Below, piece after piece: positions 1-64,000 of a stretch of DNA of 64,000 nucleotides. The DNA is from Nitrospira sp. (lineage in GTDB: Bacteria; Nitrospirota; Nitrospiria; Nitrospirales; Nitrospiraceae): the NCBI GenBank assembly GCA_015709715.1, contig CP054184.1, positions 2,093,001 to 2,157,000 on the forward strand, read 5' to 3'. The notes under the pieces were generated by a model that saw nothing but the letters and a program-made list of their open reading frames with translations, did not search any database and was not told the DNA's origin. Made by a program: the position numbers and the translations under genes. Within the stretch, counting starts at the first letter, position 1. Each line of letters starts with the position of its first letter.

Positions 1-716
1 AGGGGTTGGCTGGGCTGATGTTATTCACCTATGTGCCGACGGCGGTGGTGAATGCCAGACGATATCGATGCAACCGTACCTCCTGGAGAGGCATCCGTTT
101 TTCCTTCCGTGGCCGCACGTGGGACTTCATGAAACTCTATGGCACCGGCTGGTGTCTCACACTGCTTACGTTGGGGACCTACTATCCCTATTTCCAGACC
201 GAACGCCAGGCCTTCCTCTCTTCCAACACGACATTCGGCAATCGCCGCTTCGGATTTGGAGGACACGGGTCCGGCCTGATAGGACCTTTTGCCCTCGCGC
301 TCGTCACTACCTATCTGTTGTTCGCCCTCTGCGGCCTCGCGTTGCTGCTCGACATTCGCAACGCCGCCTTAGCCCTGCTCCTGATTCCCCTGATCGTTGT
401 TCCGCTCTGGATTCGATTTCTGGCGAAGCAGTACCAATACTTCTGGAACCACACCACATTCGGCCAAGCTCGTTTTTCATCGAGTATCACCTGGCAGGGT
501 CTCGTAATGCTGTACTTCGGCAACCTCGCCCTCTTGATCGTCACCCTCGGAGTGGCGTGGCCTTGGACGACGGTCCGAAGCGCTAGGTTCCACGCTGCAT
601 CGTTGTCGCTTCATGGGCCTGTTGCTCTGGAACAGGTGCTCCAGCCGGACAAGACGACGGCGCCGACAGGAGAAGGGCTCGCCAACTTCCTGGAGAACGG
701 CTTCGAACTGAGTTAG
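1..716 (+). CDS. DUF898 (YjgN-like) membrane protein, 5' end outside the window
   Basis: The frame is open from the left edge, so the true start is probably outside the window; the first start-like codon inside is a TTG at 6. About 236 residues are visible. They show several hydrophobic membrane segments separated by short polar stretches. Two related blocks each contain a TTFG-type motif (around NTTFGNRRFGF and HTTFGQARF) and a W-x-G/tyrosine-rich segment, which is the internally repeated pattern of the DUF898/YjgN family of inner membrane proteins. Function is unknown. The next gene, an M48 peptidase, starts 5 bases after the stop. In many genomes a YjgN-type protein precedes an M48 protease, so the two probably form one operon. 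Confidence 0.75.
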   Translation, partial: GLAGLMLFTYVPTAVVNARRYRCNRTSWRGIRFSFRGRTWDFMKLYGTGWCLTLLTLGTYYPYFQTERQAFLSSNTTFGNRRFGFGGHGSGLIGPFALALVTTYLLFALCGLALLLDIRNAALALLLIPLIVVPLWIRFLAKQYQYFWNHTTFGQARFSSSITWQGLVMLYFGNLALLIVTLGVAWPWTTVRSARFHAASLSLHGPVALEQVLQPDKTTAPTGEGLANFLENGFELS

Positions 717-721
717 CACCC

Positions 722-1864
722 ATGACCATGAGTTGGAGCGCTTACTACCTTGACGGCCGCACGGCCACGCGCCACGCTGTTACGGTGCATCCCACCCCTT
801 CGGCGCTGCACCTTCTCTTCGCTGACGGCAAAACCGCTGAGTGGCCCTACCAGCTGATTCGTCAAACACAGGGGGTCTATTGCGGAGAACCACTCCGCTT
901 GGAGTTCGGCGAGGATCCCGCTGAAGCGCTCATATTCGACGAGCCGGCCCCGCTCCTCCACCTGAACAGGCTGGCCCCCGCTTTGACCACCCATCTCCAT
1001 CATCCCGCACACCGCAAGGCCTGCATGGGTTGGACCATAGCCGCAGCGTTCGGCCTCCTTGTTGCCGTAGTCGGACTGTATCGATGGGGCATCCCCGGCC
1101 TGGCCGCTGCAGCCACACCCTTCGTGCCGGTCTCCTGGGAAGAGCGGATCGGCCGGGAAGCCGCAACGCACCTCGCCCCTCCGGCGCTGCAATGCCGCGA
1201 TCCTCATCGCCTCCGACACCTCGATTCCATCGTGCAACAACTGACCGCGTCACAGCCGCCGTCTCCCTACCGCATCCACCTCGTCATCGTCGACAGTCCC
1301 CTGGTGAACGCACTTGCGGCCCCGGGCGGCCACATCCTGCTGTTTCGCGGACTCCTCGAACGAACCGAGAGCCCTGAGCAATTGGCCGCTGTCCTCGCCC
1401 ACGAACTCCAGCACATCTACCAACGACATACGACCAGGGCGATCCTGGAACAGGCGGCCATGGGCCTCCTCCTGAGTGCGCTGATCGGCAACCTGTCCTC
1501 AGGGCTGGGCGTAGGCATGGAAGGCGCCCACACGTTGGCCGCGTTACACTACAGCCGAGTTCATGAAGCCGAAGCAGACCGAAACGGCTTCCGCCTTTTG
1601 GAGGCTGCGCATCTCGATCCGGCTGCCATGATCGCGTTGTATCGCACCCTGCAACAGGACGAGGCACAGCGCGACGACGACATTGCATTTCTCTCCTCCC
1701 ATCCGGATATGAGCCGGCGTGTTGCGGCACTGACCGCATTGGCAGCACCACCACAGATGCCTGTCACCCGTCTGCTTCCCGGCGCGGACTGGCACGACAT
1801 TCGAACGCTCTGCCGCCTCCACTCCGCGGATCCTTCCACAGCCGAAGGCCTGCAGGGCCCCTGA
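722..1864 (+). CDS. M48 family metalloprotease, membrane-anchored
   Basis: This 380-residue protein has an N-terminal domain of about 100 residues, one membrane segment (about residues 104-125) and a C-terminal zinc peptidase domain. The zinc-binding helix HELQH is at residues 227-231. The third ligand lies in the HEAEAD segment near residue 282, the order typical of M48 (Ste24/HtpX/BepA-like) peptidases. The single membrane anchor suggests the protease domain sits at the membrane surface, probably on the periplasmic side, and acts in envelope protein quality control; that role is inference. It lies 5 bases downstream of the DUF898 gene and is probably co-transcribed with it. The following two-component genes have their own promoter-like element. 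Confidence 0.88.
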   Translation: MTMSWSAYYLDGRTATRHAVTVHPTPSALHLLFADGKTAEWPYQLIRQTQGVYCGEPLRLEFGEDPAEALIFDEPAPLLHLNRLAPALTTHLHHPAHRKACMGWTIAAAFGLLVAVVGLYRWGIPGLAAAATPFVPVSWEERIGREAATHLAPPALQCRDPHRLRHLDSIVQQLTASQPPSPYRIHLVIVDSPLVNALAAPGGHILLFRGLLERTESPEQLAAVLAHELQHIYQRHTTRAILEQAAMGLLLSALIGNLSSGLGVGMEGAHTLAALHYSRVHEAEADRNGFRLLEAAHLDPAAMIALYRTLQQDEAQRDDDIAFLSSHPDMSRRVAALTALAAPPQMPVTRLLPGADWHDIRTLCRLHSADPSTAEGLQGP

Positions 1865-1899
1865 CTCGCCGTAACCCGCTCACAGCTGCAGTCCACCTC

Positions 1900-1908
1900 T
1901 GCTATAAT
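1900..1908 (+). promoter_or_regulatory. Extended -10 promoter element upstream of the response regulator
   Basis: The sequence TGC-TATAAT is a perfect extended -10 (TATAAT at 1903-1908). It lies 24 bases before the ATG of the response regulator at 1932. No good -35 is visible, as is usual for extended -10 promoters. It would transcribe the regulator-kinase pair. Confidence 0.5.
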
Positions 1909-1931
1909 CCACCAATTCGCAGGCAGAGACG

Positions 1932-2603
1932 ATGCGTATTCTGGTCATTGAAGACGAAACCAAAGTCGGCTCCTTCATCAAACGGGCCCTCGAAGAAGAA
2001 AGTTACGCCGTCGACCTCTGTGAGGATGGTGCCCAGGGTCTCGATATGGCCCTCATCGGCAGCTACGACCTCATCATGATCGACCTCATGATACCCAGCC
2101 TGCCGGGGCTGGAGGTGCTGACCAGGCTCCGGCGGGCCAAGATTCAGACCCCCGTCCTGATCCTCACGGCGCAATCCAAAGTGGATCAGCGGGTAAAAGG
2201 GCTTGATGCGGGGGCGGACGACTACCTGACCAAGCCCTTCGCTATCGATGAATTGCTGGCGCGAGTCCGGGCGCTCTTGCGGCGCGGACCGGCGGAATCG
2301 CCTGGCGTTCTGCAAGTCGATGATCTGGTGCTCAATCCGGCCACTCGTGAAGTGACCCGCGGGGGGCAACGGATCGACCTCACCGTGAAGGAATACGCCT
2401 TGCTGGAGTACTTCATGCGGCACGCCGGCCGAGTCCTGACGCGGCCCATGATTTCCGACCATGTGTGGAATCAGGATTTCGATACGTTCACCAACGTGAT
2501 CGACGTGTACGTGAATTACCTGCGCAATAAGATCGATCGGGGACGATCCAAAAAGTTGATCCATACGATTCGGGGGAGTGGGTACATGCTCAAGGTTGAC
2601 TGA
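1932..2603 (+). CDS. OmpR/PhoB-family response regulator
   Basis: This 223-residue protein has a receiver domain (residues 1-115) followed by a winged-helix DNA-binding domain. The phospho-acceptor is Asp51 in MIDLM, the acidic pocket is E7/D8 in IEDE, and the conserved lysine is in the YLTKPF motif near residue 100. The C-terminal half has the OmpR-type pattern ending in TIRGSGYML. Its stop overlaps the start of the sensor kinase (TGATG), so the two are translationally coupled and form a two-component pair. The HtrA protease immediately downstream makes an envelope-stress regulon of CpxRA type a reasonable guess. The actual stimulus cannot be read from sequence. Confidence 0.95.
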   Translation: MRILVIEDETKVGSFIKRALEEESYAVDLCEDGAQGLDMALIGSYDLIMIDLMIPSLPGLEVLTRLRRAKIQTPVLILTAQSKVDQRVKGLDAGADDYLTKPFAIDELLARVRALLRRGPAESPGVLQVDDLVLNPATREVTRGGQRIDLTVKEYALLEYFMRHAGRVLTRPMISDHVWNQDFDTFTNVIDVYVNYLRNKIDRGRSKKLIHTIRGSGYMLKVD

Positions 2604-4015
2604 TGCCGCTTCGAGTCCGTCTCACACTGTGGTACGGGACCGCCTTGGCCCTCATCCTGCTGACCTTCTCTGTGGTACTGTACACGATCACGGCCCGCAG
2701 CCTTCGCGATCAAGTCGACGAATCTCTGGAGGAAACCGCCGCCGTCGCCGTTCAATCGTTGGAGAAACGAGGGTTTCTTCCACTGATCGACGAAGACCAA
2801 CTCCTCAGCCAATTCCCCGAGCTGACGCGCATCGATAAGTTTTTTCAGATTTTCAGCCCCTCCGGCACCATCACGATCCGCTCGCCCAACATTCGGCAAC
2901 ACGATGTGCCCCTGAGCCGGCATGCGCTCGAACTTGCGTTTACCGGGAACACGATTTTTGAATCGGCGCGCTACCCCAATGAACCGCCGCTCCGGCTGGT
3001 GTCCGTCCCGATCATTTACCGAGGCTCCCTGCTGTACATCGTGCAGGTCGGGACGACCCTGGAAGGGGTCGAAGAAACCCTCCGCCGCTTCCTGTTGGTA
3101 CTGCTGATCATGGCGCCCATCGCACTCGTCGTATCGCTGGCCGGCGGATGGTTCTTGGCCGGGCGGGCGCTGCGCCCCGTCGATTCCATCACGCTGGCCG
3201 CGCAACGTATCGCCGCGGGAGACCTGACGCAGCGACTCACGACGCCCCGTTCCTCCGACGAGATCGGACGCCTCACTGATACCTTCAACGACATGATCGC
3301 GCGGCTGGAAATGTCCTTCGCCCAAATCCGCCAATTCAGCAGCGATGCTTCACACGAGCTGCGCACCCCTCTCACGGTCATGAAAGGGGAAAGCGAGTTG
3401 GTGCTGCGGCGCCCTCGCCCGGTGGAGGACTACATCGCTGTCTTGGAAAGCAACCTCGAGGAAATCGACCGGATGTCGCGCATTGTCGACGAACTGCTCT
3501 TCCTGTCGCGGGCCGACATGGGCCAGATCAAGACGGAGTGCGAGCCGGTGAAACTGGAGGCGCTGGTGGAGGACATTCAACGCCAGGCCTGCCTCTTGGG
3601 GCAAGAGCGTGGCGTCGAGGTCGTAACGGGAACCATCCAGCCGGCTACAGTGCAGGGGGATGAACTCCGGCTGCGTGAGCTGATCCTGAACATCGTCGAC
3701 AACGCGGTGAAATATTCCCACTTTCAGGGAAAAGTGGAAATCGATCTTCGCGTCGACGGCCGAACTGCCCGCCTCGCCGTGCGCGATCACGGCATCGGCA
3801 TTCCCCCGGACGCGCACAAACAGATTTTCGACCGCTTCTTCCGGACGGACGATGCCCGCGCCCATACCAAGAAAGGCACAGGCCTGGGGCTCTCGATCTG
3901 TGCCTGGATCGTCGAGGCCCACCACGGGCGGATCGAGGTGCAAAGCGAACCGGGCAAGGGCTCAACGTTCACCATCGTATTGCCCCTGGCGGCCCCGCAG
4001 CTTAACGCCTTCTAA
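2603..4015 (+). CDS. Two-component sensor histidine kinase with HAMP domain
   Basis: The 470-residue protein has an N-terminal membrane segment (about residues 7-30), a periplasmic sensor region of about 140 residues, a second membrane segment (about 165-190), a HAMP linker and the kinase core. The phospho-accepting His251 is in the SHELRTPL box. The ATP-binding domain has an intact N box (NIVDNAVKYS), G1 box (DHGIGIP) and G2 box (GTGLGLS). It starts inside the stop of the response regulator, its obvious partner. Downstream, after about 100 bases, comes a DegP/HtrA protease, which supports a role in sensing envelope conditions. Confidence 0.95.
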   Translation: MPLRVRLTLWYGTALALILLTFSVVLYTITARSLRDQVDESLEETAAVAVQSLEKRGFLPLIDEDQLLSQFPELTRIDKFFQIFSPSGTITIRSPNIRQHDVPLSRHALELAFTGNTIFESARYPNEPPLRLVSVPIIYRGSLLYIVQVGTTLEGVEETLRRFLLVLLIMAPIALVVSLAGGWFLAGRALRPVDSITLAAQRIAAGDLTQRLTTPRSSDEIGRLTDTFNDMIARLEMSFAQIRQFSSDASHELRTPLTVMKGESELVLRRPRPVEDYIAVLESNLEEIDRMSRIVDELLFLSRADMGQIKTECEPVKLEALVEDIQRQACLLGQERGVEVVTGTIQPATVQGDELRLRELILNIVDNAVKYSHFQGKVEIDLRVDGRTARLAVRDHGIGIPPDAHKQIFDRFFRTDDARAHTKKGTGLGLSICAWIVEAHHGRIEVQSEPGKGSTFTIVLPLAAPQLNAF

Positions 4016-4121
4016 TCCCTCATTAATAGACTTCTCATCCCCGGTTGTTACCTTCCGAATGACTGTCACAGGCGGAGTCCTCTCTGCCTACAACCACCCA
4101 GTCTTCAAGGAGGAGCGATCG

Positions 4122-5606
4122 ATGAAACGACCCATGCAATCCCCCGGCATGATCGCCGGCATCGCAGTTCTGGGCGCTGCCCTGATCGGGAGTTATATGA
4201 CGATCACGAATTCCCACGCCTCGAATACGGCGTCGCCGGCTGAACAGCCGGCCACCGTGACAAGCAGCCTTCCAGCCGCAGGATTCACCGACGTGGCCAA
4301 GGCTGTGACACCGGCGGTCGTCAACATTACCACCAGTGGATCCGACATGGTCTCCGACACCCGGGGGTCACGCGACCGCAGGGAGGAATTTTTCGGCTCC
4401 CCGTTCGGTCCCTTCGGCCCTCGGCGCTTCGGCCCACCCATGGAACCTCGCGAGCGACGAGGTGGAGGACAAGGGTCGGGGGTGATCGTCAGCACCGACG
4501 GGTATGTCTTGACCAACAACCATGTCATCGCCGACGCCAAGATCGTGACCGTGACCTTGCCGGACAAACGGGAGTTCAAGGGCCGGATCGTCGGCACCGA
4601 CCCCAAGACCGACATCGCCGTGGTCAAGATCGACGGTGATCGACTCCCCACCATCCCTTGGGGCGACTCCAGCCGCCTGCAGGTCGGGGAATATGTGCTG
4701 GCCATCGGGAATCCCTTCGGGCTCAGCTCCACGGTCACTTTGGGCATCGTGAGCGCCCTGGGGCGTGGACACATGGGCATCACCCAGTATGAAGATTTCA
4801 TTCAGACCGATGCCGCGATCAATCCCGGCAACAGCGGCGGCGCACTCGTGAACACAAAGGGAGAATTGATCGGCATCAACACGGCCATCTTCTCCCAGAC
4901 CGGCGGCTATCAGGGTGTGGGCTTTGCCGTCCCGACCGGCATGAGCAAACCCATCTACGAGAGCCTGGTGAAGACCGGCAAGGTCGTGCGCGGCTACTTG
5001 GGTATCGGCATTCAGGACCTGAATCAGAACCTGGCCAAGTCCTTCAACCTGAAGGGCAGCAATGGCGCCATCGTGACCGATGTGAAGGAGGACGGGCCGG
5101 CGGAGAAAGCCGGACTCAAGCAAGGCGACGTCATCATCTCCTATGAGGGCGCTACGATCGATGACGCCGTGACCCTGCAACGGCTCGTGACGCGGAGCAC
5201 GGTCGGCAGTCAAGCCACGGTGAAGGTCGTTCGCGACGGACAGGAGAAAGACCTGCGCATCACCATCGGCGAACTGCCTGAAAATCCGCAAATCGCCAAA
5301 GTGGACAGCAGCTCGACCGAACAACCCCTCGCCGGTCTCGCCGTGCAGGAACTCGACCGCGAGACGGCTCAGGAATTGGGCATCAAGGGGAAACTGCAGG
5401 GAGTCCTAGTGACCGACGTCGAGCCGGACAGTGAGGCGGAGCGGGCCGGGCTGATGCCCGGTGATGTGATCCGCGAGATCAACCGGAAGCCGGTCACGTC
5501 CCTGAAGGACTACGAACGGGCGGCCTCGGACTTGAAGAAGGGGCAAAACGTGCTGGTCTTGATCAATCGGCGAGGCGCTTCGCTCTACTTGAGCGCCAAG
5601 ATATAA
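4122..5606 (+). CDS. HtrA/DegP-family periplasmic serine protease (Do-like)
   Basis: I place the start at ATG 4122, just after a strong ribosome site (aaggagg) and followed by an N-terminal hydrophobic signal or anchor segment; the frame stays open upstream but overlaps the kinase gene. The product is 494 residues. The catalytic triad is His134 (NNHVI), Asp164 (KTDIAVV) and Ser238 (GNSGGALV). Two PDZ domains follow (about residues 290-380 and 400-490), the DegP/DegQ layout. A Gly/Arg/Pro-rich linker near residues 85-115 contains FGSPFGPFG, resembling the LA loop of DegP. It degrades or refolds misfolded periplasmic proteins. It sits directly behind a two-component pair that may control it. 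Confidence 0.95.
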   Translation: MKRPMQSPGMIAGIAVLGAALIGSYMTITNSHASNTASPAEQPATVTSSLPAAGFTDVAKAVTPAVVNITTSGSDMVSDTRGSRDRREEFFGSPFGPFGPRRFGPPMEPRERRGGGQGSGVIVSTDGYVLTNNHVIADAKIVTVTLPDKREFKGRIVGTDPKTDIAVVKIDGDRLPTIPWGDSSRLQVGEYVLAIGNPFGLSSTVTLGIVSALGRGHMGITQYEDFIQTDAAINPGNSGGALVNTKGELIGINTAIFSQTGGYQGVGFAVPTGMSKPIYESLVKTGKVVRGYLGIGIQDLNQNLAKSFNLKGSNGAIVTDVKEDGPAEKAGLKQGDVIISYEGATIDDAVTLQRLVTRSTVGSQATVKVVRDGQEKDLRITIGELPENPQIAKVDSSSTEQPLAGLAVQELDRETAQELGIKGKLQGVLVTDVEPDSEAERAGLMPGDVIREINRKPVTSLKDYERAASDLKKGQNVLVLINRRGASLYLSAKI

Positions 5607-5637
5607 CCCTGGCGTGGGTGGGCTGCTGGCGTAGCAG

Positions 5638-7086
5638 TTACCGGTAGCCTGCCCCAACCTTTTTGGGCATCAGCAACGGTTGCGCGGCCGGGACCTCGGC
5701 GGTCTTCGGGCCGACTGGCCGCGCAATCAAATCGTATCCCGCCACATCCGTTACCGTAACGGAGAGAAAGTCTCCCGGTTTCGCGGCAGCACACTCACAA
5801 AATACAACCCCATCAATCTCCGGCGCCAACCCCTCGTGCCTCGCTTCGAGCAACCGGTCGGCGTCTTGAGACGGTCCGTCGACCAGCACCTCGATGGTGC
5901 GACCCAAATAGTCACGGTTCTTCGCTGCCGCGATGGAATCCTGCACAGCCAGTAATTCATTCCGGCGCTCTTCCATCACCGCCCGTTCGACCTTGCGATC
6001 CAGCTCGATGGCGGGAGTTCCTTCCTCATCCGAATAGAGAAACACCGCCACGCGGTCGAACTCCATGTCCACGAGGAACTGCCGAAGGTCTTCGAAGGCC
6101 TTGTCGGTCTCGCCGGGAAACCCCACGATGAAGGCGGTTCGAAAGAACACGCCGGGAATCTTGCGGCGGATGCGTTCGACCAGTGTGGTGAGATGGGCCC
6201 TGCCGCCCAACCGATGCATGCGTTTCAACATCGCATCGTTGATGTGTTGCAGCGGCATATCGACATACTTGGTGATGCGCGGGTCACCGGCATACAGGTC
6301 CAGCAATTCATCGGTGACCTGTTGCGGATAGAGGTAGAACGGCCTGATCCAGCGCACGCCGTCGACGGCCGCCAAGGCTCTCAAGAGGGCTGTCAGCCCC
6401 TGGCGTAATCCCAAATCCACCCCATAGTTGATCGTATCCTGAGAGATAAGATTGATCTCTTGCACCCCCTCCTGCACCAACCTTCTCGCTTCGGCCACGA
6501 CGGAGTCGATCGGCCGGCTGCGCTGTTTCCCTCGCATCAGCGGAATGGCGCAGAAGGAACAATTCCGATTACAGCCCTCGGCGATCTTTAGGTAGGCGCT
6601 GTGGTTTGCCCCGAGCCGGATGCGTGGAGTCTGGGCGTCGTAGAGAGAGGGTGGCTCCCCCATCCACACACGGCGGCGGCGTGCCTTCGGGGCCATGAGC
6701 GTCCGGCAGATGTCGGCAATACGGCCGAACTCACCTGTTCCGACCACACCGTCCAGTTCCGGCAGTTCCTTCAGCAACTCGCCCTGATACCGCTGCGCCA
6801 GACAGCCGGCTGCGATCAACACCCGACAAGAGCCTGATTTCTTGAGGCGGCCGTGCTCGATGATGCTGTTGATCGATTCCTGCTTGGCTTCCTCGATGAA
6901 GCCGCAGGTATTGATGATCACCACTTCGGCCGCGCGCGCGTCCCCCGTGAGCTGGAAGCCCTCGGCCACCAACGTGCCCAACATGACCTCTGAATCGACC
7001 TGGTTCTTGGAACAGCCCAGGTTCACGAAGCCGAGCGTCGTCTTCTTCGAATTCGCGCGGGATGGATGGATGAGGGATGAAGCCAT
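5638..7086 (-). CDS. rimO: Ribosomal protein S12 methylthiotransferase RimO
   Basis: The 482-residue protein has the three-part methylthiotransferase layout. An N-terminal domain starts with a GFVNLGCSKNQVDSE motif whose cysteines bind the auxiliary 4Fe-4S cluster. A radical SAM domain follows with CNRNCSFC (CxxxCxxC). A C-terminal TRAM domain ends the protein. RimO methylthiolates an aspartate of ribosomal protein S12. The GCSKNQVD signature favours RimO over MiaB. The protein is slightly longer than usual (about 440) because of a short N-terminal extension and a C-terminal tail. The gene converges on htrA with a gap of about 30 bases. Confidence 0.95.
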   Translation of the reverse strand: MASSLIHPSRANSKKTTLGFVNLGCSKNQVDSEVMLGTLVAEGFQLTGDARAAEVVIINTCGFIEEAKQESINSIIEHGRLKKSGSCRVLIAAGCLAQRYQGELLKELPELDGVVGTGEFGRIADICRTLMAPKARRRRVWMGEPPSLYDAQTPRIRLGANHSAYLKIAEGCNRNCSFCAIPLMRGKQRSRPIDSVVAEARRLVQEGVQEINLISQDTINYGVDLGLRQGLTALLRALAAVDGVRWIRPFYLYPQQVTDELLDLYAGDPRITKYVDMPLQHINDAMLKRMHRLGGRAHLTTLVERIRRKIPGVFFRTAFIVGFPGETDKAFEDLRQFLVDMEFDRVAVFLYSDEEGTPAIELDRKVERAVMEERRNELLAVQDSIAAAKNRDYLGRTIEVLVDGPSQDADRLLEARHEGLAPEIDGVVFCECAAAKPGDFLSVTVTDVAGYDLIARPVGPKTAEVPAAQPLLMPKKVGAGYR

Positions 7087-7169
7087 GACGCTGCAGTCTA
7101 CGAGACGCTGGAAAATCCTGTCAAACGCCGTCTCTTGCTATTCCACTCGACGCTATCCTAGATTGAGGC

Positions 7170-7709
7170 ATGATTCGCACGTTCCAGGGCGTCAAACCGA
7201 CCATCCCGGACTCTTGCTTCATCGAAGAAACAGCCGTCATCATCGGCGATGTCGTCATGGGCGAGGAGTCCAGTGCCTGGTTCCACGCCGTCATCCGCGG
7301 CGACGTCCACTACATCCGCATCGGGCATCGCACCAACATCCAAGACCTCTGCATGTTGCACGTGACCCACGACACACACCCCCTCATCATTGGGGATGAT
7401 GTGACCGTCGGGCACAACGTGGTCCTGCACGGTTGCACGGTTCGTGATCGCGTGTTGATCGGCATGGGATCGATCATCATGGATGGAGCCGTCATCGGGG
7501 AAGACTCGGTGGTCGGCGCCGGCGCGCTGGTCACGGAAGGAACGATCGTGCCTCCCAAGAGTCTCATCCTCGGCTCCCCCGCCAAGGTTAAACGGCCGGT
7601 CACCGAGCAGGAATTGGCCTGGATCAGGGAGTCGGCTCAGAATTACATACGTTATTCACGCCAATATCTATCCGGCCCTGACCGGTCTCGCCCAGGATTT
7701 TGGGTCTAA
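7170..7709 (+). CDS. Gamma-carbonic anhydrase family protein
   Basis: The 179-residue protein is made of hexapeptide repeats forming a left-handed beta helix. It has the family signature GHRTNIQD and three zinc-ligand histidines in the MLHVTHDTHP and VGHNVVLHG segments. That is the YrdA/PaaY/CcmM-like gamma carbonic anhydrase pattern. Likely activity is reversible CO2 hydration, although many homologues have no measured activity and could be acyltransferase-like. The gene is alone on the plus strand, divergent from rimO (84-base gap) and convergent with the unknown gene that follows. Possible link to bicarbonate supply in a CO2-fixing organism is inference. Confidence 0.9.
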   Translation: MIRTFQGVKPTIPDSCFIEETAVIIGDVVMGEESSAWFHAVIRGDVHYIRIGHRTNIQDLCMLHVTHDTHPLIIGDDVTVGHNVVLHGCTVRDRVLIGMGSIIMDGAVIGEDSVVGAGALVTEGTIVPPKSLILGSPAKVKRPVTEQELAWIRESAQNYIRYSRQYLSGPDRSRPGFWV

Positions 7710-7716
7710 TCCAGAC

Positions 7717-7738
7717 CGGCTGAGCACTCGCTTAGCCG
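7717..7738. terminator. Hairpin between convergent genes (weak terminator candidate)
   Basis: Arms CGGCTGAGC and GCTTAGCCG, with a 4-base loop, form a 9-pair stem containing one G-U pair. It sits between the stop of the gamma-carbonic anhydrase gene and the stop of the convergent gene. There is no clear T tract, so termination is only likely by position. Confidence 0.35.
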
Positions 7739-8463
7739 CGAAGCTTTCCCGCGCGTGCATCCACACCCCCGATCTTCACCAGACAAATGGGATCGCCCAC
7801 TGTGGGCGATGGAAACGTTCGCTCCTCGATGTGATACCTGATGCCTCGACGGTGGCACCACTCGGCGATCCACACCACCTCTTCCACCGTAGTCGTCACC
7901 AAGCCCGGTCGCTTCAACCGCGCGAGACATCGGTTGACCAGTGCCGCAACGATCCGTTGTTGGGCGAGGAACCTGTACCCATTGAAGACCGCAGGGTTGG
8001 CATGGCCATAGGAGAGTGCGGACAACTCAGGAAAGCGCTCCGGGTCGTTCAACACACTCACCAGCCACAGATGGTCATACGTGATGCGAACAGTCCCGGC
8101 ATCCCGATATTCGAATCGGTAGGGCAAGCCGTCACAGGCCCGATTGAGAAGCACGGCTTCAGCCTTCCGTAGGTTGCAGGGAACCACGCGTCGTCCAAGG
8201 TCCAGACTTTCCATCGCAATCGGGGGGATTTCTGCCACCCCCGCGCCTACGTAGAGGCTGGTGCCTTCACTCGCTAACCGCGACCGCAGTTCATTTGCCA
8301 GCCGAAGGCCCAACCTCAGGCAGACTGCGCGCTTGGCTTTCCAGAACTCATCGCCCCCTTCGTCACAATAGATCGGACCCAATCCCGCATAATCCAGCCT
8401 GGCGAACACCTGGCGGACAACCTGCTTCGTCGACGCGCTCACGGTCACGGCCTGAGACTGCAT
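7732..8463 (-). CDS. Conserved-type protein of unknown function
   Basis: The start is placed at ATG 8463, five bases after the stop of the M28 peptidase gene; a longer frame runs back into that gene. The 243-residue product has no signal peptide or membrane segment and looks like a soluble cytoplasmic protein. I do not recognise the family. The stretch TSLYVGAGVAEIPP followed about 20 residues later by VVPCNLRKAEA looks like the first two strands of a Rossmann/methyltransferase-like fold, but the usual acidic residue after the second strand is not seen. It is the last gene of the trmFO-to-argB minus-strand run. Confidence 0.65.
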   Translation of the reverse strand: MQSQAVTVSASTKQVVRQVFARLDYAGLGPIYCDEGGDEFWKAKRAVCLRLGLRLANELRSRLASEGTSLYVGAGVAEIPPIAMESLDLGRRVVPCNLRKAEAVLLNRACDGLPYRFEYRDAGTVRITYDHLWLVSVLNDPERFPELSALSYGHANPAVFNGYRFLAQQRIVAALVNRCLARLKRPGLVTTTVEEVVWIAEWCHRRGIRYHIEERTFPSPTVGDPICLVKIGGVDARAGKLRG

Positions 8464-8467
8464 AGGT

Positions 8468-9310
8468 TCAATCCCCTCTCCACCGGCGGGCCGCTGCCAC
8501 CACACCCCGCACGACCTGCTCCATAAACTCCACATTCAACGTATCCAACCTGTCGCTCGGCTGATGGTAGTGGGGGTTTCTGAAGTTCGCCGTGTCGGTC
8601 AACATCACGGCGGGAAATCCCTGGTCCCACAACGCCGCATGGTCGCTCCGTCTCGTATCGGGCAGGGCTTCACCGTTCCCCGGAACCACCAACGGCACAA
8701 CCGGCACATAGTCCTTCATGGCCCGTTCCACCTCCAACGTCAAACTCTGGGAGGCATGGTTGCCGACGACGGCCAGAAAATTGCCGACCGTCGGCACCGC
8801 CACCGGCACACCGGGAGGGGTCCGTTGCGTTCCCTCTTCCGACCGCGCATATCCGACACATTCCAAGATAATCGCCCCCGCCAGCGTGTTATTGCGGGCT
8901 CGCAAGGTCGCCGCATAGGCCGTGCTTCCCAACAACCCCTGCTCCTCATGGGAGAAAGCCACGAACTGGATGGGTCGTTCGGGCGCTACGGTCCGTAGCG
9001 CATCGGCAGCCTCCAGGAGCACGGCCAACGCGCTGGCATTGTCATCGGCCCCCGGAGAGCCGGGCACCGTATCGTAATGGGCGCCGATCAGCAAGGGTGG
9101 GCGTGCCCCCGACCCAGAGGAGGCGGTCGTGGCGATCACGTTATGTGCGGTTCCCTCGGGCGACGTGAAGGGCTGTTTCGTCACTCGGTAGCCCATCGCC
9201 TGAAAATGGGCGACGAGATACTGCCGGACGGCCAAGAGGTGGTTCGGCGCGGTCACGGGATGGCGCTCGCCGACCATAGCCCGCAGATGGGATTGAATCC
9301 GCTTGGTCAC
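8468..9310 (-). CDS. M28 family zinc aminopeptidase
   Basis: This 280-residue protein matches the compact core of M28 (aminopeptidase Y/S type) peptidases. Visible metal-binding and catalytic residues occur in the expected order: His and Asp in AHYDTVPGSPGADDNAS, the Glu pair in SHEEQGLLGS, and a late His in NPHYHQPSD. No signal peptide is evident, so it is probably cytoplasmic, although most characterised members are exported. The gene begins four bases downstream of argB in the same direction and is followed after five bases by the unknown gene, so the three are probably co-transcribed. Confidence 0.88.
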   Translation of the reverse strand: MTKRIQSHLRAMVGERHPVTAPNHLLAVRQYLVAHFQAMGYRVTKQPFTSPEGTAHNVIATTASSGSGARPPLLIGAHYDTVPGSPGADDNASALAVLLEAADALRTVAPERPIQFVAFSHEEQGLLGSTAYAATLRARNNTLAGAIILECVGYARSEEGTQRTPPGVPVAVPTVGNFLAVVGNHASQSLTLEVERAMKDYVPVVPLVVPGNGEALPDTRRSDHAALWDQGFPAVMLTDTANFRNPHYHQPSDRLDTLNVEFMEQVVRGVVAAARRWRGD

Positions 9311-9313
9311 CGG

Positions 9314-10210
9314 CTACGCAACAATCTCCGTGCCGATCCCCTTGTGAGTGAAGATCTCCAGCAAGATGGCGTGGGGGACCCGGCCGTCGATGATATGCGC
9401 CTTTCCCACCCCGCCGGCGAGGGCATCCAGGCAGGCATGCACTTTCGGGAGCATGCCTTCGCTGATGGTTCCCCGCTTGACCATCCGTTGCACGTCCTTG
9501 CGCGAGACGGTGGAGAGGTGTCGGCCGTTCGCATCACGGATTCCCTTCACATCGGTCAGCATGACCAATTTTTCGGCTTTTAGCGCCGCAGCAATCGCGC
9601 CGGCCACCAGATCGGCATTGATGTTGTAAGTGTTCCCTTCCCGATCGGTGCCGATGGGCGCGATGATCGGGATGTAGTTGTCTTCCTGAAGTTTCAACAG
9701 GAGCGTCGGGTCGATCGACTTCACGTCCCCGACGAACCCGAAATCTGCATCCGACTCGTGAGGATCGATGTCCTTTTCGATGCTTTCGGCCCAAGCCTTG
9801 GCGGTTAGGGGCTTCGTCAACATCAACCCTCCGTCCTTGCCGCTCAACCCCACCGCCTGGCCGCCATGCCGATTCAAGAGATCCACGATTTCCATGTTGA
9901 TGCGCCCGGCCAGCACCATCTCGACGATTTCCATCGTTGCGGCATCGGTCACCCGCACCCCATGACGGAATTTCGCTTCCATCCCCAAACGATCCAACAT
10001 CTGATCGATTTGGGGGCCGCCGCCGTGCACGATGACCGGATTGAGCCCCACATACTTCAAGAGGACCACGTTTTGCGCGAACCGCTCCTTGAGCGAGGCA
10101 TTGGTCATCGCATGCCCGCCGTACTTGATCACCACCGTCTTGCCCTTGAAGGTGCGGATGTAGGGCAGGGCTTCGATGAGCACGTCGGCCTTCTTGATGA
10201 GTTTATTCAT
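9314..10210 (-). CDS. argB: Acetylglutamate kinase
   Basis: The 298-residue protein phosphorylates N-acetyl-L-glutamate, the second step of arginine biosynthesis. It shows the amino-acid kinase fold motifs: VIKYGGHAM near residue 28, VHGGGPQID near 62, GLSGKDGG near 142, and a C-terminal IDGRVPHAILLEIFT block. Length matches the hexameric, arginine-inhibited class, and the N-terminal helix (KADVLIEALPYI) associated with that class is present. It lies 30 bases after hslU in the same direction, with no other arg genes in view. Confidence 0.97.
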   Translation of the reverse strand: MNKLIKKADVLIEALPYIRTFKGKTVVIKYGGHAMTNASLKERFAQNVVLLKYVGLNPVIVHGGGPQIDQMLDRLGMEAKFRHGVRVTDAATMEIVEMVLAGRINMEIVDLLNRHGGQAVGLSGKDGGLMLTKPLTAKAWAESIEKDIDPHESDADFGFVGDVKSIDPTLLLKLQEDNYIPIIAPIGTDREGNTYNINADLVAGAIAAALKAEKLVMLTDVKGIRDANGRHLSTVSRKDVQRMVKRGTISEGMLPKVHACLDALAGGVGKAHIIDGRVPHAILLEIFTHKGIGTEIVA

Positions 10211-10240
10211 GCGTCGCTCCTGGTTTCGGCAAGCCGTGGC

Positions 10241-11635
10241 CTATAGGATGTACCGGGTCAAATCTTGATCCTTCACGATATTCTGCAGGCGCTCCCGCAC
10301 ATAGGCCGCGTCGATCATGATGGTTTTGGATTCGAGCTCGGGGCCATCAAACGACACCTGTTCCAGCAACCGCTCCATGATCGTAAACAGGCGCCGAGCC
10401 CCGATGTTTTCGGTCCGTTCGTTGACCTGCACCGCCGTCGCGGCAATCTCCGCCAATCCTTCTGGCGTGAACTCTATTTTGATCCCCTCCGTCACCATCA
10501 ACGCCTCGTACTGCCGGACCAGTGATCCGTGCGGCTCGGTGAGGATCCGCACGAAGTCCTCCGTCGTCAAAGCGGCCAATTCGACTCGGATCGGAAACCG
10601 TCCTTGAAGTTCGGGAATGAGATCCGAAGGTTTGGCCACATGAAACGCACCCGCGGCAATGAACAGAATATGGTCCGTCTGAACGGCTCCATGCTTGGTG
10701 CTGACGGTGGAGCCTTCCACGATGGGCAGCAAGTCCCGCTGCACTCCCTCACGCGACACGTCAGGTCCCGCCGTGCGTTCCCGGCCGGCAATCTTGTCGA
10801 TTTCATCCAGAAAGACGATCCCCGTCTGCTCGACTTTCGTGATCGCTTCGCGGACCACCTCGTCCATGTCGATGAGCTTTTGCGCCTCCTCCTGAGTCAG
10901 CTGTTTGAGCGCCTCGGGGACCTTCATGGAGCGCTTCTTTTTCTTGCCTTGAAACAGGCCGCCCAACATGTCCCGGAGATTTCCTTCCAGCTCCTCCATG
11001 CCGCCCGCGTTCCCCATCATTCCCAGAGGTAGGGAACGTTCCTTGACCTCGACTTCGACGGACCGATGATCCAATTTGCCGTCCCGTAATTGCAGCCGTA
11101 ACTTCGAACGGGTCGTGTCATACGTATCTGCTCCGCTCGGCTGATCCGGACGTGGCGTGGCATGCTCGAAGCCTGGCCGCCCAGGGGGCGGCGGGAGCAG
11201 CACATCCAACAACCGCTCTTCTCCGAGCCGGGAGGCCTTCTCCTGCACCTCATCCAGGTGTTTAGTCTTCACCAGGTTGATCGCCTGTTCGGTGAGGTCA
11301 CGGATGATCGACTCGACATCCCGCCCCACATACCCGACCTCCGTGAACTTCGACGCCTCGACTTTAATGAACGGCGCATCCGCGAGTTTCGCCAACCGGC
11401 GGGCGATTTCCGTCTTCCCCACACCGGTCGGCCCGATCATGATGATATTTTTCGGCATCACCTCATCGCGCAAGTCCGCAGGCAGCTGTTGCCGCCGCCA
11501 GCGGTTGCGAAGGGCGATGGCCACCATGCGCTTGGCATCCTGTTGTCCGATCACATACCGATCCAGGGCCTCGACGATCTGCCGGGGCGTCAGGCTGTTC
11601 ATGTTGAGCGGACGCGATGGGGTGTCGGTCGTCAT
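10241..11635 (-). CDS. hslU: ATP-dependent protease ATPase subunit HslU
   Basis: The 464-residue AAA+ unfoldase partners HslV. It has the opening motif [17 protein letters not shown], Walker [10 protein letters not shown], the pore motif GYVGRD, a charged intermediate domain (residues about 120-240), Walker [10 protein letters not shown] and the C-terminal helix ending in an exposed hydrophobic tail (DLTRYIL) that docks into HslV. Start codon and length fit the family. It lies 12 bases downstream of hslV, giving the classic trmFO-xerC-hslV-hslU order. Confidence 0.98.
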
Positions 11636-11647
11636 GCGGGCTGCATC

Positions 11648-12184
11648 CTACCGTGACAGCGATTCGATCACAATCTGTTGATTGGTATAAATGTCGATCG
11701 CACCGGCGATCGTGAGTGCTTCCTGGACGATCTGATCGGCCGGAAGCTCGGAATGTGCGAGGAGCGCGCGCGCCGCGGCCAGCGCATAGGGCCCGCCGGA
11801 GCCGATGGCCAGAATCCCATCCTCCGGCTCGACCACGTCACCGGTCCCTGAAATGATAAAGGAGTGGTTCAGATCGGCCACGGCCAACAGCGCTTCCAGC
11901 CGCCGCAACATCCGATCAGTCCGCCAATCTTTCGCCAGCTCTACCGCCGCCCTCATCAGGTTCCCGCGGTATTCCGCCAGCTTCCCCTCGAACTTTTCGA
12001 ACAGCGTGAAGGCGTCGGCGGTCGCACCGGCAAACCCCGCCAACACGGCATCGCCGTGGAGACGCCGCATTTTTTTGGCGTTGTGCTTCATCACCGTCGT
12101 ACCGACCGTCACTTGCCCGTCACACCCCATCGTCACGCGGTCGCCCCGCCTGACGCACAACACCGTCGTGGATCGAATGGTCAT
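11648..12184 (-). CDS. hslV: ATP-dependent protease proteolytic subunit HslV
   Basis: The 178-residue protein is the Ntn-type threonine peptidase of the HslUV complex. The mature-start motif [12 protein letters not shown] is preceded by MTIRS, five residues more than in E. coli HslV, where the catalytic Thr follows Met1 directly. A similar extension exists in Bacillus ClpQ. The nucleophile could therefore be Thr6 after propeptide removal, or Thr2. The CDGQVT block and glycine-rich strands are intact. Its start overlaps the stop of xerC (ATGA), indicating translational coupling. Confidence 0.97.
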
Positions 12185-13131
12185 CGCAATCCCTTTCGCC
12201 CTGTTGCTTGACCCGTCGCCGAATCTGGGCCCGCCCGCGGGTGGGTGCGATCGTATAACGCCAGCAACTGGTCTGTCGCCAAATGGGTGTAGCGTTGCGT
12301 CGTACTCAGCGAGGCATGCCCCAGCATTTCCTGAATCGCTCGCAGATCCGCCCCCTCATCCAGCAGGTGTGTGGCAAACGAGTGTCGCAGCGTGTGCGGG
12401 TGGACGGCCCCACCGCTCAACGCTCCGGAATATTTTGCGACCAGACGCGCCACGGTCCGCGCGCTCAACCGCCGGCCGCGGTTGTTTCGAAAAACAGGGA
12501 CTTCCCCCGCCCTCTCGCCGGCCAATCGAGACCCACCCGTCATCTGATCATGATAGGCGGTGATGGCCTCAAGCGCCAGACTGCTCAGGGGAATGATCCG
12601 GTCCTTGCCGCCCTTGCCGCGTACTGTGACGACTCCCTCACTGCGGCTGATATCCTCACAGTTCATGCCGACCAACTCACTGACCCGCGTGCCGGTGGAG
12701 TAGAGCGTTTCCAAGATGGCGCGATCCCGCAAGGCCATGCCCCCTTGGCCGACAGGAAACTCCATGAGGGCGGCCGCATCGTCCTTCGTCAGGACGCGAG
12801 GAAGATGTTTGGGGAGTTTGGGAGCATGGACCTCGTCCGCGGGGCTGGACGTCAATCGACCGTTCCGTACCAGGTAACGGAAAAAACTACGCAGACAAGC
12901 CACTTTTCTCGCAAGGGAAGACTTCTTATCACCGTGACGGTCTCGGTCCGCAAGAAAGGCACGAATGATGGCCGAGTCGACCAATTCTGGAGTCGGAGGA
13001 ACCGGGGTCAGCGCACCACGCGCAAAAGTCTCAAACTGAGCCAGATCAGAGGTGTAGGCCCGGATGGTTTGGGCCGAACATCCTTGCTGCACGGTCAAGG
13101 TGTTCAGGAAATCCCGGATTGCGCGATCCAT
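12181..13131 (-). CDS. xerC: Tyrosine recombinase XerC
   Basis: The 316-residue site-specific recombinase has an N-terminal SAM-like core-binding domain (about 1-95) and a C-terminal catalytic domain. The active-site residues are visible: Arg in STGTRVSEL, His and Arg in [10 protein letters not shown], a second His in [10 protein letters not shown] and the nucleophilic Tyr in TTQRYTHL. Linkage to trmFO and hslVU is the conserved context of XerC (CodV), the chromosome dimer resolution recombinase acting at dif, rather than of a phage integrase. Its start overlaps the end of trmFO by 28 bases. Confidence 0.95.
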
Positions 13132-14420
13132 GCGTCAAAATCCTCAACGGCTCGTTGCTGGATGAGACGCCGCTTCTGATCCTTGTCGCGCGTCTTAGCG
13201 GAGAGAGGCGGGAAGAGTCCGAAGTTGGTGTTCATGGGTTGAAAATGCGCCGGATCGCTGTTCATGAGATGGGCGATGAGGCAGCCATGCGCGCTGGTCG
13301 GCGGCGGCGCCACCAAGGGTTGTCCGGCCATGAGTCGAGCCGCATTGATTCCGGCAAGCCCTCCCATGGCCGCAGATTCGGTGTAGCCCTCGACTCCGAC
13401 AAGCTGTCCGGCAAAAAAGAGAGACTCCCGCGACTTGAGTTGTAACGTCCCTCGCAAGAGCTGCGGCGAGTTGATGAAGGTGTTGCGATGAAGGCTGCCG
13501 AAACGCAGGAACTCGGCCTGCTCCAAACCCGGAATCATCCGAAAGACACGGCGCTGCTCCGGATAAGTCATTTTGGTCTGAAAACCGACCATGTTATAGC
13601 AGGTGCCATGCACGTTCTCGGTACGGAGCTGGACCACGGCATAGGGGCGTCGCCCAGTCTTGGGATCTTCCAAGCCCACGGGCTTCAACGGGCCGAACTG
13701 CATGGTCTGCCGACCTCGTTCCGCCATGACTTCGATCGGGATGCAGCTTTCAAAGTAGGGCACCTTCTCAAATTCCTTCGGCTGCACCTTTTCCGCAGCC
13801 ATCATCGCGTCATACAGAGCATTGTAGGCCGCTTCATCCAACGGGCAATTGAGATAGTCATCCCCGCCCTTGCCGTAGCGGGAGGCTCGGTAGGCGATAT
13901 TCATATCGATGGAATCGGCATCGATGATGGGTGAAATGGCGTCATAAAAGTACAGATGCCGTGCATTGGTCAGCTCAGCAATAGCCTTCGACAACTGGTC
14001 CGACGTGAGAGGACCGGTCGCGATGATACAAGTGGCATCGGATGGAATCGCCGCCACTTCCTCGCGAACGATCCGAATATGAGGATGGTCCTCCAACGCG
14101 CGAGTGATGAACCGGGCGAACTCTTCACGATCGACCGCCAAAGCCGAGCCAGCCGGGACACGCGCCGCTTCTGCCGCGCGAATGACGAGGGAGTTCAATC
14201 GGCGCATCTCAGCCTTTAAAATCCCGGGAGCATTCAGCGGGTCGGCCGATCCCAAGGAATTCGAGCACACCAATTCGGCCAAGTTCCCGGTCTTGTGGGC
14301 CTTGGTCATCTCCTTTGGACGCATTTCGTACAGGGTCACCTTGACCCCGCGAGCGGCGGCTTGCCAGGCCGCTTCCGAACCGGCTAAGCCCCCCCCAATA
14401 ATCACAATATCGTCGCGCAT
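13104..14420 (-). CDS. trmFO: Methylenetetrahydrofolate-tRNA-(uracil-5-)-methyltransferase TrmFO
   Basis: TrmFO is a folate- and FAD-dependent enzyme that makes 5-methyluridine at tRNA position 54. The N-terminal FAD-binding motif is [14 protein letters not shown]. Family blocks seen include [35 protein letters not shown] and [27 protein letters not shown] start it at ATG 14420 (438 residues). The longer frame to 14456 would begin within the -10 element of the promoter at 14455-14484 and so upstream of the expected transcript start. It heads the trmFO-xerC-hslV-hslU-argB run. Confidence 0.96.
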
Positions 14421-14454
14421 GAACGGGAAACTCTTGAAATGTGGAAGGAAGCCC

Positions 14455-14484
14455 ATTGTAAGAATCGGCTTTTCAGGATGTCAA
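14455..14484 (-). promoter_or_regulatory. Sigma-70 promoter for the trmFO operon
   Basis: On the minus strand, TTGACA (14484-14479) and TACAAT (14460-14455) are separated by 18 bases, close to the sigma-70 consensus. Transcription would start near 14448, about 28 bases before the trmFO ATG at 14420. This fixes the start choice for trmFO. Confidence 0.75.
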
Positions 14485-14545
14485 GAAACGCGCCGCCTCT
14501 TCCAAATCAGACGGGTGTGCAACCGATGGTGCCACTATGAGTTTG

Positions 14546-14575
14546 TTGCTCCCTTTCGCCGGACCATGCTACACT
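14546..14575 (+). promoter_or_regulatory. Sigma-70-like promoter for tRNA-Val
   Basis: TTGCTC (14546-14551) and TACACT (14570-14575) are separated by 18 bases, and the -10 ends 10 bases before the tRNA. The expected start point falls just before the mature 5' end, as is common for single tRNA genes. Confidence 0.5.
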
Positions 14576-14585
14576 GCGCCCGCGT

Positions 14586-14660
14586 GGGCGATTAGCTCAG
14601 TGGGAGAGCGCTTCCTTCACACGGAAGAGGCCACAGGTTCGATACCTGTATCGCCCACCA
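14586..14660 (+). tRNA. tRNA-Val (anticodon CAC)
   Basis: A full cloverleaf is visible: acceptor stem GGGCGAT/ATCGCCC, D arm GCTC...GAGC, anticodon stem CTTCC/GGAAG around loop TTCACAC, and T arm ACAGG TTCGATA CCTGT. Positions 34-36 are CAC, decoding GTG valine. The CCA end is encoded (14658-14660). It stands alone between trmFO and a lipoprotein gene. Confidence 0.97.
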
Positions 14661-14827
14661 TTGTCAGCCTTTCCATCCTGTTCTAGCCTTCCAGCTTCGA
14701 TGCTCCTTGAAGCCCTCCTCATTACCGGGCCGCGCGACTGGACAGAATGGGGGCCCTGCGCTAGACTTTTTTCACGAGAAATCTGGCGACGCGTCCCCGT
14801 TTCCACCCAGCAGAAAGAGAGGTTCGT

Positions 14828-15157
14828 ATGCGCGGGACTTTGGCACTCATCATGTTGGGGCTTATCCTGACGATCGGTTGTTCGACGACCAACCAAGTAG
14901 CGCCGCAAGACCAGACCTATACTGCGCCGCTCAGCATTTATAGCGCCATGGACAGTACGTCTCTCGTCTATTCAGACCCGGTTGCGGCTTCGTCTGCCAA
15001 TGACAACCCCTTCCGATGGGCCGGCTTCGTGCTACACCCAGTCGGACAAGTCATCGACTATACGGTGAACAGACCCCTTTACACCATTGCCCGCCACGCC
15101 CCATATCTGTTCGGCTACACCGCTGAAGATTCCATGATCGACTCGCAGCGCCGCTAG
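14828..15157 (+). CDS. Small lipoprotein of unknown function
   Basis: The 109-residue protein starts with a basic residue and hydrophobic stretch ending in the lipobox LTIGC (Cys at about residue 17), so it should be processed by signal peptidase II and lipid-anchored. The mature part is polar, with a hydrophobic patch FVLHPVGQVIDYTV suggesting membrane-associated or amphipathic structure. An AGAGAGG-like ribosome site lies just upstream. I do not recognise a family. A strong hairpin follows 9 bases after the stop. Confidence 0.75.
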   Translation: MRGTLALIMLGLILTIGCSTTNQVAPQDQTYTAPLSIYSAMDSTSLVYSDPVAASSANDNPFRWAGFVLHPVGQVIDYTVNRPLYTIARHAPYLFGYTAEDSMIDSQRR

Positions 15158-15165
15158 GCGCAGCC

Positions 15166-15199
15166 CTGCGCCGGGCGGATATGAGCCGACCCGGCGCAG
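15166..15199 (+). terminator. Hairpin terminator after the small lipoprotein gene
   Basis: Perfect 10-base arms CTGCGCCGGG and CCCGGCGCAG enclose a 14-base loop. A T/C-rich stretch follows at some distance. Position directly after the lipoprotein stop supports a terminator role. Confidence 0.55.
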
Positions 15200-15303
15200 C
15201 GATCGGACCTTCGTGTTTCCCTTTCTGTTCCTGCCTCTCTCGCAACCCAGCCTCGTTTACGGTATGCTTCCCGGTACTCCTTCAGCCAATTGCGAGTGGG
15301 ACC

Positions 15304-16464
15304 ATGTCTCCGACCAGACCCTATCGACGCGTGCTTGTGCTCGCACTCTGCGCCCTCTGTAGTCTATGGTGGGCTGGATGTGAAACCCCGCCCCCGCCAC
15401 GCGTCCCCCTTCCGCCGTCGGAAAGCGACCTTGATCTTAAAGGAACGACAAAACTCTGCGACTCTCGCCAGGACTTCCGCAACACTCATCCCGGGATCGT
15501 CTCCCAAAGCCACCTGTGGGGCAGCGGAGAAGAGTTACGAATCCCATCGACACAGAGTCGCTCGAAAGCAGACGAATCCTACTTCTTTGATGAGGATGGA
15601 GTCTTGGTGGGTATGCTCTTCGTCTTTCGGTCGGGGCTTGATTTGGAGCCGTACAAGACCCTTCGCTATACCCTGTCCCAACTGAAGCCTAGCTTGGAGT
15701 TTTACCTAACCGTCGCGCAATTGGTTGATCGACAGAACATGGAGACGAGTACCCTCTTCGAAACGGGCGACGAAAAGACCACCACCCAGTATCTCATCTT
15801 GGGCGAACGTTCAGCCCCGCGTCTGCTTGAAGCCTCTTTCACCATCGATCCTTATGTGAAGTTGTTTTCTCCCTACCGGAAAGAATTCCTTGATCGGCTT
15901 CGCCCGACCCCCCAAGAGTCCGGAGGACAGCGCCTCGACACACAAGGCTCCGAAGACAAAGAGCCCTTTTCGTCCCTCCAACAATTTGCGCGGGGCCAGA
16001 CTGCCCAACTCGCCTATTGCGGCAAAAAAGACCAGGTCATTGCGCTCGACGCCTATCAAAAGGCCAGCATCTCGGGCTTCACCAACAAAGTATGGCAAGC
16101 CGAATTGCACCATCGGTTAGGGGTTTCATCGGAAGCGACGGGAAATTTGGAGCAGGCGAAGACCGAGATGCTGGCGTCCCTAGCCAAACGCCCGAATTCC
16201 CCGGAAGTGCTCAACAACCTCGGCACTGTCTATGGGAAATTAGGAGACACACGTAGCGCTCTCGCCTCATTCGAGAAAGCCGTGCTGTTGCGCCCGAACT
16301 ATGCCATTGCCCGTTTCAACCTGGCGGAGGCCATTGGAGACAGCAACCCCAAGCGAGCCATCACGGAATACGAGACCTACCTCGCCTTGGTGGAAGGCCT
16401 CCCCGAGGAGACAGACCGAGCCACGCTGGCCCAGAAGCGCGTGAAAGAGCTTAAACACCATTAA
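15304..16464 (+). CDS. TPR-repeat lipoprotein
   Basis: The start is placed at ATG 15304, where the coding frame begins with an arginine-containing n-region and a hydrophobic stretch ending in the lipobox WWAGC (Cys near residue 26); a longer frame upstream lacks such a signal. The 386-residue product has a central domain without recognised family. The C-terminal half (about 265-380) carries three to four tetratricopeptide repeats, for example NLGTVYGKLGDTRSALASFEKA. Such lipoproteins usually scaffold envelope complexes; no specific partner can be named. It stands alone, facing the DksA-like gene. Confidence 0.8.
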   Translation: MSPTRPYRRVLVLALCALCSLWWAGCETPPPPRVPLPPSESDLDLKGTTKLCDSRQDFRNTHPGIVSQSHLWGSGEELRIPSTQSRSKADESYFFDEDGVLVGMLFVFRSGLDLEPYKTLRYTLSQLKPSLEFYLTVAQLVDRQNMETSTLFETGDEKTTTQYLILGERSAPRLLEASFTIDPYVKLFSPYRKEFLDRLRPTPQESGGQRLDTQGSEDKEPFSSLQQFARGQTAQLAYCGKKDQVIALDAYQKASISGFTNKVWQAELHHRLGVSSEATGNLEQAKTEMLASLAKRPNSPEVLNNLGTVYGKLGDTRSALASFEKAVLLRPNYAIARFNLAEAIGDSNPKRAITEYETYLALVEGLPEETDRATLAQKRVKELKHH

Positions 16465-16508
16465 TTCAGCAGCTTGTGGTTCGGTAGGCAACAAGGCAGT
16501 GGAGGAGG

Positions 16509-16916
16509 CTAGCGGCGGGTCTTTTCTTCTTCTTCCTGACTGGTCTTACACTCAATGCACAATGTCGTTACCGGGCGAGCCTTCAATCGCTTGTAAGGGA
16601 TCTCGCCGTTGCATCGTTCGCAGATGCCATAGGTCTGGGTCGCGAGTCGACTCAAGGCTTCATCGATCTTCTTAAGCAATTTGCGCTCGCGCTCGCGGAT
16701 CCGAAAGGAGAAGTGCTGGTCGGCTTCAGCGGAGGCCTGATCGCTGACGTCGGGAAAGATTTCCAGTCCGGTGGGATTCGTGAGTACGACACCGGCTTCC
16801 GCGAGAATGGCGGCCCGCTGGCCTTCGAGATCCCGCTGAATGTCTGGGTATTTCACGCCGTTGGCCTTTGTAGGCTTTGGCCGATCGGCGGCGGTTTTCT
16901 TTGTCGAAGCCTTCAT
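16509..16916 (-). CDS. DksA/TraR-family zinc finger transcription factor
   Basis: The 135-residue protein has the DksA layout: a basic N-terminal tail, a coiled-coil region (about 25-95) and a C-terminal four-cysteine zinc finger (CERC...CIEC). The coiled-coil tip motif DxxDxA, needed in DksA for action in the RNA polymerase secondary channel, is present as DVSDQA at residues 56-61. It probably modulates transcription with ppGpp. The 122 bases separating it from recR suggest its own promoter. It could equally be called a DksA paralogue. Confidence 0.88.
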   Translation of the reverse strand: MKASTKKTAADRPKPTKANGVKYPDIQRDLEGQRAAILAEAGVVLTNPTGLEIFPDVSDQASAEADQHFSFRIRERERKLLKKIDEALSRLATQTYGICERCNGEIPYKRLKARPVTTLCIECKTSQEEEEKTRR

Positions 16917-17038
16917 CTGATATTCGGCCTCAGCAAATACGACTTAGCATCCAGGAAGGTAAAACTATAGCAGTCCGACGCAAAAGGGGTCAATCACCCA
17001 CGCTACGCGACACTCGAGCGCGAGGAGGGGTCCTCTCG

Positions 17039-17641
17039 TCACAACTCCCGTCGCCCTTCGATCGATTTCACGAGCGTCACTTCATCCGCATATTCGATAT
17101 CCATTCCAACCGGGATGCCATACGCGATGCGAGACACCCGCACCTGGTGAGGCTTCAGCAGTCGGGTCAAATAAATCGCCGTGGCCTCCCCCTCGATCGT
17201 CGGATTGGTCGCCACGATGACCTCTTCCACGCCGCCCGCCTTGACTCGCTCCAGTAATTCCTCAGCGCGAATATCCGACGGCCCCACGCCGTCCAGCGGC
17301 GAAAGAGCGCCCAGCAACACATGATAGAGGCCGCGATATCCACCGGCTCGTTCAATGGCATACAGCGTGCTCGGCTCCTCGACCACCAGAATCTTGCTGC
17401 GATCCCGCTTCGGATCCTTACAAAATTCGCACAGTTCTCCCTCGGCGATGTTGCGGCATTGTCGACAGAAAGACAGACCATCTTTCACGGCTTGGATGGC
17501 CTCGGCCAGCCGTATGGCCTCCTCACGGTCCGCTTTCAGTACATGAAACGCCAACCGCTGGGCCGTTTTTTGTCCGATCCCAGGCAGACGTACCAACTCG
17601 CGCACCAACTTCGCCAGCAATCCCTGTTGATCGACACTCAT
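17039..17641 (-). CDS. recR: Recombination mediator protein RecR
   Basis: The 200-residue protein has the RecR order: helix-hairpin-helix (LPGIGQKTAQRLAFH), four-cysteine zinc finger (CRQCRNIAEGELCEFC), Toprim domain starting ILVVEEPSTLYAIE, and a C-terminal block with ATNPTIEGEATA. RecR works with RecO and RecF in loading RecA at gaps. It is last in the dnaX-ybaB-recR cluster, a widely conserved order, 40 bases after ybaB. Confidence 0.97.
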   Translation of the reverse strand: MSVDQQGLLAKLVRELVRLPGIGQKTAQRLAFHVLKADREEAIRLAEAIQAVKDGLSFCRQCRNIAEGELCEFCKDPKRDRSKILVVEEPSTLYAIERAGGYRGLYHVLLGALSPLDGVGPSDIRAEELLERVKAGGVEEVIVATNPTIEGEATAIYLTRLLKPHQVRVSRIAYGIPVGMDIEYADEVTLVKSIEGRREL

Positions 17642-17681
17642 GACGTGTAATGAATTGCCGCTGCCGTGAGGACGCAGCAGC

Positions 17682-18005
17682 TCAAAAGAGACCGGGAATT
17701 TTCATCCCACCGGTGACGGCCTTCATTTCCTCCGCCATCATCTCGCGGGCTTTCTTCAGCGCATCGTTGCCGGCGGCAACCACCAAGTCCTGCAGCATAT
17801 CGACATCGCCGGTTTTCACGACCTCAGGGTCGATTTTCACGCTCACGAGATCCATGGCACCGTTGACCGTAACCGTGACGATTCCGCCGCCGGCGGTTCC
17901 TGCCACGGTCTTGGCCGCCGCCTGCTCCTGCACCCGCGCCATTTGTTCCTGCATGGCCTGGGCTTGCTTCAAAATATTCGACATATTCCCGAATGGATTC
18001 TTCAT
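17682..18005 (-). CDS. YbaB/EbfC-family nucleoid-associated protein
   Basis: This 107-residue protein has a methionine/glutamine-rich N-terminal helix (MLKQAQAMQEQMARVQ pattern), a central beta region VTVNGAMDLVSVKIDPE, and a helix DLVVAAGNDALKKAREMMAEEM, as in YbaB/EbfC DNA-binding dimers. It sits between dnaX and recR, the standard position, and its ATG overlaps the dnaX stop (ATGA), indicating translational coupling. It probably binds DNA and may help RecR-dependent repair. Confidence 0.93.
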   Translation of the reverse strand: MKNPFGNMSNILKQAQAMQEQMARVQEQAAAKTVAGTAGGGIVTVTVNGAMDLVSVKIDPEVVKTGDVDMLQDLVVAAGNDALKKAREMMAEEMKAVTGGMKIPGLF

Positions 18006-19810
18006 TCCTGTACCTCCTGCGCCGGAGCGGTGGTCCGAACCTCAGCGAGTTCTCCGCCGAACATCTCCAGCGCTTGTTTGACAAGAGGATGCGCCTTCGC
18101 CTGCTGCGTCAAAATCAGGCGTTGCTCCTGTTCCTTCGCCACTCGAATCTGTTTCATCGTCGGTGCAGCCGTCGGATCCTGTTCGGCGATTTCGACAATC
18201 CGAAATCGCAAGACGCGTCCGTAGAGCTGCTGCCCCAGCTCTGCAAGCGCGCGCAGGTTATCCTCGTTTTCCAACCTGCCTCTCGCCGACGTGGCCTGTT
18301 TAGGGAAGCCGAGCGTGACCAACGGTCCTTCGATCGTCACCACTCGTCCCTGCTCGAGAAACGGAGCGATGTTCGGGTAATTCGTCGTCACCGCCTCCTG
18401 AAATTGTTCCCAGTTGACATCCAGCACTGTCGACGAGGCAGTCGGTTCCGATGTCGGCGCAGGCGACGATGGCGAGGCAGGCAGCGACGACGGCGGCACC
18501 GAAAGGGCAACAGGGGAGGCTGATGTGCGTCGAGAAGCCGCAGATTCTCGTGGCGCCGGGGACGGCGCTTGGGCCCCATCCTCCACGACTACGGCGGGCG
18601 GTGGCCCCTTTTCGAGCGGGCGCGGAGGGGACTGAGCGCGACCTCGCCCCTGAACGGCGGATGGGTCGGGCCGGAGCGCCGCCGCAGAATCCGACGCTAC
18701 CGCTCCAAGCTCGGCCAGCAACCTGGTGACCCGGACGGCCGCCGTCTCCAATACAAATCTGGGATGGGCACTCGTCCGCAAATTGTCCTCGGCCGCGGTG
18801 CAGATCCGGAACAACTCCTGGAGCTGCTCGATGGTGAATCGCGCCGCATCACCGACCAGCCGCACCAGATCCTCTTCGGATGCCTCGATTAACCCACGCA
18901 GCTCACCCGGCTCTCGCACCACCGCCGCCACCAGCATATTCCGCACATATTCCACCAGATCGGCACAGTAGGCCCGCACATCGTGCCCTTGATCCAGCAA
19001 CCCGGCGATGACCCGTAACGCCCTCGGCCCATTTTGCTCGATCACCGCCCCGATCATGGCCCGCACATGCTCCTGAGGGACCATGCCCAACAAGGTTTCC
19101 AGATCCTCATGGCGAATCGTCTTGCCCCCAAATGCGATCACCTGATCGAGCAGGCTCAGCGCATCGCGCATACTGCCTTCGCTGGCTCGGGCCAGCGCCA
19201 TCAGACTGCGGTCCTCAATGGAAAGGCCGTCCTGCTCCGCCACATGACGTAACCGCTCCACAATTTCGGCTTTGGAGATGCGACGGAAATTGTAATGCTG
19301 ACAGCGCGACAGAATCGTCGCCGGGATTTTGTGTATTTCCGTGGTCGCAAAAATAAACACCACGTGCGCGGGCGGCTCTTCCAACGTTTTCAGCAATGCA
19401 TTGAAGGCTGAATTGGAGAGCATGTGGACTTCATCGATGATATAAACGCGGTAGTGCCCCCGGAACGGCGAGAATTTGACGTTCTCGCGGATCTCCCGGA
19501 CATCATCGACACTGGTATTCGAGGCGCCGTCGATCTCGACCACGTCTACGGACGTGCCTTGGGCGATCTCCGTGCAGTTCGGGCAGGTGTTACACGGGCT
19601 GCCCGTCGGGCCCTGTTCACAGTTGAGGGCCTTGGCCAAGATCCGGGCGACCGTGGTCTTCCCGACGCCGCGTGTACCGGAAAACAAGAACGCGTGAGCG
19701 ATGCGTTTGGTCGCAATGGCGTTCATCAACGTCTGGACGACGTGCCGCTGGCCAATCACATCGTCGAAGGTCCCGGGGCGATATTTTCGGGCTGAGACTT
19801 GGTAATCCAT
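18002..19810 (-). CDS. dnaX: DNA polymerase III subunits gamma/tau
   Basis: The clamp-loader ATPase begins with the family motif YQVSARKYRPGTFDDVIGQ, which supports the start at ATG 19810 (602 residues) over a GTG 30 bases upstream. Walker A is GTRGVGKTTVARI, the zinc module is CNTCPNC with an upstream Cys, Walker B is IIDEVHML and the sensor is TTEIHKIPATILSRC. A proline/alanine-rich linker (about 400-465) leads to a tau-like C-terminal domain. I see no obvious A/AAG slippage signal to make a short gamma form, but did not exhaustively check. Confidence 0.96.
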   Translation of the reverse strand: MDYQVSARKYRPGTFDDVIGQRHVVQTLMNAIATKRIAHAFLFSGTRGVGKTTVARILAKALNCEQGPTGSPCNTCPNCTEIAQGTSVDVVEIDGASNTSVDDVREIRENVKFSPFRGHYRVYIIDEVHMLSNSAFNALLKTLEEPPAHVVFIFATTEIHKIPATILSRCQHYNFRRISKAEIVERLRHVAEQDGLSIEDRSLMALARASEGSMRDALSLLDQVIAFGGKTIRHEDLETLLGMVPQEHVRAMIGAVIEQNGPRALRVIAGLLDQGHDVRAYCADLVEYVRNMLVAAVVREPGELRGLIEASEEDLVRLVGDAARFTIEQLQELFRICTAAEDNLRTSAHPRFVLETAAVRVTRLLAELGAVASDSAAALRPDPSAVQGRGRAQSPPRPLEKGPPPAVVVEDGAQAPSPAPRESAASRRTSASPVALSVPPSSLPASPSSPAPTSEPTASSTVLDVNWEQFQEAVTTNYPNIAPFLEQGRVVTIEGPLVTLGFPKQATSARGRLENEDNLRALAELGQQLYGRVLRFRIVEIAEQDPTAAPTMKQIRVAKEQEQRLILTQQAKAHPLVKQALEMFGGELAEVRTTAPAQEVQE

Positions 19811-19898
19811 GCTGCGTCGGTTGTTCGGCGTGATGGGCACTCAGATCGGATTCAGCGCGTCATCGATGAGGTGTCACGGGAGACGTCCCAGAATTAGC

Positions 19899-19999
19899 GG
19901 GGCCAGGTGATCCTGCGGCACACAGAACGGACCGCTTACCGTTGCTTCCTTCCGGACCTGGCGGGGTTCACAGAGTTCTGTTGCACAGGGCCCGGCCCC
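19899..19999 (-). ncRNA. ffs: Signal recognition particle RNA (4.5S-type small SRP RNA)
   Basis: Read on the minus strand, this stretch contains the conserved SRP domain IV: the GGTCCGGAAGGAAGCA motif with its asymmetric loop and the symmetric bulge further out. The ends GGGGCCGGGCCC and GGCCAGG...CCCC pair to close a single long hairpin of about 101 bases, the bacterial 4.5S type without an Alu domain. It binds Ffh for co-translational targeting. Location between dnaX and tRNA-Ser is a frequent arrangement. Confidence 0.96.
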
Positions 20000-20068
20000 T
20001 ATCACCATCGACGGCGGACTCCGCCGCCACATTCTTACGAGACCGGCCGGAGGTCAAACACACTAGTA

Positions 20069-20158
<90 letters not shown>

Positions 20159-20184
20159 GCGATCGGACGACGTTGAGGGACGGC

Positions 20185-20213
20185 ATCTTATCACGCAGGT
20201 GTGTGAGCGGCAA
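20185..20213 (-). promoter_or_regulatory. Promoter for tRNA-Ser
   Basis: On the minus strand TTGCCG (20213-20208) and TAAGAT (20190-20185) are separated by 17 bases, with a TG two bases before the -10. The tRNA begins 27 bases downstream. Confidence 0.5.
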
Positions 20214-20309
20214 GGCAAGCCAGACCCGGCGGACGACGGCCGGGCTTCGGCCATTGACCAGCTTGCCGCGCATTCCTATACTGCCACACTCTTTGGTTGG
20301 AGGTTGGTA

Positions 20310-22418
20310 ATGAAGATTCTGGTCGGGATCGGCATCCTGATCCTGCTGTGCCTCGTTGTGATCCTGACCTTGCCCTTCCTGATTGATTTGAGCGCCTACC
20401 AGGACCGCTACCGCCCCATGATTGAAGGGGCGCTCAACCGCAAGGTCGAATTGCGGGAAATTCGCCTGACGCTGTGGCCGCGTATCGGCGCCCGGGTTGG
20501 CGGATTCGTCGTTCAGGATGATCCGACGTTCCGCACCGGCTCCTTCGCCTCGCTGTCCTCATTGGACGTCGGCGTCAAACTATGGCCCCTCCTGTCAGGC
20601 AGGATTGAAGTCGAAGACATTACCCTGCGCGATCCGGTCATTACCGTTGTGAAGAATGCACAGGGGCAACTGAACGTCTCCACCATCGGGGCGCAGACGT
20701 CTCCGCCCCCCTCGCCGACGAAGCCGGAGATCGCGCCTCAGCCAGCGGGCAGCCCGCTGCAGGCCTTGGCCCTCTTTGCCGTCGATCGCGTCGCCATCGA
20801 CGGAGGGAAGGTGACCTATCGCGACGAATCCATCCCCAAGCCGGCTGAGTACAGGATCGAGAACCTGGAACTGTTGCTGACCTCCGTGCATCTTGGTGAG
20901 AGCCCGACGATTCGCGTCTCCGCTACGGTGCAACCTTTCCAACGTCCGGCACGACTGAACGGCACCTTCGGACCGCTCACCGAGACCCTCGACATCAAAG
21001 CGTTCGCCTTCAATGTGGGATTCGGCAAAGTCGAGTTAAGTCTCAAGGGCCGCGCCCTTGGCGGCACGGTGGACGCCACGGTCACCGCGCTACAGATCGA
21101 CAGCGCCGATCTGCCCGTCCAACTTCCCCTGGCGAAACCCGTTCAGGTCAAAGACCTTCACGTGACGGTTCACGCCCCCGTTCCGCTGCAGCCGGATGCC
21201 CTGCCCCTCCACCAAATCAGTGCGACCGACCTGGGCTTGACCCTGGTCATGGGAGGGTCCGCCATCAGCGTCAAGGGCAATGCAGCCAAGGGTATGGCCG
21301 ACGTCACGGCCACCTCCGCCGCGATCAATTCATCCGATCTCCCGATCTCCGTCCCCCTCGCCAAGCCGGTCGAGTTGAAGGATGTACACGTGAGCCTACG
21401 CGCCAAGTATCCGCCCAAGGAAGGGGCACCGCCGCTGGAGTTAGCGGAGGTTCCCGACCTGGGCATGGTCGTCGCGATGGGCAGCTCCCGCATCGATGTG
21501 AAGGGCTCGGTCCTGGGAGGGCTGGCAAAAGTGACGGGCCATTCCAAACTCGTCCACACCGCCGACCTCCCGATCACCCTGCCGCTCAAAAAGCCGGTGG
21601 AGATTAAAGATCTGTCGGTCACGCTTGAGATGAAGGGGCAGGAAGCCCGGCTGCACAATCTGTCCCTGCAGATCTTTGGCGGACTCCTTCGAAGCCAGGG
21701 AACCCTCGGCCTGGGAACGACCGCCCCTCCATTCAACGGCAAGGCCTCGCTGCAGGGGCTACAACTCGGGCCAGCTCTTCAAGCTGTAGGAACGGATCAG
21801 GTATCCATCAGCGGCACGGCCGGCGCGGATCTCACATTGAGCGGGCGAGGGTTTGCCCATGCCGACCTCGTCAGGACCCTGACCGGAAATGGGCATATCC
21901 TCGTGAAGGACGGCAAGATTGAAGGCATCAACCTCATGCAAGAAGCGGCAACGCTGCTCAAGGTCGTCGGCGTGTCATTGGACCAGGTCAAGGCGACCGC
22001 ATTTTCCACCATCGAAAGCGAGTTCGCCGTCAAACAGGGAGTCGTAGCCGTGCAACGCCTGCTCATGGATAGCCATGACTTTCAGGCTACAGGCGGCGGC
22101 ACCATCGGCCTCGACCAGTCCTTGAACCTGAAACTCAATCTGAACCTGTCGCACGCCTTGAGCCAAAAGATTGCCGGTGGGTCCCCCATTGCCCGGGTGG
22201 CTCTGAACAATGGACGCCTTTCCCTACCCTTGCTCATTACAGGCAGCACCCACGCACCGACCTACGGCCTCGACACCAAGATGTTCGCCGGGAAGGTGAA
22301 GGAGCAGGTCAAAGAGAAGGTGACGGGGGCCATTGGAGAGTTGCTGAAGGGCTCCGCAAAGCCGGAGGACCTGAAGCAGCAGGGGAAAGACTTGCTCAAA
22401 GGGTTACTTGGTCGCTGA
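20310..22418 (+). CDS. AsmA-family membrane protein
   Basis: The start is ATG 20310, behind a good ribosome site (ggttggagg) and opening with a membrane anchor (about residues 2-25). The 702-residue product is AsmA/TamB-like: after the anchor comes a motif FLIDLSAYQDRYRPMIEGALNRKVELREIRLTLWPRIGARV pattern (AsmA N-terminal signature), then a long beta-rich periplasmic region with repeated blocks of the type ADLPVQLPLAKPVQVKDLHV seen at least three times. The C-terminal part contains the AsmA_2-like G.I..L..L. pattern. Family members form bridge-like proteins that support lipid transport to the outer membrane. Together with the MscS gene 17 bases downstream it may form an operon. Confidence 0.88.
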   Translation: MKILVGIGILILLCLVVILTLPFLIDLSAYQDRYRPMIEGALNRKVELREIRLTLWPRIGARVGGFVVQDDPTFRTGSFASLSSLDVGVKLWPLLSGRIEVEDITLRDPVITVVKNAQGQLNVSTIGAQTSPPPSPTKPEIAPQPAGSPLQALALFAVDRVAIDGGKVTYRDESIPKPAEYRIENLELLLTSVHLGESPTIRVSATVQPFQRPARLNGTFGPLTETLDIKAFAFNVGFGKVELSLKGRALGGTVDATVTALQIDSADLPVQLPLAKPVQVKDLHVTVHAPVPLQPDALPLHQISATDLGLTLVMGGSAISVKGNAAKGMADVTATSAAINSSDLPISVPLAKPVELKDVHVSLRAKYPPKEGAPPLELAEVPDLGMVVAMGSSRIDVKGSVLGGLAKVTGHSKLVHTADLPITLPLKKPVEIKDLSVTLEMKGQEARLHNLSLQIFGGLLRSQGTLGLGTTAPPFNGKASLQGLQLGPALQAVGTDQVSISGTAGADLTLSGRGFAHADLVRTLTGNGHILVKDGKIEGINLMQEAATLLKVVGVSLDQVKATAFSTIESEFAVKQGVVAVQRLLMDSHDFQATGGGTIGLDQSLNLKLNLNLSHALSQKIAGGSPIARVALNNGRLSLPLLITGSTHAPTYGLDTKMFAGKVKEQVKEKVTGAIGELLKGSAKPEDLKQQGKDLLKGLLGR

Positions 22419-22435
22419 CAGCAACCGGGGAATAT

Positions 22436-23237
22436 ATGCCGCTGGCGAACCTGATCACCCAATATGTCGTGCAGTACGGCTTCCGCATCATTGGAGCGGC
22501 GCTGGTCCTGGTGGTCGCGCTGTTTGCGGCCCGGTCCGTCGGACGGTTCAGCGAGCGCTGGTTGAGTCAGCAGGACCTTGAGCCCCCACTTCGCCTGCTG
22601 CTGGCTCGCGTCATCAAGGCCTTGGTGGTCATCGTGGGGCTGCTCATCGCCCTGGACCAACTCGGCCTGCAAATTGCGCCCCTCATTGCAGGACTCGGCG
22701 TCGCAGGGCTCGGCATTGGCCTCGCCCTGCAAGGGGTGCTGAGCAATGTCGTGGCAGGCCTCTCGATCATCTTCACCAAACCATACCGAGTCGGCGAACA
22801 TGTCTCCCTTCTCGGTGTCCACGGCGACGTCGCCAAAATCGACCTCTTCACCACAACCCTCTCTCATCCGGACCATTCCCGCATTGTCATCCCCAATCGC
22901 AAGGTCGTCGGTGAAATCCTGCACAACTTCGGCACGATCCGGCAACTCGATCTGTCCGTCGGGGTGTCTTATGGTACTGATTTGGACAAGGTGCTGAACC
23001 TGCTGAAGGACGTGGTAAGTCGACACCCCCAAGTTTTGCAAGACCCTCCCCCCCCTCATCGGCATCGCGGGGTTTGCCGATTCCTCCATTACCCTCTCCA
23101 TCAGGCCCTGGGTCCATGTGGCTGCCGCAGGGTCTGCCCATATCGAGCTTAATCGAGCCATCCTCGAACGGTTTCGAGCCGAGGAGGTAGAGATCCCCTT
23201 TCCGCAGCAGGAGATCCGCCTGCTCAATCCGTCGTAG
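22436..23237 (+). CDS. MscS-family mechanosensitive channel, interrupted by a frameshift in a C8 tract
   Basis: The first frame encodes three membrane segments and the MscS core: the glycine-rich pore helix (LGVAGLGIGLALQGVLSNVVAGLSII) and the beta domain (FTKPYRVGEHV...HSRIVIPNRKVVGEIL). The frame then runs through a run of eight C residues at 23048-23055 and ends out of family register at 23152. With seven Cs the frame continues as PPLIGIAGFADSSITL to a stop at 23237, restoring the usual C-terminal MscS domain and a normal length of about 266 residues. This is a sequencing error, a recent mutation or a phase-variable tract. Channel function is release of solutes on hypo-osmotic shock. Confidence 0.85.
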
Positions 23238-23277
23238 GCTCTCACGGCGGCAGACCAATCTCCAGGCCTTCCCCCGC

Positions 23278-23306
23278 TTGTTGGCCTACTTCTATCGTGC
23301 TACCCT
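23278..23306 (+). promoter_or_regulatory. Possible promoter of the coiled-coil/OmpA/GTPase/EBP operon
   Basis: TTGTTG (23278-23283), a 17-base spacer and TACCCT (23301-23306) preceded by TGC form a moderate extended -10 promoter. It lies 43 bases before the first ATG of the four-gene unit. Strength is uncertain. Confidence 0.35.
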
Positions 23307-23348
23307 AGTCGCCTCTCAGGACTACGCGCGCATACAAGGAGATCGCCG

Positions 23349-23966
23349 ATGAGCAGGCAGAGTGATCTTGAGCGCACTCGACGGGGCACTCACATCGCCG
23401 ACGACAGTCCCGCCACCCCCGAAGTCGACGCCTCACTTGGCGACGACCACGCAGCCGGGAATAACCTCGCAAAAATTCGCGACATCCTGTTCGGCGCCCA
23501 GGTACGAGACCACGAGCGCCGGTTCACAAAGCTCGAAGCGCAGCTGCTGGCCGAAGCGGCGCAGTTGCGCACCGACCTGAAGGATCGGTTCGCATCCTTG
23601 GAACAGTACATTCGGAATGAAGTGGAGACCTTGATCGGACGCCTGAGCCGCGAGGAGCAGAGTCGAACGAGTGCGGTCGACCTCCTGGCAGGGGAGTTGC
23701 AGCGCCTCGCCGCCACTCTCCAGCAGACCGCCGACCGTCTCCATGCACAGGCCGAGCAGGGAGACCAAACCCTGCGGGACCAACTTGACCGTCGGAGCAC
23801 CTCGCTTGCCGATGATCTCAGAGAGAAGCATGCGGAGCTGTCGGCTGCCCTCGATGCGGCCGTCCGGCAGCTCTCGACGCAAAAGACGGATCGCGCGGCC
23901 CTCGCGGCACTCTTCCAGGAGGTCTCGCAGCGGCTTTCCCATGAGCAGTCTCCCCAGGGTTCATAG
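23349..23966 (+). CDS. Coiled-coil protein of unknown function, first gene of the GTPase operon
   Basis: The 205-residue protein has a polar, disordered N-terminus (about 1-38) and then almost continuous helix with heptad-type leucine/alanine spacing (about 40-200), so a long coiled coil is expected. No signal peptide or membrane segment is present, so it should be cytoplasmic. A good ribosome site (aaggag) precedes the ATG. It is 35 bases upstream of the OmpA/Roadblock-like membrane protein and transcribed with it. I infer an adaptor or scaffold role in the same system. No family recognised. Confidence 0.7.
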   Translation: MSRQSDLERTRRGTHIADDSPATPEVDASLGDDHAAGNNLAKIRDILFGAQVRDHERRFTKLEAQLLAEAAQLRTDLKDRFASLEQYIRNEVETLIGRLSREEQSRTSAVDLLAGELQRLAATLQQTADRLHAQAEQGDQTLRDQLDRRSTSLADDLREKHAELSAALDAAVRQLSTQKTDRAALAALFQEVSQRLSHEQSPQGS

Positions 23967-24001
23967 GACGCTCTTTCTTCCCACCAGGAGACGGAGTCAC
24001 G

Positions 24002-25732
24002 ATGGCGGAGTCGTTACCTAACGAGACTGCGCCGACATCAGAGGATGACTACGCCGAACTGCGGCAGCTCCTGCTCGCCCCGGAACGTTCGCGCCTGGCA
24101 CGGCTGCAGGCACAGGTCGCACACTTCGACCTGACCCCTGCAAACCTGAATCGTGTCCTCCCCGTAGCCATCACCCTCCGCGGCGACAAGGATCTCCGAT
24201 TGACTCAGGCGCTGACTCCGCACGTCACGGAAGCCTTGAGCACCACGGTCCGTCAGCGCCCCCACATGATCGTCGATGCGATTGCGCCGGTCATGATGCC
24301 CGCCATCCGCCAAGCCATCAGCACGACCTTGCGCAGCATGATCCAATCGCTGAACCAGACGATTGAACACAGCCTATCCCTACGCAGCCTGCAATGGAGG
24401 CTGGAAGCGTTCAGGACCGGCAAACCCTTCGCCGAGATTGTGCTTCTGCATACGCTTCGCTATCGCGTCGAGCAGGTCTTTCTCATCCATGCGCACACCG
24501 GACTCCTCTTGGCCCATGCCGCAGGGGATGCGGTGGTGGTTCAAGATCAGACCCTGGTGTCAGGCATGTTGTCGGCCATTCGAAGTTTTGTACAGGACTC
24601 CTTCGGGGCAGCGCCGGACCAGGCCCTGAATACCTTGCATGTCGGGGACCTCACCGTCTGGATAGAGCAGGGTGATGTCGCCATTGTGGCCGCCGTCATT
24701 CGGGGGACTCCACCGGAGTCTTTACGCCATCACCTTCAAGACACGCTCGCCCGCATCCAGGCCGAACAGCCTGAGGCGCTGGAGGCATTTTCGGGAGATC
24801 GCGCGGCCTTCGCCGGCGTCACCCCGCTGCTGGAGGCATGCCTGCAGAGTCACTTTGAGTCGGGCGGACGAAGCATTTCCCCTATGATGTGGATCCTGCC
24901 GGTTGTGCTGCTGTGTGGCGTGGCTTGGTGGGGTGTCACCACCTATCAGGCCCAGCGACAATGGCAGGCTTCCCTGGACCGGCTCAAGGCTGAACCGGGC
25001 CTGGTCGTGACCGCGGCCTATCCCGACGGCGGCCGCTACCGTATCGAGGGGCTCCGCGATCCCTTGGCTCGCGACCCGATCCAAGTCCTGCAGGACCAAG
25101 GCCTCTCCTCCGACCGCATCAATTTCAAGTGGAGCGCGTACTATGCCCTTGAACCGGCGTTGACCCTCCGTCGGGCGCAACAGATCTTAGCCCTGCCGAA
25201 TTCCGTGCGGTTGAGCCTGGAGGGCACACGCCTGGCCGCCTCCGGAACCGCGCCACCCGACTGGATTGCGCAGAGCCGCGTCACTGCACGTCTGATCCCC
25301 GGCGTCGACGCGTACGACGACAGTCGCCTCGCTCATCAAACCTTGGAAGATTGGGCTCGCCGGCTGTCGACGGAACGGCTCCTCTTTTTGCCCGGCGTAT
25401 CCTCCCTTTCACCAGACCAAGAGCCGGCCATCCGACGTCTTTCAGAGCAGCTCGACCGCCTGAACGAATTGGCACAGCTAGCCGGTAAGCGCGTCACCGT
25501 GGAGATCATCGGACAGACCGATGTCGTCGGTCGCTTGACCAGAAATCGCACACTCAGTGCGCTCCGCGCGCAGACTGTGCTGAAAAGCCTCCGCCCTGAG
25601 GCCCTACCCATGATCACCTTCCACGCCACCGGCATCGGTCCGGGTTCGGAATCAGGCCAAGGCACGGCGGCTGAAGCCGAGCCGAATGACCGACGCGTCT
25701 CTTTTCATATCACCGTCCATCCGGCCTCCTAG
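24002..25732 (+). CDS. Transmembrane protein: Roadblock/longin-like cytoplasmic region plus periplasmic OmpA domain
   Basis: This 576-residue protein has an unusual order. Residues 1-140 are helical and lack a signal peptide. Residues about 143-255 alternate strands and helices, with VEQVFLIHAHTGLLLAHA followed by a helix and VGDLTVWIEQGDVAIVAAVIRG; this resembles Roadblock/LC7 or longin-type domains that bind small GTPases. One membrane segment lies at about 296-314. Residues about 320-445 resemble BON-like repeats. Residues about 455-572 form an OmpA peptidoglycan-binding domain with GQTD, RNRTLSALRA and NDRRVSF, including the Asp and Arg used to bind diaminopimelate. It would link cell wall to cytoplasm. 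The next gene, 12 bases on, is a small GTPase. Confidence 0.85.
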   Translation: MAESLPNETAPTSEDDYAELRQLLLAPERSRLARLQAQVAHFDLTPANLNRVLPVAITLRGDKDLRLTQALTPHVTEALSTTVRQRPHMIVDAIAPVMMPAIRQAISTTLRSMIQSLNQTIEHSLSLRSLQWRLEAFRTGKPFAEIVLLHTLRYRVEQVFLIHAHTGLLLAHAAGDAVVVQDQTLVSGMLSAIRSFVQDSFGAAPDQALNTLHVGDLTVWIEQGDVAIVAAVIRGTPPESLRHHLQDTLARIQAEQPEALEAFSGDRAAFAGVTPLLEACLQSHFESGGRSISPMMWILPVVLLCGVAWWGVTTYQAQRQWQASLDRLKAEPGLVVTAAYPDGGRYRIEGLRDPLARDPIQVLQDQGLSSDRINFKWSAYYALEPALTLRRAQQILALPNSVRLSLEGTRLAASGTAPPDWIAQSRVTARLIPGVDAYDDSRLAHQTLEDWARRLSTERLLFLPGVSSLSPDQEPAIRRLSEQLDRLNELAQLAGKRVTVEIIGQTDVVGRLTRNRTLSALRAQTVLKSLRPEALPMITFHATGIGPGSESGQGTAAEAEPNDRRVSFHITVHPAS

Positions 25733-25744
25733 GCAGTCCCGCGC

Positions 25745-26287
25745 ATGATCGAAAAGAAAATCTGCATGTTGGGCGCGTTTGCCGTAGGGAAAACCAGCCT
25801 CGTGCGCCGGTTTGTGACGAGCCTCTTTTCGGAGCAGTATCACACGACCATCGGCGTGACGGTCACGAAGAAGACCCTGGCAGTCGATGATGAAACGATG
25901 ACGTTCGTGTTGTGGGACCTCTATGGAGAGGACGAATTTCAAAAACTCCGGCGGTCCTATCTGCGCGGTTCCGCCGGATACGTGTTGGTGATGGATGGAA
26001 CCAGGAACACCACCGTGGAGGTCGCGCGACGGCTTCACGACGCCGCCATCGAAACGCTTGGCCCGGTTCCATTCGTCGCGCTCGTCAACAAACAGGATCG
26101 GCAGATAGACTGGGAAGTCACGGCAGAGGACCTGACGAACCTCAGCGGTCGCGGGTGGCCCGTGATCACCACCAGCGCCAAGACGGGACAGGGAGTGGAA
26201 GAAGCCTTCTCAATGTTGGCGAAAGCCCTGCTTCCCGCACCATCGACTGAGGTTCCGGCGACGGAAGACACCCATGGACCGGCCTGA
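25745..26287 (+). CDS. Ras/Rab-like small GTPase
   Basis: The 180-residue protein has all G motifs of the Ras superfamily: P-loop GAFAVGKTS (G10-S18), switch I threonine in HTTIGVTV, switch II WDLYGEDEF (57-65) in place of the usual WDTAGQE, NKQD (115-118) and TSAKTG (143-148). The catalytic glutamine position of Ras is Glu62, so intrinsic hydrolysis may be weak and need a partner. It is soluble with no lipidation motif. It lies between the membrane OmpA protein and a sigma-54 activator whose start overlaps its end by 14 bases. Among bacterial GTPases it is closest in style to Rab-like/Rup proteins rather than to MglA; that is a judgement by eye. Confidence 0.92.
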   Translation: MIEKKICMLGAFAVGKTSLVRRFVTSLFSEQYHTTIGVTVTKKTLAVDDETMTFVLWDLYGEDEFQKLRRSYLRGSAGYVLVMDGTRNTTVEVARRLHDAAIETLGPVPFVALVNKQDRQIDWEVTAEDLTNLSGRGWPVITTSAKTGQGVEEAFSMLAKALLPAPSTEVPATEDTHGPA

Positions 26288-28082
26288 CGCAGCCCCCCAA
26301 CTCGACGACCTCTTTACCGACCTCGTGCGAGCATTCGAGATCGCCGTGTTCGAACACAGGTCCGGTGCGGACTTTCACCTGCTCGGGCATCCACCGGCTT
26401 GGCTGTCCCAACTCTTCCCTACAACCGCACAAGACGGCATCTTGTCTGTCGATGGCCGCGCGCCGGTATTGCAGAATTTCCTCGCCGATGCCGCCCAGGC
26501 TTGGCAAGATCCGACGGCTGGCCTGATCCGGTCAGGCTTCTGGGCCGAGGCATCCGAAACAGGCGATTCCTGGCAGGTGGAGGCCATGGCGGTTCGTTGC
26601 GCCAATCGCCGCATCCTGCTGCTGCAGCGGTGCGCCGCCACCTACGACCAGCAAGTGACGCTCTTACAAGCCGCCCGGGACCGGGTACTCCAACAGCACG
26701 AGGAGGCACGGCACCATCGCAAGTCCCAGCAGGCCCTTACCACGAAACTCGTCGACAGCGAACGCGCGCGCGACGACGTCATGACTATCCTGCAGCAGCT
26801 GAACCTCGCCACCCTGCTGATCGACGGGGCTGGCGAGATTCGATTTGTCAGTGCGGCCGCGACACGTCTCCTCCGGTTGCCTGCAGCGGCCTTCCCTCGC
26901 CCCGGGCGCTCTTGGCAGCGCCTCCTGCCCGTGACCAAAAGCGATCGACTCGCCTTACAAAACATGCTGCACCGGCACTCGGAGCAACGCGAGCGCCTCT
27001 GCTGCCACCTCGATACATCGACCGGCCAGCGCATCTGGCTGGAGTTCGAAATCCATGATGACCCCCGGGACGCGCAGAGTCGTATCATCTTCCTCCATGA
27101 TGTGACCGATCTGCATCATCTCCGTCGGTTGCTCGATCAGAAGGCCCACTATTACGATCTGATCGGGAAGAGTCGCTGCATGACGCGGGTGTATGAACAG
27201 ATTCACGACCTCGCCCAAGTTGATACCACCGTGTTGATCGACGGAGAGACCGGCACGGGCAAGGAACTCGTCGCACGCGCCCTGCACCAGGCCAGCCCCC
27301 GCCAGAAGGGCCCCTTCATCGCAGCCAACTGTGCCGGACTGACGGATTCGTTGCTGGGCAGTCAATTGTTCGGACACAAGCGAGGGGCCTTTACCGGGGC
27401 GATCACCGATCACCAGGGATTTTTCGAGGCGGCGCACGGCGGCGTCGTGTTCCTCGACGAGATCGGGGATATCCCGCCCAACGTCCAAACCAGCCTCCTT
27501 CGGGTCTTGCAGGAAAAGGAGATCACGCGGCTGGGTGATTCTCGACCGCGGCAGGTGAATGTGCGCATCGTCGCGGCCACCCATCACGATCTCGGCCGAG
27601 ACGTCGCGAACGGTGCGTTTCGCGCCGACTTGCTGTATCGAATTCGCGTGGCACGTATTCACCTCCCTGCGCTCAGGGAACGGAAAGAAGATATCCCGTT
27701 GCTGGTGGCCTCATTTCTCTCCGAAGGACGCGCCAGCATGGGAAAGGCCGTGAGCGAACTCACTCCGACCGCTTTGGCGGCACTGATGGAATATCACTGG
27801 CCGGGCAATGTGCGTGAACTGAAGAGCGCGATCGACTATGCCATCATTCATTGCAAGGATGAGACGATCGACAGCGACGACCTTCCTCCCGAACTCTTGG
27901 ACACGCCGTCGCCACTATCTTCACGGTTGATAAGCTTTACGCCGACCGGCGACGAGCGCAGCCGGCTCACAACCGCGCTCGAACGCGCACGCGGAAATAG
28001 GACCCAGGCGGCGCGGCTGCTGGGAATCAGCCGCGCGACCCTCTACCGCCGGCTGACCGACCTGGGCCTTCTCAACAACTGA
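26274..28082 (+). CDS. Sigma-54-dependent transcriptional activator (bacterial enhancer-binding protein) with PAS domain
   Basis: The 602-residue protein has a novel N-terminal region (1-125), a short coiled coil (about 125-165), a PAS domain (about 165-285), an AAA+ domain and a Fis-type HTH. Key motifs are Walker A GETGTGKE (about 324), GAFTGA (371-376) which contacts sigma-54, Walker [11 protein letters not shown], the arginine-finger region FRADLLYRI and C-terminal [21 protein letters not shown]. There is no receiver domain, so control is through PAS, ligand or partner protein. Its ATG lies inside the GTPase gene, suggesting tight co-expression. Twin palindromes just after its stop are candidate binding sites. 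Confidence 0.93.
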
Positions 28083-28113
28083 CCGGTGCCCCCTCCTCTG
28101 CCTTCACACCATA

Positions 28114-28156
28114 CGTCTCAACATGAGACGGCGTGAGACACCAATTCTGTCTCACG
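28114..28156. promoter_or_regulatory. Tandem palindromes with GTCTCA/TGAGAC half-sites (candidate activator sites)
   Basis: CGTCTCA-ACA-TGAGACG (28114-28130) is directly followed by CGTGAGACA-CCAATTC-TGTCTCACG (28132-28156); both are perfect inverted repeats. Four copies of the same 6-base half-site are present, and the two central TGAGAC copies start exactly 10 bases apart, one helical turn. The lack of a T tract argues against a plain terminator. Enhancer-binding proteins with Fis-type HTH domains often bind such sites, so this may be the target of the gene just upstream, or an upstream activating sequence for genes downstream. Confidence 0.5.
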
Positions 28157-28353
28157 GGATTGATCCGACTGGGCGGCAGCTTCGCTTCCTCCTCGCTAAA
28201 ACAGCGCAAACCTCAACAACAGTCAGGCTCGCCACGCTGTCGCAGAATAAGGCATAGGTCTTGATATGCCTCACCGGCAATAGGGTGTTTCCCCTGCTGA
28301 TGTTTGACGAACCGGCGGCGGCCCACCCCACCAGGACTACAAGGAGAGCGATC

Positions 28354-28755
28354 ATGCACGCGATGCCACAACCGTCATGCCCAGGAGCAGCACCCATGAC
28401 TGACGAATAGATTGGCCGACGAAGCCGGCCCGATGAACCCACTGCGCGGGAGCGAGAAGTCTTGCATTGCCTGTGGGAGGGCTTGACGAACCACGAAATT
28501 TCAGTGCGGCTTAAGATCGCACAAAAAACCGTGGAGGCGCATCGTGCTAATCTGATGCGGAAGTTCCGTGCGGGGAACATTGCGCAGTTGCTGCGAGCCT
28601 CTCTGCGGGAAGGCATTCTTCAGGTGGAGTTCCCCCGGAAGGGGTCGCGGCCCTTCTCACCGCCACCCTCCTCGACAACGCGAACGGACGCACAGGAACG
28701 GGAAAACCAACCGCCAAGCCTCTGCCCCGACAACACTCCGAGACAGCCTTCATGA
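28354..28755 (+). pseudogene. LuxR/NarL-type HTH gene interrupted by an in-frame TAG
   Basis: An ATG at 28354 with a strong ribosome site (aaggag, 7-base spacing) opens a frame of 18 codons that ends in TAG at 28408-28410. The same frame then continues open to 28755 and encodes a clear LuxR-family [24 protein letters not shown], then the recognition helix region [14 protein letters not shown]. No receiver or sensor domain is encoded, as the section before the TAG is only a short peptide. Either it is a decayed regulator, the TAG is read through or miscalled, or a minimal HTH protein starts at an internal non-AUG codon such as TTG 28462. It follows the sigma-54 activator operon. Confidence 0.6.
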
Positions 28756-28826
28756 CGAAAGGAGTCGCGGTGTGCGAATGGACCGGTCACGTAGGTACAC
28801 GCCCGGTACGTTCTTCGCCTGATGAG

Positions 28827-28855
28827 TTGATCTCGTACGCACAATCATTTATACA
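28827..28855 (+). promoter_or_regulatory. Sigma-70-like promoter for the DUF481 gene
   Basis: TTGATC (28827-28832), 17-base spacer, TATACA (28850-28855). Transcription would start near 28862, leaving a leader of about 57 bases before the ATG at 28919, which has the ribosome site aggagg. Confidence 0.5.
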
Positions 28856-28918
28856 TCGTGCAATTTTTTACTCGACTACCGTACATGCACACGCTCGGAA
28901 ATCATCCAGGAGGACTGC

Positions 28919-30031
28919 ATGACGCGCCGACTCGCCTGTTTCTTCTCCGTTCTGTTCATCGCACTCGTCACGGCTTCACTCGTCGCGGCCGAACCGGCGA
29001 CCACGCCGGATGCGTCGACGGGGCCGGCGGCCCTGGACAGCGTCACGCTCAAAGACGGCACCGTCATTTACGGGCAGGTACTCGGCATGATCGCGGACGA
29101 ATTGCACATTAAGACGAACTTCGGCCCAACCGCCGGCTCCGACATCGTCAAGGTCATGTGGCCCAACGTGGCCAAACTGTCCGTCAATCGTCCCATCCCG
29201 TTCAGCCTGAAAGAGGGCACAACGGTCGTGGGAACGGCTCAGCCCGGCGAAGCCGGACAGATGATCTTAAGCGCGGCGCCGACCGGCGCACCGATGACGA
29301 TTCCGCTCGATACCGTCGTAGGGTTGAACCAACCCGCCGTCGTATACACAGGTGCGCTCCAGGCCGGATTCTCCCAAACCACGGGTAATAGCCATTTGCG
29401 GAACGCGAGTCTCCTGGGCGAACTCTCCGCTCGAAGCGAGTCTCTGCGGCTCACGATTTTGGGACGGTATGTGTACGGCGACGACCGCAACAACATCATC
29501 GTCCGCAACAGCCGCGGCACCATCAAACTCGATTTCTTCCTCACGAAACGGCTGTATTGGTTCGCCTCCGCGTACTTCGAACAGGACACGTTTCAAGACC
29601 TGAAACTGCGGACCTCGCTGGCGACCGGCCCCGGCTATCAACTCCTCGACCGGGGTGATCTCAGAGGGATCTTCAAGGACATGACCCTCTGGGCGGAAGC
29701 CGGCGCCGCTTATTTCAACGAAGACTTCAAGACCGCCGACGACAAGGCCAGCACCCGTGGACGATGGGCCGTCAAATGGAATTGGCCCCTGTGGGGCGGC
29801 GACCAAGTCAACCTCTACCACTTTCAGGAAGGGTTCCAATCGTTGTCGAATGCGAGCGACCTCTACATGACCATGGACACCGGGCTACGATTCAAAGTGT
29901 GGGGAGGCTTGGTCAGCGGATTTCAATGGACCATGCGCTACAATAAGAACCCGCCGCGCGGCGTGTCCGATACGGACAATCTGTACCTGATCACCCTGGG
30001 CTACAGCTTCGACACGAGTCGGAAGCAGTAA
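28919..30031 (+). CDS. DUF481-family outer membrane protein
   Basis: The 370-residue protein has a typical signal peptide (about 1-24, ending LVAAEP). Residues about 38-140 form two short beta repeats of the type VTLKDGTVIYGQVLG, as in small beta-barrel domains found before DUF481. The rest (about 145-370) is a run of alternating amphipathic strands ending in an aromatic residue-rich strand (YLITLGYSFDTS), the pattern of a DUF481 (YdiY-like) outer membrane beta barrel. Function of the family is unclear; some members are acid- or salt-induced. A good ribosome site aggagg precedes the ATG. MscL follows 49 bases later. Confidence 0.87.
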   Translation: MTRRLACFFSVLFIALVTASLVAAEPATTPDASTGPAALDSVTLKDGTVIYGQVLGMIADELHIKTNFGPTAGSDIVKVMWPNVAKLSVNRPIPFSLKEGTTVVGTAQPGEAGQMILSAAPTGAPMTIPLDTVVGLNQPAVVYTGALQAGFSQTTGNSHLRNASLLGELSARSESLRLTILGRYVYGDDRNNIIVRNSRGTIKLDFFLTKRLYWFASAYFEQDTFQDLKLRTSLATGPGYQLLDRGDLRGIFKDMTLWAEAGAAYFNEDFKTADDKASTRGRWAVKWNWPLWGGDQVNLYHFQEGFQSLSNASDLYMTMDTGLRFKVWGGLVSGFQWTMRYNKNPPRGVSDTDNLYLITLGYSFDTSRKQ

Positions 30032-30080
30032 CACGAGAGCCGAGTACCGCACTTAATCGTTCGAGCTGGGAGGTGACGCG

Positions 30081-30506
30081 ATGAGCATGCTGAGTGAATT
30101 CAAGGAATTTGCCGTGAAGGGCAATGTGCTCGACATGGCCGTCGGAGTCATTATCGGAGGGGCATTCGGAAAAATCGTGTCGTCCATGGTCAGCGACATT
30201 CTGATGCCGCCCATCGGGCTGCTGTTGGGGAAGGTGGACTTTTCCAGTCTCTTTATCCCCCTCACGGAAGAAGGCCAGGGTAAATCACTCGCCGCCGCCA
30301 AGGCCGCCGGCGCCGCGACCATCAATTACGGCGTATTTCTCCAGACCGTCCTCGATTTCACGATTCTCGCCTTCGTCATTTTTATGGTAATAAAGCAGAT
30401 GAATCGCTTCAAAAAGGAAACTCCTCCCGGACCACCACCGGCACCGCCCAAGGAGGAAGTCTTGCTCACGGAAATCCGAGACCTCTTGAAAAAGGAGCGT
30501 CGCTGA
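30081..30506 (+). CDS. mscL: Large-conductance mechanosensitive channel MscL
   Basis: The 141-residue protein matches MscL: N-terminal amphipathic helix and first membrane helix ([31 protein letters not shown]), a short periplasmic loop with [13 protein letters not shown], second membrane helix ([14 protein letters not shown]), and a cytoplasmic helical bundle tail ending [14 protein letters not shown]. The tail includes the usual proline-rich linker PPGPPPAPP. It forms an emergency release channel under severe hypo-osmotic shock. It stands in a group of envelope genes and may share a transcript with the DUF481 gene. Confidence 0.97.
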
Positions 30507-30577
30507 CCCGTAGGCGCCTCACCGCTCACACCGTCCGGAGGCCATCGCCGACTTATTTGGACTTGAAGGAGGATTGC

Positions 30578-31873
30578 ATGAAACAGGTTCACATGGTTCC
30601 CCTGGCGCTTAGCGCGCTGTTGGTGACGGCTTGCACCACGGCCCCCGCGCCGAACGACACCGCGAGTCGAGCGCTCAACGAAATGAAGGCGGTGGCACGT
30701 CCGATCCCGCCGAAACCGGATCCCCGCGACCTGCGCATAGCCGAACTCGAGCGGCAGAAGGCAGAGTTGGAAGCGGAACTGGCGCGGGTTCGCGCCTCAC
30801 TTGCAGGCGACGTCGATCAGGCCAACAGCCGGGCTCGCGACCTCGAATCGCAGCTGAGGCAACGAGAGGCCGAGCTGGCCTCTCTTCGCAGCGCCTCCGG
30901 CGAGCGGGACCGACTGGCTGGCCAGCTATCCGACACCGAGCGCCAATTGACGGCCAAGGACCAGGAAATTTCCTCTCTCCGAGCCGGTGTTGGGGAAAAG
31001 GATCGACTGGCCGCGGAATTGGCTACCCTGCAGGGGCAACTCTCGGCCAAGGACCAGGAATTGACCGCCCTCAAAGGTACAACCGGCGACAAGGACCGTC
31101 TCGCAACCGAACTGGCTGCATTGCAAGGACAACTCTCAGCCAGAGACCAGGAACTGGCCGCCCTCAAGGGCACAGCCGGCGACCGGGACCGTCTCTCCGC
31201 AGAATTGGCGCAGGCGAAACAACACGTAGCCGAGCTTGAACGGCAACTGGGTGCAAAAGATCACGAAATCACCGCCCTCAAGGGGGTTGTCAATGAGCGT
31301 GAACGGCTCATCGCAGAGTTGGCTTCGGCCAAACAGCGCACCGCCGATCTTGAAAACGAACTCGCACGCCGTGACCAGGAAATGGCCGGCTTGAAAGGCG
31401 CACTCGACCAACAGAAGACGAGCCTCGCTCAAGCGAAGGAAGACCTTTCCAAATTGCTGCAGGCCGAAGTGGCAAAAGGACAAGTCACCATGAAGCAGCT
31501 GGGGGACCAGCTCACCCTGGGATTGGCCACCACGCTGCTCTTCGATTCCGGCGAAGCCGCGCTCAAGCCGGGCGGCGCGGACGTGCTGCATCGCATCGGC
31601 GGCGTGCTGAAGCAGTACCCCGACCGGTCGATTCAAGTGTCCGGCCACACCGACAACGTGCCGATCAAGGGACGGCTGGCCCAAAAGTTTCCTACGAACC
31701 TGGAACTCTCGCAGGCGCGCGCCGAAAGTGCACGGCAAGCGCTGACCGACGGCGGGATGGCCGCCGAGAAGATCGAGACAATGGGACACGCCGACAGTCG
31801 GCCGATCGCCAGCAACTCCACTGCGGAGGGCAGGCAGAAGAACCGACGCGTTGAGATTGTCGTCAAACACTGA
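30578..31873 (+). CDS. OmpA-family lipoprotein with long coiled-coil repeats
   Basis: The start at ATG 30578 follows an excellent ribosome site (aaggagg). The 431-residue product begins with a signal peptide ending in LVTAC (lipobox, Cys about 19). Residues about 55-305 are a coiled coil built from tandem repeats (see the repeat feature). The C-terminal 120 residues are an OmpA peptidoglycan-binding domain with TTLLFDSGEAALKPGG, GHTDNVPI, LSQARAESAR and KNRRVEIVV. It probably spans from outer membrane to cell wall. A paralogue of the same layout is the next gene. Confidence 0.9.
   Translation: MKQVHMVPLALSALLVTACTTAPAPNDTASRALNEMKAVARPIPPKPDPRDLRIAELERQKAELEAELARVRASLAGDVDQANSRARDLESQLRQREAELASLRSASGERDRLAGQLSDTERQLTAKDQEISSLRAGVGEKDRLAAELATLQGQLSAKDQELTALKGTTGDKDRLATELAALQGQLSARDQELAALKGTAGDRDRLSAELAQAKQHVAELERQLGAKDHEITALKGVVNERERLIAELASAKQRTADLENELARRDQEMAGLKGALDQQKTSLAQAKEDLSKLLQAEVAKGQVTMKQLGDQLTLGLATTLLFDSGEAALKPGGADVLHRIGGVLKQYPDRSIQVSGHTDNVPIKGRLAQKFPTNLELSQARAESARQALTDGGMAAEKIETMGHADSRPIASNSTAEGRQKNRRVEIVVKH
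30914..31420 (+). repeat. In-gene tandem repeats encoding coiled-coil units
   Basis: Three consecutive 93-base units (30914-31006, 31007-31099, 31100-31192) encode 31-residue blocks of the form L.xELAxLQGQLSAKDQELxALKGxxGDKDR. Two 114-base units (31193-31306, 31307-31420) follow, each carrying a 7-residue insertion. Units 2 and 3 are most alike. Such repeats can change number by recombination, altering coiled-coil length. Confidence 0.85.
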
Positions 31874-31903
31874 CCGACCGGCGCCAAGGCCACCTTGCAT
31901 CCA

Positions 31904-31941
31904 CCCCGAGAACGCGTTAGAGTGCCGATGTGTTCTCGGGG
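31904..31941 (+). terminator. Hairpin between the two OmpA lipoprotein genes
   Basis: Perfect 10-base arms CCCCGAGAAC and GTTCTCGGGG enclose an 18-base loop, 30 bases after the stop of the first OmpA gene. There is no T tract, so it may be a transcript-stabilising or attenuating structure rather than an efficient terminator. Confidence 0.45.
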
Positions 31942-32104
31942 CATGCACCATTTCACCGAAAGCCCGCAGGCTCGCGTCGTTCAGAGCGACCGGTCAACAT
32001 CCGTCAGCGTGGCCCTCACCATCTCTCCCTGTTGACCATGGCGGCTCCTACCAGGCTACGGTCCTGTTCATCCAACCAACCCCCGGCTTTCAGGGAGGGA
32101 CACC

Positions 32105-33550
32105 ATGAGACGCGTTGCATGGACGATGGCCTTGCTCTGCAGCGTCATCACGGGATGTGAGACTACCGCCTCAGTCGCACCCGCCCCACCGCTTGCTGCT
32201 GCGCCGCCTGCCGATGCGAAATGGCTTACCCTTCAGCAGGAGCGGGAACAGCTCCTGACCACGTTGGGAGAATTTCACGACCGCATTCGCGACCTTGAGG
32301 CCAAACTGGCGGACCGCGACAACCAGCCGGCTGCGGCATCCTACGACCAGCTGCTGAGCGCCAAGGAAGCCGAACTCGCGGAGCTGCGCCGACTGGGCCC
32401 GGAACGGGAGAAATTGGCCGGCCAGTTGGCTTCCGCCACCAGTGAATTAGCGCAAGCCCACCAACGCATCGTAACGCTGGAGCAGCAACTTGCCGCCCGT
32501 GACAAAGACCTCGTAGCGCTGCAGACGCATGCCTCGGTCGTCGCCAACCTCGATCAAGCCCGCCACCGGATCCTCGAATTGGAAGGCCAGCTTACCCGAC
32601 AGGATCATGACCTTCGTGCACTTCGGACCGGTACCGCGGAACGCGACAGTCTTGCGGCCCAGTTACAGACAGCCACCACCACAGTCGATTCGTTGAAGGC
32701 GCAGGTCTCCGCCCTCGACCACCAACTGAAGGAGCGGGAGCAGGCGTATGGAACGCTGCGCTCCCGGCTCATCGAGCGGGACAAACTGGTCCCGCAATTA
32801 AACGCGATGATTGCGGAAGTCTATCAATCTCGCCACCGCATTGCGGCCCTTGAGCACCAACTGAACGAGAGAAACCCGGGACAGTCTTCCAGACCACGAA
32901 CCATTCAACCGCCGGCTGAAGCGCCTCGGGGTCAAGCTCCGCGAGAAGCCAAAGCGACCGCCCCCTCGACACAGGACCCCGCGACTGGATTCCCGCGCCG
33001 CTCGATTGATGTGGCCAGCCTGAAGGCTGAGCTCTTGAAGGTCATCCCGAGCGAGATGGTCCGGAGCGCACTGACCTTCGCACAGAACGGGGAACAGATC
33101 CTCATTTCCTTAGCTGCGAATCGACTCTTTATGAACAACGATGCCGCACTGACTCGTGAAGGGATTACTCTGCTTCAACGAATCGGGGGCGTGGTGGGGC
33201 AACTTGCCGGCCGGGTGATCTACGTGGCGGGGCACACCGATAATCAATCAATCGGCAAAGATCTTCAAAAGACCTTCCCCGACAATAAGGCATTTTCATG
33301 GGCCCGCGCCGAGAATGCCCGCCGCGTACTCGTCAATGCGGGGGTACCGGCGAATCGGACTAAAGCAGTGGGGTTGGCCGACACCCGCCCGATCGCCTCA
33401 AATACTACAGAACAGGGGCGTCAAAAAAATCGCCGGCTGGAATTGGTCATCGCCCCTGGACCGTCCATCGCTTCAGCGCCAGACGCCACGCCCTCTCCGG
33501 ACTCTCACCTCGCTGCCCTTGACCCATCAAGACCCAAACCGGCCCGCTGA
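32105..33550 (+). CDS. OmpA-family lipoprotein with coiled coil (paralogue of the preceding gene)
   Basis: The 481-residue protein has a lipobox signal peptide (SVITGC, Cys about 17), a coiled coil (about 45-255) with repeats such as LEQQLAARDKDLVAL and LEGQLTRQDHDLRAL, a proline-rich linker (about 258-295) and an OmpA domain (about 320-455) with NRLFMNNDAALTREG, GHTDNQSI and KNRRLELVI. A short Pro/Ser tail follows. The layout and wording of repeats show descent from the same ancestor as the preceding gene, but with different unit phasing. Its ribosome site is ggaggg. It probably tethers the outer membrane to peptidoglycan. Confidence 0.88.
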   Translation: MRRVAWTMALLCSVITGCETTASVAPAPPLAAAPPADAKWLTLQQEREQLLTTLGEFHDRIRDLEAKLADRDNQPAAASYDQLLSAKEAELAELRRLGPEREKLAGQLASATSELAQAHQRIVTLEQQLAARDKDLVALQTHASVVANLDQARHRILELEGQLTRQDHDLRALRTGTAERDSLAAQLQTATTTVDSLKAQVSALDHQLKEREQAYGTLRSRLIERDKLVPQLNAMIAEVYQSRHRIAALEHQLNERNPGQSSRPRTIQPPAEAPRGQAPREAKATAPSTQDPATGFPRRSIDVASLKAELLKVIPSEMVRSALTFAQNGEQILISLAANRLFMNNDAALTREGITLLQRIGGVVGQLAGRVIYVAGHTDNQSIGKDLQKTFPDNKAFSWARAENARRVLVNAGVPANRTKAVGLADTRPIASNTTEQGRQKNRRLELVIAPGPSIASAPDATPSPDSHLAALDPSRPKPAR

Positions 33551-33601
33551 CTCTATTCCCTGGGGCCCGCGCCCTCATCAGCCTCGTCGCATAGCCCTGG
33601 A

Positions 33602-34846
33602 TCAGAAGCGGTAGGGCGAGGCAGCGGCCGTTGACGCGAACCTGTCTGCCGAAATAGTCGCGAGGATCTTGTAATGACCGAGTCCCAGCTCTTTTCCGTA
33701 CGCTTCGCCCACGAGCACATCCTGCACATGCTGATGATCGGAAGCCCGAAAATAGGAACGCCCTTCTTTCAAACCGTCGAACTCGTGCCCCTCCAAGGCC
33801 TTGATGAGCGCCTGAGCCTCGGTACTGCCCGCTCGCTGAATGGCTTCGAGAATCTGCGTCATAGCCGCATATCCCAGGTAACAGCGGGATGTCGGCGTAT
33901 GTTGGTACTTGTCAATCACGCCCTGGATGAACCGTCTTGAGCTTTCCGTGTTTACCTTGGGGTCCCAGATCAGGCCCCAGATCCCGGCGTTGTTGGCATA
34001 CCCCAGCGGTCGCCCGATCTGTTCGCCGGAAACCATCCCCCCAACGCCGACTTTCTCTTCGGCCAACTCCAATCTCGCGTAGGCCTTCAACGCGTGAACA
34101 AGATCCCAGCCATAGAGATTCAATACCACCAGTGTCGGCTGCTTCGATTTGGCTCTCTCCAACGCATTCGTAAAGTCGGTCGCGCCGAACGGCACCAGCG
34201 TCTCACCCACAAATTCCACGCCCTGAGCCTGGCCGGCAGTCACCATCGCTTGGGCCATCGCTTTTCCGTCGAGAGAGGCGGTCGTCACCATGAACCAGCG
34301 GGTGCCATAAACCTTGACCAGATAGGGGGCGACTGCGTGCGCCATCATAGTTGCGTTCGGCATAAAGACAAACGTGTGCGAATCACAAGCGGCGCCGGTC
34401 AGTTCAGGTAGATGAGCCCCGGTCACCATAAACAGCTTGTCGTGCTTCTTGGCAAACTCTGACACGACCAGCGCACAGTCGGCGTTAAATGTGCCCATCA
34501 AGACATCGACACCGTCTTCCTGCACAAACTTTGTAGCGGCTTTGAGCGCTGTCTCGGGGTTGGATGCATCGTCTGCCTCTAGGATCACCACCTGGCGACC
34601 TAGCACCCCGCCTTGGCTATTGAACAAATCCACAGCAACGTTGGCGCCATGTACATCATGGATGGAAGACGTTTTGTAGGGGCTCGACAGGGGATCCAGA
34701 ATCCCGATCTTGATCGGCCCCGCCGCGTAGGCGAGTCGACGACTCGGCGTGAGGGCAAGAATCTGATTCACGGCCTCTCCGGCCACTAATGCCCCGCCGG
34801 CCATCGCCGACAACTGCAAAAACTGTCTTCGCGAGATCCGCGTCAT
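33602..34846 (-). CDS. Tat-exported ABC transporter substrate-binding protein (branched-chain amino acid/urea/amide type)
   Basis: The start is ATG 34846, preceded by a consensus ribosome site (aggaggt). The 414-residue protein opens with a twin-arginine signal (SRRQFLQLS) followed by a hydrophobic stretch. The mature part is a type I periplasmic binding fold (Peripla_BP_6): PIKIGILDPLSSPY, FNSQGGVLGRQVVILEADDAS, and a two-lobe pattern to the end. Relatives bind branched-chain amino acids, urea or short amides. No permease or ATPase genes flank it, so it is an orphan that may serve a transporter elsewhere or act as a sensor. The ligand cannot be deduced. Confidence 0.87.
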   Translation of the reverse strand: MTRISRRQFLQLSAMAGGALVAGEAVNQILALTPSRRLAYAAGPIKIGILDPLSSPYKTSSIHDVHGANVAVDLFNSQGGVLGRQVVILEADDASNPETALKAATKFVQEDGVDVLMGTFNADCALVVSEFAKKHDKLFMVTGAHLPELTGAACDSHTFVFMPNATMMAHAVAPYLVKVYGTRWFMVTTASLDGKAMAQAMVTAGQAQGVEFVGETLVPFGATDFTNALERAKSKQPTLVVLNLYGWDLVHALKAYARLELAEEKVGVGGMVSGEQIGRPLGYANNAGIWGLIWDPKVNTESSRRFIQGVIDKYQHTPTSRCYLGYAAMTQILEAIQRAGSTEAQALIKALEGHEFDGLKEGRSYFRASDHQHVQDVLVGEAYGKELGLGHYKILATISADRFASTAAASPYRF

Positions 34847-35019
34847 AGTTACCTCCTGATTGCCCTGTCCACTTCGCAGACACCTGGCACCTTTTGACAG
34901 CTGGTCTACAAACACTTACTCACTACGTGGCGTCTGGACGAGACTATCTTGGCGGAACACCGGTGAGCGCAACCGAGAAATGAAACGAGGCCAAGCCAGG
35001 ACTGGAGGATCAGGGGGCG

Positions 35020-36105
35020 TTAACTGTACTGATCCTCCGTATAGACCTGCTTAATGGACCAAAACACCGCCTCCTTGAGACGTTTAATCTGCGGGTCCGG
35101 CGGGTCCTTCCGAATCTTCTGCAACTTCCTATCTAGAGCAAACAGCGGCTCCACCGAACGACGGTCCGGCACCCGCCCCAGCGCCCAAGCAATTTCCGTC
35201 TGAACCGTGATGTCGATACCCGGGGCATCGAGCATCTCCAGCAAGGGAGGAACCACGCTTGAATCACTGTGAATATTGCCGAGATCGCCTAGTCCCTTTG
35301 CAGCGGCCGCCTGCAACTCCGGCTGTTTCGAATTCTTCAGTATGTCGATGAGCAGGGGGATCCCATCGGTTCCCATGTTGCCCAATGCCACCGCGGCCTG
35401 CTTCGCAAGATCTTTGTCTTTCAACGCTTGCTTCAGGCGCGGTAGGGCTTCGTCGGCCACCATCTCGCCCAAGAGGGAGATGATCTGCAATTTTCGAAGC
35501 TGGTTGGTCTCGGGAGAGTCGAGGATCTTCAATAACCGATCCGGCTGCCCCCACTCAGCGGTAAGAAACAGAGGAAACTCGTGAGTCGCAAGCACCTCAC
35601 GAAGCGCAGCCATAGCATAGGGGCCCGGAGCGCCGGCGTGAGCCACGAGGGCAGCCTGAGCGGCGTCCTCAAATCCCGTGCGAACCTCCTTCTGCCATTT
35701 AATCTTCATACCTCCCAACGCATAAGTCAGTTGACAGGCCGGCCCCTTCCACAGCCGGTTGGGAGCATCCGGCAAATCGTTATCACCGCCGGCCGATGCA
35801 GTGCCCTCCCACGTCTTATGCTGTTCGCACTTCACCTTCACAGACACATCATGGGGCTGAGCCGCATCAGTAACAACGGTATAACCCAACTCATTCATCC
35901 GCCGGAGCACCGTGTCTCTGATATCATCCGCACTTGTGGCACCATCATCCGTCAGCGCAATCGCCTCCAGCAACACCGTCTGAATCCGTGCCAACTGCGC
36001 TTTTTGATCCTGGGTGAAATAGTCCCGATAGGCCCAGGCGGGAGAGGTCAGAGCAAGCAACACAACCAGAACACCAGTTGAGACGGCGACCCCCTTCCTA
36101 CTCAT
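35020..36105 (-). CDS. Exported HEAT-repeat protein
   Basis: The 361-residue protein has a clear signal peptide (about 1-26, ending SPAWA-YRD) and a strong ribosome site (aaggagg). An N-terminal region of about 150 residues with two cysteines has no recognised family. Residues about 165-330 carry HEAT/PBS-lyase-like helical repeats (for example EALPRLKQALKDKDLAKQAAVALGNMG). HEAT repeats form protein-binding solenoids, so a periplasmic scaffold role is likely. It is divergent from the tRNA-Leu gene and 170 bases upstream of the substrate-binding protein gene in the same direction. Confidence 0.8.
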   Translation of the reverse strand: MSRKGVAVSTGVLVVLLALTSPAWAYRDYFTQDQKAQLARIQTVLLEAIALTDDGATSADDIRDTVLRRMNELGYTVVTDAAQPHDVSVKVKCEQHKTWEGTASAGGDNDLPDAPNRLWKGPACQLTYALGGMKIKWQKEVRTGFEDAAQAALVAHAGAPGPYAMAALREVLATHEFPLFLTAEWGQPDRLLKILDSPETNQLRKLQIISLLGEMVADEALPRLKQALKDKDLAKQAAVALGNMGTDGIPLLIDILKNSKQPELQAAAAKGLGDLGNIHSDSSVVPPLLEMLDAPGIDITVQTEIAWALGRVPDRRSVEPLFALDRKLQKIRKDPPDPQIKRLKEAVFWSIKQVYTEDQYS

Positions 36106-36253
36106 GGAATGATCCTCCTTGCTCTCAATGGAACACTCCGGGTGAGCACCTCAGCGAGAACAGTTGTCGTTGCCATTATACGCCTCCGCAAAAGACTCAA
36201 ACCAGAGGAAGTCGGCAAGCACACTTCCAGAACTCGCCCCGCCTGCGTATGGG

Positions 36254-36283
36254 TTGACAGGTATGCTCTTCGGACGGTACAAA
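36254..36283 (+). promoter_or_regulatory. Sigma-70 promoter for tRNA-Leu(UAG)
   Basis: TTGACA (36254-36259) and TACAAA (36278-36283) with an 18-base spacer. The tRNA begins about 80 bases downstream. The transcript may also run into tig. Confidence 0.6.
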
Positions 36284-36364
36284 ATGTCATTATTCAAGGG
36301 GCTTTCCGCACGCAGACGCATATTGTGCGCATCATCCATGGGTGAAGATGGTGCCCAGCGTCGG

Positions 36365-36447
36365 GCGAGAGTGGCGGAACTGGCAGACGCGCGAGACTTA
36401 GGATCTCGTGGGTAACCGTGGGGGTTCAAGTCCCCCCTCTCGCACCA
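36365..36447 (+). tRNA. tRNA-Leu (anticodon UAG)
   Basis: Class II tRNA: acceptor GCGAGAG/CTCTCGC, anticodon stem CGAGA/TCTCG around loop CTTAGGA with anticodon TAG (decodes CTA/CTN leucine), variable arm, T loop TTCAAGT. CCA is encoded at 36445-36447. It lies 62 bases before the trigger factor gene. Confidence 0.97.
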
Positions 36448-36508
36448 TTTCTAGAGGGCCCTTCATGACAGCAAGACTTTTCCCCACGCGGAGGATGCGA
36501 AGAGACCA

Positions 36509-37834
36509 ATGAAAATGGAAATGACTGAGCTCGGCCCAATGAAGCGAGCCCTGAAGATCGAAGTGCCCGCCGAGGAAGTGAATTTGCGCTTTGTGCAGGC
36601 CTACACTGAATTGAACCGGCAAGTCCGCATCCCAGGCTTCCGCCCCGGGAAAGCCCCGCGCCACTTGTTGGAGCAGCGTTATGCAAAGACGGTTGAAGAA
36701 GATGTGATTCGGAGCCTGGTGCCCGACTATTACGATCGTGCTGTCCGCCAGGCCGGCATTGTCCCAGTTGTCGTGGAGATTCCCCCGCTGGAACGAGTGA
36801 AGGTCAAACGCGATACACCTTTCAGCTTCACGGCTACGGTGGAGATCAAACCGACCATCGAGCTGCGAGACTATAAAACCCCCAACCCCATTTCACTCAA
36901 GCAGGATCAGCGGACGGTGACGGACGAGCAAGTTCAGAAGGCGCTCGAGGTCTTGCGTGAACAGATGGCGCAGCTCCATCCAGCTCCTCAAGGAACAGCC
37001 TTGGCAGAGGGAGACTATGCGGTCATTGACATGGAGGGATCGCTGGATGGAACACCTCTGACCGGAGCTCGAAAAGAGGGGCACCTCTACAAGATGGGAT
37101 CTCACGCCCCAATCCTCGGAGTGGATATTGAAGCGCATCTTGCGGGAAAGACGGAAGGCGAGACTATTGAAATCCCACAGTCCTATCCTGCGACACACCC
37201 TGACAGCCGCGTTGCAGGCAAAACCGTCACGTTCAGGTGCATAGTGAAATCGGTAAAACAAAAGCGGCTGCCGGTCTTGGACGATGAGTTTGCGAAGGAT
37301 TGCGGCCCCTATCAATCCCTCCAGGAAATTCGAGAGAAGCTTCGCACCGAGATGGAACGTGCGCTCAAGAAAGACATCGAGGATTCCTACAAGGAGGCAA
37401 TCATCAAGCGGCTGGCGGAAACTCACCACTTCGAATTGCCAGGAACACTGGTTGAACGAGAACTGTCAGCGATGATTCGGCAACAGCTGCAGTCTCGTCA
37501 GCGCAGGGCTGACGATAGTTCCGAGCCACCGACTGCGATACCACGAGCCGAAGAGGCCTCCAAACTTCAAGAGGAATTGCGTCCTGAAGCAGAGCGGCGC
37601 GTGAGAGTGGGGCTGATCCTCGAAGCCATTGCAGCAAAGGAAGGCCTGGCAGTGACCAACGAGGACCTTGCGCAGGAAGTCAACAGGCTTGCCGCAGAAG
37701 TCAAACTCTCCGTTGACGAAATCACTCGAATGATTCAGGCTGGTGGGCAAGACACCCTCAATGACTTGCGATCCAAGATTCTCGCGGACAAGGCGTTGGA
37801 TTTTGTCTACCGCCACGCTGTGATCCAGGGCTAA
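36509..37834 (+). CDS. tig: Trigger factor (ribosome-associated chaperone and prolyl isomerase)
   Basis: The 441-residue protein has the ribosome-binding N-domain with VPGFRPGKAP-like motif (IPGFRPGKAPRHLLEQ), a central FKBP-type prolyl isomerase domain (about 160-245, ADGDYAVIDMEGSLDG pattern) and the helical C-terminal chaperone domain. Length matches the family. It is followed by clpP and clpX, the widely conserved tig-clpP-clpX order, so nascent-chain folding and ClpXP degradation are co-expressed. Confidence 0.97.
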   Translation: MKMEMTELGPMKRALKIEVPAEEVNLRFVQAYTELNRQVRIPGFRPGKAPRHLLEQRYAKTVEEDVIRSLVPDYYDRAVRQAGIVPVVVEIPPLERVKVKRDTPFSFTATVEIKPTIELRDYKTPNPISLKQDQRTVTDEQVQKALEVLREQMAQLHPAPQGTALAEGDYAVIDMEGSLDGTPLTGARKEGHLYKMGSHAPILGVDIEAHLAGKTEGETIEIPQSYPATHPDSRVAGKTVTFRCIVKSVKQKRLPVLDDEFAKDCGPYQSLQEIREKLRTEMERALKKDIEDSYKEAIIKRLAETHHFELPGTLVERELSAMIRQQLQSRQRRADDSSEPPTAIPRAEEASKLQEELRPEAERRVRVGLILEAIAAKEGLAVTNEDLAQEVNRLAAEVKLSVDEITRMIQAGGQDTLNDLRSKILADKALDFVYRHAVIQG

Positions 37835-37943
37835 TCAGGCTGGTGGGTGTGTGGATGTCACCCAGCCATGTCGTGGTGAACGAACCGAATGGTTGGCAGA
37901 ATGTGTCATCTTGTAAGACCTCTAATGGAAAGGATTGGGCTGA

Positions 37944-38579
37944 ATGCTAGTTCCCATTGTTGTCGAACAAACCAACCGCGGTGAACGCGCTTATGACATC
38001 TACTCACGCTTGCTCAAGGACCGCATCATTTTCCTCGGAGCTCCGATCGATGACGTATTCGCAAATCTAATCATCGCCCAACTGTTGTTTCTGGAGGCGG
38101 AGGACCCCGAGAAAGATATTAATTTGTACATCAATTCCCCTGGAGGCAGCGTGACGGCGGGCCTCGGGATCTACGACACGATGCAATATGTTAAGCCCCC
38201 CATTACCACGATTTGTTTGGGGCAAGCCGCCAGCATGGGTGCGTTTCTGTTAGCGGCAGGAACGAAAGGCAAACGGTATGCGCTACCGAACGCACGGGTG
38301 ATGATTCATCAACCGATGGGCGGATTTCAGGGCCAGGCGACCGAGATCGACATTCACGCCAGGGAAATCCTCAAAATCCGTGAGCGCCTGAATGAGATCA
38401 TGGCCAAACATACCGGCCAACCTCTGGATAAAATCGCCCAAGATACGGAGCGAGACTACTTCATGTCCGGTGAGGAGGCAAAACGCTACGGACTGATCGA
38501 TGAAGTTATCACTCGCCCATTAAAAGGACTCAAGCCCGTGGGGTCAGCAGAGCCTGGCAAGGACGGCGGCAAGAGCTAG
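37944..38579 (+). CDS. clpP: ATP-dependent Clp protease proteolytic subunit ClpP
   Basis: The 211-residue serine protease shows the catalytic Ser in [11 protein letters not shown] (about residue 98), His in [10 protein letters not shown] (about 123) and Asp in DTERDYFMS (about 172). The N-terminal segment [30 protein letters not shown] is highly typical. It forms the tetradecameric proteolytic chamber used by ClpX. It lies 109 bases after tig and 25 bases before clpX. Confidence 0.98.
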
Positions 38580-38604
38580 TTGACCTTGGTTTACAGGAGG
38601 CAGC

Positions 38605-39861
38605 ATGGCCAAGCAAGAAAAGATTGATCGGCACCTACGTTGTTCCTTCTGCGGGAAGAGCCGCGACGAAGTCCGCAAGCTCATTGCCGGTCCAACAGTG
38701 TACATTTGTGACGAATGTGTGAACCTCTGCAATGACATCATTGCCGAAGATTGGGAAGAGGCCAAGGAAGAGATCTCCTCCAAACTCAAAAAGCCTGCCG
38801 AAATCAAGCACCATCTCGATCAGTATGTCGTGGGCCAGGATCGCGCCAAACGAATCCTCTCCGTTGCCGTGCACAATCACTATAAACGCATCTCCGCGAA
38901 GGAGAAGGACGTCGATGACGTCGAACTCCAAAAGGGCAACATCCTCATGATCGGGCCAACCGGGACTGGCAAGACCCTACTAGCCCAGACACTGGCCAAG
39001 TTCTTGGATGTACCCTTCACCCTCGCGGATGCCACAACACTCACTGAAGCCGGATATGTGGGAGAAGACGTCGAAAACATCATCCTCAAACTCCTCCAGG
39101 CAGCCGATTACGATGTGGAGCGAGCCGAGCGAGGAATCGTGTACATCGACGAAATCGACAAGATCAGTAGAAAGAGCGACAGTCCCTCGATCACCAGAGA
39201 TGTTTCCGGAGAAGGCGTCCAACAAGCACTCCTGAAACTCGTTGAGGGGACCGTTGCCAACGTTCCTCCGCAGGGAGGACGTAAGCACCCACATCAGGAA
39301 TTCATTCAAGTCAATACGTCAAACATTCTGTTCATCTGCGGCGGGGCATTCGTAGGCCTTGAACACATCATCGAACAACGGCTCAACAGGAAATCCATGG
39401 GATTCGGAGCAGAGGTTCGTGGTCGCAACGATGTGCGCCTGGGAGAATTGCTGCCCCACGTTCAGCCCGAGGACTTGCTGAAGTATGGCCTCATTCCGGA
39501 ATTCGTCGGACGACTCCCGGTCGTGGCGACGCTGGACGAACTCGACGAAAAGGCATTGGTCCGCATTCTCACCGAACCCAGGAATGCCCTCACGAAGCAA
39601 TACGAAAAATTGCTGTCTTTTGAAAAAGTGAAATTGAGGTTCACGGAGGGCGCGCTGGGAGCCATTGCACGCAAGGCCTTTACCCAAAAGACCGGTGCGC
39701 GCGGCTTACGAGCTATTCTCGAGGAAGCTATGCTGGACGTGATGTATGATGCGCCTTCGCAAAAGCAAATCAAGGAAGTCGTCATCACGGAAGACGCCAT
39801 CACCGGGAAACATGATCCGATTCGGATTTTTGAGCAGGACAAGGAAGTAAAAAGCGCTTAA
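38605..39861 (+). CDS. clpX: ATP-dependent Clp protease ATP-binding subunit ClpX
   Basis: The 418-residue AAA+ unfoldase has an N-terminal zinc-binding domain ([11 protein letters not shown]...ICDECVNLC), Walker A GPTGTGKT, the pore loop GYVGED, Walker [12 protein letters not shown], the RKH motif region and the IGF-type loop that docks ClpP (here MGFGAEV). A strong ribosome site aggagg precedes it. A stable hairpin after the stop probably ends the tig-clpP-clpX transcript. Confidence 0.98.
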
Positions 39862-39899
39862 CTCTCCTCACGCTCTGCAGTTCAACCGTGAATCATCAT

Positions 39900-39921
39900 G
39901 AGGGGGGCAGTCGCCCCCCTC
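39900..39921 (+). terminator. Hairpin terminator after clpX
   Basis: GAGGGGGGC and GCCCCCCTC pair perfectly around the loop AGTC, 38 bases after the clpX stop. The T tract is weak, but stem strength and position support termination. Confidence 0.65.
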
Positions 39922-40064
39922 ACTCGTTTACCCGCTCGCATGCACTGCTCCTCACGGAACCGCTCTTACAAACTTACCTTTTTATCGACAGGACCATTTC
40001 GTACGGTATACTTGCACAAAGATGTGATATCGCCGGGGCGGATGTCTCAAAAAGGACAGCACCA

Positions 40065-40589
40065 GTGAAATTTCCGGTCGTGACCAGCACCAAACATAAG
40101 GGTAAAACGCTCGAAGTGGACACGACTCAGGAAGTCATCACTCTAGTCGACCTCAACGGCGAACCGATTGGGAGCGTGGGGTGGGATGCGTTGGTCGATC
40201 AAATTCTCATCCACCGAAAACCGCAAACGACACGAGAAGCTCGGGTTGAGCCCCGCATTTCTCTGTCCATCCGCGTCAGGTACAACACCCCGGAAGGAAC
40301 TCAATTCGAGAGTCGTGCCGGTGGAATCGGTGGAGGAGGACTCTTCATTGAAAGCTTCGCCCCACTAGCGGTGGGCACCAAATTGACGATGGAATTCAGG
40401 TTGCCTGAAACGCAGGGCGAATGGCTCAGGGCTAAAGGAGTCGTCGCTTGGATTTGTCCGAGAGCCGATCAGTATACCTTTAGTCCGGGAATGGGCATCC
40501 GCTTCACGGACATCGCGCCGGAGACGAGAAACCTGGTACTAAGTCTGGTGCGCTCCGTGAAAGGCATCTCGCAGGACAACGTCGGCTGA
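40065..40589 (+). CDS. PilZ-like domain protein, first of a tandem pair
   Basis: I start it at GTG 40065, because the ribosome site aaagga lies just upstream and because the first residues (KFPV) match the ATG start of the following paralogue. The 174-residue product has an N-terminal domain of about 60 residues and a PilZ-like beta barrel (about 70-165). The DxSxxG motif of c-di-GMP-binding PilZ domains is replaced by GIGGGG, and the RxxxR motif is not canonical, so nucleotide binding is doubtful. It lies 200 bases after clpX. Confidence 0.75.
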   Translation: MKFPVVTSTKHKGKTLEVDTTQEVITLVDLNGEPIGSVGWDALVDQILIHRKPQTTREARVEPRISLSIRVRYNTPEGTQFESRAGGIGGGGLFIESFAPLAVGTKLTMEFRLPETQGEWLRAKGVVAWICPRADQYTFSPGMGIRFTDIAPETRNLVLSLVRSVKGISQDNVG

Positions 40590-40610
40590 TACCCAGAACC
40601 GATTACCCGA

Positions 40611-41129
40611 ATGAAATTTCCTGTGACAGCCACCCTTGAGCATCAAGGGAAAAGCCTGGATATCGATTGTGCCCAGGAGACGGTCTCGCTATTCGATCGC
40701 AAGGGGCATCGTCTAGGGGTAGTGGGTTGGGGTAGCCTTATCGACCATATCCTTTCGACCGATCAGGACACTCACTTCGCTCACTGCAGATCTCACCCAC
40801 GCGCGTCGCTTGCAATCAAAGTGCATTGCATCACGGAAAACGGCAAACATTTCGACACCCTCACCAGCGGCATCGGGGGAGGTGGCATGTTCATTGAAAG
40901 CAGTGCCCCCCTGCCGCCAGGGACGAATCTGAAAGTCGAGTTCTCTCTGCCGGATAAACCCAACGAAAAGCTGGAAGCTGAGGCAACGGTGGCTTGGACG
41001 CGAACGAGACCCGAGCGCTACCTCCTATTTCCAGGAATGGGTATTCAATTTACCGGCATCAATCAGGACGCGCGAGAACGACTGATCGACTTGGTCACTT
41101 CGTTGAACCGGAACCGTGCGAGTGCCTGA
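40611..41129 (+). CDS. PilZ-like domain protein, second of a tandem pair
   Basis: The 172-residue protein aligns along its whole length with the preceding gene product: KFPVTAT..HQGKSLDID, then VGWGSLIDHIL and the same barrel with SGIGGGGMFIES. The pair arose by tandem duplication and is clearly diverged. As in its neighbour, the canonical c-di-GMP motif DxSxxG reads GIGGGG. It may regulate by protein contact rather than by nucleotide. Its last 35 bases overlap the convergent HEAT lipoprotein gene. Confidence 0.78.
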   Translation: MKFPVTATLEHQGKSLDIDCAQETVSLFDRKGHRLGVVGWGSLIDHILSTDQDTHFAHCRSHPRASLAIKVHCITENGKHFDTLTSGIGGGGMFIESSAPLPPGTNLKVEFSLPDKPNEKLEAEATVAWTRTRPERYLLFPGMGIQFTGINQDARERLIDLVTSLNRNRASA

Positions 41130-41874
41130 TCTGATCCGCTGCCCATCGTGCCCAATCCCGCACGGTTACATTCGAGTCAGATTCCGCTACCGCCGCCACA
41201 TCGCCCACAACGCGTCCATCGCCTAGTTTCCCAAGCCTAAAAGCCGCCTCGGCACGTACCCCAGGAGCACTGTCCTTCTTCACGAGCGCTAACAACAGCT
41301 GTATAACCCGCTCATCCCCAGTCTCACCAAGGGCGGCAGCAACTCCTTGGCGAACGGCGGGTTCCGGACTGCGAAGACCCGCCACCAGATCCGGAGAAAA
41401 AGAAACCGTCTCCAGTCCTAACAACGCACGAGCGGCGGCTTCTCGACCAGATGGTGTCCCTTCCCGTAATACCGCAAGGATTTGGGCTTCACGAGTTGAA
41501 GAGGCCTCAATTTCACCGAGAGCCAGAGCAGCATTGGCCCGAACGGTCTCGGCAGGATCGGATAAGGCACGAGCGAGTGCGGTCCCGCTCCTGCTCTCAC
41601 CGAGACGACCCAGCGCAAGAGAAGCTGCAGCTCGTACCCGAGCGTCACCATCGTTGAGCGCACCCAGCAGGCTGGAGCCTGCCTCCCGGTATCCGATCTT
41701 TCCCAGAGCCTCAGCCGCCGTTCGACGGACCTCCGGGTCAGGATCGGTCAGCAACCCATCCAACTGAGCCGATATCACATGCGGAGAGGCGGGAGGCGCA
41801 TCGATGTAACAGCCTGCCGTGGCTGCCCCGATGAGCAAAGAGATCAAGACACCAAGACCAGGTCGCGTCGGCAT
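41095..41874 (-). CDS. HEAT-repeat lipoprotein
   Basis: The 259-residue protein begins with a lipoprotein signal (LLIGAATAGC, Cys about 22). The rest is almost wholly HEAT/PBS-lyase repeats of about 31 residues, for example LTDPDPEVRRTAAEALGKIG and LNDGDARVRAAASLALGRLG, six to seven in all. It would be a lipid-anchored solenoid binding other envelope proteins. Its 3' end overlaps the convergent PilZ gene by 35 bases. The TatA gene lies upstream on the same strand after about 40 bases, so they may share a transcript. Confidence 0.82.
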   Translation of the reverse strand: MPTRPGLGVLISLLIGAATAGCYIDAPPASPHVISAQLDGLLTDPDPEVRRTAAEALGKIGYREAGSSLLGALNDGDARVRAAASLALGRLGESRSGTALARALSDPAETVRANAALALGEIEASSTREAQILAVLREGTPSGREAAARALLGLETVSFSPDLVAGLRSPEPAVRQGVAAALGETGDERVIQLLLALVKKDSAPGVRAEAAFRLGKLGDGRVVGDVAAVAESDSNVTVRDWARWAADQIRHSHGSGSTK

Positions 41875-41916
41875 ACCCTTACAACCTAGGAGCGACAGGA
41901 AGGAGTCCGCTGCTTG

Positions 41917-42753
41917 CTATGCAGACTTGGCTGAAGGATCGTCCTCCGGCACAGGCAACTGGCGAGCCGCCTCAATCGACTGCTCCAGTTCCTTCTGTGC
42001 CGAATCCATTTCGGTCCGAATCGTGCGTATTTCCGGTTCAACCGAACCCCTGACGTCAGCAACTGCCCGTCTGAATGTTCGCACTGCATCCCCAAGCCCT
42101 TCCCCAAGACTCTGAAGGTCCTGAGGAGACATGCCGGACTGTTGAGACTGTGCGGCCTTCGCACGCATTGCAGCCTGCGCAGCCTGCACACGAGCTACAG
42201 CATCCTTATTGACAATTGCCGACGGCCGCTTCGCCGCAGGCTTACTTTGAGCCGTCGAGGGAAGCGGGGGGTACTGCGCACGCATGACGGGCGACGGCGA
42301 AGCCATACGGTCTTCCATCGTCGGAGGCTGATGCCCAGACGAGGAGGGAGTTGCGGCCGACGCTTGAGCGGTTTGATTCGGCGCCACGCGGGGCTTTACC
42401 GGCTGGGCAGCTTGCGGCCCTTGGGGTCCGGCGGAAGCCATCAAGGCTGCCGTGGTACCGGGGGTGAGTTCCGGCCCCGGTGTGTAGGGAGCCGTGGCTT
42501 GGGACGCAGCAGGGACGGATGGGGCAACCGCCGGTCGACTTACCTGCGCGACATCCGTCGCCGGCTGCACCGGAACCTGCGCCGGATCAGCCTGTTCCAC
42601 TGTGGGAGGCGGGATGTCGTTGACCTCCTTCTTAAAACCTCTCAAGGCCTTCCCGACCCCTTCACCGATCTGTGGAAGCTTGCCCGCGCCGAAGATGATC
42701 AAGACGATCACCAGAATAATGATGAGCTCGGAAAACCCCATAGTCCCAAACAT
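41917..42753 (-). CDS. tatA: TatA-family twin-arginine translocase subunit with a long Pro/Ala-rich tail
   Basis: The first 50 residues match TatA/TatE: a short N-terminus (MFGTMGFSELIII), one membrane helix, the FGAGKLPQIGEGVGKALRGFKKE hinge and amphipathic helix. The remaining 230 residues are low-complexity Pro/Ala/Gln/Ser sequence with a helical region near the C-terminus (about 215-265). Total length (278) far exceeds E. coli TatA (89) and TatB (171). TatC is not in the window. The Tat-exported substrate-binding protein in the window shows the pathway is used. Confidence 0.85.
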   Translation of the reverse strand: MFGTMGFSELIIILVIVLIIFGAGKLPQIGEGVGKALRGFKKEVNDIPPPTVEQADPAQVPVQPATDVAQVSRPAVAPSVPAASQATAPYTPGPELTPGTTAALMASAGPQGPQAAQPVKPRVAPNQTAQASAATPSSSGHQPPTMEDRMASPSPVMRAQYPPLPSTAQSKPAAKRPSAIVNKDAVARVQAAQAAMRAKAAQSQQSGMSPQDLQSLGEGLGDAVRTFRRAVADVRGSVEPEIRTIRTEMDSAQKELEQSIEAARQLPVPEDDPSAKSA

Positions 42754-42872
42754 GTGCGCGTTCCTTCCCCTGAAGAAAAGAGGATGAATAGTGCCGGAAA
42801 AACTCCCATCAATTCAGAAGCTTCACGATAGCCCCCTGACGCAGAGAGTGTCAAGAAAGCATGGGTCGCGAC

Positions 42873-44105
42873 TTAGGGAGTGGGAATGGCGATAGAAACG
42901 AGTTCCGTCTGCACTGGTTGTCCATACACGACGGCATCTTGCTGAGCGAGAGGAAGATAGACGTCCAGTTCACTACGAATACCGAACTCCTCGGGAAGAT
43001 AAATGCCTGGCTCGATCGAGAAACAACTTCCCGGCAAGAGCCGACGGGCATCTTGCGTCTCTAGGTTGTCGATGTTGGCCCCATTCCCGTGGACTTCCTC
43101 TCCGATGGAATGGCCGGTTCGATGGACAAAAAACTCTCCATATCCGGCAGTGTTGATCACCTGCCTGCAGACATCATCCACTTCCCACCCATAGGGATTG
43201 CTCCCTGCCTGCACACGTCGTCGGACGAAGGCCACAGCCTCATCGCGAGCCTGACGTACGACCTGAAACACCTCTTGGTAGCGCGCCGGCACGGAACGCC
43301 CAATGAACCCGGTCCACGTAATATCGGCATAGACGGCTCGCGGGATCGGCTGTTTAGCCCACAGATCAATCAGCAGCAAATCGCCAGATCGAATAGGAGC
43401 AGATCCTTCAGCAGGAGGGCTATAGTGGGGATTCGCGCTATGACCATTGACGGCGGCAATGGGCGCACTGGACGTCACCAACCCGCGCGCGTCCATGCGT
43501 GACAGAATGTATTGCTGTACGCCGTATTCGGAAAGAACGTGACCGGCCGCCAATGAAGCCCCAACCCAGGAGAAGGTCTCATCCACAATCGCTCGCAATC
43601 CCTCCGCCGCCACCTTGTGGGATACCAACTGCGCCTCATCCCAGACTGCCTCGAACTGTTGAACCAAGTCGGCAGACGTCACGACTTCAACGCCGAAGCT
43701 GCGCACGAGGTCAATTGTCCCGGCATCCACGCGTGAAACATAGGGAATGACATTCATCGGAGAATATTGCATGGCAATGCGTCTGGCCTGGCGAAGGCAG
43801 GACGCCAAGGCCGCCTGCTGCTCTTGCCAGGAGACATAAAGGTATCCAGCCCCGGGCAATCCCTGCAACACATGGGGTTCGATCTTGTGTTGAAGTTTCA
43901 CGGGTGCGCCCTCAGCCGGAATCCAATAATACCAACGGCGCGTCACATGCAGAGACGGGTCTCGCAACAACACGCGGTAGGCAATCGGGTCGAGGTGGCG
44001 AAAGTCGTAAAACAGCCAGCCGTCAAGCCCTGGCTGCTTCCGAATGGCTTGCTGAATACGGGCCACCCGCGAATCGAGATCCGATTGTGCGTGCATGGAA
44101 TGCAT
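42873..44105 (-). CDS. M24-family Xaa-Pro peptidase
   Basis: The 410-residue protein has an N-terminal creatinase-like domain (about 1-165) and a C-terminal pita-bread domain. The five metal ligands are visible in order: Asp in LLLIDLWAK, Asp in YADITWTG, His in HRTGHSIG, Glu in FSIEPGIY and Glu in IRSELDVY. The cluster HRTGHSIGEEVHG is characteristic. It lacks a signal peptide, so it is a cytoplasmic dipeptidase or aminopeptidase acting on N-terminal X-Pro bonds. It is divergent from the small unknown gene at 44189. Confidence 0.9.
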   Translation of the reverse strand: MHSMHAQSDLDSRVARIQQAIRKQPGLDGWLFYDFRHLDPIAYRVLLRDPSLHVTRRWYYWIPAEGAPVKLQHKIEPHVLQGLPGAGYLYVSWQEQQAALASCLRQARRIAMQYSPMNVIPYVSRVDAGTIDLVRSFGVEVVTSADLVQQFEAVWDEAQLVSHKVAAEGLRAIVDETFSWVGASLAAGHVLSEYGVQQYILSRMDARGLVTSSAPIAAVNGHSANPHYSPPAEGSAPIRSGDLLLIDLWAKQPIPRAVYADITWTGFIGRSVPARYQEVFQVVRQARDEAVAFVRRRVQAGSNPYGWEVDDVCRQVINTAGYGEFFVHRTGHSIGEEVHGNGANIDNLETQDARRLLPGSCFSIEPGIYLPEEFGIRSELDVYLPLAQQDAVVYGQPVQTELVSIAIPTP

Positions 44106-44188
44106 CTTAGCGTCATTCGCCGACGGTTACCACTGGCAAGCCCTCTTGCCTTCCCACAGCACGATGATACAATGCAGGCCGATTCCAT

Positions 44189-44653
44189 ATGACCAACGCT
44201 CCACCATTCGATCCCACACAATACCGTGTGACGTTTTTCTTCGGGCCGGAACCGGTTGACGACTCGCCGGACGCTCTCCGTTGCGTCTTCAACGTCAAGA
44301 AACGCAGTTGGAAGGGGGGCTTTCAAGTGGCCGTCGACATGCGCCAAACCCACCTGGCGCGTATCCGTGGATGGATCGCTTTTCAATCGTGGCTCAACCG
44401 ACTCCTGCAGATTGTCAGCCCCGATGAACGAGAGGATATCAGACAACGCGCCGATGATCTGTTCGTGCAGGCCGTCTGTACCTGTAAATTAACCCTGGCG
44501 CTGCAGGACGGACTGGAACAGGCCAACCAGACGATCTCCAGCGAGGCCTTCCAGCAAGAACTGGACGTGACCCTCCAGACACAACCGGAACAGATCCTTG
44601 ATCCCATCCGACTCGAACTGGATCTGGAAAACGCTTCGCCTCCGAACACATAA
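44189..44653 (+). CDS. Small soluble protein of unknown function
   Basis: The 154-residue protein has no signal peptide or membrane segment. It starts with PTQYRVTFFFGPEPVDD, has a basic middle section (FNVKKRSWKGGFQVAVDMRQ) and a helical acidic C-terminal half. No family recognised. It lies alone, divergent from the M24 peptidase gene by 83 bases. Regular coding character and size support a real gene. Confidence 0.6.
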   Translation: MTNAPPFDPTQYRVTFFFGPEPVDDSPDALRCVFNVKKRSWKGGFQVAVDMRQTHLARIRGWIAFQSWLNRLLQIVSPDEREDIRQRADDLFVQAVCTCKLTLALQDGLEQANQTISSEAFQQELDVTLQTQPEQILDPIRLELDLENASPPNT

Positions 44654-44795
44654 GGGGCTCCAGGCAATGCGGGAAGGGGTTTGAAATCGGGGGGGAATTT
44701 GTTATAACGACCCACAGAGGTACAGACGCACTCCGAACTCATCGGTCACCATTTTTTCACGAACATCCGATTTTTTGCACGAAGGAGGCATCAAC

Positions 44796-45257
44796 GTGAA
44801 CGTCTCTGTCAACATGTCTCATCCAAGACGCCGCAGCCTCTGGTCACATGCCTGCATCCTGTCCCTCATCATGCTGTGCTCGGTAAGCCTGCTCCTGACT
44901 CCGGTGTTGGCGCAGGAATCCAACGTCCCCGTTTCGACATCCGATTCCACTGCCTCCGGCGTCGGCATGCAAGTAGGCTCCTTCCTCGCCTCCCTGATCT
45001 ACTCTCCACTCAAGCTGGCCTTTGCCATCGGCGGCGGCGTCGTGGGCGGGTTGGCCTACGGATTTTCCGGCGGCAGCACGCAGACGGCGAAGAACATCTG
45101 GATCCCCAGCATGTACGGCACCTATATCATCACCCCCGATCACTTGAGAGGCGACAAGCCCATCCGATTCCTTGGTGTCCCTTCCGAGTCCGACCGGGAG
45201 ACCACCGAATCCTCTTCTCAGGAGCCGGCACCCCTCCCATTGGAGCCGATCCGGTAA
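44796..45257 (+). CDS. Exported glycine-rich protein of unknown function
   Basis: The start is set at GTG 44796 because a consensus ribosome site (aaggagg, 44782-44788) lies 7 bases upstream; the longer frame would begin inside that site. The 153-residue product has a signal peptide ending VLAQES and then a hydrophobic, glycine-rich segment (about residues 65-90: LKLAFAIGGGVVGGLAYGFSGG) which may insert in a membrane. A tail rich in Pro/Ser/Glu follows. No family recognised. The next gene starts 1 base after the stop, so they are co-translated. Confidence 0.72.
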   Translation: MNVSVNMSHPRRRSLWSHACILSLIMLCSVSLLLTPVLAQESNVPVSTSDSTASGVGMQVGSFLASLIYSPLKLAFAIGGGVVGGLAYGFSGGSTQTAKNIWIPSMYGTYIITPDHLRGDKPIRFLGVPSESDRETTESSSQEPAPLPLEPIR

Positions 45258-45258
45258 T

Positions 45259-45996
45259 ATGAAACCGGTCATCGGAGTCACACCTGACTTCAATGCCGGG
45301 GATCGCAAAGAATGGGGCGGGAAAGAACCGACCTACTTTCTCCGTGCGCGGTATATTCGCGCCATTGAAGAGCTCGGTGGCATCCCGGTCATCCTCCCCC
45401 TCGTGGCGAGCCGCCCGGCACGCCACCGCCTGCTGGAGGGGCTTGATGGCCTGCTGTTGACGGGGAGCGGCCCGGATTTGGACCCAACTTTATACGGCGA
45501 GCGGCAACGCTACAAATTCGCAACCGTCGCGAACCGCCGCGCGCACTTTGAACTGGATCTGGTGCACTCAGCGCTACAGACCGACATCCCGACCCTGGCC
45601 ATCTGCGGGGGCATGCAAACCATGAATGTGGCCTGCGGAGGAACTCTCTATCAGGATATTCCCTCCCAGGTGGAGGGAGCCTTACCCCACCGCCAAACCA
45701 CGCCGGCTGTGCGCCTCTCCCACAGCATCTCCATCGTGCCAGGTAGCCTACTGGACCGGATTGTTCGGCAACCGCGCATGCGGGTTAACAGTTCTCACCA
45801 CCAATCGGTGAAAACCGTCGGACAGACATTGATGGCCAGCGCCACCGCCCCAGACGGCATTGTGGAAGCCATCGAACAACCTGCACATCGGTTTTTCTTG
45901 GGGCTGCAATGGCACCCCGAATTCCTGTTTGAGCGGCACCTCCTGCACCGGCGGCTGTTTCAAGCCTTTCTTCGGTCGGCGGCCCGCCGCCCCTAG
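45259..45996 (+). CDS. Gamma-glutamyl-gamma-aminobutyrate hydrolase-like class I glutamine amidotransferase (peptidase C26)
   Basis: ATG 45259 follows the previous stop by one base; an upstream extension of the frame would overlap that gene. The 245-residue product has the C26/PuuD pattern: start KPVIGVTPDF, LLLTGSGPDLDP, nucleophile Cys in LAICGGMQTMN, and His-Glu in LQWHPEF. The family hydrolyses gamma-glutamyl bonds such as gamma-glutamyl-GABA. No puu genes are near, so the substrate is open. It may be co-expressed with the amino-acid permease downstream. Confidence 0.9.
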   Translation: MKPVIGVTPDFNAGDRKEWGGKEPTYFLRARYIRAIEELGGIPVILPLVASRPARHRLLEGLDGLLLTGSGPDLDPTLYGERQRYKFATVANRRAHFELDLVHSALQTDIPTLAICGGMQTMNVACGGTLYQDIPSQVEGALPHRQTTPAVRLSHSISIVPGSLLDRIVRQPRMRVNSSHHQSVKTVGQTLMASATAPDGIVEAIEQPAHRFFLGLQWHPEFLFERHLLHRRLFQAFLRSAARRP

Positions 45997-46098
45997 CTCC
46001 ATGGAACGCCTGCTACACTTGAACCGACATGCGGCTGCGCCCCTCATCCGGACATATCCATCGATCTGAGCCTGAGGCCTGAGAAAAAGGACCCTTCC

Positions 46099-47556
46099 GT
46101 GGCCAACCCCCTCCTGCGCACTAAATCCATTGAACGAATCCTCGCCGACTCCGATGCTCCGGAGCATCGTTTGAAACGGACATTGACCGCGTGGGACCTG
46201 ACAGGTCTGGGCATCGGAGCGATCATCGGCACAGGTATCTTCGTGCTGATCGGGACCGCCATCGTCGGCGACGCACATCGTCCCGGCGCCGGGCCGGGGA
46301 TCGTCCTATCCTTCATCCTGTCCGGCATCACCTGCGCCTTGGCCGCGCTCTGTTATGCGGAGTTCGCTGCCATGATTCCGGTCGCCGGCAGTGCCTACAC
46401 CTACTCCTATGCCACGCTGGGAGAGTTCTTGGCGTGGCTCACGGGGTGGAATCTCATTCTGGAATACGGCGTGGCTTGTGTGGCGGTCGCCATCGGATGG
46501 TCTGGCTACTTCAATAACATCCTCAAGTTGTGCGGCATCGAGCTTCCCTATTGGGCCACCCACGCGCCGGGTTCGGACGGAGGCCTTGTCAATCTCCCAG
46601 CTGCGATCATCGTCATGCTGGTCACGGGAATCCTCATTGTAGGCGTGAAGGAAAGCGCCCGAGCGACCTGTACCATCGTTCTCGTCAAGCTGGCGGTCAT
46701 CGTCTTCTTCATCACCGTCGGTATGTCCTCCGTGGACACGGCCAACTGGTCGCCCTTCATGCCGTTCGGATTCGCAGGCGTCGGTGCGGCAGCCGCGATC
46801 GTGTTCTTCGCCTATATCGGATTTGATGCCGTCTCGACCACTGCCGAAGAGGCCAAGAACCCGCAGCGAGACCTGCCGATCGGCATTTTCGCCTCCCTGG
46901 GCATCTGTACCCTGTTATACATTTCCGTCGCCGCCGTCCTCACCGGCTTAGTGCCCTATGCGAAGATCGATATTCACGCTCCGGTCGCCGAAGGACTACG
47001 GGTGGCAGGATTCCAGTGGGGCGCCGCCGTTGTCGCCACCGGGGCGGTCGCCGGTATCACCAGTGTGCTCGTCGTGATGATGATCGGTCAGATTCGGGTG
47101 TTTTTTGCGATGTCACGGGACGGTCTGCTCGGCCCCTGGCTGTCCGGCGTCCACCCAACCTTTCGAACCCCGCATCATGCCACGTACCTGACGGGCGTCG
47201 CCGTCGCCATCATGGCTGCACTGATACCGATCGGGGAGGCCGCCGATATGACTAACATCGGCACCCTCTTCGCGTTCGTCCTCGTCTGCATCGGAATCGT
47301 GGTGCTACGGTACACCAAACCCAACCACCCGCGTCCCTTCCGCATGCCTTTGATGCCGGTCGTGCCGATCCTGGGCGTACTCGCTTGCCTGGGGCTGATG
47401 TATTTCCTCCCCTGGATGACCTGGATTCGGTTCTTCGTGTGGACCGCCATCGGCGTGGCGGTTTATCTCGTGTATGGGATGCGCCACAGCAAACTCGCGG
47501 CACTCCCTACCATGAAAGAGAAGAGCATTTCCAAGCAGGCGGAAACGGTCCAGTAA
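46099..47556 (+). CDS. APC-superfamily amino acid permease (cationic amino acid transporter type)
   Basis: The 485-residue protein starts at GTG 46099 behind an aaagga ribosome site. It has about 12 membrane segments and the APC signature in the first helix, GIGAIIGTGIFVLIGTA, then IVLSFILSGITCALAALCYAEFAAMIPVAGSAYTYSYATLGEF, which is characteristic of the CAT branch. It probably imports amino acids with protons. The gene lies 102 bases after the C26 hydrolase. Confidence 0.92.
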   Translation: MANPLLRTKSIERILADSDAPEHRLKRTLTAWDLTGLGIGAIIGTGIFVLIGTAIVGDAHRPGAGPGIVLSFILSGITCALAALCYAEFAAMIPVAGSAYTYSYATLGEFLAWLTGWNLILEYGVACVAVAIGWSGYFNNILKLCGIELPYWATHAPGSDGGLVNLPAAIIVMLVTGILIVGVKESARATCTIVLVKLAVIVFFITVGMSSVDTANWSPFMPFGFAGVGAAAAIVFFAYIGFDAVSTTAEEAKNPQRDLPIGIFASLGICTLLYISVAAVLTGLVPYAKIDIHAPVAEGLRVAGFQWGAAVVATGAVAGITSVLVVMMIGQIRVFFAMSRDGLLGPWLSGVHPTFRTPHHATYLTGVAVAIMAALIPIGEAADMTNIGTLFAFVLVCIGIVVLRYTKPNHPRPFRMPLMPVVPILGVLACLGLMYFLPWMTWIRFFVWTAIGVAVYLVYGMRHSKLAALPTMKEKSISKQAETVQ

Positions 47557-47582
47557 GCAGAAGAGTGAGGGACCCGATGAGG

Positions 47583-47996
47583 TTAGGAGGATGACTCGGC
47601 CGGTGTGACGGGGTCCGCCTTCGCTGCAACCGCAGCCGGTGATGCGGTAGGAGCAGCAGCAGGCGAAGCCGCAGGGGACGAGGCCACCGGTGCGGCGGCT
47701 GGTTTCGGCGGCGCAGCGGGCTTGGGGGGTGCCGGCTTTTCCGGCTTGATGCCGCGTTCCCAGGAAGGCCCTGAATACATGTCAGCGGCCAACCCCTTCC
47801 CCTTCCACTTTTCTTCGAAATCCGCCGCCGCCTTATTCGGCGTCTCACCGGCCCCCACAACTTCATTCCACGGATACACGCGTGGACCGATCTGACAACC
47901 GGTTTCCGTGCGCCGCAAATAGAGGGCAATCGGGTTTCCCCGATAGGGCCCGAGATAGATGTGCACCGACCCGACATATTCGAGCAAAGCGGCCAC
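47583..47996 (-). CDS. Small protein with Pro/Ala-rich tail, function unknown
   Basis: I prefer the start GTG 47996, because ggagg at 48005-48001 lies just upstream; the frame can also be read from a TTG at 48047 that lacks a ribosome site. The 137-residue product has a globular first half (VGSVHIYLGPYRGNPIALYL) with one Cys and many aromatic residues. The second half is low-complexity Pro/Ala/Lys (about 70-137). No signal peptide is visible. Family not recognised. It converges on the permease gene with a 26-base gap. Confidence 0.55.
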   Translation of the reverse strand: MAALLEYVGSVHIYLGPYRGNPIALYLRRTETGCQIGPRVYPWNEVVGAGETPNKAAADFEEKWKGKGLAADMYSGPSWERGIKPEKPAPPKPAAPPKPAAAPVASSPAASPAAAPTASPAAVAAKADPVTPAESSS

Positions 47997-48087
47997 TCGA
48001 CCTCCAAAAGGAACTGCATGATGCCATAAGAGGTCGGAAGAGGGCAAGAACGACCTCGCGACCCTTCGCCGAACCGAGCACGATGGG

Positions 48088-48609
48088 TTAGACGTGGGCT
48101 GGAGCCTGCTGGGTAGGACGCTTTCGGAGGAGGTAGACAGCCATGATCAGGACGATAATGACCGTGACATTCAGGCCGACATCCATCAAATACTGCTGAA
48201 ATAGCTCGTGCCTGGTCTCTTTGGCGACCGCCTCCAGCTGGTGCGACAATTCCGCACTAGCCGTCAGGACCCGGCGGGTACAGGCGATGATCCCGACTGC
48301 CAAGTAGGGCTCCAATTCCAAGACCTCTGTCTGTAGAAATCGGACGACCGTCCGGAACAGTTCCAGCAGAATGATGACCAATAGCAGGTCGTTCAAGAGC
48401 TTGAGACCAGCTGGAAGCAACGCGACCTGCGTGGGCCTGGCCAAAAAGACATACCAGGCGTGAAAAAAAATCAACATACCCAGGATGAGCAGACTAAACC
48501 CTGCCGCCACATACCCGAATCGATCGAGCTGGTCCATGAGTCTAATTAGAGACTGCATGGGTGTGCGGTGGGATTTCTCGAGTTCAGACGGAGGAACCGG
48601 TTGCATCAC
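48088..48609 (-). CDS. PsiE-like small membrane protein
   Basis: The 173-residue protein has four predicted membrane segments (about 33-55, 68-90, 100-120 weak, 145-165) and a helical connecting region, the general layout of phosphate-starvation-inducible PsiE family proteins; LLLVIILLELFRTV is typical of that family. Function is unknown even in E. coli. Its ATG overlaps the stop of the preceding CCGH-repeat gene (ATGA), so the two are translationally coupled. Confidence 0.75.
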   Translation of the reverse strand: MMQPVPPSELEKSHRTPMQSLIRLMDQLDRFGYVAAGFSLLILGMLIFFHAWYVFLARPTQVALLPAGLKLLNDLLLVIILLELFRTVVRFLQTEVLELEPYLAVGIIACTRRVLTASAELSHQLEAVAKETRHELFQQYLMDVGLNVTVIIVLIMAVYLLRKRPTQQAPAHV

Positions 48610-48992
48610 GCATGACCTGCCGGCCCCGTGGGAAGAGGGGCTTCGTCGCGCCGCCGGCCGAATCGGAGATCGTTGACAGCCTCAGCCGTGATGGTATGGC
48701 CGCAACAGTCAACCCCCTCGAGTCCGGCGCCTCCATCCAACACTATAAGCCGTAACCCGCAGGAGTTCGGGAACTGCCGTTTCTCCTCCAGCATGGCACC
48801 GGGCATGAAGGCCCCTTTCTTCCGTCCCCTGGAGGGAAGCACGTCGGGCACGACATCCTCTTCGGTCAAGATATGGCCGCAGCAGCGGACTTGCTGAAAG
48901 CCTTCTCCGCCGCCTGCAATCTTAATTACCAGCCCGCAGGAATCAGGGAAACGTTTCCGCTCGTCGAGAATATCGCCCTTTTTAATAGCCAT
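48606..48992 (-). CDS. Internally duplicated CCGH-motif protein of unknown function
   Basis: The 128-residue protein consists of two copies of a unit of about 45 residues. Copy 1 contains FPDSCGL...VRCCGHILT; copy 2 contains FPNSCGL...VDCCGHTIT. Each has one Cys in a SCGL motif, a glycine-rich turn (GGGEG/GGAG) and CCGH, giving three Cys and one His per unit, a plausible metal or Fe-S site. No signal peptide. I do not recognise the family. It is coupled to the PsiE-like membrane protein downstream. Confidence 0.75.
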   Translation of the reverse strand: MAIKKGDILDERKRFPDSCGLVIKIAGGGEGFQQVRCCGHILTEEDVVPDVLPSRGRKKGAFMPGAMLEEKRQFPNSCGLRLIVLDGGAGLEGVDCCGHTITAEAVNDLRFGRRRDEAPLPTGPAGHA

Positions 48993-49097
48993 GATGACTT
49001 TTTTCCTTCAGAAGCCAAATCGTCGGTTTGGTAGTGAAGCAGATCCTCCATCGAAAATCCAGCGGGAGCTGTCCTCCCTTGACCGATTCATCACCGA

Positions 49098-50249
49098 TCA
49101 CACATGGGCTACTGGCGAATCGTGGTCGATCGCAGGCTGATGCGCAGCGACTGCACGAGGCTTCGGGATACGACCATAGGCGTTGCGTATCGAATCAAGG
49201 AGGACCTGATGAGTACGACACCCGACGACCAACCGGGCGTCTGAAATCGTCACGGGCTTATAGGGCAGGAGGTACCGTCCCTTCAGGACCGCAATTCGGG
49301 CAAGGGATTGCTCCAGCCGCTCCTGCGTGATCCGACCGTCCTCCACTGCCCGTTCCACGGCCTGGATGGCCGTAACGACTCGTTCTTGATCTTTACAAAT
49401 CAACAACACATCGCAGCCTGCCACAAACGCCCGCACGGCTGCCTCACCGATGCCATCGTGATCGATGATGGCGTGCATCTCCAAATCGTCGGTACACACC
49501 ACCCCCCCGTAACGAAATTCTTCTCGCAGCAAGCCTTGGATCACGGTCGAGGACAAGGTAGCCGGGGATTCCGGGTCGAGTGACCGATACAAGACATGGG
49601 CGGTCATGAGGCTGGCCACCCCTTGTCGAATCGCTTGCAGAAACGGAGGAAACTCGATCTCTCGCAGCCGGTGGAGTCCTGCATCCACGACCGGGAGTTC
49701 CTTATGTGAATCCACGGCGGTGTCTCCATGGCCGGGAAAATGCTTGCCGCAGGCAATCACCCTGTTGTCTTGCAACCCGCCGATGGTGGCCAGCCCCATT
49801 TCTCCCACCACGCTAGGCCGCGAACCGAACGCCCGATCGCCAATCACCGGATTGTCAGGGTTGGAGTTCACGTCGAGTACCGGCGCCATGTTCATATTGA
49901 TGCCCACCGCACGCAGTTCTTTGGCAATGGTGGCCGCCGCCGAATAGGCCAGCTCAGAAGAATTACAGCACCCTAGCTGCTCGGAGGGTGGGAAAATCGT
50001 AAACTCCGCCGGCAGGCGAGACACCCGCCCACCTTCCTGATCAATTGCGATCAGCAGGGGTGAGGCAGGCGAGAGTTTCTGCAAACCGTTGGTCAGATCG
50101 ACGATCTGCCCGACCGACTCAAGATTCCGCTTGAACAGAATGACCCCGCCAGGGCGAACGGCTTTGAGAAAGGATGCCAGCTCCGTAGACAGGCTGGTCC
50201 CGATAAACCCCACCATGAACAGCTGACCGATCCGTTCGCGCAATGTCAT
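49098..50249 (-). CDS. nagZ: Beta-N-acetylhexosaminidase (GH3, NagZ)
   Basis: The start ATG 50249 has a ggagagg ribosome site; the frame extends further but without one. The 383-residue GH3 protein has the NagZ motifs DQEGGRVSRL, CGKHFPGHGDT (catalytic Asp/His loop), and CTDDLEMHAI with the nucleophile Asp. It removes N-acetylglucosamine from muropeptides during cell-wall recycling. It lacks a signal peptide, consistent with cytoplasmic action. pepA lies 75 bases upstream on the same strand. Confidence 0.93.
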   Translation of the reverse strand: MTLRERIGQLFMVGFIGTSLSTELASFLKAVRPGGVILFKRNLESVGQIVDLTNGLQKLSPASPLLIAIDQEGGRVSRLPAEFTIFPPSEQLGCCNSSELAYSAAATIAKELRAVGINMNMAPVLDVNSNPDNPVIGDRAFGSRPSVVGEMGLATIGGLQDNRVIACGKHFPGHGDTAVDSHKELPVVDAGLHRLREIEFPPFLQAIRQGVASLMTAHVLYRSLDPESPATLSSTVIQGLLREEFRYGGVVCTDDLEMHAIIDHDGIGEAAVRAFVAGCDVLLICKDQERVVTAIQAVERAVEDGRITQERLEQSLARIAVLKGRYLLPYKPVTISDARLVVGCRTHQVLLDSIRNAYGRIPKPRAVAAHQPAIDHDSPVAHV

Positions 50250-50324
50250 GACATCCCTCTCCGGCACCGCTGAGCAACTGCTCGACCAGCGGCACTCCCG
50301 CTCAGGCAACGCATGTTCATCTGA

Positions 50325-51851
50325 TCACGAGGCCGGCAGGGTGCGATTGATCAAGAACTGAATCAGCAAGCGGGTCCCGATCCCCGTGGGTCCCTTCGGG
50401 ATATAGGCTCGCTCACGCTCGCTCCAGTCGGTGCTGGCGATATCCAGATGGATCCAGGGATAGTCGCCGACAAATTTGCTCAGGAACAGGGCCGCCGTAA
50501 TCATGCCTCCCCCCCGGCCACCAATGTTCCGCATGTCCGCCACGTCACTGCGCAGCTGCTCGAAATAGTCTTCCCACAAGGGCATCTCCCACACCCGCTC
50601 ACCGGCGTAAAGACCGGCTTGGCGAATATCGTCCTTGACCTGATCGTGCGTCCCGAACATCCCGATGGCAAATTGACCCAAGGCCACCACGCACGCTCCT
50701 GTGAGTGTGGCGATATCGATCAACACCGCCGGCTTGTACCGGGTGGCGTACGCCAGCGCATCGGAGAGAATCAAGCGACCCTCGGCGTCGGTATTCTGCA
50801 CCTCCACTGTCTTCCCCGACAGTGTCGTGACAATGTCGCCCGGTTTCATGGCGCGGCCGCCCGGCATGTTTTCCGCTACCGGCAAGATACTGACAAGATG
50901 GACCGGCAGCTTCAGTCGCGCGGCGGCCCGCATCGTCGCCATGACTTCGGCGCCTCCGGTCATGTCGGCCTTCATGTGCTCCATGTTTTCGGCCGGCTTG
51001 AGCGAAATCCCGCCCGTATCGAAAGTAATCGTTTTGCCCACCAAGACTACGGGCTGCTCGCCCCGTTTGGCCTTCGGATTCTTATATTCGAGAATGATGA
51101 ACTTCGGCGGTTCATGGCTGCCTCGCGCCACGCCGAGCAGGGCTCCCATGCCCAACCGTTCCATATCGCGTTGTTCCAGCACCTTCAGCGTCACACCTGG
51201 TTCTTTTGCCACCACCTTCGCCTCATGGACGATTCGGGTGGGCGTCATGACGTTGGAAGGATGGTTGCAGAGGTCGCGCACCAACACAGTGGCTTCCGCT
51301 GCGGCGACTCCGCGCCGAACCCCCTCGGTGACCATCGCCAGCCGAGCCTGCTGCGCGGTGTAGATCGTTACGCGTTCGACGGCGACCGACTTGGGCCCGT
51401 TATCGCTGCGATATTCCGTAAACTGATAGTTGCCGAGAATGGCTCCCTCCACCATGGCTTGCGCCACCTGAAGGGGAGAGCAATGGTTCGGCAGCACCTC
51501 GGGCATGGCGACCGCAAAGGCGCGCACTTTGGCTTGTCGCACACGTTTCACTGCGGCCCCCAAGGCTTGGCGGAACGAGTCGAGCCGCAGATCTTTTTCC
51601 TTTCCGAGGCCGACCAGTACGACACGAGTCGCTTTGGCTCTGCCCTGCCCATGAACGAGCAGGGTTTCGCCCAACTTACCGTCGAACTCCGCACTTCGAA
51701 CCAATGTGGAGAGATGCCCCTCTAACTGCCGATCGACTCCGGCAGCCTCCGGCGCGAGCGCGCGCGCTCCCTCGCACTGAAGCAGGACGAGCGCCTCGAG
51801 TGTTTCCTGTTCCACGTGCCCGGTCCGACCATCAACCTTGATCGTCTTCAT
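50325..51851 (-). CDS. pepA: Leucyl aminopeptidase (M17)
   Basis: The start ATG 51851 has a strong ribosome site (ggagga); an upstream frame extension would overlap queE. The 508-residue product has a macro-like N-domain and a catalytic C-domain with the metal and active-site signatures ITFDTGGISLKPAENM, KADMTGG and the M17 hallmark NTDAEGRLIL. It forms a hexamer and removes N-terminal leucine and other residues; some members also bind DNA at Xer sites. It is in one run with nagZ. Confidence 0.97.
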   Translation of the reverse strand: MKTIKVDGRTGHVEQETLEALVLLQCEGARALAPEAAGVDRQLEGHLSTLVRSAEFDGKLGETLLVHGQGRAKATRVVLVGLGKEKDLRLDSFRQALGAAVKRVRQAKVRAFAVAMPEVLPNHCSPLQVAQAMVEGAILGNYQFTEYRSDNGPKSVAVERVTIYTAQQARLAMVTEGVRRGVAAAEATVLVRDLCNHPSNVMTPTRIVHEAKVVAKEPGVTLKVLEQRDMERLGMGALLGVARGSHEPPKFIILEYKNPKAKRGEQPVVLVGKTITFDTGGISLKPAENMEHMKADMTGGAEVMATMRAAARLKLPVHLVSILPVAENMPGGRAMKPGDIVTTLSGKTVEVQNTDAEGRLILSDALAYATRYKPAVLIDIATLTGACVVALGQFAIGMFGTHDQVKDDIRQAGLYAGERVWEMPLWEDYFEQLRSDVADMRNIGGRGGGMITAALFLSKFVGDYPWIHLDIASTDWSERERAYIPKGPTGIGTRLLIQFLINRTLPAS

Positions 51852-51934
51852 CAATCCTCCGCATGACGTGCATCTTAAGACTTCCCTCTCGGCCCGATCT
51901 CTCGCGCAAGCGATGGACCATCGACCTCGCCTGG

Positions 51935-52570
51935 TTATACCCCACGCATGTCCGGTGCCCAAATGTATTTGTGCATTTGCAGTTGGAACCGCACCCGCAG
52001 CCGATCCCCCAACACCCATTCCGCCAGGCTGCGAGGTTCGAGTTCGCCGAACACCGGACTGAACAAGACGGGACAGGTGGCGGATAGATCCCGCTGACGC
52101 ACCATCTCACGCGCCCATTCGTAGTCGGCTCGATCCCTGATCACGAACTTCACCTCATCTTGAGACGAGAGCCTGTCGAGGTTAGGCCAATGCATTCGGT
52201 CACTCATTCCGCTGCCTGGGCACTTGACGTCGAGGATCACGCGGACCCGCCGATCGACTACGGCCGTGTTGATCGCCCCGCTGGTTTCCAGCAGCACCTC
52301 GAATCTCTCATCGCAGAGTCGGGCCAGCAGTAGAGGCGCATCAGCCTGACTGAGCGGCTCCCCCCCGGTGAGTTCAACGAGGTCACACCCGAAGGTCCGA
52401 GTCTGAGCCACAATGTCCTCAATGCTCATCTCACGGCCTCCATAAAAGGCATAGGCCGTATCGCACCAGGTGCAGCGCAAAGGACAGCCCGTCAAGCGGA
52501 TGAACACACAGGGATGCCCCGCATGGGTCGATTCTCCCTGGATACTGTGGAAAATTTCAGTAACGCGCAT
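51935..52570 (-). CDS. queE: 7-carboxy-7-deazaguanine synthase QueE
   Basis: The 211-residue radical SAM enzyme has the N-terminal EIFHSIQGESTHAG motif and the cluster cysteines in GCPLRCTWCDT, followed by LTGGEPL. This is the compact QueE family, which rearranges 6-carboxytetrahydropterin to the 7-deazapurine core of queuosine. The C-terminal lobe ends in QMHKYIW, typical of the family. Other que genes are not in the window. It lies 83 bases before pepA. Confidence 0.95.
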   Translation of the reverse strand: MRVTEIFHSIQGESTHAGHPCVFIRLTGCPLRCTWCDTAYAFYGGREMSIEDIVAQTRTFGCDLVELTGGEPLSQADAPLLLARLCDERFEVLLETSGAINTAVVDRRVRVILDVKCPGSGMSDRMHWPNLDRLSSQDEVKFVIRDRADYEWAREMVRQRDLSATCPVLFSPVFGELEPRSLAEWVLGDRLRVRFQLQMHKYIWAPDMRGV

Positions 52571-52617
52571 ACCGGACTGTCATCCGAGATGTTGTAACGT
52601 CCCGGAGCAATGGGGGA

Positions 52618-53313
52618 CTACCTCCACCGCTGCACCGGCCAGCCATGGCGCCGCGCAATAGACGCCATGCCGCGAATCGGATTCACCACCAGTGGATGCC
52701 CGACCATTTGCAAGAGCTCGACATCCCCTGGGCTATCGCCATAGGCAAAGGACCTTGCCAAATCCAGGCGACACTCGCGCGTCAAGCGGGCAATCAGCTC
52801 GCGTTTTCCCGGACCGTATGGCAGCGGCGCGCGCACGTGCCCGGTAAACCGCTCTTGGTCCTGTTCCAGCTTGGTTGCCAAGACAGTCGAGACATCGAGC
52901 AATGCGGCCAAAGGTGCGACGAGAAAATCAAGAGACCCCGTAACCAGCACGAGATGATGCCCAGCCCGGCGATGCTCGTCCATTCGGGTCAGCCCCTGCC
53001 TCGCAAGACGCGGAAAGATTTCGCCTTTGCAGAACTCTTCCGCCAAAGATTCCACATCGCCTGCGTCCTTTCCGGCCAGATAGAGTTTTCGTTCGCGCAA
53101 GGGCTGCAGGGATAGCGGAGGCATCCGACGGAGCGCCCATCCCGCACTCTCACGAATTTCCCGCCACCCAACCAACCCGCGCTTCCAGAGAAAGCGAAAA
53201 AACCGAACTTCGCTGGCTTGCCCCGGCAAGAGCGTGTTGTCGACATCGAAGATCGCCGCAATGTCGGTCTGTTGCCCGGTGTGGGACATCTGTGGCACTG
53301 AAAGGGAAGTCAT
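52618..53313 (-). CDS. HAD-IB family phosphatase (SerB-like)
   Basis: The 231-residue protein has the HAD motifs: DxD in IFDVDNTLLPG, the Ser/Thr motif VLVTGSLDF, and GDSPGDVELL. Between motif I and II lies a helical cap as in HAD-IB hydrolases of the SerB/CicA type. Substrate unknown; phosphoserine or lipid phosphates are possible. It is 47 bases upstream of queE, same direction. Confidence 0.88.
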   Translation of the reverse strand: MTSLSVPQMSHTGQQTDIAAIFDVDNTLLPGQASEVRFFRFLWKRGLVGWREIRESAGWALRRMPPLSLQPLRERKLYLAGKDAGDVESLAEEFCKGEIFPRLARQGLTRMDEHRRAGHHLVLVTGSLDFLVAPLAALLDVSTVLATKLEQDQERFTGHVRAPLPYGPGKRELIARLTRECRLDLARSFAYGDSPGDVELLQMVGHPLVVNPIRGMASIARRHGWPVQRWR

Positions 53314-53401
53314 CGAGATCGGTCGGCCTCGGCGTGAAGGCGGAGCGGCGCGGGCGCATAACTCTTCAACACGCGCTGGATTTTACCGGACAACTAGTTG
53401 A

Positions 53402-53431
53402 TTGACAAGCGTTTTGGACCACTTCTATAAT
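53402..53431 (+). promoter_or_regulatory. Strong sigma-70 promoter for tRNA-Leu(GAG)
   Basis: TTGACA (53402-53407) and TATAAT (53426-53431), both perfect, with an 18-base spacer. The tRNA lies about 100 bases downstream. Confidence 0.8.
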
Positions 53432-53535
53432 GCGTTTCCTCTGGAGGCCATCGTTTGCCCCGGGCGTGAACTCGCGCACGGTCGCCGACAAGACGAAGGG
53501 TGCTCCATTTCGCAGTGATGGCCAGACCGACGGTT

Positions 53536-53619
53536 GCCGAAGTGGTGGAATGGCAGACACGCACGTTTGAGGGGCGTGTGGCGCAAGCCGTGCGGGTTCA
53601 AGTCCCGCCTTCGGCACCA
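53536..53619 (+). tRNA. tRNA-Leu (anticodon GAG)
   Basis: Class II tRNA: acceptor GCCGAAG/CTTCGGC, anticodon stem CACGT/GCGTG around anticodon GAG (decodes CTC/CTT), variable arm GGCGCAAGCC, T loop TTCAAGT. CCA encoded at 53617-53619. Confidence 0.97.
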
Positions 53620-53932
53620 ACATAACCGTCGGGCTCCGTCAGATGTTTTCGAAACCTCCGCTCTCCAAATTCCCAATGTGCAGCTGGTCCCTGCTCCCTC
53701 GCCGGTACATGGGGCGCACTCATCCATGCGCTGCAGCCGCTGTTCTCGGGCTTGCCGGACCGTCCCGACGTGCTCCCTCTCGCTCTGTTGCCGGAAAATC
53801 CCCGCCGGCCAGGCATGAACGACGCACAAAGCCTTAGGTGCGCAAGACGCAAGAGACGAACGGACCTACGACACTAGGACCAAATTACCTCTATGAAAAA
53901 TTCATCGATTCCCCCGCCGCGACATCGCTTAA
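53620..53932. other. Gap without a recognisable gene
   Basis: About 310 bases between tRNA-Leu and the histidine kinase gene. Short frames exist on both strands but none has a ribosome site and protein-like composition. No integrase or attachment duplication of the tRNA 3' end was seen. Nothing else recognised. Confidence 0.5.
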
Positions 53933-53941
53933 TGGTATGAT
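53933..53941 (+). promoter_or_regulatory. Extended -10 element upstream of the PAS histidine kinase gene
   Basis: TGG-TATGAT (TATGAT at 53936-53941) is a good extended -10. Transcription would start near 53948, so the GTG at 53953 would have almost no leader and the ATGs at 53968 or 53983 are likelier starts. Confidence 0.45.
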
Positions 53942-53967
53942 GACGACCTTAGGTGTTTATTCACTGC

Positions 53968-55131
53968 ATGGCGGTGCGAGAAATGACTCGTCCTCCTCTG
54001 CCGGTCGACAACTCATCGACGGGAGCGCAGCCCGCTGACGATCGCTATCGGGAAGCCGTCCATCGGTTACCGTACGCGGTATTCGTCCATTCCGAGGGCG
54101 CGATCCGCATTGCGAACGACGCCTGCGCCCAATTATTCGGCCTGCCTGCTAAAGATCGCATTGTGGGACGACGCTTGTCTGAACTTTTCTCACAGGACAC
54201 TGTGCAAGCTCTGTTAGCCCAGGAGATATCACCATCAGGACCTCCGCTCTCCATCGATACATACCTTCAGCGCCGCGACGGAGTCAGCCCGATACCCATC
54301 CAACTCGTCGGCACCTCGGTCGTGCTCGGCGGCCGACCCGTCGTCCAGGTGATGATGAGTACGCTGACCGCGCAAAGGGACCCTGCCATCGCATTGCAAC
54401 AGGCCAAGAGAATGGAAGCCGTCGCGACACTGGCCGGCGGCATTGCCCATGAATTGAACAATTGCCTCACCGCCATCCTCGGCTTTTCCGATTTGGCCCT
54501 CCCTTCCCTAGAACCGGAGAGCCGCGCCCACGGCCATATCCAGCAAGTCCTCCTGGCGTCGAGGCGGGCGCGTGACCTCATCACTCAGCTGTTGATGTTT
54601 GGCCGTCAGACGGACCAGGCCACACAACCTTTTTCTCTCGATATCCTCCTGAAGGAAACGCTTCGCCTCATGAGGAGAAAATGGCCCGAGCACATCCGCT
54701 TGCGTGAGTGGATCCCGGGTGCCATGACGCCTGTAATGGCCGACCCCTCCCTCATGCACCAGATCTGCCTAACGCTCTTGGAGCACCTACGCAAAACGTC
54801 GGACACGATGGGCGGGCCCCTGGAGGTGCGCTTAGACAGTCTCCACTTCGACAACCCAGGATCCGACACGGCCCCGCCCCTTGCCTCCGGCCAGTATGTG
54901 CGGCTCACGATGTCGAATGCCGTCGAAGGAGCGCCGGCTTCAGCCCCGCCCTTCACCGGTAATTGCCTCTCGACGGAGCGAGGGGAAATCGCGGACATCG
55001 AGACCATCGGTAAGGTGATTCAGGCGCAGGGAGGCGCACTTCGGGTAATCGGCTCAGCTCGCGAGGGCTACACCTTCGACCTGTATCTTCCAGCGGTGAA
55101 TCGCCCCCCTTCGATTGTGGCGGACCAGTGA
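53968..55131 (+). CDS. PAS-domain histidine kinase with degenerate ATP-binding domain
   Basis: Residues about 28-150 form a PAS domain and about 150-230 a HisKA domain with the phospho-accepting His in GGIAHELNNCLTAIL. The C-terminal region aligns with HATPase_c but its motifs are gone: the N box reads LLEHLRKTSD without the Mg-binding Asn, the G1 box DTGxGM reads SNAVEGA, and the GTGLGLS box is replaced by an unrelated stretch before IGKVIQAQGGALRVI. It is soluble. It may be a dimerisation, phosphatase or phosphotransfer protein rather than an active kinase. The start among GTG 53953, ATG 53968 and ATG 53983 is uncertain. A lone receiver protein is encoded next. Confidence 0.8.
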   Translation: MAVREMTRPPLPVDNSSTGAQPADDRYREAVHRLPYAVFVHSEGAIRIANDACAQLFGLPAKDRIVGRRLSELFSQDTVQALLAQEISPSGPPLSIDTYLQRRDGVSPIPIQLVGTSVVLGGRPVVQVMMSTLTAQRDPAIALQQAKRMEAVATLAGGIAHELNNCLTAILGFSDLALPSLEPESRAHGHIQQVLLASRRARDLITQLLMFGRQTDQATQPFSLDILLKETLRLMRRKWPEHIRLREWIPGAMTPVMADPSLMHQICLTLLEHLRKTSDTMGGPLEVRLDSLHFDNPGSDTAPPLASGQYVRLTMSNAVEGAPASAPPFTGNCLSTERGEIADIETIGKVIQAQGGALRVIGSAREGYTFDLYLPAVNRPPSIVADQ

Positions 55132-55176
55132 TATACACCGCCTCTCAAGGGAGTAACGAATCCCTTGCCGAGATGA

Positions 55177-55218
55177 AAAGAGACCGGTAAAGTCTGTGAC
55201 ACAAGTGGCGGTCTCTTT
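55177..55218 (+). terminator. Hairpin terminator between the kinase and the response regulator
   Basis: Arms AAAGAGACCG and CGGTCTCTTT (perfect, 10 bases) enclose a 22-base loop; the 3' arm ends in TTT. The A-rich start and T-rich end suggest it could work in both directions. A smaller inverted repeat CAAGGGA/TCCCTTG precedes it (55146-55167). Confidence 0.5.
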
Positions 55219-55304
55219 CTGCATCGGAGAACCCGAACCGGCTTTCTCGAAACGCAGTAGGTGGAGCGGCAAAACATGACCATACACTCGCCTGCGAGGT
55301 CCCT

Positions 55305-55676
55305 ATGGCATCGGTGTTGATCGTTGACGATGAAGAGGCGATACGTCGCTTGATGCGTGATGCTCTGGAACAGGCGGGCTATCAGGTACAGGAAGCGGCA
55401 GACGGCAAACAAGGACTCGCCTGTTATCGACAATCTCCGGCCGACTTGGTGATCATGGACATCCTCATGCCTGATCAAGACGGTTTGGAAAGCATCCTGA
55501 CGCTCCGCAGAGAATTTCCCAATGCCAGGATCATGGCCATTACCGGTGGCAGCGACATGATCGGCATCCTCAACTTCCTGGATGTAGCCCGCATGTTGGG
55601 CGCCCGCCGCACCCTGCAGAAACCCTTCGACATGAAACAGCTCTTGGAGGCCGTGCGGACTGAAATCACCGGCTGA
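55305..55676 (+). CDS. Single-domain response regulator (CheY-like)
   Basis: The 123-residue protein is only a receiver domain: acidic pair in IVDDEEAI, phospho-acceptor Asp in LVIMDILMPDQDG (about residue 52), Thr in MAITGG and Lys in LQKPFD. With no output domain it must act by contact with a target or in a phosphorelay. It follows the PAS kinase-like protein by about 170 bases, its likely partner, although that protein may not be able to phosphorylate it. Confidence 0.93.
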   Translation: MASVLIVDDEEAIRRLMRDALEQAGYQVQEAADGKQGLACYRQSPADLVIMDILMPDQDGLESILTLRREFPNARIMAITGGSDMIGILNFLDVARMLGARRTLQKPFDMKQLLEAVRTEITG

Positions 55677-55784
55677 GTCGGCGTAGGCCTCGGATTAGAT
55701 CCTGGACATCCGCCGGCACCACATTGACTTCCGACCGATTGATCCGCACACTGAGCAGGTTTTCTTCAAAATGGTAGGGCGATC

Positions 55785-56219
55785 ATGCTGTGGTCCACGA
55801 TCCCGTTCCACGCCGGACTCGGCGGCACGGTGCTCGCAGTCGGGGCGTTCGTCATGTGGGAGGGAGCTCCGCTCGTCGGAACGCTCACCTTCGCGATGGC
55901 GGCCGTCGCATTCCTCTGGTGGCAGGGACGAAGCGTTGCAGCAATCTGGGCTTGGACCGCCTTAGGGTTGGGCATAGAAAGCATGGCGTGGCCCATTGCC
56001 ACCATGGTGCAAATTCGATTGGCCGGGAACGAACCCAGTGACGAGCAAATGGAAACCATCTTGAACGCCGTCCTCTTCGGGCTGTTCACATCGGTATTTT
56101 GGGTCACCTTTGCGTTCGGCCTCTTCAAGCGCATCCGTGAGGCCGACAGTCCGCCCGCTCCCATTTCGGCGAGAGCGTCCGCACCAATCCGAGAGAAGAC
56201 AAAGCGGTCTCGCAGCTGA
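55785..56219 (+). CDS. Small membrane protein of unknown function
   Basis: The 144-residue protein has about four hydrophobic segments (about 10-28, 33-48, 52-72, 92-113) and a basic C-terminal tail. Its conserved-looking loop NEPSDEQMETILNAVLFG may face the cytoplasm. No family recognised. It converges on priA with a 6-base gap. Confidence 0.62.
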   Translation: MLWSTIPFHAGLGGTVLAVGAFVMWEGAPLVGTLTFAMAAVAFLWWQGRSVAAIWAWTALGLGIESMAWPIATMVQIRLAGNEPSDEQMETILNAVLFGLFTSVFWVTFAFGLFKRIREADSPPAPISARASAPIREKTKRSRS

Positions 56220-56225
56220 ACTCGC

Positions 56226-58565
56226 CTACACCATCGTCACGGGATCGACATCGATACCGAACCGCAGTCCGCCTCGCCTTGATTCTCGCTCCAGTCGCTC
56301 CAAGGTCCGCAGGATCTTCTCCGTTCCCGCCCCAGCCTGCCGGGATTTGACCAGAATCTGCCAGCAGTACCGGCCCCTGGTCCGGACATGCGGCGCCGGC
56401 GAAGGCCCGAGGACCGTCACGTCATCAACGGAAGCCTGAAGATCTGCTCCGACTGGTCTCGGCGCCGACTGAATCACCTCCGCGCGAAGGAGTCCGGCCC
56501 ACCGTTCGGCAGCACGGATCACAGCCCACTCCAGCGTACCCGAGATATTCAACCGCACCAACTGTGTAAACGGCGGGTACTCAAGCATTTCCCGGAAACC
56601 CAGTTCTTGCTCTAGAAACCGGCTCTCGTCGCCGGAGGCGAGGGCGGCCATAACGTGGTGATCCGGGAAACGAGTTTGTACGACGACTCGGCCACCGGCA
56701 TCGAGCGGTTCGGCCAAGTTGATCGCATCCACCAACCCGCGATACGTTCGTTCAGCGGCACGAAAATCCGAGACGTGCAGGCCCGCATCTGCATCAGGGA
56801 TCGCGACAAACGCAGCCCGTCCCTGGAGATCCAGTCCAAACAGCATCTGCGTGCCGATCACGACGTCAAATTCTCGCGCGGCCAGAGCGCGTCTGAATGC
56901 GAGCGCCTCGGGAGGCCGCCGGATCGTATCACCATCCGCGCGCCCCACGCGTACTTGCGGGAACAGGCGCCGGACGTCTTCTTCGATCCGCTCAGTCCCG
57001 GCCCCGACGGGCTCCAGCTTCAGCGATTGGCACTGTAGGCAATGATCGGGTACCGACCTGGCTCGTCCACAATAGTGACAGCGCATCTGCTGACTGTTTT
57101 TGGAGAACGTGAGGGCGATGCTGCAGGTTTCACACTGCGGCATCGCTCCACAGTCACGACAGTGCAGCACACTGGCAAAGCCCCGACGATTCATGTAGAG
57201 AACGGCCAGACCATTCCGAAGCAAGGCGGCTTCCAGCCCCTCACAGACCAGAGCCGACAACAGCCCCTGTGAACGGTCCTTCAGCAGGACATGTATGTCG
57301 ACGACCTCCACCCGTGGCAGGACTGCGTCATCTCGATACAGGCAAGCAGTCATTACTCCGCGACGTGCCATTGACCAACTTTCCAGCGAGGGATGACTGG
57401 AAGACAGGACCAGTAGCGCCCCCTCATTGAGGGCACGATGCTGTGCAACCTCCCGCGCATGGTATCGCGGGACTTGCTCCTCTTTGAGTGCCTCCTCATC
57501 CTCCCCTTCGACCCAGATCAACCCCAGCCGTTCAAGTGGGGCGAAAACGGCTGAGCGAGTCCCGATCACCACATTCGTGGATGGCGCCTGCACCTCCCGC
57601 CAGACGGCCGCTTGCGCTTTGGCCGAGGTTGTACGGTGCATAAGCAACGCGGGAACTCCCGCAGACGCCAGAGCGTCCACCAAATATTTAGCGTGTTCGA
57701 CATCTCCCGTCACCACCAAGACGCGCCGGCCTCGGCGGATGGTTTCCTGGGCGGCTTGAACCAGACACCAGCGCCTGCTCTCCTGGGTGGACTGCAGCAA
57801 GATAGGCATCCCTGCGGCATGCGAGAGCGCCTCCCCCACAGCCGCCGGCCAAGATTCGACCGCCTCGCGGGCAACTGACACCGGGCCCATAGCTGAATTT
57901 ATAAGACCAGCCTGACCGACTTGGGTGCTTGCCTCATTACGCGGTCGAGAGGCCGGCAGAGCACCGTCGACCGCGCGGCGAAAGACGCATCCTTTCCCGA
58001 TCAATCCCTGCAATGCTTTCGTGATGCTGGAATCCTTACCACGCTCCAGGGTTGTCGCTTCAAGGCCGTCGCGGCGGCAGAGCCTCTTTAGCAATTGCCA
58101 TTCAGCCGCGGCGAGGCCATTACCGTGAGAGACGCATCTCAACCCCTCGTCGGTCGGCTGATACCGCACGCGGCCCTTTGTCGTCGGCACCATCGGAGGG
58201 GCAACGAGTTTGATGCATTGCCCCCAGGGAGCAGCGTACCGCTGTGCCAACCAACGGCTCAGATTCAGCTGTTGCGCGCTTAAGGTAGCCTCGGACACAT
58301 CCGAGGCCAGGGCGCGAACGGCCTTGAGACTCTCCACCGGCACTCCTGAGGGAAGGTGCCCATACAGTGCGGTGACCAACCCTTGAATCTCCCGAGTCCC
58401 GAAGGGAACAATGACCGATTGACCAATGTCCACCTTCCCTCGGAGATTGTCGGGAATGAGATAGGTGAAAGGCCGATGCAGGCGGCGAGGCAAGATGACA
58501 TCCGCAAAGGCAGTGGCACAGGCCGGATCGGCCGGGCGGCACAACAATTCAGGAGAATCGGGCAT
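56226..58565 (-). CDS. priA: PriA-family primosomal protein lacking helicase ATPase motifs
   Basis: The 779-residue protein aligns with PriA over its whole length: 3'-DNA-binding domain (VILPRRLHRPFTYLIPDN), the eight-cysteine zinc module (CRDCGAMPQCETC...CHYCGR...CLQC), VGAGTERIEEDVRRLFP, DFRAAERTY and the C-terminal domain ending FGIDVDPV. The helicase motifs are lost: Walker A GVTGSGKT reads QSTQESRR, the DEEH box reads EGEDEE, GSATP reads SSSHP and the QVAGRAGR motif reads INLAEPLD. It probably keeps structural replication-restart functions without helicase activity, as is reported for actinobacterial PriA. Confidence 0.9.
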   Translation of the reverse strand: MPDSPELLCRPADPACATAFADVILPRRLHRPFTYLIPDNLRGKVDIGQSVIVPFGTREIQGLVTALYGHLPSGVPVESLKAVRALASDVSEATLSAQQLNLSRWLAQRYAAPWGQCIKLVAPPMVPTTKGRVRYQPTDEGLRCVSHGNGLAAAEWQLLKRLCRRDGLEATTLERGKDSSITKALQGLIGKGCVFRRAVDGALPASRPRNEASTQVGQAGLINSAMGPVSVAREAVESWPAAVGEALSHAAGMPILLQSTQESRRWCLVQAAQETIRRGRRVLVVTGDVEHAKYLVDALASAGVPALLMHRTTSAKAQAAVWREVQAPSTNVVIGTRSAVFAPLERLGLIWVEGEDEEALKEEQVPRYHAREVAQHRALNEGALLVLSSSHPSLESWSMARRGVMTACLYRDDAVLPRVEVVDIHVLLKDRSQGLLSALVCEGLEAALLRNGLAVLYMNRRGFASVLHCRDCGAMPQCETCSIALTFSKNSQQMRCHYCGRARSVPDHCLQCQSLKLEPVGAGTERIEEDVRRLFPQVRVGRADGDTIRRPPEALAFRRALAAREFDVVIGTQMLFGLDLQGRAAFVAIPDADAGLHVSDFRAAERTYRGLVDAINLAEPLDAGGRVVVQTRFPDHHVMAALASGDESRFLEQELGFREMLEYPPFTQLVRLNISGTLEWAVIRAAERWAGLLRAEVIQSAPRPVGADLQASVDDVTVLGPSPAPHVRTRGRYCWQILVKSRQAGAGTEKILRTLERLERESRRGGLRFGIDVDPVTMV

Positions 58566-58682
58566 TGCGTCATTCTAACAACACCCAATTGAAGCAACAA
58601 TGCAGGGGATGATTCGAAAGGCTGGAGGTAGGTTTGAGGGAGACAGGGGGCCAGGGGAGGAGGCAGCCTCGCTGGAGGCGGG

Positions 58683-60179
58683 CTATGTTCCAGCTGGACT
58701 TGGCATTGGTTCTGCTCCGGGAGAACCATTCGAGTCCGATCCATCCGCCGCTGCAGGAACGTGGTGGCTCACTTCATCCGAAGCGGCTGAGTCCCCTGGA
58801 ACAACTCGATCATCTGAGCCCACCACTGCATCCACAGAACCCGAGAGGACTTCGGGCACCTTGCTGCTAACGGGCTGGCTGACAGGCTCTGCATCGGGTG
58901 AATACAACACAACTTCGATCCGTCTATTCTTGCGCCGGTCGGTTTCTGATGCATTGCTGGCGAGGGGCCTGGTCGCCCCATAACCCACGGCAGTGAGTTT
59001 TGCCGAATCCAGTCCACCCTGCTCCACCAAATACTGCACAATTCCCGCCGCCCGCGCCTTGGACAAATCCCAATTCGTAGGGAATTGTCCCTTGAGCGAC
59101 GGCCCGATCTCCATGTTGTCTGAGTGCCCCTCGATTCGGACGAGCCGGTGACCAGCCAAGTCCTTGAGCTGGGTTGCCAACTGCCGGAGGACTGCCTCGC
59201 CTTCCGCTGTTACCTTCGCTTGCCCTGATTCGAATTCCAGCTTGCCGGCCAATTCGTCGAGGTCGAGCGTGGCACCGCTCCGCGGATGCCGGCTGGACTC
59301 TCCATCGGGCAATCTGAGGTCCTTAGAGGTGGGCGTCGAAGCGACAGCCGTCACAACCTGGGGCACCGCATCGTCTCCTGGCAATACCTCCACGGAGGAC
59401 ACCTGATTCGACCGAACCCGATCACCGACTAATACTCGAGCCCAGGCTTTGTGCAAGACCGCCGTCGCCGTACGAGCCTCTGTGGAAAGGATCTTCACGA
59501 CGCCGATTTTCCTCTCCGGCAATCCGGCACCGGTCCGAAGCACTTCAAGCAGATCGCCTGCACGCACTCCATCCTCATGCCCCCTATCCAGATACACTAC
59601 GTTGCCCTGAGCAACCAGCGACATGTTCTTATCGGACTGGAGATCCACCACCATTCCTTCAAGACCGCTCACCGGGGACGGCGTTTCACCTACTTCGTCA
59701 GTGGTTGGAGGAGTGAAGCGCACCACAGGATCCCCGGGCGAGAAGGGCCCATAGGACCTGACCACCTGGGCCAACACCAGCGCAGGATCGACCTGAATGA
59801 TTTTCACCACTCCCAGCCGAGTGATGACATACCCCAGATACTCCTTTGTCCTGGGGTGAAAAACCTTCCGGGAACGCCTATATATGGTGTACAGGTCCCC
59901 GAGCGCTGCCTCCCCCGGGTTCTTCAACTTGAGGTATAGTGTGTCCGTCCCCGACCAACCAATCATCATCCGATTCCCGGTGATTTGATTATCCCCGGTG
60001 ATGACATTGACGACACCGTCAACCGGCATATCTTGGCGTATGGATCCGGCGGCATAGGTCAGAGCGGCCTCCCCCAGACGAACGCTTTGGGCGTTTTGCG
60101 CATACAGAGGAACCGCCGTCAGGGTCGTCAGCCCGCAGGACAGCACCAGCACGCCGGCATGTAAAGGTACGGTTTTCAT
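58683..60179 (-). CDS. OmpA-family protein with N-terminal FlgT-like beta domains
   Basis: The start ATG 60179 is set by a signal peptide (about 1-28, ending LYAQNAQ) and by a promoter directly upstream. The 498-residue product has a beta-rich region (about 30-270) with repeated blocks such as LGDLYTIYRRSRKVFHPRT and RAGDLLEVLRTG, resembling FlgT-like or LysM-adjacent folds. An OmpA domain follows (about 310-430), with KLEFESGQAKVTAEG, GHSDNMEI, LSKARAAGIVQ and KNRRIEVVL. The final 65 residues are a Pro/Ser-rich tail. It probably binds peptidoglycan. It is the fourth OmpA-domain gene in the window. Confidence 0.85.
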   Translation of the reverse strand: MKTVPLHAGVLVLSCGLTTLTAVPLYAQNAQSVRLGEAALTYAAGSIRQDMPVDGVVNVITGDNQITGNRMMIGWSGTDTLYLKLKNPGEAALGDLYTIYRRSRKVFHPRTKEYLGYVITRLGVVKIIQVDPALVLAQVVRSYGPFSPGDPVVRFTPPTTDEVGETPSPVSGLEGMVVDLQSDKNMSLVAQGNVVYLDRGHEDGVRAGDLLEVLRTGAGLPERKIGVVKILSTEARTATAVLHKAWARVLVGDRVRSNQVSSVEVLPGDDAVPQVVTAVASTPTSKDLRLPDGESSRHPRSGATLDLDELAGKLEFESGQAKVTAEGEAVLRQLATQLKDLAGHRLVRIEGHSDNMEIGPSLKGQFPTNWDLSKARAAGIVQYLVEQGGLDSAKLTAVGYGATRPLASNASETDRRKNRRIEVVLYSPDAEPVSQPVSSKVPEVLSGSVDAVVGSDDRVVPGDSAASDEVSHHVPAAADGSDSNGSPGAEPMPSPAGT

Positions 60180-60211
60180 ATTGATCACACCTAGGATAGT
60201 TGCCTGTAGCA

Positions 60212-60239
60212 ACCTTAGCAAACAGCCACACCCTGTCAA
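60212..60239 (-). promoter_or_regulatory. Promoter for the OmpA-family gene
   Basis: On the minus strand TTGACA (60239-60234), 16-base spacer and TAAGGT (60217-60212) with a preceding TGC. The start point near 60205 leaves a 25-base leader before ATG 60179 and excludes the longer frame beginning at 60239. Confidence 0.6.
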
Positions 60240-60660
60240 GAAACGGCACGCCTCTCCAGGGTTTGAATCATAGGCACACGAATGGTATGGTGACAGCCAT
60301 CGACATCTATGGATGCAGGTGAACCGCCATCATTCGTGACACCATCTGGAGCGGCAGCCTCATGACACGAGAACGAATCAACACCCAGCTGCCCCGACGG
60401 ACAAAGGTTCGCAGCACAACGCCTCTGACCTCAGAATGGGAAGTGACGGACGGCGCACCACCTCGAGCGCTGAAAACGCCTGCCGACAAAATGGTTCATC
60501 ACAGCACGAATCCATTCACTTCGCCCGAAGATATCGGCTCCAGCCTCACCGCTTCGAAAAAGCCCACTCAACAATAGTCGAACAAGGCTACTCACCTAAC
60601 TGCTGGACAGTATTCAGTTTCTAGTCCTATCGGGACTGAAGGCCTAGGTCCTTTGTGCGC
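60240..60660. other. Gap without a confident gene
   Basis: About 420 bases between the divergent OmpA gene and the nuo promoter. A 71-codon frame at 60362-60577 (+) has a possible ggag site 10 bases upstream, but its composition is polar and shows no motif; I do not call it. A short inverted repeat AGTCC/GGACT lies at 60623-60637. The length suggests a regulatory region. Confidence 0.5.
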
Positions 60661-60690
60661 TTGCTATTAAAAATCGGCAAGGGCTAAGAT
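60661..60690 (+). promoter_or_regulatory. Sigma-70-like promoter of the nuo operon
   Basis: TTGCTA (60661-60666), 18-base spacer, TAAGAT (60685-60690). Transcription would start near 60697, about 38 bases before nuoA. Confidence 0.6.
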
Positions 60691-60734
60691 TCCGACCTCT
60701 TAGAAGCCCTCAAACCTGTTGAGGTCAGAGGCCC

Positions 60735-61118
60735 ATGGCCGGTTCCGAGCTCCTTTTAGAATACCTGAGCCGTTATTTCCCTATTTTGGTATTCGTGTTC
60801 GTTGCGCTCGCCTTCGGCGTGGGCACGTTGCTCATCAGCTATTTCGTACAGCCGAAATATCCGGAGCCGGAAAAGCTCTCAACCTACGAATGCGGGTCCG
60901 AGCCCTTCTCCGATGCTCGCATGCCCTTTCCGGTTCGTTATTACATCTTCGCCATGTTGTTCGTGATTTTTGACGTCGAGGTCATCTTCCTCTATCCGTG
61001 GGCCGTTGTATTCAACAAGATCGGCCTCGTCGGACTGGTCGAGATGTTGCTCTTCATCGGGCTCTTCCTCGTCGCCTATGTCTACGCCTGGCGTAAAGGA
61101 GCGTTGGAATGGGATTGA
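60735..61118 (+). CDS. nuoA: NADH-quinone oxidoreductase subunit A
   Basis: The 127-residue membrane subunit has three hydrophobic helices and the family signature [40 protein letters not shown] pattern, including the acidic residues in FDVE. It lies at the junction of the membrane and peripheral arms of complex I. A gagg ribosome site precedes the ATG. First gene of the operon; it overlaps nuoB by 10 bases. Confidence 0.97.
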
Positions 61119-61636
61119 TTCAGCTGGGAAGCCGGGAGAAAGACGGCAACCCCGATGTCATTACGACGACGGTTGAAAAAGCGGTGAACTGGGCCCGCAA
61201 GGGCTCATTGTGGCCGATGACCTTCGGACTGGCCTGCTGCGCGATCGAAATGATCGCCGCCGTCTCCTCCCGATACGACATGGACCGGTATGGAGCGGGG
61301 GTGTTTCGCGCGTCTCCCCGCCAGTCCGATTTGATGATCGTCGCAGGAACCGTATGCCGCCGCATGGCTCCGGTCATCCGCAAAATCTATGACCAGATGC
61401 CGGAACCCAAATACGTGATTGCGATGGGGTCCTGCGCCACTTCCGGCAACATCTACGACAGCTACAGCGTCGTGCAGGGCGTGGACCGATTCGTTCCGGT
61501 CGATATTTACGTGCCGGGTTGTCCACCGACACCCGAGGCCCTATTCGACGGCATCCTAAAATTGCAAGAGCGCATCATGCAGAAGCGTGTGTTCCTAAGC
61601 CAACCGAAGGAAGTGAGGGACGCGCTGAAGGTCTAA
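61109..61636 (+). CDS. nuoB: NADH-quinone oxidoreductase subunit B
   Basis: The 175-residue subunit carries the N2 4Fe-4S cluster, the last before quinone. Ligand cysteines are in [10 protein letters not shown] (adjacent Cys pair), MGSCATSGN and [10 protein letters not shown]. The [14 protein letters not shown] motif is typical. The segment after it reads VCRRMAP rather than the common LTNKMAP, adding one cysteine. It overlaps nuoA and precedes nuoC by 14 bases. Confidence 0.98.
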
Positions 61637-61650
61637 GGCGCAATCGCCAC

Positions 61651-62148
61651 ATGAGCTTACTCGCAACGCGCATCGAACAAACTTTTCCCGGAGTCGTGCT
61701 CAAGACCGTGGAATGGCGGGGAGACCTTGCCGTGACGGTCAAACGAGAGGCCTTGCACGACGTCGCTCATTTCTTACGACACGACCCATTGATGACGTTC
61801 GATTACATCGTGCATGTCAGTTCCGTTGACTGGCCGGATGACGAAGAACGATTCGAAGTGGTCTACGAGGTCTACTCGATTCGAGCCCGGCAACGAATCC
61901 GTTTGAAGGCGCGCGTTCCCGAATCTGATTGCATTGTCGACTCCCTCACCGACATCTGGAAGGGAGCCGACTTTATGGAGCGCGAAGTCTACGACATGAT
62001 GGGAATCCGTTTTCGAAACCACCCGGACCTCCGTCGGATCTTGATGCCGGACGAGTATGACGAAGGGTATCCTTTGCGCAAAGATTTCCCGCTCCGCGGG
62101 AAAGGGTGGCGCGACACATTTGATTTTTTGGATGAAGCGGTCCGATAG
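61651..62148 (+). CDS. nuoC: NADH-quinone oxidoreductase subunit C
   Basis: The start is ATG 61651, 14 bases after nuoB; the open frame extends further back but into nuoB. The 165-residue product is a separate NuoC, not a NuoCD fusion. It has the 30-kDa subunit signature VYEVYSIRARQRIRLKARVPE and the C-terminal block EREVYDMMGIRFRNHPDLRRILMPDEYDEGYPLRKDFP pattern. It packs against NuoD and NuoB in the peripheral arm. Confidence 0.97.
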   Translation: MSLLATRIEQTFPGVVLKTVEWRGDLAVTVKREALHDVAHFLRHDPLMTFDYIVHVSSVDWPDDEERFEVVYEVYSIRARQRIRLKARVPESDCIVDSLTDIWKGADFMEREVYDMMGIRFRNHPDLRRILMPDEYDEGYPLRKDFPLRGKGWRDTFDFLDEAVR

Positions 62149-62180
62149 CCCGACCTCACCCCACGAACAGGCGAGCGCCT

Positions 62181-63428
62181 ATGGCACAGTTCGAAGATCA
62201 ACGTACTACCATCTATAAAGTCGATCCGGACCATCCGGAAGACGCAACGTTGCCGACGCTCCGTACCGAGGAGTTGCTCCTCAACATGGGCCCCCAGCAC
62301 CCTAGCACCCATGGCGTGCTGAAAGTCATCCTGGAGTTGGAGGGCGAACGCCTGGTCAAGTCGACCCCGGTCATGGGATTTCTCCATCGTGGCGTCGAGA
62401 AGCTGGCCGAGGAAGGGACGTATCATCAGTTCATCCCGCACACGGACCGGCTGGACTATGTGTGCGCGATGTACAACAACTTCGCCTACTGTCGCGCTGT
62501 CGAAAAACTCATGAACGTTACGGTGCCGGAACGGGCAGAGTATCTTCGCACGATCGTCGCCGAGGTGCAGCGCATCATCGGGCACCAGTTTTGGCTCGGC
62601 ACCCAGGCGCTGGATATCGGTGCGATGACGGTGTTCTTCTATTGCTTCCGAGACCGCGAGATCTTGCTCGATTGGTTCGATGAACTGTGCGGCGCTCGTT
62701 TGACGACGAGCTGGTATCGCATCGGCGGCGTCGAACGTGACTTTACGCCGTCTCTCTTCGCAAAGCTCAAGCAATTTTTGGACTACTTTCCCCCGAAGAT
62801 CGATGAATATGTGATCTTCCTGGAGAAAAATCGCATTTGGCTCGCTCGCACAAAAGGCGTCGCGGTGATTTCGGCGGAAGACGCCTTGAGTTTTGGCCTC
62901 AGCGGCCCCACACTCCGCGGGTCTGGCGTGGATTACGACCTCCGAAAATACGAACCCTATTCGGCCTATCCGAAATGCGAATTCAGCGTCCCGGTTGGAA
63001 AGAACGGCGATACGTACGACCGGTACTGGATCCGCATTCAGGAAATGTACGAGAGCGTCAAGATCATCCGCCAGTGCCTGGAGCAGATCCAGGATGGTCC
63101 GATCATGGCGGACGTACCGAGCGTGACGTTTCCCCCGAAAGAACGCGTCTTCACCAATTTGGAATCGATGATTCAGCAGTTCAAGTTGTTCTCTCAAGGG
63201 TTCAACGCCCCTCCGGGCGAGATCTACTGCGGCACGGAGGCCCACAAAGGCGAGTTGGGGTTTTATATCGTCAGCACGGGCGGAGGGAAACCTTACCGTC
63301 TCAAGATACGTGCACCGTCATTCATTCACATGGGCGCATTCGATCACATGTCTCGTGGCTACATGATCGCCGACGCGATCACGATCTTCGGTACCTACGA
63401 CATCGTGATGGGAGAGTGTGACCGGTGA
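62181..63428 (+). CDS. nuoD: NADH-quinone oxidoreductase subunit D
   Basis: The 415-residue 49-kDa subunit shows LLNMGPQHPSTHGVL, the GFLHRGVEKLAEEGTYHQFIPHTDRLDYV block, and the C-terminal ending FGTYDIVMGECDR. The quinone-site His and Tyr regions are intact. With NuoB it forms the quinone-reducing site. It starts 32 bases after nuoC. Confidence 0.98.
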   Translation: MAQFEDQRTTIYKVDPDHPEDATLPTLRTEELLLNMGPQHPSTHGVLKVILELEGERLVKSTPVMGFLHRGVEKLAEEGTYHQFIPHTDRLDYVCAMYNNFAYCRAVEKLMNVTVPERAEYLRTIVAEVQRIIGHQFWLGTQALDIGAMTVFFYCFRDREILLDWFDELCGARLTTSWYRIGGVERDFTPSLFAKLKQFLDYFPPKIDEYVIFLEKNRIWLARTKGVAVISAEDALSFGLSGPTLRGSGVDYDLRKYEPYSAYPKCEFSVPVGKNGDTYDRYWIRIQEMYESVKIIRQCLEQIQDGPIMADVPSVTFPPKERVFTNLESMIQQFKLFSQGFNAPPGEIYCGTEAHKGELGFYIVSTGGGKPYRLKIRAPSFIHMGAFDHMSRGYMIADAITIFGTYDIVMGECDR

Positions 63429-63461
63429 GGATTACGATTACGCCTGAGTTGAGGTAACGCG

Positions 63462-64000
63462 ATGGGTCTGAAACCAGCGACAAATCCTGACGTTGAAGCC
63501 GCCACGATCGAATTGTCGATCGATGGGCGGACTGTTACGGCCAAGGACGGGGTGTCGCTCTACGACGTGATCGCCAACACCGGCAAGATCATCCCTGCCA
63601 TGTGCTACCACTATACCTTTGATCCCTTCGGCTCGTGCGGCATGTGCCTGGTCATGCAGGAAGGCAAAAAGGCGCCGGTGCGATCCTGCACCGCCAAGGC
63701 GACCGCCGGCATGATTATCCGTACCGAAGGCGACGACCTCTTCGCCGCGCGGAAAAAAGCGGTCGAGAAGCATCTGTCGGTGCACCCGCTGGACTGCCCC
63801 GTTTGCGATGCAGACGGTCACTGCGAACTGCAGGACATGGCCTTCCAGCACGGCGTGACCAACCTCGCCAACGCGAAGCAAAAGTTCATTCCCGAAGACA
63901 CCCGTAGCCTGGTCCTCGACTTCAACATGAACCGATGCATCGCCTGCGCCGAGTGCATCAACGTCTGTAAAGACGTGCTGATGATCGATGCCCTTCAGTT
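63462..64000 (+). CDS. nuoG: NADH-quinone oxidoreductase subunit G, 3' end outside the window
   Basis: The first 179 residues are visible. They hold the N-terminal 2Fe-2S ferredoxin domain (CYHYTFDPFGSCGMC ... SC), the HxxxCxxCxxxxxC 4Fe-4S site (HPLDCPVCDADGHC) and the start of the next cluster (CIACAECINVC). The molybdopterin-fold domain should follow outside the window. A gagg ribosome site precedes ATG 63462. The gene comes directly after nuoD, with no nuoE or nuoF between. Confidence 0.93.
   Translation, partial: MGLKPATNPDVEAATIELSIDGRTVTAKDGVSLYDVIANTGKIIPAMCYHYTFDPFGSCGMCLVMQEGKKAPVRSCTAKATAGMIIRTEGDDLFAARKKAVEKHLSVHPLDCPVCDADGHCELQDMAFQHGVTNLANAKQKFIPEDTRSLVLDFNMNRCIACAECINVCKDVLMIDALQ

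Follow-up and report, generated by a model that had tools for sequence, protein, structure and literature searches.

A full-length PriA in Nitrospira sp.

The window analysed here, a stretch of 64 000 nucleotides from the complete genome of Nitrospira sp. (contig CP054184.1), contains on its reverse strand a priA gene whose open reading frame, strand and coordinates are exactly those given by an earlier sequence-only reading of the same DNA (Table 1). That reading had described a full-length PriA with zinc module, 3'-binding domain and C-terminal domain, and the description was borne out: three PriA domains (PriA_3primeBD, PriA_C and Zn_ribbon_PriA, the last at residues 478–502) exceeded the Pfam cut-off, the protein scored 366.6 bits on the TIGR00595 priA model, whose cut-off is 230, and phmmer aligned the protein to Klebsiella/E. 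coli-type PriA across nearly its full length. It thus has the 3'-DNA-binding domain, the cysteine-rich zinc region and the C-terminal domain of PriA, the replication restart protein, which ordinarily unwinds stalled forks and sets replication going again. The same Pfam search found no helicase family in it. An AlphaFold model of the single sequence reached a pLDDT of only 36.7 and was set aside.

The sequence-only reading had named beforehand a second, canonical PriA as its refuter. A search for an intact second PriA in the complete genome (one contig, 4.16 Mb, 99.97% complete) and in the other genomes of the order (Nitrospirales) found none: the genome contains a single PF17764 match, and the remaining TIGR00595 matches listed in genomes of the order score about 60 bits, the usual level for other helicases.

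Table 1. Position and state of the PriA features encoded in the window.
Feature	Coordinates	Strand	Pfam match
priA pseudohelicase gene (779 aa), the genome's only PriA	56226..58565	-	
3'-DNA-binding domain (aa 22–123), kept	58197..58502	-	PF17764 (PriA_3primeBD), E 2e-20
Pocket positions Trp105 (Klebsiella Trp82, kept) and Arg109 (Klebsiella Tyr86, lost)	58239..58253	-	
Motif I / Walker A site (aa 254–272): PILLQSTQESRRWCLVQAA, GSGKT lost	57750..57806	-	
Motif Ia site (aa 281–292): GDV in place of PEI	57690..57725	-	
Motif II / Walker B site and following loop (aa 347–374): VEGEDEE for VDEEHD, RYHAR kept	57444..57527	-	
Motif III site (aa 382–396): SSSHPS for GSATPS	57378..57422	-	
Pocket position Val404 (Klebsiella Lys370, lost)	57354..57356	-	
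Cysteine-rich zinc region, Cys469–Cys512, 8/8 cysteines kept	57030..57161	-	
Motif V site (aa 566–608): Lys-Gly lost, GTQM kept	56742..56870	-	
Motif VI site (aa 609–634): VDAINLAEP for QVAGRAGR	56664..56741	-	
PriA C-terminal domain (aa 665–775), kept	56241..56573	-	PF18074 (PriA_C), E 5e-16

Loss of the helicase motifs

Aligned in E. coli numbering, the window PriA has serine at the Q-motif glutamine (Q203), QESRR at the Walker A GSGKT (227–231), EG at the Walker B pair D320–E321, SSH at the SAT of motif III (356–358) and GL at K544–G545 of motif V, and it lacks the GRxGR of motif VI (583–587). In terms of single residues, the losses also take in motif Ia (P253–I255) and comprise G355, A357 and T358 in motif III and Q580, G583, R584, G586 and R587 in motif VI. 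None of the five SF2 helicase motifs I, II, III, V and VI is therefore present. The earlier proposal that all helicase motifs had been replaced holds for motifs I, II, III and VI, with one correction: some of the sequence around motifs II and III (E322, P359 and RYHAR) is kept. Judged by its sequence, the protein is a PriA by descent and not a PriA helicase.

In an alignment of 52 canonical PriAs, 89 columns are invariant to 93% or more; the columns of this set that are lost throughout the genus cluster in the helicase motifs, with a few others (e.g. R380, Q420, H455 and R688). Across 46 sequences of the order, all eight zinc cysteines, Y18 and G29 of the 3'-binding domain, and R625, P631, P632, G674, P675 and P729 of the C-terminal domain are 100% kept. 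When the five motifs were scored by pattern in 124 PriAs, the scores fell into two peaks, 4–5/5 or 0–1/5, by which motor loss is all-or-none.

Distribution and origin of the motorless PriA

Motorless PriA (0–1/5 motifs) was found in all four sampled families of the order (f1–f4; the 46 sequences above). Within the same class, families f6, f8 and f10 are also motorless, while at least seven families (f5, f7, f9 and f11–f14) encode a canonical PriA. Elsewhere in the phylum, PriA is motorless in f19, f25, f27, f34 and f35 and carries all five motifs in f17, f18, f20–f24 and f36. Beyond the phylum, the sampled actinomycete PriAs (Mycobacterium, Streptomyces, Gordonia and others) are likewise motorless (0–1/5, with 0 in six of seven) but far more divergent, scoring 86–125 bits with TIGR00595 against 366 for the window PriA. 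The sequence-only reading had stated that actinobacterial PriA proteins lack ATPase motifs, which is true of these actinomycetes but not of Atopobium (Coriobacteriia; L262, one genome sampled), whose PriA is intact, so that the actinobacterial loss is not phylum-wide. One genome each of Aerophobetes (L266) and Elusimicrobia (L267) also encoded a PriA that lacks all five motifs. The named outgroups were obtained from a 16S-pattern scan and include no Deinococcota, the comparison with that phylum resting on the published work (PMC4504706).

In a tree built without actinomycetes and with the motif columns removed, the order (SH-aLRT 99) and families f6, f8 and f10 form one clade (93), whose neighbours are the canonical PriAs found in that class. 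The second motorless group of the phylum, possibly Thermodesulfovibrio-like to judge from genome size and gene content, lies apart, near f36 (93), although the AU test did not reject one origin for the whole phylum (p-AU 0.338). The earlier reading had offered independent loss and shared descent with the actinobacterial proteins as alternatives, and the PriA tree does not decide between them: the actinomycete branches are very long and shift position between trees, and a tree constrained to keep the actinomycetes out costs only 0.62 log units (p-AU 0.473). Descent from, or with, an actinomycete PriA by horizontal transfer would agree with this p-AU and with a 59-row tree that places the order and the actinomycetes on one side of a branch with a support of 90. 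However, the two are apart in a 100-row tree, branches of such length are expected to attract one another, all pseudohelicases of the class group beside its own canonical PriAs once actinomycetes are removed, and f8, inside that clade, keeps the canonical-like residues AYKQ after motif II, which the order lacks; we consider transfer improbable. The taxon distribution favours a lineage-specific loss of the motor, and loss within the Nitrospirales lineage is favoured by the canonical PriA of sister families of the class and by the intermediate residues of f8. The motor would then have been lost in the ancestor of the order and the three related families f6, f8 and f10.

Constraint on the motorless protein

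Over priA, dN/dS was about 0.15–0.33 in 25 close pairs of the genus and was generally lower in the helicase lobes; in the pair L010/L011, for example, dN was 0.041 and dS 0.191 for the gene, and 0.029 and 0.212 for the lobes. These substitution rates show constraint on the lobes despite the missing motor, which is what a scaffold would predict. The sequence-only reading had argued for selection for a non-helicase function, and it is supported by the all-or-none, order-wide loss, by the retention of a sole full-length copy and by purifying selection.

The alternative that priA is decaying towards loss, another protein having taken over restart, appears very improbable. Absence of the gene may be tolerated in places, as two genomes from the same family as the genome of the window (G107, 99% complete, and G144, 94%) gave no PriA match above the level of generic helicases, which reflects either true absence or an assembly gap. 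Against decay, nearly every genome of the order carries a full-length priA free of stops, dN/dS is well below 1, and the zinc cysteines and the invariant residues of the 3'-binding and C-terminal domains are fully kept; with the motifs absent in all four sampled families, the window PriA is not a decaying copy. Equally far-fetched is continued use of ATP through non-standard residues, for which the kept RecA-like lobes and the conservation of E322, N459/R460/G462 and GTQM might speak, as retention in the genus is only 0–20% for the P-loop Lys and Thr, for the acidic pair of Walker B and for the two arginines of motif VI, and a single Walker A lysine change kills the ATPase of E. coli PriA (PMC4504706).

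An altered C-terminal tip on SSB

SSB, the single-stranded DNA-binding protein, normally recruits repair proteins such as PriA through its C-terminal tip. The genome of the window has a single TIGR00621 SSB gene (L284:1534–1926, minus strand, at about 1.628 Mb) in an rpsF-ssb-rpsR-like arrangement, whose product ends in ...HEEHSYDDEQY, without Pro-Phe. All 37 genomes examined from the order (23 in f1, six in f2, four in f3 and four in f4) have a housekeeping SSB without the terminal Pro-Phe. Its endings there include YEDEQL/F/S/M, EEDIPQ, YETGDEG, YESEEYA and FESDEPI and often run from aromatic to acidic ([YF]-E-x-[DE]-[DE]), whereas in the other families of the phylum a conserved PF ends 36 of the 38 SSBs. 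The exceptions outside the order were a MAG (L298, G090) and a second SSB paralogue in G161; the former belongs to a DVPF-tip family and the end of its ORF looks frame-shifted, probably an assembly error. The pattern [DE][DE][ILVM]PF-stop had one match in the genome of the window, as did a reversed control pattern, and this match was rejected as an SSB since its ORF does not look like one. Since the new tip still carries conserved acidic and aromatic residues, SSB docking may persist in an altered form.

Families f6, f8 and f10 combine a motorless PriA with a normal DVPF tip, which places motor loss before tip loss. The change from a [DE]-V-P-F tip to one that lacks the terminal Pro-Phe would have followed, and would be confined to the order. 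Mycobacterium and Streptomyces, unlike the genome studied here, keep a PPF tip on SSB. Deletion of the tip is lethal in E. coli, whereas B. subtilis tolerates it with repair defects (PMC3000357), so its loss is survivable. The open-access literature on SSB-tip absence and on Nitrospira SSB yielded nothing about these bacteria. Tip loss is a more surprising result than loss of the PriA motor.

RecO is encoded in 93 of 98 genomes of the class, and in its alignment the basic pocket residues are lost at background level (1 forward, 3 reverse). Column 237 of this alignment (L367–L396) is nearly fixed, with Arg in 13 of 15 PF-tip relatives and Gln in 15 of 15 sequences of the order, and is also at background level.

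The PriA pocket for the SSB tip

Klebsiella PriA binds the SSB tip in a pocket of Trp82, Tyr86, Lys370, Arg697 and Gln701 (PMC5531588), the last two of which are too narrowly conserved to inform. Counted by residue class, the Trp82, Tyr86 and Lys370 columns are retained in 100% of the canonical PriAs of the phylum and of its motorless PriAs outside the order that coexist with a PF tip, but in only 65%, 39% and 22%, respectively, within the order. Compared with random triples of conserved columns (110 in all, ATPase sites left out), the pocket triple is unusually eroded, with p 0.011 for retention and 0.003 for the difference, values that ignore sequence relatedness. Judged by these columns, three of the order's four families have an eroded pocket. 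The fourth, f4 (one genus), keeps all three residues despite an SSB without the PF tip, and tip loss and pocket loss are thus not tightly coupled.

A putative scaffold for helicase reloading

The PriA pseudohelicase is a known kind of protein. Like PriA of Deinococcus radiodurans (Lopper, 2015; PMC4504706), the window PriA is full-length, has lost the Walker A Lys and the Walker B acids and has no intact second copy beside it; ATPase and helicase are inactive there and are predicted to be so here, and a DnaB-loading scaffold has been proposed. The D. radiodurans protein matches Walker A and B poorly (a K to R change is reported), whereas the window PriA also lacks motifs III, V and VI, comes from a different phylum and occurs alongside an altered SSB tip. 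PriA of E. coli and Klebsiella shares the domain architecture, zinc cysteines, 3'-binding domain and C-terminal domain but, unlike the window PriA, is an active SF2 helicase that docks the DDDIPF tip of SSB. What is new is the lineage, the completeness of the loss and the association with an altered SSB tip.

The most likely role for the window PriA is the one reported for D. radiodurans PriA, a scaffold that recognises forks without ATP and serves the reloading of DnaB. In E. coli, PriA loses both ATPase and helicase through K230R (PMC4504706), and DnaB-loading assays have been carried out with K230A PriA (PMC10175261), so that loading of DnaB does not need the PriA motor; the D. radiodurans protein, with its K to R change, is inactive but still able to bind forks and DnaB (PMC4504706). 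A motorless PriA can therefore in principle do the loading. A joint DciA–PriA role has been proposed for Caulobacter (PMC9825169), DciA is encoded in 77 of 78 genomes of the class, and RecG is present in the genome of the window.

We therefore think it likely, with good though not complete confidence, that the sole, motorless PriA is a fork-recognising scaffold that promotes DnaB reloading, probably with DciA, and that the order-wide change of the SSB tip and the decay of the pocket came later. Such a PriA would neither bind nor hydrolyse ATP, as we infer from its missing motifs. Branched forks would be recognised through the 3'-binding domain, the zinc region and the C-terminal domain, single strand would be exposed by other helicases such as RecG, and DnaB would be reloaded at the fork, a step in replisome loading that is plausible for this protein. 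With the tip pocket decayed in most families of the order, recruitment of PriA would probably depend on the structure of the fork, or on another contact with SSB, and not on the classical SSB tip. More tentatively, and with somewhat less than even expectation, the order may have abandoned or rewritten the SSB C-terminal hub altogether, its motorless PriA with the decayed pocket restarting replication without classical SSB-tip recruitment.

The PriA motor would thus be dispensable in another phylum, one in which canonical relatives are close at hand for comparison. An order without the SSB tip allows tests of which SSB partners really depend on it and of whether the recruitment of PriA is replaceable.
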